From positions 1-52,138 of the forward strand of contig JAICQO010000042.1 in NCBI GenBank assembly GCA_025937835.1: 52,138 nt of DNA. The letters run 5' to 3'. Positions within the stretch are counted from its first letter, which is position 1. Every line of letters starts with the position of its first letter. The notes below the pieces were generated by a model. That model was not told where the DNA came from, made no database searches, and saw nothing but the letters and a program-made list of their open reading frames with translations. This document shows, one piece after another, positions 1 through 52,138 of this stretch. This DNA is from Polyangiaceae bacterium. GTDB lineage: Bacteria > Myxococcota_A > Polyangia > Polyangiales > Polyangiaceae. The translations under genes and the position numbers were made by a program.

Positions 1-1
1 G

Positions 2-502
<501 letters not shown>

Positions 503-508
503 GCGACG

Positions 509-546
509 ACGCCGCCCGGCTTGCTCGGCACGGGCGGCGTTCTTTC
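509..546 (+). terminator. Rho-independent terminator of rpoD
   Basis: A perfect 10-bp stem (acgccgcccg at 509-518 pairing with cgggcggcgt at 531-540) encloses a 12-nt loop and is followed by ttcttt. It starts six bases after the rpoD stop codon. Confidence 0.85.
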
Positions 547-976
547 GACTACGGCACTCTCACGACCGCGGGCTCCGCGGAGCTCACCTGGGTCCCGAGC
601 ACGCCGGGCTCGATGCTGTCGTCGCGGTCGAGGCGCAGTTGCGCGAGCCGATTTGGCACGACGCTTCTGCCTCATTCTCTTCGCCCCGCAGGCGACCGTA
701 AGTTGGAGCAGAAAGCAGACTGCGAGTGTGGGTTGTGCCCACATCCAAGCTGACCTTCCCATTCAGTGAAGAAGATAGGGGGAACGACCCGCGCTCGGCC
801 CAGCGCAAGCCTCGATCCGCCGCAGTTTTGGCGCTTTTTGCTGCACACTCGAGATCCAGAGTCCGGCCGGCCGGATCCGGTTTCGCGACATCACGCTTGA
901 CGCGCGCGCGAGCGGAATGCGAAAAGAGACGCGAAAACCGGGGAAACCCGACTCAACCGCTTAGAGGAGTCGACCG
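547..976. other. Non-coding stretch between rpoD terminator and the OmpA-like gene
   Basis: No convincing gene is visible: short frames here have no start signals and no recognisable protein features. A small inverted repeat (TGTGGG/CCCACA, about 726-742) and a possible -35-like TTGACG at 897-902 are present. I could not pair the latter with a good -10 box. The promoter of the downstream lipoprotein gene is presumably in the last 100 bases. Confidence 0.5.
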
Positions 977-1702
977 ATGCACTCGGGACCGAAGCTCATT
1001 TCGCATGTCGCGCTGGTGATGGGAGCCATGCTCTCGATTGCATGCGGCGGCACCATGGCATTCCAGGGACAAAACTCGATCGGTGTGGTGGGCACTCCGC
1101 CCGCGCCGCCGCCACCTCCGCCGCCAGAGGAGCCGCCTCCGCCGCCGGCGCGCGTCGAGGTGCGCGACAACAAGATCGAGATCAAAGAGAAGATCCAGTT
1201 CGAATACAACAAGGCCGTGATCTTGCCGGCCTCGTTCGGACTGCTCGACGAGATCAAGGACGTGATCACGAAGAACGCGCACATCAAGAAGATCTCGATC
1301 GAAGGCCACGCGAGCTCTGAAGGCGATCCGAAGCACAACTTGAAGCTTTCGGACGAGCGCGCGAAGTCGGTGATGAAGTACCTGGTCGACAAGGGCGTCG
1401 ACGCGGGCCGTCTCACGGCCAAGGGCTTCGGCATCACACGCCCGATCGCGGACAACGCGACCGAGGAAGGTAAAGAGAAGAACCGCCGCGTCGAGTTTCT
1501 GATCGTCGAGCAGGACATCACGCAGAAGAAGGTGGAAGTGGACGCCTCCGGTCAGGAGAAGGTGGTCGAGGTGAACAAGACCACCGTGACGAAGGAGGAG
1601 CCACGCACCCCGCCCGCGGATGCCAGCGGCAAGCCCGCGGAGAAGAAGCTGCCCGCGCTCAAGAAGCCCAAGGCCGCAGAGACCCCGGCGGACAAGAAGT
1701 GA
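977..1702 (+). CDS. OmpA-family peptidoglycan-associated lipoprotein
   Basis: A 241-residue outer-membrane lipoprotein predicted to anchor the envelope to peptidoglycan. The signal peptide ends in a lipobox (LSIAC, Cys23). A proline-rich linker of PPAPPPPPPP type covers about residues 36-57. An OmpA C-terminal domain (about residues 60-175) contains the peptidoglycan-binding signature NLKLSDERAKSVMKYL and the terminal NRRVEFLIV strand. A Lys/Ala/Pro-rich tail of about 65 residues follows and is longer than in ordinary Pal. The ATG has AGAGGAG about ten bases upstream. The next gene, 26 bases downstream, is another small lipoprotein and likely shares the transcript. Pal itself is possible, but no tol genes are nearby. 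Confidence 0.9.
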   Translation: MHSGPKLISHVALVMGAMLSIACGGTMAFQGQNSIGVVGTPPAPPPPPPPEEPPPPPARVEVRDNKIEIKEKIQFEYNKAVILPASFGLLDEIKDVITKNAHIKKISIEGHASSEGDPKHNLKLSDERAKSVMKYLVDKGVDAGRLTAKGFGITRPIADNATEEGKEKNRRVEFLIVEQDITQKKVEVDASGQEKVVEVNKTTVTKEEPRTPPADASGKPAEKKLPALKKPKAAETPADKK

Positions 1703-1728
1703 ACGGGCGTCAGCCGTAACGGAGAGAA

Positions 1729-2139
1729 ATGATGAACACGATTCGACTCTCGCTCGTCACCCTGGGCCTGGCGCTCGCCGGTTGCTCGTTTGCCGCTCGT
1801 TCCCCCGACATGTACCGCGACGACACGCGCGCGGTGCTGGACACCAAGAACGAACAGATCAAGGGCTGCTACGACGAGCTCTTGAAGACCAACAAGGACG
1901 CGCAGGGCAAGGTCACCGTGAAGTTCACGGTCGAAAAGGACACCGGCGCGTTCACCAACGTCTCGGCCGACCCGGCTGGAACCACCGCTCCGCCCGAGCT
2001 CACGAACTGCGTGACGACGGCGCTCACGGGTCTCGTGCTGAGCCCCGGCGACAAGAGCGAGGGTCAGGCCACGTTCGAGTACGACTTCACCACGGGCGCG
2101 CCGGCGGGCGCAGAACCCGTGCCGCCCCCCGCGGGCTGA
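1729..2139 (+). CDS. Small lipoprotein with AgmX/PglI-type C-terminal fold
   Basis: A 136-residue exported lipoprotein. The signal peptide ends at LALAGC (Cys19). The mature part has the pattern of the AgmX/PglI C-terminal domain found in many myxobacterial envelope proteins: an IKGCYDELLK helix, alternating strands (GKVTVKFTVEKDTGAFTNV), a second cysteine in LTNCVTTAL, and a final strand ATFEYDF. The two cysteines may form a disulfide. Two ATGs are adjacent (1729 and 1732); GGAGA lies upstream. It probably forms a two-gene operon with the OmpA-like lipoprotein upstream. The family is linked to gliding and envelope assembly in Myxococcus, but the role here is not shown by sequence. Confidence 0.85.
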   Translation: MMNTIRLSLVTLGLALAGCSFAARSPDMYRDDTRAVLDTKNEQIKGCYDELLKTNKDAQGKVTVKFTVEKDTGAFTNVSADPAGTTAPPELTNCVTTALTGLVLSPGDKSEGQATFEYDFTTGAPAGAEPVPPPAG

Positions 2140-2161
2140 GCCGCTCGTTCGACGGAAAATC

Positions 2162-2196
2162 AGGGCTCACTGCTTCGGCAGTGGGCCCTTTTTCTT
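2162..2196 (+). terminator. Rho-independent terminator of the two-lipoprotein operon
   Basis: A 12-bp stem (agggctcactgc/gcagtgggccct, one G-U wobble) is closed by a stable TTCG tetraloop and followed by tttttctt. It also lies just past the end of the convergent gene on the minus strand. Confidence 0.93.
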
Positions 2197-2205
2197 GGTG
2201 GGCGC

Positions 2206-5200
2206 TCAGTTCCCCGTCCAGGGGCGGCCCAGGCGCTCGAGGATCGACTTGGCTTCGACGCGGTACGGCGAATCGAGCGGGCCGAGGCGCAGGAACGCTT
2301 CCCAGTGGGGCGCGGCTTCGGGTTTGGGGCCGAGCACGCGCGCGAGCAGGTGGTGCGCTTCCCAGAGCCAGCGCTCGCCGCGCGGGAATTTCTCGGCGAG
2401 CTCGAGCGCGCGGCTGAGCTCGACGCGCGCCGCTTCGTTCTTGTGGTTCGCCGCGAGCAGCTTGCCGTAGCGGAAGCGCCAGGTGGCGTTGTCCGGCTGC
2501 GCCTCGACGGCCTTCTGCCACTCGCCGAGCGCGAGCGGTTCCCGACCGAGATCGTAGTAGGCGTCGGCGAGCGCGGCGTGCGCTTCGTGGCGGCTCGGCT
2601 TCAAGCTGAGCGCGCGGGTCAGATCGGCGATCGCGTCCTTGACCGCGCCCTGCCGGCTGCGGAGCACCCCGCGCTGCCAGTAGGCGTCTGCCAGGCCTTG
2701 ATCGAGCTTGATCGCCTCGTCGAGGGCGCGCTGCGCTTTCGTGACGTTGCCGGCTTCGTTCGCGGCCCAGCCGACGAACAGGTAGTACTCGGCGCGGTGC
2801 GGATCGAGCTCGGTCGCGCGCTCCAGCAAGCGCAGCGCGTCGGCCAGGCGCGAGCCCTCGGCCAGGAGCGCACGGCCCAGGCAGTGCTGGGTCTCGGCCG
2901 AGGTCGGGCGCAGCGAGAGCACCTTGCGCAACAGTTCTTCGGCTTCTTTCGTGCGGCCGGCGGAGGCGTAGCCGCAACCGACGCGCAGCAACAGATCGGG
3001 ATCGTTCGGGGCCTTGGCGCGCGCCTCTTCGTATTGCTTGAGCGCGAGCTCGGTCTTGCCCGTCGCCTCGTAGAGCAGCCCGCGCTCGAGCGCGAGCCCG
3101 GGGAACTCGGAGTCGACGGCGGCCACGCTGTCGAACGCCCGGATCGCATCCTCGAACTTCGAGTCGCGGCGCAACGCGACGCCGAGCCGGAAGCGCGTCG
3201 CGAGATCTTCCGGATCGAGGGCCAGGGCGCGCTCGAACTCGGTCTTGGCCTCGGCGTAGCGCCCCTGGGTGAGCGCCACGTCGCCGAGCGCGCGATGAAT
3301 GGCCGGAGTGCTCGGAAAGCGCTCGCGCGCGGCGTTCAGCGTCGCGAGCGCGGCGTCGGCCTTGCCCTGCTGATTCTCGAGCAGCGCGAGCGCGATGTAC
3401 GACTCGACCAACATCGGATCGCCGTCGGCCTTCTGCCCGATCGCGACGCGGTACGACTTCTCCGCGAGCTCGCGCTCGCCGCGCGCCTCGAGCACACGCC
3501 CGCGCCAGTAGGCGGTGAGCACCGACTTCGGGTGGGCCTCGGCCAGCTTGTTCAACGACTCGTTCGCGTCCTCGACGCGCTCGAGCATGAACTTGCTCTT
3601 GGCCACGCCGACCTTGGCGTCCAGATCGTCCGGATCCGCCTGGGCACCGGCCTCGAACCGCGCCTGGGCTTCGGAGTAGCGGCCAGCGCGAAACAGCGCC
3701 TCGCCCAGCCCGCGCAGCGCGCCCGGCGCCTTGGGCTCGAGCTTGAGCGCCGCGCCGTACGCCGCCTCGGCCTTCGAGATCCGCGAGCGAACGAGGTGAA
3801 TGTCGCCGAGCAGCGTGAAGGCGTTGACGAGCTCTTCGGAGCTCGCGAGCGCCCCCTGCTGCGTGATCGACTCGAGCGTCTGGATCGCCGAAGCCTCGCC
3901 CTTGCGCTCCGATGACGCGATGCGCGCCAGCAAGATCTTGCCGCCGACGTGGCTCGGGTTCTTCTCCAGCGCAAGCTTCGCGTGGGCCCCGGCCTTTTCG
4001 AGATTTCCTGACCAGAACTCGGCGCGGGCCAGGCCGAACACCGCGCGCGCGCTGTTCTCGAGCTTGGCGACGGCTTGCCAGGCCTCGAGGGCGGCCTTGC
4101 TGTTCTTGGCGCGGAGCTCGACCTCGCCGCTCAGCACCAGCGCGTCGACGTTGCCGCGCTGGGCGGCGAGCACGGCGCCGAGGCTCTGGCGCGCACGCGC
4201 GAGCTGTCCCTCGGTCGCCGCGCGGGCCGCGCGCGCGAGCAGCAGATACGGTACGTCGGCTTGCGGCTCGAACTCCTCGAGCAGCACGTTGGCGCGCGCG
4301 TGGATCTCCGGAGCCGAGCCGAAGCGGAGCTCGCGCAGGTAGCCGACGAAGGCGGCATAAGCCTGCAGCGGCTTCAAGCGCTTGGCCTGCGCTCGCGCCT
4401 GATCGACTTCGTTCCACGCTCGCGTGGCTTCGGGCGCGGTGTCGGCGCCGAAGCGCTTGCGCGCGCTCTCGGTCGTCGCCCGGATCAGCGCGTCGTATTC
4501 GGACGAGCGCATGCGATCGACGATCCAGTGCGCGCCGAACGGTCCTATATCGGGCAAGAGCGCGAGCGCGCCGCCGGACGCCAGGGCCAGGCACACGCCG
4601 ACGAACACCTTCATGCCCATGCCGCGCCGCGGGCGCGCGCTCTGCGGCGTGACGGGAGCGGCGGGCTCCGGCGGCTGCTTCGCGTCGGAGAGGCGCGGCT
4701 GGCCCTTCTCCTGCGGAACCGCCTGGAACTCCATGTCCTCGGCCTGGTTGCGTGCGGACGTGGGCGGCTGCCGCGCTTCGATCGCGAGCTCGGACGAATC
4801 ACCCCCGAGGTTGACTTCGCCGTAGCTCGTGCCGCCGCCCTCCTGGCGGATCACGGCGCCCGCGGGCGGCAGCGACACGCCGGGCGATGATTCATCGCGC
4901 AGCGAGCGGGGCGGCGGGAGCTCGGCCTCTCCGAACGGGTCGGCTTCGCGCGCGGGCTCTTCGAAGCCGAGCCGCGCGCCGAGCCCCGGCGTCTCGGGCG
5001 GGAGCGGGGGCAGATCGAGCTCTCCGAGCGCCGCGGGAGGTGTCAGCGAAAAGCCGCTGGATTCGGACTGCGACGCGCCGGGCGAAGGCAAGCTCCCGAA
5101 GCCGGCGGGCAAGCTCGGACTGCGCATCGGAAAGCCGGCGGACGGAACGGGCAGCGATTGCCCCGGAGTCGGCAACGACGCGGAGGGCGACGGCAGGCCC

Positions 5201-6129
5201 GCGGACGGCGACGGCAGCCCTGCCGCGGGCGTGGGCAACCCGGCTTGTGTGGCGGGCAAACCGAACTGCGGCGCGGGTAGTCCGGCTGCGGGAAGCGGCA
5301 GATCACCGCCCGGGGCCGGCAAACTGCCGCCCGGACGCGCGCTGCCGCGCGCCGGCAGATCCGCGGAGGGCGAGGGCAAATCCAGCTCGATTTCCTGATG
5401 CGAGATGCGCGCTGCAGGCTTGGCCCCCGGCGCCCGACTGGGGCGCACGTCGGGCAGATCCGCCGACGGCGGCAAGGTGACGATCGACGGCAGATCCAGA
5501 TCGAGCGAGGCCGCCCGAGGAGGCTCGGGTGCGCGCTGGCCAGTGAGCGGCGGTGCCTGACGTTCGGTCACGCGAAGCTGTTCGGGCGGGCGACGCGCGG
5601 CTGCGGGCGCCGGCAAATCGAGATCGAGGCTGAGGCTCGGCTCGGTCACGGCCGTGGCTGCTACGGCAGGCGTCGGCGGACGCGCTCGGCGCGGTGGGAC
5701 CGGCGGCGGTGCTTTCGGCGCGGGCGCGGGCGGCCCTCCCGCGAGCGGCGCGGTGCGATCGACGTCCGCGCGCACGGGCAGATCGTCGCTCGATCCCTCG
5801 CTCGCACTCTCGCTAGCGACGGCCGGCAGATCGGACGGCACGGCTGGCGCGGGCGCGGGCGGCGGCGCGCTGATCTGCGCAGGCGCGACGCCCAGCATGG
5901 TGGCTCCAGGACGGCGTTGCGCTGGAGCCGGCCCCGGAGCGCCGAGCTTCGGAGCGGCCGCGCCGAGCGCTGCGCCGAGCACGGAGCCGCCTTCGGCTCC
6001 TCCCGCGGGCGGCTCCACCTTGAACGAGGTGGTGCACTTGGGGCAGCGCATCTTGAGCCCGCTCGAGGGGACACGGCGTTCGTCCACCTGGTAGGGCGCT
6101 CGGCACCCGGGGCACTCGACCTTGAACAT
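2206..6129 (-). CDS. MJ0042 zinc-finger / TPR membrane protein
   Basis: A 1307-residue protein with three parts. Residues 1-37 are an MJ0042-type zinc ribbon (Cys6, Cys9, Cys29, Cys32). Residues about 38-505 are low-complexity and Pro/Ala-rich, including a run of about a dozen heptads with LP at fixed positions (about residues 265-350). A single transmembrane helix (about 507-530, KVFVGVCLALASGGALALL) is followed by about 750 residues of tetratricopeptide repeats, for example units with LYEATGKTELALKQYEEA. This suggests a cytoplasmic zinc finger and an exported TPR scaffold. The ATG at 6129 is preferred because it begins directly at the zinc finger (MFKVECPGC) and has AAGG upstream; an in-frame start at 6219 would add unconserved residues. 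It is a common myxobacterial architecture with no established biochemical role. Confidence 0.88.
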   Translation of the reverse strand: MFKVECPGCRAPYQVDERRVPSSGLKMRCPKCTTSFKVEPPAGGAEGGSVLGAALGAAAPKLGAPGPAPAQRRPGATMLGVAPAQISAPPPAPAPAVPSDLPAVASESASEGSSDDLPVRADVDRTAPLAGGPPAPAPKAPPPVPPRRARPPTPAVAATAVTEPSLSLDLDLPAPAAARRPPEQLRVTERQAPPLTGQRAPEPPRAASLDLDLPSIVTLPPSADLPDVRPSRAPGAKPAARISHQEIELDLPSPSADLPARGSARPGGSLPAPGGDLPLPAAGLPAPQFGLPATQAGLPTPAAGLPSPSAGLPSPSASLPTPGQSLPVPSAGFPMRSPSLPAGFGSLPSPGASQSESSGFSLTPPAALGELDLPPLPPETPGLGARLGFEEPAREADPFGEAELPPPRSLRDESSPGVSLPPAGAVIRQEGGGTSYGEVNLGGDSSELAIEARQPPTSARNQAEDMEFQAVPQEKGQPRLSDAKQPPEPAAPVTPQSARPRRGMGMKVFVGVCLALASGGALALLPDIGPFGAHWIVDRMRSSEYDALIRATTESARKRFGADTAPEATRAWNEVDQARAQAKRLKPLQAYAAFVGYLRELRFGSAPEIHARANVLLEEFEPQADVPYLLLARAARAATEGQLARARQSLGAVLAAQRGNVDALVLSGEVELRAKNSKAALEAWQAVAKLENSARAVFGLARAEFWSGNLEKAGAHAKLALEKNPSHVGGKILLARIASSERKGEASAIQTLESITQQGALASSEELVNAFTLLGDIHLVRSRISKAEAAYGAALKLEPKAPGALRGLGEALFRAGRYSEAQARFEAGAQADPDDLDAKVGVAKSKFMLERVEDANESLNKLAEAHPKSVLTAYWRGRVLEARGERELAEKSYRVAIGQKADGDPMLVESYIALALLENQQGKADAALATLNAARERFPSTPAIHRALGDVALTQGRYAEAKTEFERALALDPEDLATRFRLGVALRRDSKFEDAIRAFDSVAAVDSEFPGLALERGLLYEATGKTELALKQYEEARAKAPNDPDLLLRVGCGYASAGRTKEAEELLRKVLSLRPTSAETQHCLGRALLAEGSRLADALRLLERATELDPHRAEYYLFVGWAANEAGNVTKAQRALDEAIKLDQGLADAYWQRGVLRSRQGAVKDAIADLTRALSLKPSRHEAHAALADAYYDLGREPLALGEWQKAVEAQPDNATWRFRYGKLLAANHKNEAARVELSRALELAEKFPRGERWLWEAHHLLARVLGPKPEAAPHWEAFLRLGPLDSPYRVEAKSILERLGRPWTGN

Positions 6130-6242
6130 CGACCCTTGGCACCTGGTCTTAGCAGGAGACCCGCGGGCGTGTCCCAGAATCCGACGACCCGAGCGGCCTC
6201 GAGGATTGCTGAATCGCACCTGATGGGATAGGGCGGGCCCAC

Positions 6243-6821
6243 ATGCAACGCACTACGTTGGTCGCCGCCGGGCTGTTGGTGGTGCTCGGGATCGGGGGGG
6301 CACTGCTCCTCGGTCGCGGGGCAGGTTCGAAATCTCACCCCACCTCCGCACCTGCTTCTGCGGCCGCGAGCGCCTCCGTGGCTGGGCCAGCGAGCGCGGC
6401 GCCGCAAGCGTCGGCGTCCGCTGCCTCCGCGCTCGAGGAGGACGACAACGAGACCACGACGGGCTGGGACACCCTGCCCGACGGCCGGCACGTGCCCGAG
6501 CTGCCCGCGTCTGCACCGAGCACCGTCTCGTTCGGCGTCGTTCTGTTCACGTACGCGGGCGCACAGGCAGCGCCCGACTCCGCCCGCACCAAGGAAGCCG
6601 CCAAGCAGCGCGCCGAGAGCGCGATCGAAGAAGCGAAGCGCGACTTCAAGGCCGCGGTGGCCAAGGGCGATCGCGGTTCTACCGCGGATGCCGGCCGCAT
6701 CCCACGCGGCGTGCTCGAGCCGGCCGTGGAGTACGTGTTGTTCACGCTCGAGAAGGGCGCGGTTCACTCGGAGCCGGTCGACACGCCACGCGGCTACTGG
6801 GTCGTTCGCCGCATCAAGTGA
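6243..6821 (+). CDS. Membrane-anchored parvulin-like (PpiC) protein
   Basis: A 192-residue protein with an N-terminal hydrophobic anchor (LVAAGLLVVLGIGGALLLG), an Ala/Ser-rich linker (about 30-75) and a C-terminal domain patterned like a PpiC/parvulin peptidyl-prolyl isomerase. That domain has the initial strand VSFGVVLFTYAGA, an RTKEAAKQRAESAIEEAK helix, a DAGRIPRGVLEPAVEYVLFTL segment and a final PVDTPRGYWVVRRI strand. The N-terminal strand lacks the usual histidine of the xxHIL motif (VSFGVVL instead), so catalysis is doubtful and a chaperone role is possible. It is divergent from the TPR gene (113-bp gap). Only a poor ribosome site (GGGCGGG) is visible. Confidence 0.78.
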   Translation: MQRTTLVAAGLLVVLGIGGALLLGRGAGSKSHPTSAPASAAASASVAGPASAAPQASASAASALEEDDNETTTGWDTLPDGRHVPELPASAPSTVSFGVVLFTYAGAQAAPDSARTKEAAKQRAESAIEEAKRDFKAAVAKGDRGSTADAGRIPRGVLEPAVEYVLFTLEKGAVHSEPVDTPRGYWVVRRIK

Positions 6822-7009
6822 CGTCGCTCGCACAGCGGCGCGGCTCACCCACAGTCTCCCACGCTGTCACCCACTGACCGCGAAACCGCGAGACTGCGAC
6901 CGAGCGGACGTTCGGTTTCGGGCTCCACGTTTCGCGCGAACGGAACGCGATGATTTCGTTCTAGGCACGCGTGGTTCCGTCCTCTAGATTCGAGACGAGT
7001 CTCAGGGAG

Positions 7010-10000
7010 ATGACGCGTGCATCGGCGTTGACCAACCCGGGTGCGGCTTCGTCGGCGCCGGATACGCAAATCGTGGCGCAGGCGGTACAGCGCCTGCAAG
7101 CGGAGTACGACGCGGCGCCGTCAGCGGTGACCCAGGCGCTACTCCTGCACGAGATCGCAGTGCTCGAAGAGCGGCTCGGCGAAGAAGCCGAGAGCATCCG
7201 CGACCACCTCGGCGCGACGGACGCCGAGCCGTCGTTTCACGAGCCGCTCGAGCGCTTGTCGGGGGTGATCGCCCGCCGCGGTTCGTCGCGGCTGCTCGGT
7301 CGCTTGCTCGAGCGCCTCGGGCGCATCGCCGAAAGCCCCATCGAGCGCGCCCGTGCGTTCCTCGACTACGCGGCGAACCTCGCCGACCGCGACAACGATC
7401 TGGAGGCGGCGCGGAGCGCGCTCGAGCTGGCGGCCGAGGCCACGCACGGCGATCCCGCAGTCTGGTTGTCGCTGGAATTTTTGGCGGGGCGGCTCGCCGA
7501 CGCGAACCTGGCCGAGCGCGCTCTCTCCGAGCGCGCCGACCTGGCGGAGAAGGCGGAGTTTCGTGCACTGCTGCTGATGGACCTCGCCGAGCGCCTGGCG
7601 GAGCGCGGCGACATCGAGGGCGCCCTCGGCAGGCTCCAGCAAGCGCGCGGGCTCGACGGCACGGCGAGCTACGCCGTGAGCCGCGCGCTCGAGCGCCTCG
7701 GTGGTCGCGCCGAGCGCACGGACGTCGTCGGCGAAGCACTCGAAGCGCAAGCCCAGTTCGTTCGCGACGCGGTGCGCGATCCCGCCGCGGGCGACGCGCG
7801 CGGGGTGCCGCGCCCCAAGCGTAGCCTGGCCGAAGCCGCCGACGCCTGGTTGCGCGCCGCAGAGCTGAACCGCCGCATCGACCCCGACGGCGCCGCCGAG
7901 CTCGTCGACAAGGCGCTCGAGCTGCTGCCCGATTCGCCGCTGCTCGCGCGCGTGCGGCTCGACCTGTTCGACGCGGTCGGCGACGCCAAGGGAGCGGAGG
8001 CGTTCCTCCAAGCGCGCCTGGACCGGGGGCAGCTCCCGGCAGCCCTGGCTGCCGCGTTCTGGCTGCGGCTCGCGCGCGCCGCCGACTCGGAGAGCGACCG
8101 AGCGCGTGCCCGCGCCGCGCTCGAGCGGGCGCTCGAGCTCTCCCCCGACGGCGTGGTCGGCCGCGCGCTCGAGCTCGAATGGGCCGAGGCCGAGGCCGAT
8201 CTGCCCGCGTTGTCGCGCGCGCTCGATCGCGCCGCGGCCATCGCGCCACCCGGACCGGCGCAGGTTCAAGCCGCGCTTTCGCTCGCTGATCTGCGCGGAC
8301 GCAAGCTCAAGGACACGAGCGGCGCCGAAACGGCGCTGACCCGCGCGCACGAAGCCGGGGCCTCGGCAGAGCGCGTGATCGGTCTCGCGCGGCTGATCGG
8401 CACGGCCGCGAACGATCCGGCCTTCGCCGAACGCATCGCGCGCGCGCACGTCGAAAAGCTCGAGAACCCCGAAGAGCGCGCAGCGCTGTACTTCGACCTC
8501 GCGCGCAGGGCGGCGGCCCGCGGCGACTCCGCGCAGATGCAGGTCGACCTGGCACGCCTCGCCGACAACGCCTCGGGCAACTGGCTCGGCCGCGTGCTCG
8601 GCGCGTACGCGAGCCCGAAGGGCAGCCCGCCCGATCTCGAGCGCACCGAGCAAGCGATCCTCGCCCTGTCGAGCACCGAGCCCGACGCCGCGACCGCGCG
8701 CGCGCTGCGGCTCGTGCTATCGGCGCGCGCCGTGCGGCGCGGCGCGGCGGACGTCGCGCGACAGGCGCTCGAAGAGCTGAGCCGCGGCGCCGCGGGCGAT
8801 CTGGTCGTGACTGGCGCGCTCTCCGCGCTCGACGCCAGGGCGGACGCGGCGAAGGTCTCGAACCTGTTGCTCGGCGCGGCGCGCGCGCACGCGCAGCCCG
8901 ACGTGAGCCGCGCGCTCGAGCTCGGCTCCGGCGTGCTCGCCTGGCGCAGCGGCGACAAGCAGCGCGCGCTCGAGAGCTTCGAGCGCGCCGCCGAGCACAA
9001 GGGGGCGGGCGGCGTCGGCTTGCTCGGCTGGGCGCTCGCCGTGTCGACGGCGGACGACCCGCGGCTACGCCGCCGGGCGCTCGAAGCCCTCGCGGTCACC
9101 GCACCCGATCTGGCGGCGCTCGAACGCTTCGCGCTCGAAGTCGGCAAGGGAGAAGATCCCGAGGCGGCGATCTCGGCGCTCGACCGGCTACGCTCGGCCG
9201 AAGACGCGGAGCTGCGCCGCGCGGGAGATCTGGCGGGCGCGCTCTACGGCCCCGGCGAAGCCGGCGAGATCTCGCGACGCGAGGCGCTCGAAGCCGTCGC
9301 GGACTTCAGCCCCGAGGCGGCCCGGCTCGCGCGCGCTCTGTCTCACCAGCTCGAGCTCCAGGCGGCGAGCCCGGGCGCCGCGCCGGACCCCGAGCGCACC
9401 CGCGTCAGCGCTTCCCGCTGGGCGGCGACCGATAGCGGCGTCGCGCCCGTGCTCGAGTGGCTCGCCGCCGCGATCGCCGCACACGATGTGGTCGACGAGG
9501 TCGCGGCGCGCCGAGCGCTCGCCGAGCGGCTGTCGAACGGCGTCTCCGAGTCGATCCTCGCGAGCGCGGCGCTCGCCGCCGAGCTCGGCGGGCTCGATGC
9601 GACCTTCGCGCCGGAAGCCGACTCGCCCGCAGCCCAGCTCACCGAGCTCGAGCTCGCCCCACCGGGCAAAGATCCGGCGCGCCGGGCGCGCGCTCTCGAG
9701 CGCGCAGCGCCCGCGCTCGGCGAAGAAGCGTCGTTCACGGCGCTCGTGCTGGCGGGCTACAACCAGCTCGCCGCGCGCGACGTGTCCGGCGCGCTCGCGA
9801 CCTTCCGGCGCGCCGTCGAAGAGCTGCCGGAGGAGGTCGTGGGCTGGGAAGGGCTGCGCGCTGCGGCGCTCGCCGCCGGCGATCGCGAGACCCTGGCCGA
9901 GGCCTGCGCGGCGCTCGGCGACGCGGTGAGCGACGGCTCCCTCGGCGCGCGGCTCTGGGAAGAAGCTGCCGCGATCCTGCTCGACGAGCTAGGTGACGCC

Positions 10001-11761
10001 GAACGCGGCGAGTTCGCGCTGACGCGGGCCGTCGAGCGCGACATCCGCAACACGACCTCGTTCCAGCGCGCGTTCCGCGCGGTCCGGGCGCGCAAGAATC
10101 ACCCGCGGTTGATCGAGCTCATCGATCAGCGGCTGACCGTCGCGGACGAGCCCGCCGAGCTCGTGAAGTTGCTCTGGGAGCGCTCACGCGCGCAGCGCGA
10201 GCTCGGCGATCGCGAAGGCGCGCGCCGCACGCTCGAGCAGGTGCAGGCGCTCGATCCCGATCACGTGGGCGCGCTGGCGCTGGCAGGCGAGATCCACCTC
10301 GCGCTCGGGCGCTTCGAGCCCGCTGCAGACAGCCTGGCGCGGCTCGCACAAAACGCGCACGCGCCGGCCGAGCAGCGGCTGATGAGCGGCATGGCCGCCG
10401 CCGACGTGTACGAGACCCGGCTCGAAAACCCACAGCGCGCGTTTCAGATCCTCGCGGGGCTCGAGCGCGCGGGGCTCGGTAACCTCGTGGTGCGCGAGCG
10501 CCTGGCGCGCACCGGCGTGAAGTCCGGCCACCACCTCGACGCCGCCAAGGCGCTCGAGCTGTTGATGACGGAGCGCGAGGACAGCGACGGCCGCGCCACG
10601 GCCGCGCGCCTGGCCGTGGCCATCTACCGCGAGAAGCTGAACCGCCCTGCCGAGGCGGAGCGCGCCGTCACGGCGTTGCTGAGCGAGGTGCCCGACGATC
10701 CGGAGGGACTCGATCTGGTGCTCTCGGGCGTCTTCCAGCCCGAGGTCGGCGACCCCTTGCTCGAGCGCGGGCTCCTGGCGCTGGTGCGCAAGCTGTCGAT
10801 CGCGCCGTTCGATCGCGACAACGTCGAACGGCTGGCGCGCGTCAGCGCCGAGCTCGGGCTGGCCGCGCGCCGGCAAACCGCGCTCGGCGTGCTGGTCGCC
10901 CTCGGAGCCGACAAGAGCCGCGTCGATCCCGAGCTCTGGGCGCTCGACCGCAACGTCCCGCACGTCCCCCAGGCGGCCATCTCCGAGACGTCCTTGCCGC
11001 AGCTGGTCGATCCCGAGGATCACGGCCCGGTGGGCGAGCTGCTCCGCTTGCTCGACTCGACCTTCATCGAGGCGCTCGGTCCGAACTTGTCGAGCCTCGG
11101 CCTCGGGCGGCGCGAGCGCGTCGACGCGCGCGCCGCCACTCCGCTCAGAAGCGAGGTCGCGAGCTGGGCGTCGGCGCTCGGCATCGAGGACTTCGAGCTC
11201 TACGTGGGCGGCCCGGACCCCGAGGGCGTGCTCGCGATCGGCACGGAGAAGCCCGCGCTGGTGCTGGGCTCGGCCATCACCTCGCCGTTCACGCCGCGGC
11301 AACGCCAGGCCGTGGCGCGCGCGCTGTTCGCGCTCCGGCGCGGCATCGCCTCGCTGCTCGATCGCGAGCCCGAGGACGTGCGCTCGCTGGTCGTCGCCGC
11401 GCTCCGCTCGGCGGAGCTGAACCCGCCGTTCGCGAGCGCGGCCACCGACGCCGAATACCAGCGCCGCATTCAGCGCGAGATCCCGCGCAAGGCGCGGCGC
11501 GCCCTGCCCGAGGTCGCCCAGCGCGTGGTCGGCGCAGGTCAGGATCCCGCCGTGTACTTCCGCGCCGCGCGGGCCACGCTGGATCGCCTCGGCGTGGTGG
11601 CCGCCGGCGACGCTTCCTGGGTGCTGGCCGAGACGGTCGCGACGCGCGGTGAAGAGCCGCGCGGTCCCGAAGCCAAGGAGCGCGCTCGCCGCCTGCTCGG
11701 GTTCGTGCTCACCGACGCGTACCTCGAGCTCCGCGAACGACTGGGGATGGGAGTCCGATGA
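7010..11761 (+). CDS. Giant helical-repeat (TPR-like) protein A
   Basis: About 1583 residues, almost wholly alpha-helical Ala/Leu/Glu/Arg-rich repeats in TPR/HAT style (for example REGARRTLEQVQALDPDHV), with no signal peptide. About the last 240 residues form a non-repeat domain, with ELYVGGPDPEGVLAIG followed by a buried strand PALVLGS and helix RQAVARALFALRRG, that matches the end of the next protein. The ATG at 7010 is the first in-frame ATG; AGGGAG abuts it, which is too close for an ideal ribosome site, so the upstream GTG at 6971 cannot be excluded. The stop overlaps the next start (ATGA, 11758-11761), implying translational coupling. Function is unknown; a scaffold role is inferred from the repeats. 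Confidence 0.85.
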   Translation: MTRASALTNPGAASSAPDTQIVAQAVQRLQAEYDAAPSAVTQALLLHEIAVLEERLGEEAESIRDHLGATDAEPSFHEPLERLSGVIARRGSSRLLGRLLERLGRIAESPIERARAFLDYAANLADRDNDLEAARSALELAAEATHGDPAVWLSLEFLAGRLADANLAERALSERADLAEKAEFRALLLMDLAERLAERGDIEGALGRLQQARGLDGTASYAVSRALERLGGRAERTDVVGEALEAQAQFVRDAVRDPAAGDARGVPRPKRSLAEAADAWLRAAELNRRIDPDGAAELVDKALELLPDSPLLARVRLDLFDAVGDAKGAEAFLQARLDRGQLPAALAAAFWLRLARAADSESDRARARAALERALELSPDGVVGRALELEWAEAEADLPALSRALDRAAAIAPPGPAQVQAALSLADLRGRKLKDTSGAETALTRAHEAGASAERVIGLARLIGTAANDPAFAERIARAHVEKLENPEERAALYFDLARRAAARGDSAQMQVDLARLADNASGNWLGRVLGAYASPKGSPPDLERTEQAILALSSTEPDAATARALRLVLSARAVRRGAADVARQALEELSRGAAGDLVVTGALSALDARADAAKVSNLLLGAARAHAQPDVSRALELGSGVLAWRSGDKQRALESFERAAEHKGAGGVGLLGWALAVSTADDPRLRRRALEALAVTAPDLAALERFALEVGKGEDPEAAISALDRLRSAEDAELRRAGDLAGALYGPGEAGEISRREALEAVADFSPEAARLARALSHQLELQAASPGAAPDPERTRVSASRWAATDSGVAPVLEWLAAAIAAHDVVDEVAARRALAERLSNGVSESILASAALAAELGGLDATFAPEADSPAAQLTELELAPPGKDPARRARALERAAPALGEEASFTALVLAGYNQLAARDVSGALATFRRAVEELPEEVVGWEGLRAAALAAGDRETLAEACAALGDAVSDGSLGARLWEEAAAILLDELGDAERGEFALTRAVERDIRNTTSFQRAFRAVRARKNHPRLIELIDQRLTVADEPAELVKLLWERSRAQRELGDREGARRTLEQVQALDPDHVGALALAGEIHLALGRFEPAADSLARLAQNAHAPAEQRLMSGMAAADVYETRLENPQRAFQILAGLERAGLGNLVVRERLARTGVKSGHHLDAAKALELLMTEREDSDGRATAARLAVAIYREKLNRPAEAERAVTALLSEVPDDPEGLDLVLSGVFQPEVGDPLLERGLLALVRKLSIAPFDRDNVERLARVSAELGLAARRQTALGVLVALGADKSRVDPELWALDRNVPHVPQAAISETSLPQLVDPEDHGPVGELLRLLDSTFIEALGPNLSSLGLGRRERVDARAATPLRSEVASWASALGIEDFELYVGGPDPEGVLAIGTEKPALVLGSAITSPFTPRQRQAVARALFALRRGIASLLDREPEDVRSLVVAALRSAELNPPFASAATDAEYQRRIQREIPRKARRALPEVAQRVVGAGQDPAVYFRAARATLDRLGVVAAGDASWVLAETVATRGEEPRGPEAKERARRLLGFVLTDAYLELRERLGMGVR

Positions 11762-14700
11762 AGGAAGGTGAACCGAAAGAGCACGACGGCCCGGCGAGCG
11801 AACGCACGCGGCGTCCGTCCGCGCATTCGGGCACCAAGGCCGGCATCGGCGAGGAGCTCGGCAAGCTCGAGACCGACGCGCTGCTCGAAGGGCTGTTCGG
11901 CGAAGACACGGGCTCGGCTCCGCCGCCCGCTGCCGAACGCCCATCCTTCACCCAGGTCCCCGTCAAACCCTCGTCCATCCCCCCGGCGCCCTCGCAGGCA
12001 CCGCCGAGCTACGGCGACGAAGAGCCGACCAGCGTGTTCTGGCGCGGCAATCCCTCGTCCGAGCCGCCGCCCTCGTCGTCCTCGCCCCCTTCGTCCGGCG
12101 AAGCGCCGCGGTCCAGCTCGATCTCACCCGAACGCCTGCCGTTCGAGAGCACACCAGCGCCGGAGAATCTCGAGCCCGAGTCTTTCTTGCCGCCGCCGGA
12201 CGACGACGTCGAGCGCGCCTTCGCGCGGGTCTCGAGCCCTGCACCGCGCGACCCGGAGGAAGCCGAGCGCACCGTGCGCCGCTCGCTCGGACCGTTCGAG
12301 AGCCTCTCGCCACCCGAGCTCGAAGAGTCGGAGCGCACCGCGCGGCGCTCGTCGCTCGATCCCAAGGAGCTCGCCGCGCTCCGCCACGCGGCCCAGTCGG
12401 TGCGCGCGGTCGCCAAGATCCCGTCGCAGCCGCCGGAGCCGCTCGAGGTCGAACGCACCGTGCGCCGCAGCGTCGAGCCCGTCTCCAGTCTGCCGTCGCA
12501 GCCGCCCGAGGCGGACGAAGCCGAGCGCACCGTGCGCCGCTCGCTCGGCTCGCTCTCGCCCACCCTACCGCCGCAGCGCAGCGCCACGCGCACGAGCGCC
12601 GCGCCTCCGCTGCTCGAAGACAGCAGCGCCGGGCTCGATCCGTTCTCGACCGCGGCCTGGGCCAAGCGCGCCGAGTGGCTCGAGTCCGAGGCGCACGCCA
12701 CGGCGAACCAGGATGCGAAGGCGCGCGCGCTGGTCGTGGCGAGCGAGCTCTGGGCGCTGGCGGGCGACGTCACCCGCGGGCGTGAAGTCGCGATCGAGGC
12801 GGCCTCGATCGGCCGCGCCGGCGGCCTCGGCGATCGCCAGCTGCGCTGGCTGGCCGCGCTCGAGGGAGATTTCGAGTCGGTCGTCACGGCGCTCGAGGCC
12901 GAACAGCTCGGCGCGAGCACGCCCGAGGCGCGCGCCCACGCCGCCTACCTCGCCGCCGAGGTCACGCGCCTCGTCCAGAACGACGACGAGATCGCGCGGC
13001 AGCGCCACGAGCTCGCGGCGCGCACCCACCCGGAAGATCCGCGCTCCGTGCTGATGCGCCTCGCCGAACAGCTCGCTCAGTCGAGCGCGCCGCCCAAGCT
13101 CAAGTGGGCCGAGCGCGCCGATCTGGCCGAGCTCGCGCGCGCCACGGACGAGCTGTCGCGGCTGCGGAGCCCCGTGGGCGCGGCGCCCGGTACGCCGTTG
13201 GGCGCGTTCGAAGAGGCACGCCAGGCGCTCGCCGTGGGTGAGCGCGGCCACGCCGCCAACGCCGTGCTCGAGCTCACGCGCCTCGACGGCGCGGGCAGCG
13301 CGCCGTTCTGGCTGGCCGCGGCGCTCTTGGCCGCAGACGAGCGCACGCGGCCCGAGTCCCTGTCGCTGTTCGAGCGGCTGATCGGCGCGGGCGCCCCGAG
13401 CGCGCGGCGGGCGCTCGCGTTGCACGCCTCGAGCGCGGGTGACTCTGCCGCGCTCGAGCGCGCGCTCGGTACCGGCGCCGACGCGCTCGACGCCGAAGAC
13501 CGCCTCGCGCTCGGCCTGCTCGCGGGCAGCCGCGGGCCCGAGCTCGAGCGCGCGCTGGGCGAGCTGTTCGCGGTTCCGAGCGCGCGCACGCTGGTCTCGG
13601 CCGCAATCCTCGCGGGTGATACCGACACGTACACCGAGCTGCCGCTGCCGGTCTCCGCCGAGCGCGACGCGCTGGTGCTCGGCCGGGCGCTGGCTCGCGA
13701 TCCCGGCGCTGCCGGAGGCGATGCGGACGCGGTCGCGCGCGCGCTCGACGCGTTCACGGCCACGAACCGCGACGAACCGCTCGGCCCGATGCTGAGCCTC
13801 GAGCTCGCGTTGCTCCGCTCCGATCACGCCCAGATCGCCGACGCGCTCGGCGCCTGGACCGCGCCGGAGGGCGACGGCACCGCGCTCGCCGAACGCGAGC
13901 TGGCGCGCGCCTTCGTGCTCGCGCTCGGCGAGCTGGAAGAGCGCTCCAAAGAGGCCTACGAGCGCGCCCTCGATCTGGATCCCGCGTGTGAGCCGGCCGT
14001 CCGCGCCCTCTTACCCGAGGTCTCGCGCACCCTCGGCACCGAGCTCTTGCTGCGGCTCGCCGAGACCGAGACCCAGGGCGCTCGCGCAGCCGTCCATTTC
14101 CTCGAAGCCGCGCTGATCGCCCAGGATCGCGACGAAGAGGTGTTCGAGCCCGCGCTCGAGCGCGCCAAGGAGGCCGATCCGTCGTTGTTCCTGAGCTACC
14201 TGCTCGGTGAGGAGCACGCGCGCAAGAAATCCGATCTCGAGCGCCGCTTGGGTTGGCTCCGCGCCCGGCGCCAGCAGCTCGACGAACCCGGCGAGCTCAC
14301 TCTGGCCATGGTGCGCGAGGCGCTGCTCGGCGCGGACACCGATCTCGACGCCGCCGCGGCGCTCTTGAAGGAGGCCTTCGACACCGCGCCCGACGTCTCG
14401 CTGCTCGACCAATACACGCGCATCGCGCCCAAAGACGAGCCCGGCCGCGGCGCGCTGTGGGAGCTCGTGGCCGCGCGCCACACCGGCCCGCTCGGGGCCG
14501 AGCTCTCGCTGGTCGCCGCCCTCGAGTACGAGCGGGACAACGATCGCTCCGCCGCCTACCGCGCCGCCGAGCGCGCACGCCCGGAAGCCCTCGACGAGCT
14601 CGCGCGCGTGCTGGCCGAGCGCCTCGCCCATGCCAGCGACGGCGCGGAGGTGCTCGCCGAGAGCCTGCGCGCCCGCCTCGCGCGCAGCACGGATCGCGCC

Positions 14701-17151
14701 GAGCGCCGCGACCTGTGCGAGCGCCTCGCCGAGCTGGAAGAAGCTCGCGGCGACCGCGCCGCCGCGCTCGGCTGGCTCCGCAACAGCGTCGAGCACGACC
14801 CGAGCTCGCTCGCCGCGCTCTCCGCGCTCGAGCGCGCAGCCCTCGACGCGGGCGATCGCGAGCCGCTCGGCGTGCTCGAGGCCCGGCTCGCGCGCCTGCT
14901 CAGCGGAGCGGATGCCGCCGCAGCCGCCGAGCTCGCCGTACGTTTTCACGCGCCCGAGTCCTCGCCGGAGACCCCGCTCGCGCTCGCCGAGCTCGCGATC
15001 CAGCAGCGCCCGGACGCGCTGTGGGCGCTGCGCATGCTGGCGGCGGATCTCAGCGTGCCGCGGGAGCTCTCGCTCACCGCCTACCGAGAGCTCGCTACGC
15101 TCGCGACCCGTCCGCTCGATCGCGCCACGCTCTCGCTGCGCGCCGCAGAGGCCGCGGCGCAGGCCGGCCAGCACTCGGACGCGCGCGTCCTGCTCGACCA
15201 GGCGCTCGACGAGGTCCCCGACCACCTCGTCGCGCTCTTGACCCTGGCCGAGGTCCTCGAGCGCGCGGGTGATCCCGCCGAAGCCGCGCGCGCCTACGAA
15301 GCCGTGGCCGAAGCGAGCCGGATCGACGCCCACAAGGCGCTCGCCTTCCAGCGCGCAGCGGTGCTCTGGCTCGATCAGGCCAACGACCCCGACCGCGGGC
15401 TGTCCGCGCTCGAGCAAGCCACCTCGATCGACATCACGCAGGAAGAAGCCGTGCTGCGGCTTCAGTCGCTCTACGTCACGCGTGGTGAGCGCCACAAGCT
15501 CGCCGAGTTGCTCGCGCGCCGAGTCGAGAGCTCGACCGATACCGAAGCCCGGATGGCGCTCGAGGTGGCGCGCAGCCGCGTCTTGTCCGAGGTCGGCGAG
15601 CACGTGAGCGCCAAGGCCGCGCTCTCCGCTGCGCTCGACGCCCAGCCCGACCACCAGGAGGCGCTCCAGGCCTTCGCCGAGCTGTGCTTGCAAGAGGGCG
15701 ACTGGAACAGCGCCGAGCAAGCGCTGCTCCGCCTGGCGCGTCACACCAACGCGCCCGAGCTCCAGGCCGACGTCTACCGCCGCCTCGCCGATCTCTACGA
15801 TACGAACTTGCCGAACCCCGAGCGGGCCGAGCTCGCCTACCGCGAGGTGCTACGCCGCGCGCCCGACGACTCGCGCACCGTCGAGCGCCTGATCCAGGTA
15901 TTGGCCCGGCTCGGCCGTAAAGAAGACGCGATCCAGCTCTCGCACGAGTTCCTCGAAAAAAGCGCCTCTCCCGAGCAGCGCCGCGAGCGCACCGCCGACT
16001 ACGCCACCGTGCTCGAGCGCATCGGCGGAGACAAGAAGCTCGCCGAGGCCGTGCTCGAGCGCGCGCGGCGCGAGGCCCCGCACGACGCGCGCCTGATGCG
16101 CACCCTGGTCGAGCTGCGCCGCCGCACCGGCGACGACAACCTGGCTCGCGCCGTCCTCGAACGCGCGGCCTCCGACGCGCGCCGCGCGCTCGGCACCGGG
16201 CGCTTCGAGATGGCCTTCTTCGAAACGCTCGCGGCCGTCGCCGAGCTCCGGGGCCAGACCGACGCCGCGCGCATCGCGCAGTCCACGCTGGCCGCGCTCG
16301 CCGGCACGGACCTGCCCCTGGTCGGCGCAGGGCCCGCCGCCGGAGCGCGCGACCTCGACGACCTGCTCGCCCCGGAGCTGCTCGACCCGCGGATCCGCAA
16401 GCTGATCGAGCGCACGGGTGCGTTTCTCGACAAGGCTTATCCCGTAGACCTGCGCGCGCTCAGAGCCACGCCGCTGCCGCCCGGCTCGCTCGCCTACTTC
16501 GCGCACGCGCAAAAGGTCGCCGAGAGCTTCGGCCTCGACTCGATCGAAATTCTGGTCTCGCCATCGGTCGGTATGAACGTCGTGCCGCTCAGCTCGCTGC
16601 CCGCGCGCCTGTTGATCGGCCCCGACCTCTTGAAGAGCTCGGACGACGCGGTCCGCTTCGCGCTCTTGATCCGCGCGCTCAAGGTCCTAGAGGTCCGGGC
16701 TCCGGTCATCGCCCGCACCTCCCCCGTCGAGCTCGTGCCCCTGTTCGGCGGCCTGATCTCGAGCCTGGTCCCAGACGGCGCGCTCCAGCCCGGCGTCGAC
16801 GCCCGCAAGGCCAGGGACGCCGCCGAGCGCATCGGCCCCGCGCTCAGCCCCGAGGTCATCGAAGAGCTCGCGCCCCTGGCCCGCGAGATCGCTCCGCTCG
16901 TCAGCACGCGCTCGAGCCAGATCGGCACCGCCGTCCTGCAGTGGGCCTCGCGCACGGCACTGCTCGCCGCGGGCGACCTCCACACCTTGCTCACCGCCGT
17001 GAGCCGCGCGGCCGGCGGCGCGACCCAGCTGCCGCCGACTGGCCCGGAGCGCCTCCGGTTCATCGTCCGAAATGCCGAGGCCCGCGACGTCTCGATCTTC
17101 AGCGTCAGCGATCATTACGCCGAAGCCCGCAAACGCCTCGAGCTAGCCTGA
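11758..17151 (+). CDS. Giant helical-repeat (TPR-like) protein B
   Basis: A 1797-residue paralogue and partner of the preceding protein. The first about 290 residues are disordered (Pro/Ser/Glu-rich) and carry a repeated short motif ERT(V/A)RRS at residues 170, 192, 232 and 256. Residues about 300-1520 are degenerate helical repeats including clearer TPR units (ELQADVYRRLADLYDTNLPN). The last about 270 residues share a domain with protein A (IEILVSPSVGMNVVPLSS, then ARLLIGPDLL, then RFALLIRALKVLEV). It has no signal peptide or membrane segment. The start overlaps the previous stop by four bases. The disordered basic/Thr/Ser motif could be a phosphorylation or docking site, but nothing in the sequence proves it. 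Confidence 0.85.
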   Translation: MKEGEPKEHDGPASERTRRPSAHSGTKAGIGEELGKLETDALLEGLFGEDTGSAPPPAAERPSFTQVPVKPSSIPPAPSQAPPSYGDEEPTSVFWRGNPSSEPPPSSSSPPSSGEAPRSSSISPERLPFESTPAPENLEPESFLPPPDDDVERAFARVSSPAPRDPEEAERTVRRSLGPFESLSPPELEESERTARRSSLDPKELAALRHAAQSVRAVAKIPSQPPEPLEVERTVRRSVEPVSSLPSQPPEADEAERTVRRSLGSLSPTLPPQRSATRTSAAPPLLEDSSAGLDPFSTAAWAKRAEWLESEAHATANQDAKARALVVASELWALAGDVTRGREVAIEAASIGRAGGLGDRQLRWLAALEGDFESVVTALEAEQLGASTPEARAHAAYLAAEVTRLVQNDDEIARQRHELAARTHPEDPRSVLMRLAEQLAQSSAPPKLKWAERADLAELARATDELSRLRSPVGAAPGTPLGAFEEARQALAVGERGHAANAVLELTRLDGAGSAPFWLAAALLAADERTRPESLSLFERLIGAGAPSARRALALHASSAGDSAALERALGTGADALDAEDRLALGLLAGSRGPELERALGELFAVPSARTLVSAAILAGDTDTYTELPLPVSAERDALVLGRALARDPGAAGGDADAVARALDAFTATNRDEPLGPMLSLELALLRSDHAQIADALGAWTAPEGDGTALAERELARAFVLALGELEERSKEAYERALDLDPACEPAVRALLPEVSRTLGTELLLRLAETETQGARAAVHFLEAALIAQDRDEEVFEPALERAKEADPSLFLSYLLGEEHARKKSDLERRLGWLRARRQQLDEPGELTLAMVREALLGADTDLDAAAALLKEAFDTAPDVSLLDQYTRIAPKDEPGRGALWELVAARHTGPLGAELSLVAALEYERDNDRSAAYRAAERARPEALDELARVLAERLAHASDGAEVLAESLRARLARSTDRAERRDLCERLAELEEARGDRAAALGWLRNSVEHDPSSLAALSALERAALDAGDREPLGVLEARLARLLSGADAAAAAELAVRFHAPESSPETPLALAELAIQQRPDALWALRMLAADLSVPRELSLTAYRELATLATRPLDRATLSLRAAEAAAQAGQHSDARVLLDQALDEVPDHLVALLTLAEVLERAGDPAEAARAYEAVAEASRIDAHKALAFQRAAVLWLDQANDPDRGLSALEQATSIDITQEEAVLRLQSLYVTRGERHKLAELLARRVESSTDTEARMALEVARSRVLSEVGEHVSAKAALSAALDAQPDHQEALQAFAELCLQEGDWNSAEQALLRLARHTNAPELQADVYRRLADLYDTNLPNPERAELAYREVLRRAPDDSRTVERLIQVLARLGRKEDAIQLSHEFLEKSASPEQRRERTADYATVLERIGGDKKLAEAVLERARREAPHDARLMRTLVELRRRTGDDNLARAVLERAASDARRALGTGRFEMAFFETLAAVAELRGQTDAARIAQSTLAALAGTDLPLVGAGPAAGARDLDDLLAPELLDPRIRKLIERTGAFLDKAYPVDLRALRATPLPPGSLAYFAHAQKVAESFGLDSIEILVSPSVGMNVVPLSSLPARLLIGPDLLKSSDDAVRFALLIRALKVLEVRAPVIARTSPVELVPLFGGLISSLVPDGALQPGVDARKARDAAERIGPALSPEVIEELAPLAREIAPLVSTRSSQIGTAVLQWASRTALLAAGDLHTLLTAVSRAAGGATQLPPTGPERLRFIVRNAEARDVSIFSVSDHYAEARKRLELA

Positions 17152-17176
17152 TCCAGCCGCATCCCGATCAATCATC

Positions 17177-17201
17177 GATGCATGATGTAATCCCATGCAT
17201 C
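17177..17201. repeat. 8-bp inverted repeat between convergent genes
   Basis: GATGCATG (17177-17184) and CATGCATC (17194-17201) are perfect complements around a 9-nt loop. There is no T-run, so if it terminates transcription it does so weakly. The remaining 17202-17340 shows nothing else recognisable. Confidence 0.4.
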
Positions 17202-17340
17202 TCCGCTCACTGCCCTGAGTGATGGGCCGGTGGGATCCTCGCTGGAAAGTGCGCGCCGCGCGTCGCGCCCGGCCCTAGGTTCCAAATCGCTTCGCTGAAC
17301 CGCGCAGCAGCCGCGCCCGTCAGCACTAGAGCATGCCCGC

Positions 17341-18977
17341 TCAACCCGGACAAATACAACTGCCGGGAGTCGTAAAGCCTTCGTCTGTGCAACGTGTGCC
17401 CTCGGCCACGCAGTCGAAGTACTCCGGGCAGGCGCTGCACGAGGTTGCCAGGAACCGAGGACACTGCGCCCCGAGCAGCGGCGCCTCGAGCCCGCATTCG
17501 GAGTACGCGGCGCTGACCCGCTCCGCGCCGGCGAAGCAGGCATCGAGCGCCGCGGCGTTCTCACAGGTCGGCCCGAGCGCCAGCCGATGCGATGAATACA
17601 CCGCCCCCTCGAGCACCAGGGAGTGAGCGCCCGACGTCACGACGTCGCGCTGCCTGCGCACGACCGAGACGCTCGCAAAGCCCGCGGGCATCGCCTGCAG
17701 TACCGCCGCCGGGAGCGTGAACGCTCCGTCGTCTCGCATCAGGCACTCGAGCTCGACGCTCTCGAAGGTGCCGTTCCATTGTCGCCCGACGATCAGGTGC
17801 AGGTAGAGCGGCTCCTCCCCGCGTCCCGTCCAAGCCAGCGCCAGCTCGTCCTGCGGGAGGTGTTCGGCACCAGAAAGCGTCGATACCTCGAGCGCCTCCG
17901 GCAGGCGCAGCCCGTCCGCCGAGTCGAACTCCTCCTCGAACCAGCCGCCCTCCACGTGCACGCCGTAGCGCCCGCCGTAGCGTGGCGGCGCCCGCTCGAG
18001 ATCGAGCTCGAGCGTATACGACGTGAAAAGCTCGTTGCTCGCGACGCTACGCTCGAGCGGCCACCGCGTGCCGGCGTCCAAAAGACTGACCTCGGCCGCC
18101 TCGTGGAACGTGATCGCGGTGCCGACGCCCGCACCGCCGCCCTGAAACACGCCGCAGTCGTCGACGCCCTCCAGCGGATCGACGATGGTGCCGAAGCGGG
18201 CGTTCTCGCCCGGTGCAATCTCGGCGAACTGGGCTCCGACTCCGAACGACAGCGGCGACGCCGCAGCGCCGACGTGGCTCTGCACCACCACGAGCTGCAC
18301 GAAGCCGTCCGTTCCGGCAACGTACGGCGAGCGCGTCTCGGGTAACGTGTCGTGATTGGGTGCTTGGCGCGCTTCACGCTCGGCAGCCAGAATCGCCTCG
18401 CCTCCGAGGGCGCAGTCGTAAGAGCGTCCGGACTGATACGATTGTTCGGGGAAGCAGCGCCCGTCGAGCTCGATCACCGTCTGGCACAGTTGGTTCTCGC
18501 AGGCCTGGTAAAAGCTCGACGCCTCGAACGTCCGAGCCGCATCTGCGGCGAGTGCCGGTTCGAGCTCGGCGCAAGCTTCGTCGCAGCTCGTCGGATCGTT
18601 CAGGTCACAACCGGCAAAGACCGGCCCCGGAGCGAGGCAGTCGCCGCCGCGTCCATAGACGAAGCAGTCCACGCCCGCGGGACCGAGCGTCCGCGCTCCG
18701 CCGCCAGAAGGTAACAGACACAGCTCGGACCCCTGTGTCCGCTCGAGAGACTGGCGTTCACGCACTCGGTCGACTCGATGTCGGCGCCGTTCGGGACCGG
18801 CGCCTCGAACGTCGCGAGCTCCCCGCGCACTCGCAGCTCACAGTCGCTCGCGACGCGGCACTCGTTGGGGCTCGAGCCAACGCTCCCCGTTTGCCCGCTA
18901 TCGGCCTTCGGCGCGCCGTCGGAGCTGCACGCCGCGGGCAGGAAGAGAGCCCAGACACACGCCGCCGTGAACCGCAT
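17341..18977 (-). pseudogene. Cys-rich lipoprotein gene split by a frameshift
   Basis: The 5' part (ATG at 18977) encodes a lipoprotein signal (MRFTAACVWALFLPAACSSDG) and a Cys-containing start (ECRVASDCEL) but continues for only 125 codons, to 18600. The remaining about 450 codons (to 17341) lie in another frame that has no credible start or signal peptide. The two frames join naturally around 18700-18730 near GPSCVC / LPSGGGARTLGPAGVDCF, so a one-base indel explains the arrangement. The downstream part is Cys-rich (for example DCFVYGRGGDCLAPG and a C-terminal CVAEGTRCTDEG) and beta-rich, like other myxobacterial secreted proteins of unknown function. It could be a true pseudogene, a sequencing error, or a slippage site. 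Confidence 0.7.
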
Positions 18978-19057
18978 CCCCGCACACTACGCCCTCCAGA
19001 GCACGTGGCTAGTTCAGACCGCAACAAACCATGCGCTCGTTCGCGGCCGTCACGATG

Positions 19058-19072
19058 TATTCTGACAGAATA
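19058..19072. promoter_or_regulatory. Perfect 15-bp palindrome abutting the start codon of the DUF4423 regulator
   Basis: TATTCTGACAGAATA is fully symmetrical around 19065, and its last base is the A of the ATG. It stands out as AT-rich in GC-rich sequence. A regulator bound here would block translation initiation or early elongation, so it is a plausible autoregulatory operator (inference). Confidence 0.5.
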
Positions 19073-20049
19073 TGGACTACGAATCGGCATCGAGGGAGCT
19101 AATCCACGCGTTACGCGGCAAGCGTTCCCAGGCCGGTCTCAGCCGCCGCCTCGGCTACACGAGCAACGTGCTCTACACCTGGGAGCGGGGTCGGCGCGCG
19201 CCGGTGGCGAGCGCATTCTTTCGCTTGGCGGCGCGAGTCGGCGTCGACCTGAACGAAGGGTTCCAGCGCTTCCTGTCGGATCGCGGTGCCAACGCGCCGG
19301 ACGTGCGTCGTACCCCCGGCGTTGCGGAGCTCGTCCGCGCGCTGATGGAAGAGTGGCCGATCGTCGAGCTCGCGGCCTCAATCGGCGCCGACCGCACGAC
19401 CGTCGCGCGCTGGGTGAATGGCTCGACGGAGCCGAAGCTGCCCGAGCTCTTGCGGATCATCGAGACGACCACGCAACGCCTGCTCGACTTCGTTTCCCTG
19501 TTCGTGGACCCCGAGAGCCTCCCCAGCACGCGCGCCGCCTATCGCGATCTGCGCGCTCAACGCCGCCTGGCCTACGAGCTGCCGTGGAGCCACGGGGTGC
19601 TCCGGGCGCTCGAGCTCGAGCAGTACCGAAAGCTCCCGCGACACGCGCCTGGCTTCGTCGCCGCGCGCCTCGGCATTTCACTGGACGAGGAACGCCGCTA
19701 CCTCGCCGAGCTCGCAAAGGCTGGCCAAATCAGGCTGCGGCGCGGGCGCTGGGAGGTCCGGCGCGTGCTCACCGTCGATACCCGACCCAGCGAAGCCGAC
19801 AATCGCCGCCTCAAGTTGCACTTCGCCGAGGCCGCAGTCGAACGCCTGCGCGACGGCAGCGCGCCGGCGAGCGCTCGGTTCTCGTTCAACTTGTTCGCGA
19901 TCGACACGGCCAGCCTGGAGAAGATCCGCCGCCTCCACGTCGAGCACTACCAACGCATCCGAGAGCTGATCTCGGCTTGCACGTCCCCCGATCAGGTCGT
20001 GCTCATGAACCTGCAGCTCGTGCCGCTGGAACGAACCGTCGCCCAGTGA
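19072..20049 (+). CDS. HTH regulator of the TIGR02147/DUF4423 type
   Basis: A 325-residue cytoplasmic DNA-binding protein. Residues about 10-60 form an XRE-like helix-turn-helix (SRRLGYTSNVLYTWERGRR). A second HTH occurs at about 100-140 (ELAASIGADRTTVARWVNG). Residues about 150-320 match the DUF4423 pattern: an ELPWSHGVLRALELEQYRKL region, a winged-helix-like block (VAARLGISLDEERRYLAELAKAGQI) and the late motif DQVVLMNLQLVPLERT. Such proteins are abundant in Myxococcota and Fibrobacter; targets are generally unknown. The ATG is set by the palindrome and by the family-like N-terminus (DYESASRELIHALRGKRSQ). It is divergent from the frameshifted lipoprotein gene (94 bp), which may be its target. 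Confidence 0.83.
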   Translation: MDYESASRELIHALRGKRSQAGLSRRLGYTSNVLYTWERGRRAPVASAFFRLAARVGVDLNEGFQRFLSDRGANAPDVRRTPGVAELVRALMEEWPIVELAASIGADRTTVARWVNGSTEPKLPELLRIIETTTQRLLDFVSLFVDPESLPSTRAAYRDLRAQRRLAYELPWSHGVLRALELEQYRKLPRHAPGFVAARLGISLDEERRYLAELAKAGQIRLRRGRWEVRRVLTVDTRPSEADNRRLKLHFAEAAVERLRDGSAPASARFSFNLFAIDTASLEKIRRLHVEHYQRIRELISACTSPDQVVLMNLQLVPLERTVAQ

Positions 20050-20128
20050 AGGAGTTGTGCCCTGCAGCGCCACCCGATACTCTCGCCGCGTGGTGAATGG
20101 ACTTTCGGCCGGCGACCGCGAAGAGCGC

Positions 20129-20839
20129 ATGCCGTGGGTGATCGCCAAGGCCGTCGGGCGCGGGCTCGCGTTGCTCGTAGCCTACGTCGTGCTCGGCACG
20201 CTGGTGAGCTGGGTCTCGTTCGGCTTCGTGGCGGGAGATCTGTGGCGCGGCCTGGGCGGCATCCCGGCTGCGCGCGCGGGCGGGCCGGGAGCCGTCCTGG
20301 TGCTGCTGGTCTTCCTGCTCATGCCGCAAACCTGGGTGACCCTCGCGTACGTCCTCGGGCTGCCTGCCCTCTACTTCGCGCTCGGGCAAAAGACGGCGCT
20401 CGTCGCGGCCGCCTCGCGCGTCGCGCGCGGCCGCTCGCGGCGTCTCTCGCACTGGCTCGCGCGCAAGAGCTTCCCGGCGTGTGAAGCGCTGGCCCGCGTC
20501 CCGGGCGCCGTCAGTGTCCGGTCGGCAACCCGCGCGCTGCTCGACAAGCTCGAGCGCAGCGAGCCCGGCGAGTCGCAGTCGCTCGCGACGCGCTGGTTCT
20601 CGAAAAAGCTCGCGCGCACGCTGCGCATTGCCGAAATCTGTTCGACCGCTGGCTTCCTCGAACAGACGCGCAGCGCCCCCGATGCGGCGCAGAGCGCGCT
20701 CGAGGACTTCATCGACGCGCGCCTGGTCGCGCTCACTCACGGCAAGCGCTGGACCGCGTTCTTGCTCGTCGCCGCGCTCACGCTGATCGTGACGTTGCTC
20801 CACCCGTACTGGGTCGGCTACGTCAATCCTCGGATCTAG
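20129..20839 (+). CDS. Membrane protein of unknown function
   Basis: About 236 residues with hydrophobic segments near the N-terminus (ALLVAYVVLGTLVSWVSFG), in the next third (AVLVLLVFLLMPQTWVTLAYVLGL) and at the C-terminus (WTAFLLVAALTLIVTLL). Between them is a basic, Ala/Arg-rich region of about 110 residues, probably cytoplasmic. No family was recognised. The ATG at 20129 has GAAGAG upstream; GTG at 20057, two bases after an AAGGAG, is an alternative that would add 24 residues. It follows the DUF4423 regulator closely and may be co-transcribed. Its TAG stop overlaps the stop of the convergent gene. Confidence 0.65.
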   Translation: MPWVIAKAVGRGLALLVAYVVLGTLVSWVSFGFVAGDLWRGLGGIPAARAGGPGAVLVLLVFLLMPQTWVTLAYVLGLPALYFALGQKTALVAAASRVARGRSRRLSHWLARKSFPACEALARVPGAVSVRSATRALLDKLERSEPGESQSLATRWFSKKLARTLRIAEICSTAGFLEQTRSAPDAAQSALEDFIDARLVALTHGKRWTAFLLVAALTLIVTLLHPYWVGYVNPRI

Positions 20840-21483
20840 AACTGCCCGACCCAGGTCAGCCCGTAACCGGAGCCGACGCGGGACGGCAGGACGACGGAGC
20901 TCATCACGTCGTTCCGCACGGCGTACTTCTTCGTGGCCAGGTAGCCGACCAGAAGCAACGTGCCACCGGCGGTCTGCGCGATGCCGGACATGATCAGCGG
21001 AGCGACCACGGCATCTTCCAGGCACGAGCGGTCTTGTTCGTCGCCGCCGTCGTCGTCACAGCCATAGTCGCGCTTGCCGAGCGCAAGCCAGGGGCCGACG
21101 AACGGCACCGCCAGCCAGCCGCTTTCGTTGCCGAAATCCGAGCTCGCCGCGATCGTCAACCCGAGCGCGTACGGGATCCCGGCCGTGAGCCAGCCTGCGA
21201 TCACCAGCCCGCGCCGCGGCCGTTCTTCCAGGTGATACCCGGGCGGCAGCGGCATCCCGTCTCGATACGTATATTCCGGCGGATAGTTGTACGCCCAGGG
21301 AGCGGCGCCCGCGGGGGGATAAGCTACCGGGTAGGCACCGGGCGCCATCGGATACGCGGCGGGCGGCGGGGTGGCTGCGGGTGGCGGCTCTTGCTGCGCC
21401 CTGCCCTCACCCGCAATACACAGCGCGCCGAGCAGCGTGGATGCCAGAACGAGCCAGCGGCTCCCCTTCCGAAAAGCAAGCAT
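20836..21483 (-). CDS. Exported proline-rich membrane protein of unknown function
   Basis: A 215-residue protein with a signal peptide (LVLASTLLGALCIAGEGRAQ), a Pro/Ala/Tyr-rich stretch with repeated AYP/APGAYP-like units (about residues 35-70), then two or three hydrophobic segments (GLVIAGWLTAGIPYALGLTIA, WLAVPFVGPWLAL, MSGIAQTAGGTLLLVGYLA). A short acidic Cys-containing loop (GCDDDGGDEQDRSC) separates the last two. This arrangement recurs in myxobacterial hypothetical proteins. No enzymatic motif is visible. It lies downstream of the cys operon on the same strand only by position: cysK begins that operon's end 34 bases away, so cotranscription with this gene upstream is possible but unproven. 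Confidence 0.7.
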   Translation of the reverse strand: MLAFRKGSRWLVLASTLLGALCIAGEGRAQQEPPPAATPPPAAYPMAPGAYPVAYPPAGAAPWAYNYPPEYTYRDGMPLPPGYHLEERPRRGLVIAGWLTAGIPYALGLTIAASSDFGNESGWLAVPFVGPWLALGKRDYGCDDDGGDEQDRSCLEDAVVAPLIMSGIAQTAGGTLLLVGYLATKKYAVRNDVMSSVVLPSRVGSGYGLTWVGQF

Positions 21484-21517
21484 TCACGGTGAAGCCTACG
21501 CCGTTTCAAGTCACGCG

Positions 21518-22453
21518 TCAGCCCGCGATCAGCTCCTGCATCAGCGGCGTGTTCACGTAGCGCTCGCCGGAGTCGCCGAGCATCACCACCACGAGCTTTC
21601 CGTCGTACTCGGGGCGGCGCGCTATCCCACAAGCGGCGGCCAGGGTCGCGCCCGAGGAAATCCCGGCCGAAATGCCCTCTTCGCGGGCGAGCCGCCGGGC
21701 GAAGTCGAAGGCGTCGTCCTCGCTCACCGACACCACTTCGTCGATCACCTGCCGGTTCAAGATCGGCGGGATGAATCCGGCGCCGATGCCTTGAATCAGG
21801 TGATTGCGCGGCTTCTTCCCGCTCAGCACTGCGGCGGCCTGCGGCTCGACCGCCACCACCCGGAGGGGCGGCTTCTTTTCCTTCAGGTACTCACCCACGC
21901 CCGTGATCGTGCCGCCCGTGCCGACGCCGGCCACGAACACGTCGAGCTCGCCCTCGGTGTCTTTCCAGATCTCGGGCGCGGTGGTGCGGCGGTGGATCTC
22001 GGGGTTCGCCGGGTTCTCGAACTGGTGGAGCTGGACCGCGCCGGGCAGCTCGCGCGCCAGAGCGTCGGCCTTGGCGACGGCGTCGCGCATCAGCGAGCCC
22101 GGCGTGAGCACGACCTTGGCGCCCAGGTAATTGAGCAACGCCGCGCGCTCGCGTGACATGCGCTCGGGCATGGTCACGACCAGCTCGTAGCCGCGCGCCG
22201 CTGCCAGAAACGCGAGCGCGATCCCGGTGTTGCCGCTCGTGCTCTCGACGATCGTCGCCCCGGGCTTCAAGAGCCCGCGGCGCTCGGCGTCCTCGATCAA
22301 CGCCACGCCCAGCCGATCTTTGATGCTGCCGCACGGGTTGTGCGACTCGAGCTTGCCGACGAGGCGCGCCCCGAGCCCGAGGGATCGCCGCAACCTTCCG
22401 AGCTCGACCAGCGGCGTACGGCCCACCGTCGCCGCGACGTCCGAGTGAATCAT
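21518..22453 (-). CDS. cysK: Cysteine synthase (O-acetylserine sulfhydrylase)
   Basis: A 311-residue PLP enzyme that condenses O-acetylserine with sulfide to give cysteine, in the cytoplasm. The PLP lysine lies in [11 protein letters not shown], the substrate loop is [11 protein letters not shown], and the phosphate-binding glycine loop is [14 protein letters not shown]. The C-terminal SSGATLAA and [12 protein letters not shown] blocks are also typical. The ATG at 22453 overlaps the cysA stop (ATGA), so translation is coupled. It is the last gene of rrf2-sbp-cysT-cysW-cysA-cysK. The serine acetyltransferase that makes its substrate is encoded about 20 kb away at 42600-43583. CysM cannot be fully excluded, but the sequence is CysK-like. 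Confidence 0.95.
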
Positions 22454-23508
22454 ATCGCGTAGTCCTCGACGAAAACCTTGGCGTCTTTCAGATCGACCAG
22501 CACGCGATCGCCGCTCTCGATCCCGAGCTCGTCGACCTCGGTCTTCGGCATGTGTACGGTCACGGCGTCGCCGGTCGGCAGCATCAACAGCAGCTTGATG
22601 CGCGGCCCGATGCGCCGCATGCGCTCGACGCGCGCCACGGCCACCTCGCCGCCGTCCGCCGCCTTCTCGAGCCGGACGTCGTGCGGCCTCACCAGCGCGC
22701 GCACCTCCGCGCCGTCCTCGGCGCCCTCGGGAGCTTGCACCGCGAGCGAGCCGACCTCGGCGCGCCCCGAGCGGACCGTGCCCTTGAGCAAGCTGCCGCC
22801 GCCCAGGAACGAGGCCACGAACGAGGTCGCCGGCGCGTCGTAGAGCTCGTGCGGCGCGCCCGTTTGCTCGACCTTGCCGTCGGCGAGCAGCACCACGTGC
22901 TCCGACAGCTCGAGCGCCTCGTCCTGGTCGTGCGTCACGAGCAGCGTGGTGACGCGCGCGCTCTCTTGAAAGGCGAGCAGCCACTCGCGGAGCTCGATCC
23001 GCACCTTGGTGTCGAGCGCGCCGAACGGCTCGTCGAGCAGGAGCACCTTCGGATCGGTGGCGAGCGCGCGCGCCAGCGCGATGCGCTGCCTTTGCCCGCC
23101 CGAGAGCTGCGACGGATAGCGCCCTTCGTAGCCGGCGAGCTGCACACGCGACAGGAGCTCGAGCACGCGCTCCTGGATCCGCTCTTTGCCGAGCTTTCTA
23201 ATGCGCATCCCGAACGCCACGTTCTCGAACACGGTCATGTGCCGGAAAAGCGCGTAGCTCTGGAACACGAAGCCCACGTTGCGCTCGCGTGGCGAGACGT
23301 GCGTCACGTCCTTGCCGTCGATCGAGATCTTGCCGCCGTCCGGCCGCTCGAGGCCCGCGATCAGCCGCAGCAGCGTCGATTTGCCCGAGCCCGAGGGCCC
23401 GAGCAGCGTGGTGATCGCGCCCGGTTTGGCCTCGAAGGTCACGTTGTCGACGGCGGCAGGGCCCCTCGCCGCGAAGCGCTTGCTCACGATTTCCGTACGA
23501 ACGCTCAC
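22450..23508 (-). CDS. cysA: Sulfate/thiosulfate ABC transporter ATP-binding protein
   Basis: A 352-residue ATPase that powers sulfate import. Walker A is GPSGSGKST, the signature motif is [15 protein letters not shown], Walker B is [11 protein letters not shown], and the H-loop is in [11 protein letters not shown]. The C-terminal about 110 residues form a regulatory TOBE-type domain as in CysA. The start is GTG (23508), overlapping the cysW stop as GTGA; the stop overlaps cysK. The sulfate specificity is assigned from the neighbouring sulfate-binding protein and the cysT/cysW permeases. Confidence 0.95.
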
Positions 23509-24434
23509 GACGTCACTCCACGCGGTTCAATCACGGTCACCGTCAGCTCCGACTCGGCCTCGCGCGCCCGCCGCGCCTCGCGCAGCGACGACGCGAGCTC
23601 GGCCGTCTTCTTCACTCCCAGCGTGAGCAACGCGAGCAGCGTCAGGAGCGACGCCACGGCGAAGGCCGCCACGAAGTTGTACTCGTTGTAGAGGATCTCG
23701 ACCTGCAGCGGCATCGTGTTCGTCTCGCCGCGGATGTGGCCAGACACGACGGACACGGCGCCGAACTCGCCCATCGCCCGCGCGTTGCACAGGATCACGC
23801 CGTAGAAGAGCCCCCAGCGGATCTTGGGCAGCGTCACCTTGAAGAAGATCTGCCACAGGCTCGCGCCGAGGGTCAGCGCCGCTTCCTCCTCGTCCGAGCC
23901 CTGCGCTTCCATCACCGCCAGTACCTCGCGCGCGACGAGCGGGAAGGTCACGAAGGTGGTCGCGAGCACGATGCCGGGCACCGCGAACACGATCTTCAGA
24001 TCGTATTCCTGGACCTGGGCCGCAAACAGTCCCTGCGCTCCGAACAGGAGCACGAAGATCAGCCCGGAGATCACCGGGGAGACGCTGAACGGCAGATCGA
24101 TCAACGTGAGCAGCGCGCTCTTGCCGCGAAAATCGTACTTCGAGAGTACCCAGGCCGCGGCGATGCCGAAGAGCGTGTTCATCGGCACGGCGATACCGGC
24201 CGTGATCAGCGTGAGCTCGATGGCCGCGAGCGTCTCGGGCTCGGCGAGCGCCGTGAGATAAACGTCGACGCCCTTGCTGAAGGCTGCGCTGAACACCGTG
24301 AACAGCGGCGCCACCAGGAACAAGGCCAAAAACGCCAGCGCCGCGGCGATCAAGAGCCCGCGCACCAGCGGCGTCTCGAGCTCGGCGGCGCCGCGCTCGG
24401 GTCTGCGCCCGAGCCCTCCGACGACGCCGCTCAT
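23505..24434 (-). CDS. cysW: Sulfate ABC transporter permease CysW
   Basis: A 309-residue inner-membrane permease with about six helices. The characteristic permease loop that contacts the ATPase is [20 protein letters not shown], and the preceding [13 protein letters not shown] block is CysW-like. The ATG at 24434 overlaps the cysT stop (ATGA). An upstream in-frame extension to 24515 is only read-through of the cysT region and lacks family similarity. The C-terminus has an Arg/Glu-rich tail longer than typical. It forms the channel with CysT. Confidence 0.94.
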
Positions 24435-25282
24435 GCCGGGGCTCCGCGCCGCGACCAGCGCTGCAACAGGTTCACGGCCAACAAGATCAGGAACGAGAAC
24501 AGCAGCATCACGCACGCCAGCGCCGTCGCCCCGGCGTAGTCGTATTGCTCGAGCCGCGTCACGATCAACAGCGGCACGATCTCGGTCTTGTACGGCATGT
24601 TGCCGGAGATGAACACCACCGAGCCGTACTCACCGAGCGCGCGCGCGAACGCCAGCGCGAAGCCCGTGAGCAGCGCGGGAAACAGCGCCGGCAGGATCAC
24701 CCGCGCGAAGGTCTGGAGCCGCGTGGCGCCGAGCACCGCCGCCGCCTCTTCCACGTCGCGATCCAGATCCTCGAGCACCGGCTGCACCGTGCGCACGACG
24801 AACGGGATACCCACGAAAATCAGCGCCACGGTCACGCCGAGCGGCGTGAAAGCCACCTTCAGCCCGAGCTTCCCGAGCAGCGCGCCGAGCGAGCCGTTCT
24901 CCGCGTAGATGCTGGTCAGGCTGATGCCGGCGACGGCCGTCGGCAGCGCGAACGGCAGGTCCACGAGCGCATCGACGAGGCTCTTGCCGGGGAACTGGTA
25001 GCGCACCAGCACCCAAGCGAGCAGTAGGCCGAACAGCGCGTTGACGCCGCCTGCGACGGCGGAGGAGCCGAACGTCAGCTGGAAAGCCTGCAAGGTGCGC
25101 GGGTCCGTCACGAGCCGGAAGACGTCGCGCGGCCCGAGGGCGCTGGCCTTCAAGATCAGCGCCCCGAGCGGCAACAGCACTAGCAGGCCCGCGTAGAACA
25201 ACGTGAGCCCGAAGCCCGCGCCGAACCCCGGCAGAACGCCGCGCCGCCGAAGCAGCGTGTTCCCGAACCCAACCGTGCTCAT
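24431..25282 (-). CDS. cysT: Sulfate ABC transporter permease CysT (CysU)
   Basis: A 283-residue inner-membrane permease with about six helices. Typical blocks are DLPFALPTAVAGISLTSIY and the EAA-like loop FARALGEYGSVVFISGNMP. It starts four bases after the sbp stop and overlaps cysW by four bases. It pairs with CysW as the sulfate channel. Confidence 0.94.
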   Translation of the reverse strand: MSTVGFGNTLLRRRGVLPGFGAGFGLTLFYAGLLVLLPLGALILKASALGPRDVFRLVTDPRTLQAFQLTFGSSAVAGGVNALFGLLLAWVLVRYQFPGKSLVDALVDLPFALPTAVAGISLTSIYAENGSLGALLGKLGLKVAFTPLGVTVALIFVGIPFVVRTVQPVLEDLDRDVEEAAAVLGATRLQTFARVILPALFPALLTGFALAFARALGEYGSVVFISGNMPYKTEIVPLLIVTRLEQYDYAGATALACVMLLFSFLILLAVNLLQRWSRRGAPA

Positions 25283-25286
25283 CGCT

Positions 25287-26381
25287 TCAGGAGCCCTTGG
25301 CGGCGGTCTTCTGTGACTCTGCGTAGATGCTGTCGAAGGTGCCGCCGTCGTCGAAGTGCGCCTTCTGCGCCTTCGTCCAGCCGCCGAAGACCTCGTCGAT
25401 CGTGAACATCTGGATCTCGGGGAAGTCCTTCTGGAACTTCGCTTTCACCTCGGGGTTTCGCGGCCGGTAGTGGTGCTTGGCGGCGATTTCCTGGCCCTCG
25501 GGCGTGTACAGGTACGCGAGGTAGGCTTGCGCGACCTCACGCGTGCCGTGCTTGTCCACGTACTTGTCGACCACGGTGACCGGAGGCTCGGCGAGGATGC
25601 TGATCGACGGCGCGACCATCTCGACCTTGTCGCCGCCCACTTCTTTCGTGGAGAGCAGCGCCTCGTTCTCCCAGGTGATGAGCACGTCGCCGATGCCGCG
25701 CTCGAGGAAGGTCGTCGTCGCGCCACGCGCGCCCGAGTCCAGCACGGGCACGTTGGCGTACAGGCCGGCCACGAACTTCTTGGCTCCCGCCTCGTCGGCG
25801 TTCTTCTTCTTCAGCGCATAGCCCCAGGCGCCGAGGAAGTTGTAGCGTGCGCCGCCCGAGGTCTTGGGGTTCGGCGTCACGACCTTCACGTCCTTGCGCG
25901 TGAGGTCGTCCCAGTCCTTGATGTTCTTCGGGTTGCCCTTGCGTACCAAGAACACGATCGTGGACGTGTACGGCGTGCTCGCCTCCGGCAGGCGCGTCTG
26001 CCAGTTCCCGGGCAACAGCTTGCCCTTGCTCGACAGCTGATCGATGTCGTACGCAATGGCGAGCGTCAGCACGTCGGCTTCGAGCCCGTCCATCACGGCG
26101 CGGGCCTGCTTGCCGGCTCCGGCGTGCGACTGCTTGACGCTCAGATCCTGGCCCGATTTGGCCTTCCAGTACTTGACGAAGGCGCTGTTGAATTCGGCGT
26201 AGAGCTCGCGCGTCGGGTCGTACGATACGTTCAGGATCGAAACCGCGGCCGGCCTGGACTTTTCGCCGGCGGACGCACCCGGCGCGGGCTCGGTCTCGCT
26301 CTTCTTGCACGACAGCGAGAGCACGGCGGCCGACAGCGCGACGTAGCGGGTGATTTTCGAGGTTGGGCGGATCGTTTGCAT
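25287..26381 (-). CDS. sbp: Sulfate-binding lipoprotein (Sbp/CysP family)
   Basis: A 364-residue substrate-binding component of the sulfate ABC transporter. Family motifs are clear: [27 protein letters not shown], and [17 protein letters not shown]. Unlike the soluble periplasmic form of E. coli it has a lipobox (AVLSLSC) and so is probably tethered to a membrane. The ribosome site GGAG lies six bases before ATG. It sits between rrf2 (47-bp gap) and cysT (4-bp gap). Sulfate versus thiosulfate preference cannot be read from the sequence. Confidence 0.95.
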
Positions 26382-26428
26382 GCTGATCTCCGGGTCTCAT
26401 CAGTCGGGCGTGGCGGCCCGTACGACAC

Positions 26429-26935
26429 TCAGGTTCGCTGGCCTCTGCGCTTGCTTGCGGCGGCGCTGATCTTGGAACGGACCGCGGAGCTCACTCGCGG
26501 CTCGGGCTCCGCTGTTTCCGTGGCTCCGCCCGCCAGATCGCGGACCAGGATCGACTCGAGCACGGCGTAGGCCGCGGCGCTGGCGCGTCCGAGCGCGAGC
26601 TCCGCGGCGCAGCGCCCTGCTCCCGGGCACTCGGCGCAGCGCGCGCCGTCTGCTCCCCGTTGCAGGCAAGCGAACGAGAACAGCGGCCCCCCCAGGCTCT
26701 CGACCACGTCCGCGAGGTTGAGCTGGTTCGGGTCGACGCTCAGCTGATACCCGCCGTCCGGACCGCGCCGCCCGCGCACGATCCCGCGCTGGCGCAGATC
26801 CGACAGGATCACCGACAGGAAGTGCTCCGGAATGCCCTCGCGTGCGGCGAGCTCCGCGACGGACAGCGAACGCTCCCCAGCCCGGGCGAGGCTCGCCAGA
26901 GCGCGGATTCCGTAGGTGGTCTTGCGGGTCAGCAA
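26429..26935 (-). CDS. Rrf2-family Fe-S type transcriptional regulator, paralogue 1
   Basis: A 168-residue winged-helix regulator that heads the sulfate/cysteine operon. The HTH (SLSVAELAAREGIPEHFLSVIL) and wing (RGIVRGRRGPDGGYQLSVDP) are typical of Rrf2/IscR. A cysteine set C-x9-C-x2-C-x5-C (in FACLQRG and ARCAECPGAGRC) could hold an iron-sulfur cluster, so it may sense Fe-S or sulfur status (inference). The start codon is TTG at 26935, fixed by alignment with the second paralogue (MLTRKTTYGIRAL); no clear ribosome site precedes it. A sigma-70 promoter lies just upstream. The C-terminus has a basic tail (about 40 residues). The paralogue at 37164-37664 has a nearly identical HTH. Confidence 0.9.
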   Translation of the reverse strand: MLTRKTTYGIRALASLARAGERSLSVAELAAREGIPEHFLSVILSDLRQRGIVRGRRGPDGGYQLSVDPNQLNLADVVESLGGPLFSFACLQRGADGARCAECPGAGRCAAELALGRASAAAYAVLESILVRDLAGGATETAEPEPRVSSAVRSKISAAASKRRGQRT

Positions 26936-26960
26936 TGTTCAGTAAGCCTATGGGTTTTGT

Positions 26961-26988
26961 AGACTACTCAGGGCGCGCGGAGTGTCAA
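26961..26988 (-). promoter_or_regulatory. Sigma-70 promoter of the rrf2-sbp-cysTWA-cysK operon with overlapping palindrome
   Basis: Minus strand: a perfect -35 TTGACA (26983-26988), a 16-bp spacer and TAGTCT (26961-26966) as -10. The palindrome GTAGACTAC (26959-26967) covers the -10, as expected for repressor control. The transcript leader to the TTG start would be only about 20 bases. Confidence 0.65.
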
Positions 26989-27037
26989 CCTCATTTTCCA
27001 GAGGTTTTGCGGCCGCGCCTCTCCTCGGCAAGATCTC

Positions 27038-27053
27038 GTCCTCTTTGATGGAC
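27038..27053. promoter_or_regulatory. GTC-N10-GAC inverted repeat, site 1 of the intergenic cluster
   Basis: GTCCTCTTTGATGGAC; with flanks, CGTCC pairs with GGACG. It shares CTTTGATRGAC with site 2, 46 bp away. It lies about 50 bp upstream of the -35 of the cys operon promoter. Confidence 0.5.
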
Positions 27054-27083
27054 GCCGCGCCGTGCCCAAGCCACCGGATTCGC

Positions 27084-27099
27084 GTCTACTTTGATAGAC
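27084..27099. promoter_or_regulatory. GTC-N10-GAC inverted repeat, site 2 of the intergenic cluster
   Basis: GTCTACTTTGATAGAC, with perfect GTCTA/TAGAC arms. It is the most symmetrical member and lies between the two divergent promoters. Downstream, at 27126-27152, a 9-bp unit beginning TGTCCGC is repeated three times; its meaning is unclear. Confidence 0.55.
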
Positions 27100-27240
27100 C
27101 GTGAGCGAGCGCCCGGCATTCGGTGTGTCCGCGGTGTCCGCACTGTCCGCCTGCATACCAGCCGCCAGTTAGGGGGCGTTTCGAAGCCATCACCCGCGGG
27201 AGTGGAGCGCGCGAGCTGTTCAGCGAAGCGTGTGGCTACC

Positions 27241-27256
27241 GTCTACTAAAAAAGAC
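27241..27256. promoter_or_regulatory. GTC-N10-GAC inverted repeat, site 3, abutting a -35 box
   Basis: GTCTACTAAAAAAGAC ends exactly one base before the TTGACG -35 box of the plus-strand operon. The position suits activation or roadblock control. Confidence 0.55.
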
Positions 27257-27286
27257 TTGACGGTCCTTCGGCCATCAGTCTATATA
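27257..27286 (+). promoter_or_regulatory. Sigma-70 promoter of the plus-strand uptake operon
   Basis: TTGACG (27257-27262), an 18-bp spacer and TATATA (27281-27286). The surrounding 27240-27345 is strikingly AT-rich for this genome. The leader to the ATG at 27349 is about 55 bases and ends with GGAG. Confidence 0.7.
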
Positions 27287-27295
27287 AAACATAGA
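27279..27295. promoter_or_regulatory. Inverted repeat over the -10 box of the uptake operon
   Basis: TCTAT and ATAGA arms around a 7-nt centre overlap the TATATA -10. A similarly spaced GTCTA...ATAG arrangement overlaps the opposite promoter near 26947-26965 on the minus strand, suggesting the same protein controls both. Confidence 0.5.
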
Positions 27296-27348
27296 TTTTA
27301 TCGAGATTCGAAATACGCAGCAAATACAAATAATTATGGAGTACCGAC

Positions 27349-28578
27349 ATGCTTAAACCTGGAATCAAGGCGCTGAGCTGCCTCGCTGCCGGCGCTGCGT
27401 TCGGGCTGATCGCCCCCGCAGCGTTGGCCGCGCCCTGCGCGGACCTCGACTTGCCGAATCCGATCTACGGAGCCGGCGGCAGCGCCGTCACCGCCACGCT
27501 GAAGGCGGTGGGCACGGCGCTCGCCAATCTGGATGAGCCGATCACCATCCTCTACGCGGATCCCGGCGCGTGCCCTGGGTACCAGCAGTACCTCGACAAC
27601 GCTATCACCACCACGTTCAAGTACTGGACGGCCGACGGCACGCAGCAAACCTGCGACCCGCCGCTCGACGGGCAGCCCGCCGATTTCGCGCACATGGGCA
27701 ACGACCATGATTTCTGCATCGGGCTGGATCTCCCCGACGACTACCCGGAGAACTACGAGGAATCGCTGGCGCAGGTTCAGACCCTGAACTTCATCGTCGA
27801 CAAGGACTCGAGCCAGAAGTCCATCAGCGCCGAAGCGCTCTACTACCTGTACGGCCTGGGCGCCGAAGCCGCAGGCATCGAGCCCTGGACCGATCCGACG
27901 CACGTCATTCTGCGTTCGACCGGCTCGTTCGTGCACCAGTTCGCGGCAGTCGCCGTGTTCGGCGACCCCGCGCGCGTCTACTTCGACCACCCGACCACCG
28001 GGGGCAGCGGCGTGGCCGTCCAGACGCAGCAGGAGGGCATCAATGCGCTGCTCGCGATCGGCGAGACTTCGCCCGAAAGCCCGCTGTTCTACGTGTCGAG
28101 CTCCGCTGCCGACGCCAACCGCGCCAGCGTTCGAACCCTCGCCTACCAGCACTTCGGACAGAGCTGCGGCTACTGGCCGGACTCGAGCGAGTCGGCCCTC
28201 GACAAGCTCAACGTGCGCACCGGCAAGTACCAGTTCTGGACGCCGGGGCATTTCTATCTCCGCCTCGACGGGAGCGGCGACCCCGTGAACCCGCTCGCCG
28301 GTGATCTCGTCAGCTGGTTCACGGGTGAAGCCGAGCCGCCGGAAGGCGTGAACGTCACCGAGCTCGTGATCCAGTCGGGCGACGTGCCGCTGTGCGCCAT
28401 GAGCGTGCAGCGCGAGGGCGTCACCGGCGCGATCAGCTCCTACGCGCCGCCAGTGCCGTGCAACGGCTACTTCGAGAAGACCGCCACCGGCGAGACCGAG
28501 CACGCCGAGTGCGAGTCCGACTCCGACTGCGACGACGCGAACCCCAAGTGCCACTTCGGCTTCTGCGAGGCTTACTGA
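27349..28578 (+). CDS. Secreted PstS-like substrate-binding protein with Cys-rich tail
   Basis: A 409-residue exported protein. The signal peptide ends at ALA before APCADLD. The mature N-terminus (IYGAGGSAVTATLKAVGTAL) and the later ILYADPGACPGYQQYL and FAHMGNDHDFCIGLDL segments resemble the phosphate-binding-protein (PstS-like, PBP type II) fold. The last about 30 residues (CESDSDCDDANPKCHFGFC) form an EGF-like/Cys-rich module often seen on myxobacterial secreted proteins. It heads the long plus-strand operon and has a strong AT-rich promoter. The ligand is unknown; the sulfur-regulon context suggests a sulfur oxyanion or organosulfur compound rather than phosphate (inference). Confidence 0.75.
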   Translation: MLKPGIKALSCLAAGAAFGLIAPAALAAPCADLDLPNPIYGAGGSAVTATLKAVGTALANLDEPITILYADPGACPGYQQYLDNAITTTFKYWTADGTQQTCDPPLDGQPADFAHMGNDHDFCIGLDLPDDYPENYEESLAQVQTLNFIVDKDSSQKSISAEALYYLYGLGAEAAGIEPWTDPTHVILRSTGSFVHQFAAVAVFGDPARVYFDHPTTGGSGVAVQTQQEGINALLAIGETSPESPLFYVSSSAADANRASVRTLAYQHFGQSCGYWPDSSESALDKLNVRTGKYQFWTPGHFYLRLDGSGDPVNPLAGDLVSWFTGEAEPPEGVNVTELVIQSGDVPLCAMSVQREGVTGAISSYAPPVPCNGYFEKTATGETEHAECESDSDCDDANPKCHFGFCEAY

Positions 28579-28579
28579 G

Positions 28580-29080
28580 ATGAAGACCAATAGACTCGAC
28601 ACACGCGCCGTGCTCGGCGCGTACGTGGCGCTCGCCCTCGTCGCAGGCTCGCTCGCCGCAGCGTGCGGAGACGACGCGGACGGCGACGATTCGACCGTGA
28701 TCCCGAGCACCGGCGGTAAGAGCGGCACGGGCGGCGGCGGAAACGCGGCCGGCGAGAGCTCGGCCGGCGCCGGCAACGAGCCCGGCACCGGGGGCAGCGG
28801 CGGCAGCGACAGCAGCACCGGCGGCGTTCCGAGCGAGACGGGCGGCAGCGGCGGTGAAGGCGGCCAAGCCGGCGGCAGCACCGAGCCCGGTGTCGGCGGC
28901 AGCGGCGGTGAAGGCGGCAGCGGCGAAGCGAACTGCGCGCCGCAAGGCGAGTACGACTGCTACCCCTGCGCGCCCAAGACCGACGAGCAGTACCTGAACC
29001 AGTGCAGCGACGCTGAGTGCTCGCCATTCGACAAAGCGGATCGCATCCCCGGGTTCACGGGCACGCTGCCCGAGCTTTGA
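28580..29080 (+). CDS. Lipoprotein with Gly/Ser-rich linker and short Cys module
   Basis: A 166-residue lipoprotein. The lipobox is SLAAAC (Cys28), followed by an acidic stretch, about 80 residues of GGSGG/GGEGG repeats and a short C-terminal domain with cysteines (CAPQGEYDCYPCAPKTDEQY, then a further CSDAEC). It starts one base after the previous stop, so it is cotranscribed with the PstS-like gene. It may be a surface-anchored partner of that secreted protein. No family was recognised. Confidence 0.75.
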   Translation: MKTNRLDTRAVLGAYVALALVAGSLAAACGDDADGDDSTVIPSTGGKSGTGGGGNAAGESSAGAGNEPGTGGSGGSDSSTGGVPSETGGSGGEGGQAGGSTEPGVGGSGGEGGSGEANCAPQGEYDCYPCAPKTDEQYLNQCSDAECSPFDKADRIPGFTGTLPEL

Positions 29081-29122
29081 GTGGATCGTCAGTGGATCGT
29101 CTCGCCACGATCGCTCTGAAAA

Positions 29123-29167
29123 ACGAGCTCCGGCGTTGCGGGTGTGATCCGCAGCGTCGGAGTTCGT
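29123..29167 (+). promoter_or_regulatory. 19-bp RNA hairpin between lipoprotein and porin genes
   Basis: The arms 29123-29141 and 29149-29167 pair over 19 bp with three G-U wobbles and a 7-nt loop (gtgtgat). It is preceded by an A-run and not followed by a T-run, so it suits a processing/stability element or attenuator better than a simple terminator. Just before it the 11-bp unit gtggatcgtca is tandemly duplicated (29081-29101). Confidence 0.6.
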
Positions 29168-29207
29168 CTCGCCCCTTATTCGGACAAATTCTATCGGTTT
29201 CGTGTCG

Positions 29208-30701
29208 ATGATTCACTCTCTCAGAGCGCGCGGGTGGTTGCTCGGGCTCTCGATCTCAGCCAACGCTTTCGCGCAGACCCCTCCCGCTCCGCCGCCGGAG
29301 GAGGACGATCTCGAGCTACCCGCTCGAGGCACGACGCCTCCCCCAGCGGCGGCCGCGCCCGCTCCTCCACCCGCCGCGGCGCCCGAACCGGCTGCGCCCG
29401 CTCCCGTCGCGAACGTGAGCCCGACGCCGCCTCCTCCTGCCGCGTCGCCACCGGTCGCAGCGCCTGAAGCTCCGGCGGTTCCGGCGGTTCCGGCGGTTCC
29501 GGCGGTTCCGGCGCAGGCTCCACTCTCCACCCTCGGGCTCCGCACGAGCGCGTACATCCAGGGTCAGTACCAGTACAACCAGCTCTCGGAAGACGAGCTG
29601 CAAGCGGGGGGCGCGCCGCTCAACCAGAATCGCTTCCTCGTCCGCCGCGGTCGCGTGCGCTTCGACCGCGATTGGGACTACGCCGCGGGCTCGCTCGAGC
29701 TCGACGCCAACACGGTGTCGGGCGCGTCAATCGGCATTCGACGCGCGGAAGCATCGCTGGTCTACCGCGGCAGCGGGCCGAGCTCGGACACGCCGCCGCT
29801 GGTGGTGCTCACCGCCGGTGTCACCGACATCCCCTTCGGCTTCGATCTGCTGCAGTCGGCGCGGGTGCGCCCGTTCATGGAGCGGAGCCTCGCGTCGAGC
29901 GCGCTGTTTCCGAGCGAGGCCGACGCCGGGGTCAAGCTGTCCGGCGCGATCGCGTTCTTCCGCTACGGCGTCGCGTTCATGAACGGCGAGCCGCTCGACG
30001 ACGAGGGCTTCCCGCGCGATCCGAACAGCGCCAAGGACCTGATCGGTCGCGTCGGCGTCGACGTGAAGCCGGCCGACGGCTTTTCGATCTGGGGCGGCAC
30101 CTCGTTCGCGAAGGGCCAGGGTTTTCACCCCGGCCGCGACGCGCGCAAGCGCTCGATCGCCTGGCGCGACACCGACGAGAACGGCACGCTGCAACCGGGT
30201 GGCGCCGAGCTCCAGGGCATTCCAGCGACCGCCGCCTCGCCCTCGCAAAACTTCGACCGCTGGGCGCTCGGCCTCGATCTCGGTGCGTCGTTCACGACTC
30301 CGCTCGGCCTGACCAAGCTGTACGCCGAGGCATTTCTGGCCTCGAACTACGATCGAGGCCTGGTCGAAGCCGATCCGGTCGAGTCCGCCACAGGCGACCT
30401 GCGGCACGCCGGCGCCTACGTGGCGCTCGAGCAGGGCGTCACCGAGTGGGGCATCGCCGGCTTCCGCGCGGGATTCTACGACCCGAACTCCGACGTGCTC
30501 GAAAGCAAGCAAGGGCGGCTGCTTCCGCTCTCGCAGACCGTCACCACGCTGTCGCCCCTGATCGGCTTCGTGCTGAAGGCTCGAGCCAAGCTGCTCTTCC
30601 AGTACGATTTCGTGCGCGACCACCTGGGACGCGACGCGAGCGGCAAGCCGACCGACGCCGAAAACGACGGCTTCACGGCGCGCCTTCAGGTGGAGCTATG
30701 A
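29208..30701 (+). CDS. Outer-membrane porin, OprP/OprO-like
   Basis: A 497-residue protein with a signal peptide ending at ANAFAQ, a Pro/Ala-rich linker of about 85 residues and a beta-barrel of the phosphate-selective porin (OprP/O) type. The barrel begins LRTSAYIQGQYQYNQLSED and has NRFLVRRGRVRFDRDWDYAAG, VTDIPFGFDLLQSARVRPF and the closing TARLQVEL strand. Porins of this family conduct anions, which suits sulfur oxyanion entry. The ATG at 29208 is chosen over GTG at 29202; both are in frame. Four and a half copies of a 9-bp unit encode VPA repeats in the linker. The stop overlaps the next start (ATGA). Confidence 0.82.
   Translation: MIHSLRARGWLLGLSISANAFAQTPPAPPPEEDDLELPARGTTPPPAAAAPAPPPAAAPEPAAPAPVANVSPTPPPPAASPPVAAPEAPAVPAVPAVPAVPAQAPLSTLGLRTSAYIQGQYQYNQLSEDELQAGGAPLNQNRFLVRRGRVRFDRDWDYAAGSLELDANTVSGASIGIRRAEASLVYRGSGPSSDTPPLVVLTAGVTDIPFGFDLLQSARVRPFMERSLASSALFPSEADAGVKLSGAIAFFRYGVAFMNGEPLDDEGFPRDPNSAKDLIGRVGVDVKPADGFSIWGGTSFAKGQGFHPGRDARKRSIAWRDTDENGTLQPGGAELQGIPATAASPSQNFDRWALGLDLGASFTTPLGLTKLYAEAFLASNYDRGLVEADPVESATGDLRHAGAYVALEQGVTEWGIAGFRAGFYDPNSDVLESKQGRLLPLSQTVTTLSPLIGFVLKARAKLLFQYDFVRDHLGRDASGKPTDAENDGFTARLQVEL
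29471..29513 (+). repeat. 9-bp tandem repeat within the porin linker
   Basis: The unit tccggcggt occurs nearly five times and encodes the repeated Val-Pro-Ala of the linker. Being a multiple of three, copy changes would alter length but not frame. Confidence 0.85.
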
Positions 30702-31675
30702 GCGCGCTACCCCGACTCGCCCTCGCCCTGGTCGCGACCGCGTGCAGCGGCGAGACCCTCACCCCCGGTTACGAAGAGCCGGTGCGCGTGCCGGGCGCTC
30801 AGTTCCGTGAGGGCAAGCTGCCCGGATCCGCGCCGCTCACCGCGGAACAGATCGGCGCGGGAGAAAAGCCCGCCTCGCCGAACGTGACGTCGATCGACGT
30901 CACGGGCGTGAGCCTCGTCGCGGGAGAAGGCGAAAAGACCATCCGCGGCCGCGTCTCGACCGACGCCTCCGCCGTCGCGCTGCGCTTCGATGGGCTCGGC
31001 AGCGGCTACTGGGTGCTGCCCGTGGGCGGCCCCGATCCCATCAACGGCGGCGAGCTCACCTGGTCGCTCACAGCCAACGTCTCCCCGGAGGCTGCGCCCG
31101 GTTACCACTCGCTCTTGTTCGCGGCCGTCGGTAGCGATGGTCGCTCCGGCAACCAGATCGCGGCCCGGCTCTGCGTCGGCTCGCCGATCCCCGACAACCT
31201 CAACCACTGCGACCCCAGGCGCCTGCCGCCGGATCTCGTGGTCAGCCTGTCCTGGGATCGCGACGTCGATCTCGATCTGCAGCTCGTGGCCCCGAACGGC
31301 AAGCTCGTGGATCCGAAGCGACCGACGACGGACCTCGGCACCACGGGCGCGCCCCCGGATCCGACCAGGGAGGGCGTTGGCCTGCTCGATCGCGACTCGA
31401 ACGCCGACTGCGCGATCGACGGCCTGCGCCGGGAAAACCTGGTGTTCGCCGAGCGCCCGCTGCCCGGCCGCTACACCGTGCACGCGAGCCTGAACCAGGC
31501 CTGCGGAGAGAAGTCGGCGCGCTTCACCGTGAGCCTGACGAGCCGGATCGACGGCGCCGAGCCCGACACCTACGCCCAGATCAGGACCTACGAGAAGAGC
31601 GGGCTCTTGCTCGCATCACAAGCCGACGGCGGCGCGAAGCTCGGACTTTACGTGACCGAGTTCGTGGTCGAGTGA
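30698..31675 (+). CDS. Lipoprotein with YfaP/DUF2135-like domain
   Basis: A 325-residue lipoprotein (lipobox LVATAC, Cys16). The central part, about residues 60-150, looks beta-sandwich-like. The C-terminal part (DLVVSLSWDRDVDLDLQLV, then LPGRYTVHASLNQACGEKSA) matches the pattern of DUF2135/YfaP domains that bind or decorate the envelope. The start overlaps the porin stop as ATGA, so it may be the porin's partner. The likely location is the periplasmic face of the outer membrane. Confidence 0.8.
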   Translation: MSALPRLALALVATACSGETLTPGYEEPVRVPGAQFREGKLPGSAPLTAEQIGAGEKPASPNVTSIDVTGVSLVAGEGEKTIRGRVSTDASAVALRFDGLGSGYWVLPVGGPDPINGGELTWSLTANVSPEAAPGYHSLLFAAVGSDGRSGNQIAARLCVGSPIPDNLNHCDPRRLPPDLVVSLSWDRDVDLDLQLVAPNGKLVDPKRPTTDLGTTGAPPDPTREGVGLLDRDSNADCAIDGLRRENLVFAERPLPGRYTVHASLNQACGEKSARFTVSLTSRIDGAEPDTYAQIRTYEKSGLLLASQADGGAKLGLYVTEFVVE

Positions 31676-31701
31676 GTTTTTGTCAAGCACGAGGTAGCCC
31701 G

Positions 31702-32373
31702 ATGTTGATCGAACGTTTGATGAAGGTGGCCCTGCTCGGCAGCGAGTGGGTCCTGTACTTGATGCTGTTCTTGTCCGTGTTCTCGTTCTCGACGATGTTC
31801 GAGCGCTGGCTGTTCTTCCGGCGGCGTAGCGACGACCTCGTCAAGCTGCGTAAGGGCCTCGCGGGCGCGCTCTCGAACGACGACGTCGAAGCCGCGGAGA
31901 AGCTGCTCGAGAAGAGCCCGTCGCTCGAGGCGCGCGTGGCTCGCGAGGGCCTGCGCTGGCGCCTCGGCGGACCCGAGGCGATGACGGACGCGGTCGACTC
32001 CGAGCTCAGCCGGCTCCGGCCCGAGCTCGAACGCGGCACCAATTTCCTGGGAACGCTCGGCAACAACGCGCCGTTCGTCGGCCTGTTCGGCACCGTGCTC
32101 GGCGTGATCATCGCCTTCCACGCCCTAGGCCAGGCCGGGCAGAACACGTCGCAGATGGGCGGCGTGATGGCCGGCATCTCGGAAGCGCTGGTCGCGACCG
32201 GCGTCGGCCTGTTCGTGGCGCTGCCCGCGGTGGTCGCCTACAACCTGATCCAGAAGCGCATCGGCGAGATCGAGAGCAACTCGCAGGGCCTCACCAAGCT
32301 GCTCACGGCCTACGTGAAGGCGCAGAAAGCCACTGCCGCGTCCGAGCTCGTCGGGCACCGAAAGGTAGCGTGA
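31702..32373 (+). CDS. exbB: ExbB/TolQ/MotA-family proton channel subunit
   Basis: A 223-residue inner-membrane protein that with ExbD turns the proton gradient into force for TonB. There are three hydrophobic segments (EWVLYLMLFLSVFSFSTMF, LGNNAPFVGLFGTVLGVIIAF, and SEALVATGVGLFVALPAVVAY). The GLFGTVLGVI and ATGVGLFVALPAV motifs are family hallmarks. The ATG at 31702 aligns with family starts; an upstream frame adds ten residues without support. It is followed after 7 bases by exbD. Confidence 0.93.
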   Translation: MLIERLMKVALLGSEWVLYLMLFLSVFSFSTMFERWLFFRRRSDDLVKLRKGLAGALSNDDVEAAEKLLEKSPSLEARVAREGLRWRLGGPEAMTDAVDSELSRLRPELERGTNFLGTLGNNAPFVGLFGTVLGVIIAFHALGQAGQNTSQMGGVMAGISEALVATGVGLFVALPAVVAYNLIQKRIGEIESNSQGLTKLLTAYVKAQKATAASELVGHRKVA

Positions 32374-32380
32374 AGGAGCC

Positions 32381-32788
32381 ATGGCAGCCGTCGCTACCGG
32401 TCGCGGGCGCGCTCCGATCGTCGGCATCAACGTCACGCCGCTCGTCGACGTGGTGCTGGTGCTGCTCATCATCATGATGGTCAGCGCCACCTACATCGTG
32501 TCGCAGAGCCTCAAGGTCGAGCTCCCGAAGACGGCCTCATCCGACGACAGCGTCTCGAAGACGTACGTGGTCACCATCACCAAGGACGGCAAGTACTTCT
32601 TCAACGACCGCCCGATCTCGAAAGAGTCGCTCGCCGCCGAGCTCCGCACCGCGCAGAAATCCGAAAGGGACCTGAGCCTGGTGATCACCGCGGATCAGGG
32701 CGCCCTCCACGGTCAGGTGGTGAACGTGATCGATCTCGCGAAGGTCGAGGGCATCACCAAGTTCGCGATCAACGTCGAGCGCCAGTAA
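32381..32788 (+). CDS. exbD: ExbD/TolR-family proton channel subunit
   Basis: A 135-residue protein with a single N-terminal transmembrane helix that carries the essential proton-binding aspartate (NVTPLVDVVLVLLIIMMV). The periplasmic domain ends with QVVNVIDLAKVEGITKFAI, typical of ExbD. GAAGGAG precedes the ATG. It works with ExbB and TonB in this operon. Confidence 0.95.
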   Translation: MAAVATGRGRAPIVGINVTPLVDVVLVLLIIMMVSATYIVSQSLKVELPKTASSDDSVSKTYVVTITKDGKYFFNDRPISKESLAAELRTAQKSERDLSLVITADQGALHGQVVNVIDLAKVEGITKFAINVERQ

Positions 32789-32806
32789 CCGGTCTCTGCG
32801 ACGCCC

Positions 32807-33523
32807 ATGGCAAACAAGATCCTCATCGGCGCGAGCCTGTTGGTGCACGGCGCGCTCGCGATTTCGATCGGTCGGATCGAGGTCAAGGAGTCGCGCGCGG
32901 CGACCGCGATCGCGATCGCCGAGACCAAGAAGAAGGCCGAGAAGCCAGCTCCGCCCAAGGCCGAGCTCGAGCCCGAGCCACCGCGCCCCGAGCGCGCCGT
33001 GCGCAAGCTGGCCGCCAGAGCAGCGCCAGAGCCGCAGCCCGCGCCCCTGCCTGCGGCGGCCGCGAACCCGCAAGCGGCGCTGGCCGCGCTTCCCGACTTT
33101 GGCCTCTCGCTGAGCGGAGGCTCGCTCGGCCGCGGAGTCGCAGTGCCGCAAGGGGTACCCGGAGGCTCGCAGGCGAACACGCCGAAGCCTGCGGCTCCGG
33201 TGAAGCGCTCGCTCGCGGCAGCCCCTGCCGCCGGGCTCGACGAGTGCAGCGATCCGCCCGCCAAACCCAGGCCCGTCAACGTGCCCCAACCTGCTTATAC
33301 GGACCAGGCTCGCGCCGCCGGCGTCGAAGGCAAAGTGCGCGTCGAGCTCACGGTCGACGAGACCGGGCGCGTGGTCTCGGTGCGATTGATCGCGGGCCTC
33401 GGCCACGGCCTCGACGAAGCCGCGATCGCTGCGGCGCAGCGGGCCACGTTTCAACCGGCGCTCCGCTGCGGAAAACCCGCGCGCGCCACGTTCACGATCT
33501 CGGTGCGGTTCGCCGCGAGCTGA
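32807..33523 (+). CDS. tonB: TonB energy-transducing protein
   Basis: A 238-residue protein with an N-terminal anchor (ILIGASLLVHGALAISIG), a long Pro/Glu/Ala-rich spacer, and a C-terminal TonB domain (PQPAYTDQARAAGVEGKVRV, then AAIAAAQRATFQPALR and a final TFTISVRF strand). It couples ExbB/D to the outer-membrane receptor that follows 9 bases downstream. A Cys pair in the periplasmic part (DECSDPP and LRCGKPA) may form a disulfide. Confidence 0.93.
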   Translation: MANKILIGASLLVHGALAISIGRIEVKESRAATAIAIAETKKKAEKPAPPKAELEPEPPRPERAVRKLAARAAPEPQPAPLPAAAANPQAALAALPDFGLSLSGGSLGRGVAVPQGVPGGSQANTPKPAAPVKRSLAAAPAAGLDECSDPPAKPRPVNVPQPAYTDQARAAGVEGKVRVELTVDETGRVVSVRLIAGLGHGLDEAAIAAAQRATFQPALRCGKPARATFTISVRFAAS

Positions 33524-33532
33524 CCTCCTTTC

Positions 33533-36190
33533 ATGTCGTTCGTCCAGAAAGTCCGGATCCCGCTGCTGTTGGTGTCGCTCGTGGCCGTTTCCAAGCCCGT
33601 CTTCGCTCAGGCCACGGCGCCCGTCGGCGAAGAGAGCGCACGGCCGCGGCTCACGAAGCCGCCGATGCTCGTGAGCTTCGTCGAAGCGGAGTACCCCGAG
33701 AGCGAGAAGGCCGCGGGCAAGACCGCGGCCGTGGTGCTGCAGCTCGCGATCAGCGCCACCGGTACCGTCAGCGAAGCGCTGGTGATCGAGTCGGCCGGTC
33801 CAGCCTTCGACGCAGCCGCCCTCGACGCGGCGCGCCGCTTCGTGTTCGAGCCGGCGGAAATCAACGACGAGCCCGCGCCGATCAAGATCAACTACCGCTA
33901 CGAGTTCGTGCTCGAGCCGGAGGAGCCGACGACCGCGATCCTGACCGGCACGATCCGCGCCGCCGGTAGCGGCGAGCCGCTCGCGGGCGTCAAGCTGTCG
34001 CTCGACGACGGCCGCGAGATCGTCACCGACGAGACCGGCAAGTTCACGCTGGAGGACGTGGCCCCGGGCCGCCACAAGCTGCTGATTTCCCGCGACGATC
34101 TGAAGACGCTGCAAACCGAGGAAGAGCTCACGGCCGGCCAAAAGCTCGACGCAGTTTACGAGATCGAGCTGCCCTCCGCCGAGGTCCCCGAAGAAGAGCA
34201 GGACGACCTCGAGATCGTGATCACGGCGCCGAAGCTCACCAAGCAGACGGTCTCCACGCGCATCGAGGCGGACCAGGCGCGGCGCGTGGCCGGCACCCAG
34301 GGCGACGTGCTCAAGATCGTCGAGAGCATGCCCGGCGTGGCGCGCGCCACCGCCGGCTCGAGCCAGATCGTGGTCTGGGGTGCGGCGCCCGAAGACACGC
34401 GCGTTTACGTGGACGGCATGCGCGTGCCGCTCCTCTATCACTTCGGCGGTTTGCGCTCGGTCGTGCACACCGACCTCGTGCGCTCGGTCGAGCTCATCCC
34501 CGGCGGCTATGGCGCGGCCCACGGGCGCGGGCTCGGCGGCCTCGTGACGGTGGAGACGGCCGATCCGGCCGCCGAGCACCTGCGCGGCAGCGCGCAACTC
34601 GACGGCCTCGACGCCTCCCTCGCGCTCCAGGGGCCGATCGGCAACGACTACCGGGTCGCGCTCGCTCTGCGTCGCAGCCACCTCGATTGGTTGCTCGATC
34701 AGGTGACCGATGAAGACGTCGGCGAGTTCTTCCCGATCCCGAGCTACTACGACGGCCAGGCGCGAGTCCGCCGGCAGCTCGACGAGAGCTCGTTCGTCGA
34801 GGTCACGGGTCTGCTCTCCTCCGATCGCGTCTCGCGCACGGTCGACGGCGCCGACCCGGCCGATCGCAAACAGGAGACGCGGCGGCAGACCTTCCAGCGC
34901 GTCGGCCTCCGCTACCGCAACGCGGAGACGCAAGGCGCGCGGGTCGAGGTCATGCCCTGGGCCGGCCGCGATCACCGAGAGCTCGAGGCGCGCTTCGGCG
35001 CCGTGCCGACCTCGCTCGAGCTCGAGTCCACGCTGTTCGGCCTGCGCGCGCACTGGAACGGTCGCGTGAGCGAGCACATCGCGGCCACCGTCGGACTCGA
35101 TCTCGAAGGCACCCTGACCACGGGCAGGCGCTCGGGCTCGATCAGCAGCCCGCCGCGGGAAGGCGATGCGCGCGCCTTCGGCCAGCCGCCGTCCGACCAG
35201 ATCAACGCCGACGAGTGGGAAAGCGTCACTGGCAGCGCCGCCCCGTACGTCGAGCTCGACATCGGCCTGTTCGACGACGCGCTGCACGTGGTACCGGGCT
35301 TGCGGCTCGACCCGCTGTTCACGAGCGTCAGTCGCCGCCTCCCGAAAGAGGGGGACTCGCCCGGCGTCGGCGCGAGCTCGGCCGACATCGCGCTTGAGCC
35401 GCGGCTGTCCGCGCGCTACGAGCTCTCGAAGCGCGTCACGTTCAAGGCTGCATACGGCGAGTACCGGCAGCCGCCGCTCGCCGAGGATCTGTCCCCGGTG
35501 TTCGGCAACCCCTTGCTCGAATCTTCGTCGGCGCGGCATTTTTTGGGCGGCGGCGCGTTTCAGCTCACTCAATCCCTCGGCGTCGAGACCACGCTCTTCT
35601 ACACGAAGTCGGAGGGCCTCGCGGCGCGCAACCCGATCCCGTCGCCGCTGATCGCAGAAGCGCTAGTCTCGGTCGGCGAAGGCCGCTCCTACGGCGCGCA
35701 GTTCTTGGTCCGTCAGAATCTGAGCCACGGCTTCTTCGGCTGGGTTGCGTACACGCTGCTGCGCTCCGAGCGGCGCGACCAGCCCGCCGAGCCGTGGCGC
35801 CTGTTCGATTACGACCAGACCCACGTGCTGACGGCGCTCGCCGCCTACGACCTGGGCAGGGGCTTCGATATCGGCGGGCGCGTTCGCTACACGACCGGCT
35901 ACCCGCGTACGCCCGTGATCTCCGCGTATTACGACGCGCGGCGCGATCTCTACGAGCCCGTGCTCGGCGCGAAGAACACCGAGCGCATCCCCGATTTCGT
36001 CGAGCTGGACGTCCGCTTCGCGAAGCGCTGGCAGATCGGCACGACCGAGCTCGAGACCTACCTGGACGTCCAGAACGTCACGAACCGCGATAACCCGGAA
36101 GAGATCGCCTACAGCCCGGATTACTCGCAACGGCGCTACGTGAGCGGCCTACCGATCTTGCCGCTCGTCGGCGCGCGCTGGAGCTTCTGA
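33533..36190 (+). CDS. TonB-dependent receptor with an N-terminal TonB-C-like domain
   Basis: An 885-residue outer-membrane receptor. The signal peptide (to FAQ, residue 26) is followed by a TonB C-terminal-like domain (about 44-128: FVEAEYPESEKAAGKTAAVV, ARRFVFEPAEIN), then a carboxypeptidase-regulatory-like beta domain (about 134-215), a plug (about 230-340, with VYVDGMRVPLLYHFGGL and ELIPGGYGAAHGRGLGGLVT) and a 22-strand-type barrel ending in the canonical aromatic residue (LVGARWSF). It uses the ExbB/D-TonB encoded just upstream. The substrate is not evident; the operon context suggests an organosulfur or sulfate-ester ligand or a metal complex. The stop shares a base with the next start. 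Confidence 0.9.
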   Translation: MSFVQKVRIPLLLVSLVAVSKPVFAQATAPVGEESARPRLTKPPMLVSFVEAEYPESEKAAGKTAAVVLQLAISATGTVSEALVIESAGPAFDAAALDAARRFVFEPAEINDEPAPIKINYRYEFVLEPEEPTTAILTGTIRAAGSGEPLAGVKLSLDDGREIVTDETGKFTLEDVAPGRHKLLISRDDLKTLQTEEELTAGQKLDAVYEIELPSAEVPEEEQDDLEIVITAPKLTKQTVSTRIEADQARRVAGTQGDVLKIVESMPGVARATAGSSQIVVWGAAPEDTRVYVDGMRVPLLYHFGGLRSVVHTDLVRSVELIPGGYGAAHGRGLGGLVTVETADPAAEHLRGSAQLDGLDASLALQGPIGNDYRVALALRRSHLDWLLDQVTDEDVGEFFPIPSYYDGQARVRRQLDESSFVEVTGLLSSDRVSRTVDGADPADRKQETRRQTFQRVGLRYRNAETQGARVEVMPWAGRDHRELEARFGAVPTSLELESTLFGLRAHWNGRVSEHIAATVGLDLEGTLTTGRRSGSISSPPREGDARAFGQPPSDQINADEWESVTGSAAPYVELDIGLFDDALHVVPGLRLDPLFTSVSRRLPKEGDSPGVGASSADIALEPRLSARYELSKRVTFKAAYGEYRQPPLAEDLSPVFGNPLLESSSARHFLGGGAFQLTQSLGVETTLFYTKSEGLAARNPIPSPLIAEALVSVGEGRSYGAQFLVRQNLSHGFFGWVAYTLLRSERRDQPAEPWRLFDYDQTHVLTALAAYDLGRGFDIGGRVRYTTGYPRTPVISAYYDARRDLYEPVLGAKNTERIPDFVELDVRFAKRWQIGTTELETYLDVQNVTNRDNPEEIAYSPDYSQRRYVSGLPILPLVGARWSF

Positions 36191-37152
36191 TGAACCGAGT
36201 GCCCTTCGTGTCCCTGCTCGCCGCGCTGGCCTCGAGCGCGTGCGTCCCGGATTTCGACGACGAGACCAGCCGCATCACGGGCCCGCGCGTGCTCGCGATC
36301 CGAGCCTTCCCTGCCGAAGCGCCGAAGAACCAGCAGGTCGAGCTGACCGCGTTGATCGCCACGCCGGACGGCTCCGAGCCCGAGGCTCCCGCGTGGTCGC
36401 TGTGCCTCGATCGCAAGCCGCTGTCCGAGCTCGGCCCGCTGAGCCCGCGTTGCCTCGCCTCTCCGGAGCCGGAGCCGGAGATCGCCCAGGCCCTTGGCGA
36501 GGGCGTCCAGGTCACGGCCACGCTGCCCGCCAAGGTCTGCCAACTGTTCGGGCCCGAGCGCCCGGACCCCAAAGCCGGCGAACCCTCGGGCAGGCCCGTC
36601 GATCCGGATCCGACCGGCGGCTTCTATCAGCCGGTGTTGTCCTGGCTCGCAGGCAGCGCCGTGCTCGGGGCGATCCGGCTCGAATGCCCGCTGTCGGGGG
36701 CGACCCGCGAAGCCACCGTCGAGTACAACGAACGCCACCGCGAAAACCAGAACCCGGAGCTTGCCGCGTTCGAGCTCTTGCGCGCGGACGGCAGCAGCGC
36801 GGAGCTCGACGCCGAGGAGACGCCGAGCGTCGCGCGCGGTGAGCGGATCGGCTTGCGGGCGCGGTTCGGCGACTGCGCGGACGCGGAGGGTTGCCTCGGC
36901 GCCGAGAGCTACCTCGTCTACGATCGAGAGGCAGAGCGCCTCGAGGAACGCCGGGAAACTCTGGTGGTGTCCTGGTTCTCGAGCGCAGGCAAGCTCGACG
37001 AAGAACGCAGCGAAGGTGATCAGGGCCCAGAGCACGCCGCAACCAACCGCTTCACGGTTCCGAACCAGCCCGGCGACGTCCGGCTCTGGGCCGTGGTGCG
37101 CGACGATCGCGGCGGTGTCTCGTGGCGCGCGGGCCGGCTGCGCGTCGACTGA
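36190..37152 (+). CDS. Lipoprotein partner of the TonB receptor, unknown fold
   Basis: A 320-residue lipoprotein with lipobox ALASSAC (Cys18). The mature protein starts with a beta-rich region (TGPRVLAIRAFPAEAPKNQQ), contains several cysteines (for example LCLDRKPL, KVCQLFGP, RLECPLSG) and ends in an Ig-like strand set (VRLWAVVRDDRGGVSWRAG). It begins at the last base of the receptor's stop codon. Lipoproteins next to TonB receptors often act as surface capture lids; that is inference here. Confidence 0.78.
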   Translation: MNRVPFVSLLAALASSACVPDFDDETSRITGPRVLAIRAFPAEAPKNQQVELTALIATPDGSEPEAPAWSLCLDRKPLSELGPLSPRCLASPEPEPEIAQALGEGVQVTATLPAKVCQLFGPERPDPKAGEPSGRPVDPDPTGGFYQPVLSWLAGSAVLGAIRLECPLSGATREATVEYNERHRENQNPELAAFELLRADGSSAELDAEETPSVARGERIGLRARFGDCADAEGCLGAESYLVYDREAERLEERRETLVVSWFSSAGKLDEERSEGDQGPEHAATNRFTVPNQPGDVRLWAVVRDDRGGVSWRAGRLRVD

Positions 37153-37163
37153 GGGAGGAAGCG

Positions 37164-37664
37164 ATGCTGACGCGAAAAACGACTTACGGAATTCGCGCGC
37201 TGCTCGGCCTCGCACGCTCCACCCGGGAGTCCCTGTCGGTCGCCGAGCTCGCGGCCCAGGAAGGCATTCCGGAGCACTTCTTGTCGGCCATCCTCTCCGA
37301 TTTGCGCCAGCGCGGCATCGTTCGCGGCCGGCGCGGCCCCGACGGCGGTTACCAGCTCAGCGTGGATCCGCGCTCGCTGCGGCTGACCGAGGTCGTGGAT
37401 TGCCTCGGCGGCCCGCTGTTTCCCTTCGCTTGCCTCGAACGCGGTAAGCAGCCCGCCGAGCGCTGCAGCGAGTGTCCGGGCCCCGGGCGTTGTCCCGCAG
37501 AGCTCGCGCTCGGCAGAGCCAGCGAGGCGGCTTACGCCGCGCTCGAATCCGTCACGGTCTCCGATCTGCTCGAGCAAGAAGAGCCGAGCTCTCCCTCCGA
37601 GCTCAAGCTGCGCCGCGCCGCAGCTCCGGACGATACGGCTCCTGGGAAGAGCCGACGATCTTGA
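37164..37664 (+). CDS. Rrf2-family Fe-S type transcriptional regulator, paralogue 2
   Basis: A 166-residue regulator closing the plus-strand uptake operon. Its HTH and wing (SLSVAELAAQEGIPEHFLSAIL, then RGIVRGRRGPDGGYQLSVDP) are almost identical to paralogue 1 at 26429-26935, so both should read the same DNA site. Cysteines C-x10-C-x2-C-x5-C (FACLERG, ERCSECPGPGRC) suggest an Fe-S cluster. A strong GGGAGGAAG ribosome site precedes the ATG. The regulator being cotranscribed with its likely targets suggests feedback. The 3' end overlaps the convergent DUF2325 gene by 62 bases. Confidence 0.9.
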   Translation: MLTRKTTYGIRALLGLARSTRESLSVAELAAQEGIPEHFLSAILSDLRQRGIVRGRRGPDGGYQLSVDPRSLRLTEVVDCLGGPLFPFACLERGKQPAERCSECPGPGRCPAELALGRASEAAYAALESVTVSDLLEQEEPSSPSELKLRRAAAPDDTAPGKSRRS

Positions 37665-37974
37665 AGACCGAGGCCACGCCGCTGCCGTATTCGTCGAGCA
37701 GCGCCTTGAAGCGCGCCGCGCCCATCTTGCGCATCAGCACGCACCGCTTGCCTCGCTCCTTGGCGATGCGGCGGGCACCGAGCACGCCCGCGTGGCTGTT
37801 GACCTCGGTCACGATCACCACGAGGTCCGAGCGCTCGACGATCGCTGCCAGGGCGTCGCTGCCGCGCCCGGCCACGATCCCCGAGTGCCACTCGACACTG
37901 TGGCCGCGCGACCGTGCCTGCTCCTCGTAGTGCGGAGCGTTTCGATCCAAACCGCCAATCAGTCCGATGTGCAT
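37603..37974 (-). CDS. DUF2325 family protein
   Basis: A 123-residue small cytoplasmic protein with a Rossmann-like start (MHIGLIGGLDRNAPHYEE), a middle LVVIVTEVNSHAGVLGARRI segment and KRCVLMRKMGAARFKALL, all typical of DUF2325 (PF10087). The family's function is not known to me. The ATG at 37974 begins at the conserved core; an ATG at 38013 would lie inside the promoter element and is less likely. The promoter element upstream closely matches that of the serine acetyltransferase gene, tying this gene to cysteine supply. Confidence 0.82.
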   Translation of the reverse strand: MHIGLIGGLDRNAPHYEEQARSRGHSVEWHSGIVAGRGSDALAAIVERSDLVVIVTEVNSHAGVLGARRIAKERGKRCVLMRKMGAARFKALLDEYGSGVASVFKIVGSSQEPYRPELRRGAA

Positions 37975-38002
37975 ACCTGGAGCATGGTGCCCGCCACCGC
38001 TG

Positions 38003-38025
38003 TTGTCCACCATACTAGACAGAAT
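38003..38025 (-). promoter_or_regulatory. Regulated promoter/operator of the DUF2325 gene
   Basis: Minus strand: ATTC then TGTCTAGTATGGTGGACA, with TGTC/GACA arms around a 10-nt centre and TATGGT as a likely -10. It is 15/18 identical to the element upstream of the serine acetyltransferase gene and both are preceded by ATTC. Confidence 0.6.
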
Positions 38026-38140
38026 TTCTTCCGTCGAACCAAGAAAATAGCGCGATTTCGGCCAACTCACGGACCACTACTCTCTACTGAAACGGATCCA
38101 CGTCTTGCGGAGACCGCCGGCCGGCGCTAGGTTTCCGGTC

Positions 38141-38779
38141 ATGTCACTCCACATCGGCAGCATCGCCCCCGATTTCGAACAGGACTCCACCGAAGGCCGG
38201 ATCCGCTTCCACGAGTGGCTCGGCACGAGCTGGGGCGTCCTTTTTTCCCACCCCAAGGATTTCACCCCGGTCTGCACCACCGAGCTCGGCCGGGTAGCGA
38301 ACCTGACCGCAGAGTTCAAGCGCCGGAACGTCAAGGTGCTGGCGGTCAGCGTCGATTCGGTGGACAGCCACCGCGAGTGGGCCAAAGACATCGAGGAGAC
38401 CCAGGACTGCGAGCTCGACTATCCGATCCTCGGCGATTCGGACCGCAAGATCGCGAACCTCTACGACATGATTCACCCCGAGGCGAACGACACGCTCACG
38501 GTGCGCTCGGTGTTCTTCATCGACCCGAACAAGAAGATCCGCGCGCTCATCACCTACCCCGCCAGCACGGGCCGGAACTTCCAGGAAATCTTGCGCGTGA
38601 TCGACTCGCTTCAGCTCACCGACTCGCACAAGGTCGCGACCCCCGCCGACTGGAAGAGCGGCGACGACGTCGTGATCGCCCCGGCCATTCAGGACGAAGC
38701 CGAGCTCGCGCGGCGCTTCCCCAAGGGTTACCGAGCCGTTCGCCCCTACCTGAGGCTCACCCCGGCACCCGATCGCTGA
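38141..38779 (+). CDS. 1-Cys peroxiredoxin (Prx6-like)
   Basis: A 212-residue thiol peroxidase that reduces hydroperoxides. The peroxidatic cysteine is in the FTPVCTTELG motif; DSHREWAKDIEE and TVRSVFFIDPNKKIR are Prx6-subfamily features, and the long C-terminal extension (DWKSGDDVVIAP, then FPKGYRAVRPYLR) marks the 1-Cys type. The ATG at 38141 is the natural start; the frame extends upstream without support. It is divergent from DUF2325, and its placement in a sulfur cluster fits thiol redox protection. Confidence 0.93.
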   Translation: MSLHIGSIAPDFEQDSTEGRIRFHEWLGTSWGVLFSHPKDFTPVCTTELGRVANLTAEFKRRNVKVLAVSVDSVDSHREWAKDIEETQDCELDYPILGDSDRKIANLYDMIHPEANDTLTVRSVFFIDPNKKIRALITYPASTGRNFQEILRVIDSLQLTDSHKVATPADWKSGDDVVIAPAIQDEAELARRFPKGYRAVRPYLRLTPAPDR

Positions 38780-38852
38780 GTCTTTGCCGGGTCCGCGCGC
38801 CGATCGACGGGGCCGTTCCTTCGGCCCCCCACGCCGTGATACTTCAAGCGAC

Positions 38853-39602
38853 ATGGTGAAGCGCGGCAAGGCCCCGGCCAAGGCAGCGGCCCCGAAGGCC
38901 GCCCCCAAGAAGCGAGTCGTGGATCGCAAACCCGAGGCTGACGAAGGAGCGTCCGACGCCGCGGACGACGAAGGCTACGAAGAGTCCGAAGCCCGCCCGG
39001 CCCGGGCTCGCACGAACACGGCCGCCGGCGACGACATCGGCGCGGCCGAGCTCGCCAACCGCGTCGCCGAGGCCTTGAAACGTTTCCGGCGCGACCGCCA
39101 CCTGTCGTTCGACGAGCTCTCGGCGCGCAGCGGCGTGAGCCGAGCCGCTCTGTCTCAGATCGAAGGCGGCCGCACGAACCCGACCCTGGCCGTCCTCTGG
39201 AAGATCGCGGTAGGGCTCGACGTGCCGTTCCACGATTTGCTCGGCACGAACACGGAAGAGACCGTTCACGTGTTGCGCGCCGGGGACGCCTTGCCGCTGC
39301 GCAGCGCCGACGGCCGCACCGAGAGCCGCTTGCTCTCGCCTGGCGGCGTGTCCACCAACACGGACGTGTACGAGCTCCGGCTCACGCCGAAGGCGGTGCA
39401 CAAGAGCGATCCCCACGCGCGCGGCACCACCGAAACGCTGGTGGTGCTGACGGGAGCGCTAAGGCTCGTGGTCGGCAGCCAGTCCCACGAGCTCGCGACC
39501 GGGGATTCGGTGCACTTCCGCGCCGACGTGGCCCACTCGTACGAGAACCGAAGCACACGAGAAACACGCCTGCTCGACGTCATCCACTACGCGCGCAGCT
39601 GA
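38853..39602 (+). CDS. XRE-cupin transcriptional regulator with basic N-terminal tail
   Basis: A 249-residue regulator. Residues 1-70 are a disordered Lys/Ala/Pro then acidic tail (KRGKAPAKAAAPKAAPKKR start) resembling histone H1 tails. Residues about 70-125 form an XRE HTH (LSFDELSARSGVSRAALSQI). Residues about 145-249 form a cupin effector domain (HKSDPHARGTTETLVVLTG, then ELATGDSVHFRADVAHSY). Such regulators often respond to small metabolites bound in the cupin. The next genes are the YeeE/YedE pair, which it may control. Start chosen at the first ATG after the peroxiredoxin gene in frame. Confidence 0.85.
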   Translation: MVKRGKAPAKAAAPKAAPKKRVVDRKPEADEGASDAADDEGYEESEARPARARTNTAAGDDIGAAELANRVAEALKRFRRDRHLSFDELSARSGVSRAALSQIEGGRTNPTLAVLWKIAVGLDVPFHDLLGTNTEETVHVLRAGDALPLRSADGRTESRLLSPGGVSTNTDVYELRLTPKAVHKSDPHARGTTETLVVLTGALRLVVGSQSHELATGDSVHFRADVAHSYENRSTRETRLLDVIHYARS

Positions 39603-39650
39603 TCGTCCGAGACCGCCCGCGGCCGGAGTTCCGCTAGCCACGCCGCAGGC

Positions 39651-39668
39651 TGTCTTTCATACTGGAGG
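39651..39668 (+). promoter_or_regulatory. Degenerate copy of the cys operator upstream of the YeeE/YedE pair
   Basis: TGTCTTTCATACTGGAGG matches the serine acetyltransferase element at 13 of 18 positions, in the same orientation to its gene. It overlaps the ribosome site of the gene starting at 39679. Supported only by similarity. Confidence 0.35.
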
Positions 39669-39678
39669 ACTACCTCGC

Positions 39679-40104
39679 ATGTTGGACCTCTCCCCGCTGC
39701 CGGCGCTGTTCGGAGGAGCGCTGATCGGGCTCGGCGCGTTGCTGCTGTTGTGGGTGAACGGGCGGATCGCCGGCGTCAGTAACCTGCTCGGCGGCATCGT
39801 GTTTCCGGTGCGGGGCGACCGCGCCTGGCGCGCGCTGTTCCTGGGAGCGCTGGTCGCAGTCGGCGCGCTCGCATCGTGGCTCTCTCCGGGCTCGGTCGGC
39901 GCCTCACGCCCCAACCTGATCCTGCTCGGTGCGGCCGGGCTGCTCGTCGGGTTCGGAACACGCCTCGGTAACGGCTGCACCAGCGGTCATGGCGTGTGCG
40001 GCGTGGCCCGGTTGTCGCGGCGCTCGCTCACCGCCACCGCGGTGTTCGTCGCGACCGGCATCGTGACCGCAACCATCGCCCGGTGGCTGGGAGTCGGCGC
40101 TTGA
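39679..40104 (+). CDS. YeeE/YedE family sulfur transporter, N-terminal half
   Basis: A 141-residue membrane protein with about four helices. The signature GNGCTSGHGVCGVARLSRRS contains the two cysteines used for thiosulfate passage in YeeE-type transporters. With the following gene it makes up one full transporter split into two chains. The ribosome site CTGGAGG is visible. The stop overlaps the next start. Confidence 0.88.
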   Translation: MLDLSPLPALFGGALIGLGALLLLWVNGRIAGVSNLLGGIVFPVRGDRAWRALFLGALVAVGALASWLSPGSVGASRPNLILLGAAGLLVGFGTRLGNGCTSGHGVCGVARLSRRSLTATAVFVATGIVTATIARWLGVGA

Positions 40105-40526
40105 AAGCCCTGCGCAATGCCAGCGCGGCCCTGGCCGGTCTCGCGTTCGGCCTCGGGCTGGTCGTGAGCGGCATGACCCGTCCGAGCAAGGTGCTGGCTT
40201 TCCTCGACGTATTCGGCGACTGGGACCCGACCCTGCTGTTCGTGATGGCGGGCGCCGTCGGCGTCTACGCGCTCGGCTATCGGCTGCGGCGCGAGAAGCC
40301 GCTAGCCGCCGACGGATACGCGGTGCCGAGCGGCGGCAGAGTCGACGCGCGCTTGCTGCTTGGCGCCGCGGTGTTCGGCGTGGGCTGGGGTCTCTCCGGA
40401 TATTGCCCTGGCCCGGCAGTGGTCTCACTCGGCTCCGGCTCGATCGGCGTGATCGTGTTCCTCGGCTGCGTGCTTGGGGGCATGGCGCTGACACGGCTGC
40501 TCGACGCCAGCGTGAAACGGAGTTGA
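40101..40526 (+). CDS. YeeE/YedE family sulfur transporter, C-terminal half (DUF6691-like)
   Basis: A 141-residue membrane protein with about four helices and the partner motif GWGLSGYCPGPAVVSLG. The start is TTG at 40101 within TTGA that also holds the upstream stop, so it is translationally coupled. Two-gene versions of this transporter are common near peroxiredoxin, rhodanese and sulfur genes. The substrate is likely thiosulfate or a related sulfur species. Confidence 0.88.
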   Translation: MKALRNASAALAGLAFGLGLVVSGMTRPSKVLAFLDVFGDWDPTLLFVMAGAVGVYALGYRLRREKPLAADGYAVPSGGRVDARLLLGAAVFGVGWGLSGYCPGPAVVSLGSGSIGVIVFLGCVLGGMALTRLLDASVKRS

Positions 40527-40582
40527 GCCACGAGTAGAGGGCTGCGGGCCGGCTATCGGCATTGAATGGTCGAGCCGCCCGC

Positions 40583-41227
40583 TCAGTCTTCCGAAGGCGG
40601 TGGGGCGCCGTAGAGCGGCATCGGCACGTTGCCGGGGTCGCGACCGCCGGTGCCAGCGGCGGGCTTACCGCCCGCTGGCTCGGCGGGCGCTCCGTAGACC
40701 GGAACCGCGAGTTGCCCGCCTGTGGAAGGCGAACCCGCGTTGGCGGTACCGCCGCGCGGCGCGATCCTGCGGCCGCCCGTCGCGCTTCCACCGCTTTCGG
40801 CGCGGTTGCCGGTGCCGCCGTTCTCGGCGCGGTTGCCCGTGCCGCCATTTTCGGCGCGGTTGCCGGTGCCGCCTCCGCCGGGATCGGGCCCGTCGAGCGT
40901 GCCGCCGAACGCCGGGGCGCCGTAAACCGGCGTCACCAGCGCGCCGCCGCTAGCTACCGGCCCGCCTCCGGTCTCGTCGGCCTCGCCACCCGCGGACTCG
41001 CCCGCGTCCCCCGTGCCGGAGTCGTCGTCGCTGTCGGAGCCGCAGCCGGCGGCCGCCGCCGCGCCGAGCATCGCGCCGAACGCCAGTGTCGCGGCGCGGC
41101 TCAGGCGTCCATTCGGCAAGACGCGCGGAGCGGGCGCCGCTGCGCGTTCTGAGTCGCAGAACGGACAGCGTGCTTCGCTTGCACGCACGTGGCGGCCGCA
41201 CTCGGGGCAAGGGGTCAGGTGATTCAT
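40583..41227 (-). CDS. Zinc-ribbon lipoprotein with three PxYGAP motifs (candidate radical SAM substrate)
   Basis: A 214-residue protein. Residues 1-30 carry a cytoplasmic-looking zinc ribbon (Cys7, Cys10, Cys21, Cys24); residues about 42-62 are a hydrophobic segment ending AAAAAGC, a possible lipobox at Cys62 after an unusually long leader. The mature part is Gly/Ser/Asp-rich and contains PVYGAP (100-105), PVYGAP (176-181) and PLYGAP (204-209), with three 9-residue GGTGNRAEN repeats between. The ATG overlaps the stop of the upstream radical SAM/SPASM gene (ATGA), so the two are made together. Bacteroidota radical SAM-associated lipoproteins carry a similar YGxP motif next to the lipidated Cys, as I recall. 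It is probably the enzyme's substrate (inference). Confidence 0.75.
   Translation of the reverse strand: MNHLTPCPECGRHVRASEARCPFCDSERAAAPAPRVLPNGRLSRAATLAFGAMLGAAAAAGCGSDSDDDSGTGDAGESAGGEADETGGGPVASGGALVTPVYGAPAFGGTLDGPDPGGGGTGNRAENGGTGNRAENGGTGNRAESGGSATGGRRIAPRGGTANAGSPSTGGQLAVPVYGAPAEPAGGKPAAGTGGRDPGNVPMPLYGAPPPSED
40793..40873 (-). repeat. 27-bp tandem repeat, three copies, in the lipoprotein gene
   Basis: Three units of 27 bp encode GGTGNRAE(N/S) at residues 119-145. The third unit differs only at the last residue. Confidence 0.9.
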
Positions 41228-42465
41228 GCGCTGTTCTCCAGGCTCTCGACGACGATTTCGAACCGCGAGTGATCGAACGGGGTTCCGGGCGCTGGCGCCA
41301 TTTGTACCAGGCGCTCGCGCTGCCCGCGCGCTTGCATTTCGAGCGCGCGGTGATGGCAATACGGGTTGTTGCCGGGCTTGCCGAAGAACACGAACGACGT
41401 CCAGGTGCAGCCCGCCATGCAGGTTTCGGCGTAATAACAGCTCCGGCAGAAGCCCCACAGATCATCGACCGTGCGGTCGCGCGTGTAGCGGAGCTGTGCC
41501 GAGCGCTCCCAGATCTCCTCCAGCGTGTGCTCCCGGATGTTGCCGCCGGTCCAGGCCTCGGTGGGCAGCGACGGACAACCCTTGATGCTGCCGTCGGCTT
41601 CGAGACCGAGCACGCCGCGACCGGCGCTGCAGGACGCCATGTGACCGAGCGGCACGTGCCCGCGCAGCGCGTGCTCGTACGGGCCGAAGTAACCGACGTT
41701 GTTTCCCGGCCAGATCAGCACGCCGAGCTCGAGCGAGCGCTGCTTCAGCTCGGCGAGCAACGGAAACACCTCGAGCAGCTCGAAGGGCTGGAGCAGCACC
41801 TCGGGCTCGTCGGCGCCGCGCCCCATCGGCACGGTCATTTGCAGTTGCCAGCTGTGCGCGCCCTCTCGCCCGAGTAGCTCGAGCAGCTCTCTCAGCTCCG
41901 GAACGCTCAGGCGATTGATCTGGGTGTTGGCGCTGACTGGGACCCCGGCCGCGCGCAGGTTCCGCAGCGCGCCGAGCGCCGATTCGAAGGAGCCGTTCAC
42001 GCCGCGCAGCCGATCGTGCGTGGCTTGCAGCCCGTCGAACGACACGCTGGCGCTCTTCAAGCCGGCCTCCTTGGCCGCGCGCGCGCGCTCCGGCGTCACG
42101 CCGCGGCCGCCCGTGGTCATGGTCGGCGTCATGCCCGAGGCCGCGATTTCCCGCACGATCTGCGTCCAGTCGTCGCGCAGGTACGCCTCGCCGCCGATCA
42201 GCGTCACTTCTTTCACGCCGAGCGCCGCCATCTGGTGCACGAGGTCGAGACACTCGTCGGTGTCGAGCTCGTCGGGCCGCGCGTGGCCGGCGCGCGAGCC
42301 GCAGTGGCGACAGGCAAGATCACACTTGAGGGTGATCTCCCAGACCGCGTAGATCGGCCGGTGGGCGCGGTCGATGTCGCGCGCCGAGTCGGCGAGCGGG
42401 ACGCGGCGCGGCCCGGGCGGCGCATCGGGGGCGATCGGCAGTGATCGCGGGCGCGGGCGCGCCAT
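41224..42465 (-). CDS. Radical SAM/SPASM enzyme, candidate peptide/lipoprotein-modifying
   Basis: A 413-residue enzyme. The radical SAM cluster motif is CDLACRHC (CxxxCxxC) in WEITLKCDLACRHCGSRAG; then come VTLIGGEAYLRDDW, an SVSFDGLQATHDRLRGV strand-helix and a C-terminal SPASM domain with auxiliary cysteines (MASCSAGRGVLGL, GSIKGCPSLP, WGFCRSCYYAETCMAGCTW, NPYCHHR). SPASM enzymes usually modify peptides or proteins. The ATG at 42465 is preferred; a GTG at 42513 is possible. Its stop overlaps the start of the zinc-ribbon lipoprotein, whose YGAP motifs are the likely target. It lies in the sulfur island but no direct link is proven. Confidence 0.88.
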   Translation of the reverse strand: MARPRPRSLPIAPDAPPGPRRVPLADSARDIDRAHRPIYAVWEITLKCDLACRHCGSRAGHARPDELDTDECLDLVHQMAALGVKEVTLIGGEAYLRDDWTQIVREIAASGMTPTMTTGGRGVTPERARAAKEAGLKSASVSFDGLQATHDRLRGVNGSFESALGALRNLRAAGVPVSANTQINRLSVPELRELLELLGREGAHSWQLQMTVPMGRGADEPEVLLQPFELLEVFPLLAELKQRSLELGVLIWPGNNVGYFGPYEHALRGHVPLGHMASCSAGRGVLGLEADGSIKGCPSLPTEAWTGGNIREHTLEEIWERSAQLRYTRDRTVDDLWGFCRSCYYAETCMAGCTWTSFVFFGKPGNNPYCHHRALEMQARGQRERLVQMAPAPGTPFDHSRFEIVVESLENSA

Positions 42466-42599
42466 CAGCTGCTCGCGATCGACGTGCGACAAAGGTCCCG
42501 GAGCCGGAGGCACGAACGGCAGTCTACGCCGCCACGCTCGCGCCGGCGAGCACGCTGCATGGCTCCGGCGGACCTACACCGGCGCTCGAGACCAGCGCG

Positions 42600-43583
42600 T
42601 CAAATACCGGCTCCGTCGCGGAACCGCCCGTGCCGCACGTGCGACTGCGAGACCCGACCGCCGGGCACGACGCTGCGCGTGAGCCAGACGTTGCCTCCGA
42701 TGGTGGCGCCCTTGCCGAGCGTGATTCGGCCGAGGATCGTGGCGCCGGCGTAGATCACGACGTCGTCTTCGACCAGCGGGTGGCGCGGGATGCCTTTCAG
42801 CAGCTGGTCCTGTTCGTCGAAGCCGCGCCCGCCGAGGGTGACGCCCTGGTAAATCCGGACGCGCCTGCCGATGCTGCAGGTCTCCCCGATCACCACGCCC
42901 GTCCCGTGATCGATGAAGAAGCTCTCGCCGATCTCGGCGCCGGGGTGGATGTCGATGCCGGTCTGCGAGTGCGCGAGCTCGGACAGGATCCGCGGCAGGA
43001 GCGGCACGGACTGCAAATACAGCTCGTGCGCGATCCGGTGCTGCAAAATCGCGGCGAGCCCCGGGTAGCAAAAGATGGTCTCGTCCGGGAAGCGCACGGC
43101 CGGATCGCCGTCGTAGGCGGCGCGCGCGTCGGTCTCGAGCAGCGATTTGATGCGAGGCAGACTCGCGATCAGGTGTTCCGCGACGTCGGGGGCGCGGAGC
43201 GTGCATTTTCGGCAAACGCGGACGGGGTCGAAGGCGCCGTGCTCGCAATCGAAGACGAGGCAGCGCGCGACCTGCTCGGTCAGCGTCGCGCGGACGCGCT
43301 CGATGCGCGCGGCGAGAAAGCTTCCGAGGCTCGCGCTGGTCAGCCCCTCCGGTCCGAAGTGCCAAGGGAAGAGCACGGCGCGGAGCTCCTCGGCGATTTC
43401 ACTCGCGGCCCGCCGGGACGGCAGCGGCTTTCTCTCGCCGCGGCCGAGCGGCGTCTGGTTCAGAGCCACCAGTGAGTCGACCACGCTTGCGCCCCGGGCG
43501 CCGTCGCCGGCTACCCAGAGATCGAGCTCGGCAGCGTCCCGAAAGCCGGCGCGCGGCGGGTGCGGGAGGGAGCTCTGCGTCAC
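42600..43583 (-). CDS. Serine O-acetyltransferase (EpsC/SrpH type)
   Basis: About 327 residues. It acetylates serine to O-acetylserine, the substrate of CysK. The left-handed beta-helix carries the catalytic His/Asp block (TGIDIHPGAEIGESFFIDHG) and VIYAGATILGRITLGKG-type hexapeptide repeats. The N-terminal half includes a cysteine set C-x4-C-x10-C-x2-C (ARCLVFDCEHG, VRVCRKC) that could bind metal, unusual for this family as I know it. Start uncertain: GTG at 43583 would be nearly leaderless from the TATAAT element; TTG at 43601 lies inside that element; GTG at 43484 is another option. It is under the same kind of operator as DUF2325. Confidence 0.88.
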   Translation of the reverse strand: MTQSSLPHPPRAGFRDAAELDLWVAGDGARGASVVDSLVALNQTPLGRGERKPLPSRRAASEIAEELRAVLFPWHFGPEGLTSASLGSFLAARIERVRATLTEQVARCLVFDCEHGAFDPVRVCRKCTLRAPDVAEHLIASLPRIKSLLETDARAAYDGDPAVRFPDETIFCYPGLAAILQHRIAHELYLQSVPLLPRILSELAHSQTGIDIHPGAEIGESFFIDHGTGVVIGETCSIGRRVRIYQGVTLGGRGFDEQDQLLKGIPRHPLVEDDVVIYAGATILGRITLGKGATIGGNVWLTRSVVPGGRVSQSHVRHGRFRDGAGI

Positions 43584-43586
43584 GGT

Positions 43587-43609
43587 TTGTCCATTATACA
43601 AGACAGAAT
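43587..43609 (-). promoter_or_regulatory. Regulated promoter/operator of the serine acetyltransferase gene
   Basis: Minus strand: ATTC then TGTCTTGTATAATGGACA. It includes a perfect TATAAT -10 (43593-43598) and TGTC/GACA arms around a 10-nt centre. The -35 region is weak, which fits dependence on an activator. Near-identical to the DUF2325 element. Confidence 0.65.
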
Positions 43610-43637
43610 GTCGGGACGCCAGCCGTTTTACGAGACG

Positions 43638-46007
43638 CTACCCGCCATCGACCTGGATCATGATCGGCTCTCCCTGCGCGCCCAGACGCAGGGAATGGCT
43701 GCCCGGAGTCAGCGCCAGCCGGGTCCGAAACGGCGCGCTCTGCGTCGCGACAGGTCGCCCGTCCACCAACAGAGACACGCCCGCAACCGCCGAAGCGCTC
43801 GTGACCTCGACCAGGATGTCCTGGGCGGGCGCCGCGGCGTCGAGCACGAAGCGGGCCCCGTCGCGCGGCCAGGCAATGCGCGGGGCCTCGGCGGCGACGA
43901 GGCTGTCCGCGGGGCAGCGCGGCGATGACTCGCGGGGAGCGAGCGGGCGCTGAACGGCGACCGCCCAGGCCGCGTCCCCCGAGGGGTAGTGCTCGAAAGG
44001 GCGGAGCTCCGCGTCGCGGCAGGCGGGCCCGGCGCGCAGCCCGTTCAGGGGATCGATCGCGACGAGCTGGTGCAGCGGGCAGCTTTCGACCGGCCCGCGT
44101 CCGGGCTGGAAATAGTCGAGGGCGCGATGCTGGCAGGCGGGCCCGGGCCGCGCGCCGCTCAGCGCGCAGATCTCGACCGCGACCAGGCCTTCCGTCGCCG
44201 CCAGCGGCTCGGGAGCAGCGCCGCGCATCGCCGCCGTCATCACGGCGTGAAACAACGGGCCCGCTCCGCTCACGCCGCTCGAGCGCACCATCGGCTGGCC
44301 GTCGAAGTTGCCGACCCAGACCGCCACCGTGAGCTCGCGGGTGTAGCCCACGGTCCAGTTGTCGCGAAAACCCTTCGAAGTGCCGGTTTTTACCGCCACG
44401 GGGAACGGCAGGTCGAGCACGCTCGTGCGGCCGAAGCTGTCGCTGCGCGCGGCCGGATCGGAGAGCACGCTGGTGAGCTGTCGCGCGAGCGGCCGAGCCA
44501 GCGCTCGCCGCGGGGCCGGCTGCGGCAGCTCGAGCACCCGCCCACCCGAGAGCGTGGCTCGCGACGCGTAGCGGAGCGGCAAGTACTCCCCCTCGCGCGC
44601 GAGCGTGCTGTACGCCTGCGCGAGCTCCACGAGCCGGACCTCGCCGGAGCCGAGAGCGATCGCCGCGCCGTAGTGCTGGGGGTCGCGCTCGAGTGAAGCG
44701 AAGCCGAAGCGATGCAACATCTCGAGCACCGCGCGCGGGCCGACCTGGGCCGCAGCGCGCACCGCGGGCAGGTTCAGCGAGTTTCCGAGGGCGAGCCGGA
44801 GCCGGACCGGGCCGTGCTCCTTGCCGTCGTAGTTTTCGGGCCGGTACCTGCCATGCGGCGTGTCGAGCTCGAGCGCGCGATCCGAGAGCAGCGTGGCCGG
44901 GGTCCAGCCCAGGCGCTCCATGGCGGCCGCGTACACGAACGGCTTGAGCGTCGAACCAGGCTGGCGCAACGCGAGCGCGCCGTCGTTGCCACCGAGCTCG
45001 TGACTCGCGAAATAATCTTGCGAGCCGAGGTAGGCCCGGACCTCCGCGGTCCGGTTGTCGACCACCAGCACCGAAAGCGCTGACGCGCCGAAAGCTGCGA
45101 GGCCCTCGGCTTCCCGCGCGGCGATCACCTCGAGCTCGTGCTGGAGCTCGAGATCGAGCGTGGTCTGGAGCGAGACCGGTTTTTTGCCGGCAAGCTCCGG
45201 GATCAGCTTGCCCGCTCCGAGCGCGAAGGCCAGGTGCTCGGCGCCCGCCGAGGTCGAGGAGCGCCGCACACGGAGCTCGCTCGACAGCGCCCGCTCGATC
45301 CGCTCGTCTTCGAGCGAGCCGCGCAGGCGCTCGAGCACCCGGTCGCGTCGCCGCTTCAGCCGCTCGGGGTGACGGCGCGGATCGTAGAACGACGGCCCGC
45401 GCACGAGCGCGACCAACGTCGCGGACTCCGCGAGGTCGAGCTGCTTCGCCGGCTTGTCGAAGTAGTAGCGGCTCGCGGTCTCGACGCCGAGCAGGTTCGG
45501 GCCGAACTCGACCTGGCTCAGGTACTCTTCGAGGATCCGGCGCTTGTCGAGCGAGGCTTCGATGCGCAGCGCGATCACCGCTTCTCGCAGCTTGCCCGCA
45601 AGGGTCCGCGGCCGGGGCACCACGGCGCGCGCGAGCTGCTGGGTGATGGTGCTCGCGCCGGAGACGAGCCGCCCTTCGCCGAGGGCCTGCCCGAGGGCAC
45701 GGACGATGGCCAGCGGATCGACGCCGGGGTGAAAAAAGAAGCGCCGATCTTCGGTGGCGAGCAGCGCGGGGACCAGGTCCTTGGATACCTGATCCAGGTT
45801 CACGCGCTCGCGGCGTTTGCCGTCTCGTGTGCGGAGCTCGCGCACCAGCCGGCCGTGCCGATCCAGCACGCGCAAGCTCGGTGTGGGGCCCGCGTCACCC
45901 AGAGCCTCGGGCAACGGCTCGAGCGCGACGCGCACGGCGAGCCCGAGCAGAAGGCAGCCGAGCGCTGACAGCACCCAGAGCTTCTGCCGTGAGAAGAACC
46001 GCATCAT
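43638..46007 (-). CDS. pbpC: Penicillin-binding protein 1C
   Basis: A 789-residue bifunctional peptidoglycan synthase. After a short N-terminal anchor, the glycosyltransferase domain has the catalytic ATEDRRFFFHPGVDP motif and the SGASTITQQLAR block. The transpeptidase domain has the SxxK motif (GSTLKPF), SxN (NSLNLP) and KTGT (VAVKTGTSKGFRDNW). The C-terminal extension with cysteines and a beta-sandwich (about the last 110 residues) is typical of PBP1C. The start ATG at 46007 overlaps the stop of the alpha-2-macroglobulin gene (ATGA). This operon order matches yfhM-pbpC of E. coli. Confidence 0.95.
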   Translation of the reverse strand: MMRFFSRQKLWVLSALGCLLLGLAVRVALEPLPEALGDAGPTPSLRVLDRHGRLVRELRTRDGKRRERVNLDQVSKDLVPALLATEDRRFFFHPGVDPLAIVRALGQALGEGRLVSGASTITQQLARAVVPRPRTLAGKLREAVIALRIEASLDKRRILEEYLSQVEFGPNLLGVETASRYYFDKPAKQLDLAESATLVALVRGPSFYDPRRHPERLKRRRDRVLERLRGSLEDERIERALSSELRVRRSSTSAGAEHLAFALGAGKLIPELAGKKPVSLQTTLDLELQHELEVIAAREAEGLAAFGASALSVLVVDNRTAEVRAYLGSQDYFASHELGGNDGALALRQPGSTLKPFVYAAAMERLGWTPATLLSDRALELDTPHGRYRPENYDGKEHGPVRLRLALGNSLNLPAVRAAAQVGPRAVLEMLHRFGFASLERDPQHYGAAIALGSGEVRLVELAQAYSTLAREGEYLPLRYASRATLSGGRVLELPQPAPRRALARPLARQLTSVLSDPAARSDSFGRTSVLDLPFPVAVKTGTSKGFRDNWTVGYTRELTVAVWVGNFDGQPMVRSSGVSGAGPLFHAVMTAAMRGAAPEPLAATEGLVAVEICALSGARPGPACQHRALDYFQPGRGPVESCPLHQLVAIDPLNGLRAGPACRDAELRPFEHYPSGDAAWAVAVQRPLAPRESSPRCPADSLVAAEAPRIAWPRDGARFVLDAAAPAQDILVEVTSASAVAGVSLLVDGRPVATQSAPFRTRLALTPGSHSLRLGAQGEPIMIQVDGG

Positions 46008-49000
46008 CGGACCTCGACCTGGATCACTCCGCTGCGTCCGAACGACTCCGGCGCGTACATCTCTTCGGCGCGGAGCGGGGGCACCACGAATTTGCCGAGC
46101 GTCGTGGCTCGCGCCAGGTAGCGAAAGCGGTGAATGCCCGGGCCCAGGTAATCGATGAAGAACAGCGCCCGGTCGTCGCGCAGCTCGCGCCGCGCGGCCG
46201 TCGACAGGCTGCCGTTCGCGTCTCCGTCGCAGCCGAGGCAAGCGTTGTCCACACCGGCAGCGAGCGAGGACGCGGTTGCAAGCGTGGTATCCACGGCTTC
46301 GAACCCGGCGGGCAGCGGATCGTCCACCACAACGAAGTGCCGCGCGGCCGAGGTCACGACCAGGATTTCGGAGGCCACCAATGCGCCACCCGCGAATTGC
46401 CGCTCGTCCGGGCCCTCGAGCGAGCTCGCGGCGTTCTGGAGCTCCTCGGGCGTGACGCGGTGCAGGCGCCGTTCGACGTAGAAGCCGGAGTCGAAGCCGG
46501 TCGCCGGTAGCTCCTTGCGCGCGTAGCGGAGGCGCGCCTGGTAGTGGAGCGTGCCTTCCCCGTCGCGCTCGAAAAGCAGCGGAGCGCCCGCGTGCGGCAA
46601 GAGCTTCGCGATCGGGATCGCGGTGTTCTTGGTCTGTAGCGAGCGGCCCTCGAAATCGACGGCGAAGAGCCGCTCTCCGCCCAGGCTGACCTTGGCCTCG
46701 AAATCGGGGACGGTCTTCTCGCGCTGCTTGCGGTAGGTATCGAGCGCGAGCAGCGCATAAGCCGTCTCTTGCGTGGTGCGCCAGGTGCCGCCGCTCCGGA
46801 CGTGGAGCAGCTCCCGCGCCAGATCGCCGATCAGCGCGTGCTCGGGGCGCGAACGAGCGAGCGCCATCAGCACCAGCGCCTGGGTGCGCACCGTCGAATC
46901 GAACACACGCGCGTAGGCGTCGCCCAGGTTCTCGTCGATGCTGACCCTGCCCGCGCTCACGTGCAGGTGCTGTTCGAGCTCCTGGACCAGGGTTTTTTCC
47001 GCGGTGCCGCGCTGGTTCGCGCGCACCAACGCCGAGAGCAGCAGGGCCTTGCCGAACAACGGCAGCTCCTTCCGCCGGTCGAAGACCTGGTTCATGTAGC
47101 CGACGTCCGGGTCGCCGAGCGCCGCCAGCACATCGAGTACGAAGGCCTGCGTCGCGAGGTCTTGCTCGTGGTTCGCGAGCACGCCGCGCAGGTAGGACTT
47201 GCCCGAGGTGATCACCGCTTCCGGTAGCTGGATCTTGCGGGCCTTGGCCTCCGACAGCACCCACAGTGCGTAAGCGGAGACCCAGGGGTAGGGCCGCCCC
47301 GACTCGGGCCACATCGTGAAGCCGCCGTCGCCGGTCTGGCGCGCCACGATCTCGCGCACCGTGCGCTCGATCGACGACACCGGCGTCACCGGCTGGATCC
47401 CGAACGCCGCGGACAGATCGCGCAGCGGCAGCAGCGGTAAGAGCCGGCTCGAGAGCTGTTCGGTGCAGCCGTACGGGTACTCCATCAGCGAGCCCAGCGC
47501 GGATTCGAGGCCGACGAGCGCCGTGGAGGCCACGCTGACTTCGAGCCCGCCGATGTCGCCGCGGATCCCCGTGAGCTTGCCCAGCGCTTCCGACGCCGCG
47601 CCCTCCGTCTTTCCGACGGCCGCCACCGACTCGAGCACGGTCGGCGCCGACACCGGGCGGCGGACCTCGACGCGATCGCGCGCACCACCACCACTGACCT
47701 CGAACGAGAGGCGCGCCTCGCCAGCCTGCTCGGCGCGAAACGCGAAGCGCACCTCGGCTTGCAGATCCTTGCCGAGCTTCACGCTCTTCGTCGCGGGGCC
47801 CTCCACGACGAGGCCGCTCGACTCGACGCGCACGTTCACCTCTCGGGGATCGAGCTCGCTCGTCGCGACCACGACGCCGGCCTCGACGCGATCACCCGTG
47901 CGAATGAAGCGCGGCAAGGCGGGCCGAGCCATCAGCTGCTTCCGCGCCGTCACGCTCGTGCTGCCGTAGCCGTAGTGTTCGGCGTCGCCCACGGCCACCG
48001 CAATCAGCCGGTAGGTGGTGAGCGAGTCGGGCAGCTTGAACTTCACGCTGGCCTTGCCCTGGGCGTCGGTCAGAACCCGCGGGTTGAAGTAGGCCGTTTG
48101 CCGGAAATCGCTGCGTGCCGCGGAATCACCGCCCCCGCCGCCCTCGGCGCCCTTTCCGACGCCGAGCAGGTTGGCAAGCCCGCTCGGAACGATCTTGGCG
48201 AGGGCGGCGCGCGTCTCGAGCGTGGCGACGCCCAGCGGCCGCGGCCGCGACAGCGCAAGCAGCGGATCGGGCACGCTGTACCCGGTCAGCATCAACACGC
48301 CCTCGTCGACCGCGAACACGGTGAGCTCCGAGCGCGCCGGCTTGCCCTGCTGGTCGCGAACGGCAAGCTCGACCGAGAGCTCTTCGCCGGGCGTGAGCAG
48401 CTTCTTGCTCGGGGTAAGCTCGATGCCGAGCCGGCGTGGCTCGGGGTCGATCGGGAGCTCGACGTAGCCGACGCGGTACGCGCCGCCCGGCCGCACCTCG
48501 CCCTTGCCGAGCTTCTGCACCAGATGCACCGACACGAACGCGTTCGGCGCCATCTCTTCGGTGATCTCGAGCTCGAAGCTCGGCATGCTGCCGGTGAACA
48601 GCTGCTGGCGCTGGCGCAAGACCGAGCTGCGCTCGACGCTGATGAACGCGCGCGCCTCCGGGAAGGGGGACTTCACGAGCACGCGCGCCTTGTCGCCGAC
48701 GCGATAGCTCTTCTTGTCCAGCACGAGCTCGACCTGTCCGTCGTCGCGGCCCGGAAACCGCGCCTCGCCCTGGCCGAAGACATACGCGTACGCGGCCGCC
48801 TCGATCGGGTTCTTGCGGCTGTCCTGGGCGAGCGCGCGCACGATGTAGTAGCCGCTGGCCTTGGCGGCGAGCGGGCAGGTTCCGCCCTTCTGCGTGGTCG
48901 TGACCTCGCAGGTCGCGATGGTCTGATCGAGCACTCGCGAGACCGTTTGCGGGTAGGGCCCACCGCGATCTTCGCGCGCGAAGGTCCAACGCCGCTGCAC

Positions 49001-51586
49001 GAGCTCGAGCTTGATGCGTGCCCCGGCGCGCCGCTTCCCGTCGGGCGAGACCGCGATCACCTGCGGCGCGAGGTTCGAGCTCGCCTTGGCGAAGGTCTCG
49101 GGCAGCTGCACGCCGACGTAAAACTCCCCCGGGTGAACCAGCACCGAGGCGCGGCTCGCCTGGCTCTGGCGCGACAGATCGGTGACCTCGGCGTCGATCG
49201 TCACGAGCTCGGGGCCCGATTGTTTCGGGAGCGCGAGCGGCTGCGTCAGCTGGAGCTTGCCGTCGTCGTCGAGCGGGCGCTGCTCGGCCTTCAGGTTGCC
49301 CGCGCCGATCGCGTGATCTCGCAGGTCCGAGTAGTAGACCGCCGCACCCGTCGCGAACCCTTCCGCGTTCGGAGGGCTGAAATAGGTCGGCGAACGGCTC
49401 ACGTAGTACTGCGCGGCCGCGCCCTTCATCGACGCGCCGTACAGGTACGTGCCCGCGATCGTCGACTGCAGCATGTCTCCGCGCACCAGGGCTTTGGGTG
49501 CCTCGATGCGGACCTGGAACTCGGCGGGGACGTACTCCCGGACCTCGACGCCTTCCGTGGCGGCCGGGCGATCGCCGAGCGTCGCGACCAGCTGATAGCC
49601 GCCGAGCGCGCCGGCAGCCGGGATCCTCACGTCGGCGTGAAACGTCCCGAGCTCGCTGATCGCGAGCTTTTGCTTGGTCACCTGGTCACCGGTCGGCGCG
49701 TTCAGCACGAGCTCCAGCGACTGCCCCTTGGGGATCTCGCTGCCGCGCGCGGTCTCGTGGCGCACGATGCCCTTGACGCGGATCGTGTCGCCGGGGCGAT
49801 ACACGCCGCGCTCGGTGAACAGCAACCCCTGGAGCCCGAGCGGGTTCCAGTAGTCGACCGTCACGGGCAGCTGCCACGAGGGCAGCACGTCGCGCAGGCT
49901 CTCGAAGGTCCAGTCGTTGCCCAGCGCGGCGAACACGAGGTCGCGGTGCTCGTCGTCGTATTGGAACGAGGGCACGAAATCACTGGCCGGGACGTAGACC
50001 CCGCCCGTGGAGTCGGTCTGGTAGCGCTTCGGGTTCTGGTTGAAGGAGACCTCTGCGCCGAGCACCGGCTCGGCGGTGGAGAGCCGCGTGACCCACACGT
50101 ACGAGCCGTGGCTAGAAAACTTTGCGGTCAGAGCCAGATCGCTGACCTTGGCCAGCCGCGGCGCGGGCGTGCCGTCGTAGTCGCGGGGATCGGGCGTGTA
50201 GTCGGCGACCAGGCCGAGCACGCCGAAGCCGCCGTTCGGCAGCAGGCCAAAGGGGTCGATCTGGCTCTGCACGATCGCCGTCGGCGTGGCGCCGCGCGGC
50301 AGCACCGTGCGCCGCGCCGAGGCGTGCGTGAGCACGAGCTGGCCCAGGGCGCTCTCGCTGTAGCCGCTGAACAGCCGCAACAGGTCGCTCCGGCCGAGCG
50401 GCGCCGCAACCACGGCCGCGGACTTCGCGTTCAGCGCCGCGACCGGGATCGGCTCGCGTTCGGTCGGGCGCAGCGTGCCGTCGGTGATGCCGAGCGCCAC
50501 GCGCGGGAACGGGTCCTCGAAGCTCAGCGTCGCGCTGAAATCTCGGGCCAGGGACTGACCGAACTCGTCCTTCAGCCCCTTCTGAATGGTCACGCGCGGG
50601 GTTGCGCTCATGTAGCGGCCGGGCAGCGCGAGGTGCGTCACCATCGAGTCGTTCTCGAGCCACTCCGGCCATTTTCCGGGCGCGGGCGGCGTCACGCTCA
50701 AGGCACGCTGGAGCTCGCCGAAGCGCACCGCGTTGCTGAACGAGAGCTCGATGCTGGTGTTCGGGTAGCACCGCGAAGAGTCGTCTTCGTGCGGGCAATT
50801 CGCACGCACCGAGAGCGGCTCGTAGGTCGTGAAGCGCGTGCTGAGCGGGGTGTCGGCTGCGAGCGGGCCTTCCGTGCCGACGAGGCTCGCCGGAAGCTCG
50901 AACGTGACCTCGGTCGCCAAGGGAAAGCGCTCCGCGACCTTCAAGTGGACCGTGCGCTCGTCGGCAGGGTTCTCGCGGCTGGCCGTGAAACGGCAGGCCT
51001 TGCCCTTTGCCTTCAGGACGCCGAGGCGCTGGATCGAGTCGACCGAGACGTTCTGGTTGAAATGAAGGACGATCGGCGTGGTCGGTAGCACGTCGCGGGC
51101 GCCGTTACCGGGGCTGCTATTCACGAGCTTCGGGCGCGGCGTCTGGAAGCTGAAGCGGTACGCGGTGCCGAGCGCGGAGCCGTCGAGGGCGCGCGTTTCG
51201 GCCGGGATCTCGACCTTGAACTCGGTCGCCGACGGCAGCTGACCGGACTTCGGAGCGAAGCTGATGCCGCGCGTGCCGACCCAGCGTGCGCTTCCGTCAA
51301 CCGCGGGGGTGATCTGGATCGGTGGCGGAACGGCGTCGGCCCGGTCGACGGCGCGCAGCGCTCGGTCGAACACCACGCCGATCTCGACGCCCTCGTCCAC
51401 CTGGCCCTTCGGAGCCGCGAACACCACCCGGAAGCGTCCGGCGTCGGCGTTGCCGCGCTCCGTCAGATCCGGCGCGAGCGTTCCACCCGGAGTCACCGGA
51501 GGCTTGGCCGCGTCCAAGCAAGCCACCAAGCCAATTGCCACCAGAGTCGTGAGTCGGGCCCTGCGCCCGTTCAAGTAACGAAGCAT
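46004..51586 (-). CDS. yfhM: Bacterial alpha-2-macroglobulin lipoprotein
   Basis: About 1860 residues. It traps proteases in the periplasm, probably protecting PBP1C and the envelope. The signal peptide has a lipobox (VAIGLVAC). The body is a series of macroglobulin beta domains (for example RVTIQKGLKDEFGQSLARDF and RPGDTIRVKGIVRHETARGS), a bait-like region, and the thioester motif GCTEQ in YPYGCTEQLSSRL (Cys about residue 1374), which is intact. The complement-like helical domain (TGDGGFTMWPESGRPYPW) follows. The ATG at 51586 is supported by GGGAGACAGG upstream; an in-frame ATG at 51718 would put 44 residues before the signal peptide. It is cotranscribed with pbpC. Confidence 0.95.
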   Translation of the reverse strand: MLRYLNGRRARLTTLVAIGLVACLDAAKPPVTPGGTLAPDLTERGNADAGRFRVVFAAPKGQVDEGVEIGVVFDRALRAVDRADAVPPPIQITPAVDGSARWVGTRGISFAPKSGQLPSATEFKVEIPAETRALDGSALGTAYRFSFQTPRPKLVNSSPGNGARDVLPTTPIVLHFNQNVSVDSIQRLGVLKAKGKACRFTASRENPADERTVHLKVAERFPLATEVTFELPASLVGTEGPLAADTPLSTRFTTYEPLSVRANCPHEDDSSRCYPNTSIELSFSNAVRFGELQRALSVTPPAPGKWPEWLENDSMVTHLALPGRYMSATPRVTIQKGLKDEFGQSLARDFSATLSFEDPFPRVALGITDGTLRPTEREPIPVAALNAKSAAVVAAPLGRSDLLRLFSGYSESALGQLVLTHASARRTVLPRGATPTAIVQSQIDPFGLLPNGGFGVLGLVADYTPDPRDYDGTPAPRLAKVSDLALTAKFSSHGSYVWVTRLSTAEPVLGAEVSFNQNPKRYQTDSTGGVYVPASDFVPSFQYDDEHRDLVFAALGNDWTFESLRDVLPSWQLPVTVDYWNPLGLQGLLFTERGVYRPGDTIRVKGIVRHETARGSEIPKGQSLELVLNAPTGDQVTKQKLAISELGTFHADVRIPAAGALGGYQLVATLGDRPAATEGVEVREYVPAEFQVRIEAPKALVRGDMLQSTIAGTYLYGASMKGAAAQYYVSRSPTYFSPPNAEGFATGAAVYYSDLRDHAIGAGNLKAEQRPLDDDGKLQLTQPLALPKQSGPELVTIDAEVTDLSRQSQASRASVLVHPGEFYVGVQLPETFAKASSNLAPQVIAVSPDGKRRAGARIKLELVQRRWTFAREDRGGPYPQTVSRVLDQTIATCEVTTTQKGGTCPLAAKASGYYIVRALAQDSRKNPIEAAAYAYVFGQGEARFPGRDDGQVELVLDKKSYRVGDKARVLVKSPFPEARAFISVERSSVLRQRQQLFTGSMPSFELEITEEMAPNAFVSVHLVQKLGKGEVRPGGAYRVGYVELPIDPEPRRLGIELTPSKKLLTPGEELSVELAVRDQQGKPARSELTVFAVDEGVLMLTGYSVPDPLLALSRPRPLGVATLETRAALAKIVPSGLANLLGVGKGAEGGGGGDSAARSDFRQTAYFNPRVLTDAQGKASVKFKLPDSLTTYRLIAVAVGDAEHYGYGSTSVTARKQLMARPALPRFIRTGDRVEAGVVVATSELDPREVNVRVESSGLVVEGPATKSVKLGKDLQAEVRFAFRAEQAGEARLSFEVSGGGARDRVEVRRPVSAPTVLESVAAVGKTEGAASEALGKLTGIRGDIGGLEVSVASTALVGLESALGSLMEYPYGCTEQLSSRLLPLLPLRDLSAAFGIQPVTPVSSIERTVREIVARQTGDGGFTMWPESGRPYPWVSAYALWVLSEAKARKIQLPEAVITSGKSYLRGVLANHEQDLATQAFVLDVLAALGDPDVGYMNQVFDRRKELPLFGKALLLSALVRANQRGTAEKTLVQELEQHLHVSAGRVSIDENLGDAYARVFDSTVRTQALVLMALARSRPEHALIGDLARELLHVRSGGTWRTTQETAYALLALDTYRKQREKTVPDFEAKVSLGGERLFAVDFEGRSLQTKNTAIPIAKLLPHAGAPLLFERDGEGTLHYQARLRYARKELPATGFDSGFYVERRLHRVTPEELQNAASSLEGPDERQFAGGALVASEILVVTSAARHFVVVDDPLPAGFEAVDTTLATASSLAAGVDNACLGCDGDANGSLSTAARRELRDDRALFFIDYLGPGIHRFRYLARATTLGKFVVPPLRAEEMYAPESFGRSGVIQVEVR

Positions 51587-51775
51587 CCTGTCTCCCGAGC
51601 GCTCGTCTCGAGCAACCTTCGTGCCGCCCGTAGAACCGTGCGCAGTGCCATGCCGCGCGCCCCACGGCGTGGGCTGCGCGACACACCCGAGGGGACGGGG
51701 GCCCACGCCCGGGGTCAAGGGGAATAGGCCTTCGCCTGTCAGCTATCAGCCGGTCATCGGTCGGTAGCAAGGATC

Positions 51776-51808
51776 GGGGACCGGGGTTCGGGGGATCGGG
51801 GATCGGGG
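51776..51808 (+). repeat. Regular G-quadruplex motif in intergenic sequence
   Basis: Five runs of four or five G separated by three-base loops (acc, ttc, atc, atc): 51776-51779, 51783-51786, 51790-51794, 51798-51801, 51805-51808. The rest of 51587-51865, upstream of the alpha-2-macroglobulin gene, shows no other recognisable element. Confidence 0.7.
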
Positions 51809-51865
51809 ATCGGAGGCTTTGCCCGACAAATACAGCCAGAGGCGTTCTACCAGGCAAGCGACTTA

Positions 51866-52093
51866 TTAACCGGGCAGCGTGCCTCGAGGGAGTTTCTTAA
51901 CGACGATCCCTTGGAGGATGCGGCGGCTGATCTTTTCCTTCCACGCGAGCTGCTTCTCCGACAGGTTTCGCTTGCGGGCGGTTCGGCGAAGAAATTCCGG
52001 CTCCTTGTCAAACAGAAAACCTCGGGCCTCTGCGACTAAGCTTGCACCCGTGCCGCGGGCTTTCAGCCCGCGCGTCGACAACACAACAACCAC
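51866..52093 (-). CDS. Small Lys/Arg-rich protein, uncertain
   Basis: An open frame of 75 codons. The C-terminal 50 residues (EPEFLRRTARKRNLSEKQLAWKEKISRRIL) look like a real protein segment: Lys/Arg/Glu-rich, helical, and reminiscent of the EPxFL...LSxKQ...I motif found in various small phage or plasmid proteins (weak). The N-terminal 15 codons overlap the 46-bp tandem repeat, so the true start is unclear. Possibly a gene fragment or a small gene of unknown role. Confidence 0.4.
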   Translation of the reverse strand: MVVVLSTRGLKARGTGASLVAEARGFLFDKEPEFLRRTARKRNLSEKQLAWKEKISRRILQGIVVKKLPRGTLPG

Positions 52094-52136
52094 CCGTGGC
52101 GCGGGCTTTCAGCGGCACGTCGCACACGACAACAAC
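52045..52136. repeat. 46-bp tandem repeat, two copies, running off the window end
   Basis: Unit 1 (52045-52090) and unit 2 (52091-52136) are each 46 bp and about 80% alike by eye; both have GCGGGCTTTCAGC and end ACAACAAC. Unit 1 has a perfect hairpin CGCGGGCT-TTC-AGCCCGCG. The final two bases (ca) may start a third copy. Confidence 0.7.
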
Positions 52137-52138
52137 CA

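Follow-up and report, generated by a model that had tools for sequence, protein, structure and literature searches.

Radical SAM-associated lipoproteins of the Bacteroidota carry a YGxP motif near their lipidated cysteine, and in the splicease system of Pleurocapsa the enzyme PlpX works together with a truncated recognition protein, PlpY. PlpX is a member of family IPR026482 and excises tyramine at Xaa-Tyr-Gly (PMC11002830). In nature PlpXY acts at MYG and LYG sites, and RPLYGLPI is one of the splice tags that have been published (PMC10533398); multiple splicing events per precursor are possible, and the spliceotide products have been reported as protease inhibitors (PMC10373908). The DAG-RiPPs are RiPP-lipoprotein hybrids modified by MNIO enzymes, and a 2025 preprint anticipates others (PMC12636315). 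Here we compare with these systems a gene pair found in a 52,138-nucleotide stretch of DNA from a Polyangiaceae bacterium (contig JAICQO010000042.1 of assembly GCA_025937835.1, hereafter the window), in which a radical SAM/SPASM enzyme adjoins a lipoprotein with three tyrosine-containing tags.

Organization of the gene pair

Both genes, and all features given below by coordinates, lie on the minus strand. The first (positions 41224 to 42465) encodes a 413-residue radical SAM/SPASM protein that is predicted to be a splicease-like peptide maturase; an in-frame GTG at 42513 provides an alternative start. Its stop codon and the start codon of the lipoprotein gene share an ATGA, an overlap named in the original prediction and confirmed by the coordinates. 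The CxxxCxxC motif and SPASM domain that had been claimed for the enzyme are likewise upheld by its sequence and by Pfam, where its scores exceed the gathering cut-offs for both Radical_SAM and SPASM. The radical SAM cluster motif C48xxxC52xxC55 (42301 to 42324) is invariant in alignment A2, and the SPASM domain at residues 279 to 370 (41356 to 41631), delimited by a Pfam match on residues 279 to 344 and by cysteine invariance, contains cysteines (C279, C297, C340, C343, C349, C353, and C370) that are near-invariant among 131 relatives.

The lipoprotein gene (40583 to 41227), which has homologues, encodes a precursor of 214 residues. The zinc ribbon that had been noted ahead of its membrane segment is present at residues 7 to 24 (CPECGRHVRASEARCPFC; 41156 to 41209), with Cys 7, 10, 21, and 24 arranged as CPEC..CPFC and a confident AlphaFold2 fold over residues 1 to 30 (block means of 85 to 91). 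A hydrophobic segment with a PS51257-like lipobox follows at residues 46 to 62 (41042 to 41092), Cys62 being the predicted site of lipidation. The only three tyrosines of the protein (102, 178, and 206) each lie inside a P(V/L)YGAP tag, and the tags match the positions first assigned to them exactly: PVYGAP at residues 100 to 105 (40913 to 40930), PVYGAP at residues 176 to 181 (40685 to 40702), and PLYGAP at residues 204 to 209 (40601 to 40618). The triplicated nine-residue spacer was also correctly recognized; it starts at residue 119 and runs to residue 145 (GGTGNRAEN, GGTGNRAEN, and GGTGNRAES; 40793 to 40873), and it is peculiar to the window lipoprotein. AlphaFold2 predicts the mature protein to be disordered (block means mostly 43 to 51), with a rise to block means of 65 and 77 over the last ∼14 residues, which include the third tag. 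Three or more YGxP motifs appeared in 3e-5 of shuffles of the protein's own mature region, which confirms that the tag observation is real and far above chance.

The neighbors of the pair, a YeeE-like gene and a serine acetyltransferase-like gene as judged from translation, look unrelated to it. Farther upstream of the pair, positions 43638 to 51718 of the minus strand hold penicillin-binding-protein-like and alpha-2-macroglobulin-like frames, recognized from translation only; genes of these two kinds are a common bacterial pairing.

Affiliation and distribution of the enzyme

The best NCBIfam match of the enzyme was to the splicease family TIGR04103 (511 bits; cut-off, 725 bits), whose InterPro entry we take to be IPR026482, and the second was to the GDL maturases of TIGR03913 (486.9 bits; cut-off, 591.75 bits). 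By its sequence, the enzyme is thus assigned to the clade formed by these two families, albeit below both curated cut-offs. The original prediction had used the lipoprotein pairs of the Bacteroidota for comparison, and these do not prove to be the nearest relatives: the TIGR04133 model gave the enzyme 168 bits (cut-off, 425 bits) versus the 511 bits of TIGR04103, and we rejected them as such. A quick enzyme tree placed the Nif11 and GDL enzymes among the lipoprotein-linked clades, and 58 positions are near-invariant in 131 enzymes that include the Nostoc and GDL forms. The Nostoc relative, which is 53% identical to the window enzyme, scores 853 bits to TIGR04103 and is above the cut-off; its Nif11 precursor has the C-terminus GSIALYGLPPELF, and a 71-residue open reading frame downstream occupies the place expected for PlpY. 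No PlpY gene lies beside the window pair, and one search of the same genome with the Nostoc candidate as the query, a weak test that had no positive control, returned no homologue.

The AlphaFold2 model of the enzyme (pLDDT of 85.5) aligns over residues 26 to 378 with SuiB, anSME, 5why (a sactipeptide thioether maturase), ChlB, and SkfB; no solved splicease structure was among the structure matches listed. The alignment to SuiB starts only at residue 94-95 of that protein, and the model accordingly gives no sign of a recognition domain at the N-terminus like that of SuiB.

Relatives of the enzyme at an E value of ≤1e-40 are present in 150 of 379 Myxococcota genomes, and others occur in Pseudomonadota, Acidobacteriota, and Armatimonadota, with plasmid-borne members in Nostoc, Azospirillum, Tropicibacter, and Aureibacter. 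The window genome itself encodes a second copy (C127; 63% identity), upstream of which lies a ribbon-led lipoprotein with the C-terminus IAMPYGCVWPDEELM. Tandem duplicates of the enzyme gene are found at two loci (L028 and L030, in the f1 and g18 genomes).

Tagged lipoproteins across the Myxococcota

A ribbon-led, YG-bearing protein is encoded close by at most of the 140 enzyme loci, on the same strand in 94 and on the opposite strand in 8. In 121 distinct ribbon-led lipoproteins beside enzymes, a set that is mildly selected since frames with YGxP had served to seed the leader model, 254 of the 299 mature-region tyrosines are followed by glycine (45 expected by shuffling) and 199 lie in YGxP (5.9 expected). 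The consensus at the site is P/A-X-Y-G-[A/G/x]-P-P, and the PS51257-like lipobox pattern of the window lipoprotein recurs in 108 of these homologues. The number of copies changes from protein to protein whereas the motif persists, as a check suggested with the original prediction had anticipated: there are 0 to 5 YG copies per protein, mostly 1 to 4, and at least one in 117 of 121 (38 proteins with one copy, 38 with two, 27 with three, 11 with four, and 3 with five; two of the 4 proteins with none are truncated in the fetched frame).

The association also holds at the level of whole genomes. A model of 22 lipoproteins (A1), scored against the 379 genomes with a cut-off E value of ≤1e-6, found matches in 85, and 84 of these fall among the 150 enzyme-bearing genomes, an overlap read by eye from two tables (Fisher P of ∼4e-41, a statistic that ignores genome relatedness and overstates certainty). 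Several genomes have at least nine A1 matches, so that a single set of enzymes may act on many of these proteins. XYG is present in all 18 of the sampled lipoproteins that we read at sites remote from enzyme genes, and YG accounts for 44 of their 51 tyrosines; these proteins were found via A1, which spans tag columns too, and the same bias therefore applies to them in part. The same kind of tagged lipoprotein thus recurs across the Myxococcota, often several times per genome, and the tyrosine counts together with the genome co-occurrence support the multi-site partnership of lipoprotein and enzyme that had been proposed.

Some individual proteins extend this range of architectures. One of the 18 remote lipoproteins, encoded off known enzyme contigs (L155; G349:C29), has five near-identical tandem MYGMPA units, and two ribbon-led lipoproteins (L106:2303-3010 and L170) carry the tags IAIYGMTTVMIL and VPIYGESTPMIL just ahead of an OmpA or OmpA-like domain. 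An Acidobacteriota zinc-ribbon protein encoded just upstream of a related enzyme (L042:3923-4969) has LYGPPPM and VYGPPPM together with a C-terminal membrane segment, and looks tail-anchored and not lipidated.

Tags in other scaffolds

Similar sites occur in substrates of other kinds. In Azospirillum and Aureibacter, which have enzymes of the GDL type, DUF1843 or DUF1843-like peptides bear RPYGPA, MLYGGA, and KPYGVA as well as PMYMAT and LYAAG; the Myxococcaceae substrates at L035 and L037 bear RPMYGVF, VAMYGVV, RALYGVF, and RPLYGVF; and those of Mesorhizobium and Brevundimonas bear IIYGTT, VIYGVS, and AIYGVA. The window lipoprotein itself has no Nif11- or nitrile-hydratase-like match in NCBIfam or Pfam, and it has no DUF1843 match, nor does a DUF1843 (GDL) peptide gene lie by the enzyme. 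XYG is common to unrelated scaffolds (Nif11, DUF1843-like, NHLP-like, and OmpA-fused) beside this enzyme clade, and given the interleaved tree and the 58 near-invariant positions, the economical reading would be one shared reaction.

Short linear motifs are frequent in Pro- and Gly-rich disordered surface proteins, and modification is here a prediction from sequence, such that the tags might be unmodified, with YGxP a binding or structural motif and the pairing a reflection of some different enzyme function. Both the co-occurrence in 84 of 85 genomes and the recurrence of XYG in unrelated scaffolds by the same enzyme clade argue against this explanation, which we consider very improbable.

The original prediction further held that the YGAP motif would stay fixed, and this is not borne out. 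The position two residues after tyrosine is variable, and six Nannocystis loci (L044 to L047, L052, and L072) encode, on the strand opposite the enzyme, ribbon-led lipoproteins with two or three copies of TYAGPD instead of XYG. Homologues of the window lipoprotein that lack YGAP are thus found beside the same enzyme, a situation that in part matches what the original prediction had regarded as contrary to it, while the tyrosine and proline of the tag are retained in them. In place of TYAGPD, the relatives L048 and L053 have VTYGGPD, another protein has IPIYSAAF, an XYS site (L023), and in three (L138, L139, and L146) YG immediately follows the lipidated cysteine. The tyrosine is kept, and the next residue is mostly glycine and sometimes alanine, so that the tag is XY[G/A]xP; these exceptions weaken a rule that demands XYG throughout and leave one centered on the tyrosine intact.

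Proposed reaction and its alternatives

We consider it likely that the enzyme is a splicease that excises tyramine and thereby forms alpha-keto-beta-amino acids at more than one position of the lipoprotein, with the ribbon leader removed by signal peptidase II. This reading draws on the homology to TIGR04103 as the nearest family, judged from family models and the Nostoc relative, and on the P-X-Y-G-x-P context shared with published tags. The original prediction of modified tags had missed this chemistry, tyramine excision at XYG being the reaction of the nearest characterized family. In the proposed scheme, the PlpX-like enzyme would excise tyramine at the tags of Tyr102, Tyr178, and Tyr206, with a predicted mass loss of 135.0757 Da per site and 405.2 Da for all three. 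Export would come after modification: Cys62 would be lipidated, and signal peptidase II would cut off the ribbon and the signal segment together, in which case the lipoprotein pathway would serve as the leader peptidase. The expected product is a disordered protein, anchored in the membrane, whose three alpha-ketoamide sites would be electrophilic; at the cell surface it may perhaps inhibit proteases covalently through several heads. We infer the order of these events, the docking of the ribbon, and the surface location.

The suggestion of a protease-inhibitor role draws on analogy and on the residues at X. Relative to the mature background, leucine is enriched 12-fold before the tyrosine, and arginine, lysine, and methionine are enriched ∼3.8-fold; side chains of this kind are commonly met at protease P1 positions, and the proteins may perhaps act as protease inhibitors.

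The variants at the residue after tyrosine bear on the nature of the reaction. The XYA and XYS tags, together with the XY[G/A/M] of GDL substrates, imply either that the enzymes tolerate other residues at this position or that the reaction is partly different. SPASM enzymes perform varied chemistry on aromatic residues, and this one scores below the splicease equivalog cut-off, so the same tags could undergo some other tyrosine-centered reaction, such as oxidation or a cross-link of the tyrosine ring to a nearby residue as in three-residue cyclophanes. A general cross-link from tyrosine to the C-beta at +2 is impossible since glycine occupies that position in 70 of the 254 YG sites, and the cyclophane reading was set aside on this ground; DynA, a model of known cyclophane maturases, also gives the enzyme only 52 bits. 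With the nearest characterized relatives and the tag context both fitting a splicease, we regard another tyrosine-centered reaction as unlikely.

The zinc ribbon

The ribbon is the best-conserved part of the lipoproteins, with C7, C10, R12, H13, C21, P22, F23, and C24 invariant in A1. Four related enzymes carry a similar ribbon as a fusion, three of them of the GDL type (L082, L083, and L085) and one from Tropicibacter (L084); at six other loci (L033, L035, L037, L040, L063, and L067) a small open reading frame, adjacent or overlapping, encodes such a ribbon. None of the enzymes at the 102 lipoprotein-type loci bears one. A module carried by the substrate in some systems and supplied with the enzyme in others fits a role in recognition, and a leader function for the ribbon is plausible from these patterns; in the window lipoprotein, residues 7 to 24 would probably be the recognition leader. 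Short ribbons can arise independently, and those described here need not be homologous.

PlpXY accepts tags of 10 to 13 residues inside unrelated proteins, with only some placements working (PMC10533398), and ribbons are absent from GDL-type and Nif11 substrates. The XYG tag might therefore suffice for recognition, with the ribbon serving instead in cytoplasmic retention until modification, in export, or in stability, an idea that concerns the ribbon alone and is compatible with splicing. Since no other part of the lipoproteins is as well conserved as the ribbon, and since it is fused or adjacent to several enzymes with ribbonless substrates yet never on the enzyme at lipoprotein-type loci, we find this alternative possible, though less likely than not.

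Significance and comparison with known systems

The system is set apart by lipoprotein substrates that are ribbon-led, carry multiple tags, are often dispersed through the genome, and go together with splicease-like enzymes. By analogy with characterized spliceases, Myxococcota probably display proteins whose backbone is unusual, reactive, and akin to that of protease inhibitors. As a broader and still tentative proposal, many Myxococcota may maintain a spliced lipoproteome, in which one or a few splicease-like enzymes would act in trans on many dispersed ribbon-led lipoproteins and create in each between one and five alpha-ketoamide sites that differ in their P1-like residue. The leader would be removed by signal peptidase II, and the products at the surface would serve as reactive handles or as covalent protease inhibitors with several heads. 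Over evolutionary time, the ribbon module would have passed from substrate to enzyme or the reverse. If so, backbone splicing to beta-amino acids would be routine for surface lipoprotein sets in a predatory phylum and not a rare natural-product trick, and it would have a native leader and export route. Many hypothetical lipoproteins would gain a testable function, and the group would offer ketoamide protease inhibitors of natural origin that cover many P1 residues, along with new splice tags and enzymes for protein labeling. Scott et al. reportedly found in 2022 that splicing is widespread. A literature search whose coverage lay outside that study found no published Myxococcota lipoproteins as splicease precursors; if Scott et al. 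already list them, the system would be already known.

With the PlpXY system of Pleurocapsa, the window pair shares the radical SAM and SPASM clade, XYG sites, the P-X-Y-G-x-P context, and the possibility of multi-site precursors. It differs in that the substrate is a zinc-ribbon-led lipoprotein and not a precursor of the Nif11/nitrile-hydratase type, that PlpY is not adjacent, and that the enzyme falls under the TIGR04103 cut-off. The GDL maturases (TIGR03913; 487 bits) belong to the same enzyme clade, and their substrates carry XY[G/A/M] near the N-terminus, but in those systems the ribbon is fused to the enzyme, and small DUF1843 peptides take the place of exported lipoproteins as substrates. 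The TIGR04133 systems of the Bacteroidota likewise pair a radical SAM/SPASM enzyme, here a distant relative, with a lipoprotein, and some Myxococcota lipoproteins have the tag right after the cysteine, as in the Bacteroidota; we know of no zinc-ribbon leader in the lipoproteins of that type. Finally, the window pair resembles the DAG-RiPPs in that the lipoprotein pathway would mature a RiPP-type protein, the modification being predicted in our case. The enzyme superfamily and the site of modification differ from those of the DAG-RiPPs, the substrates form multi-protein sets in the Myxococcota, and the motif by which DAG-RiPP substrates are recognized is C-terminal, in contrast to the folded ribbon that lies ahead of the signal segment in the window lipoprotein.
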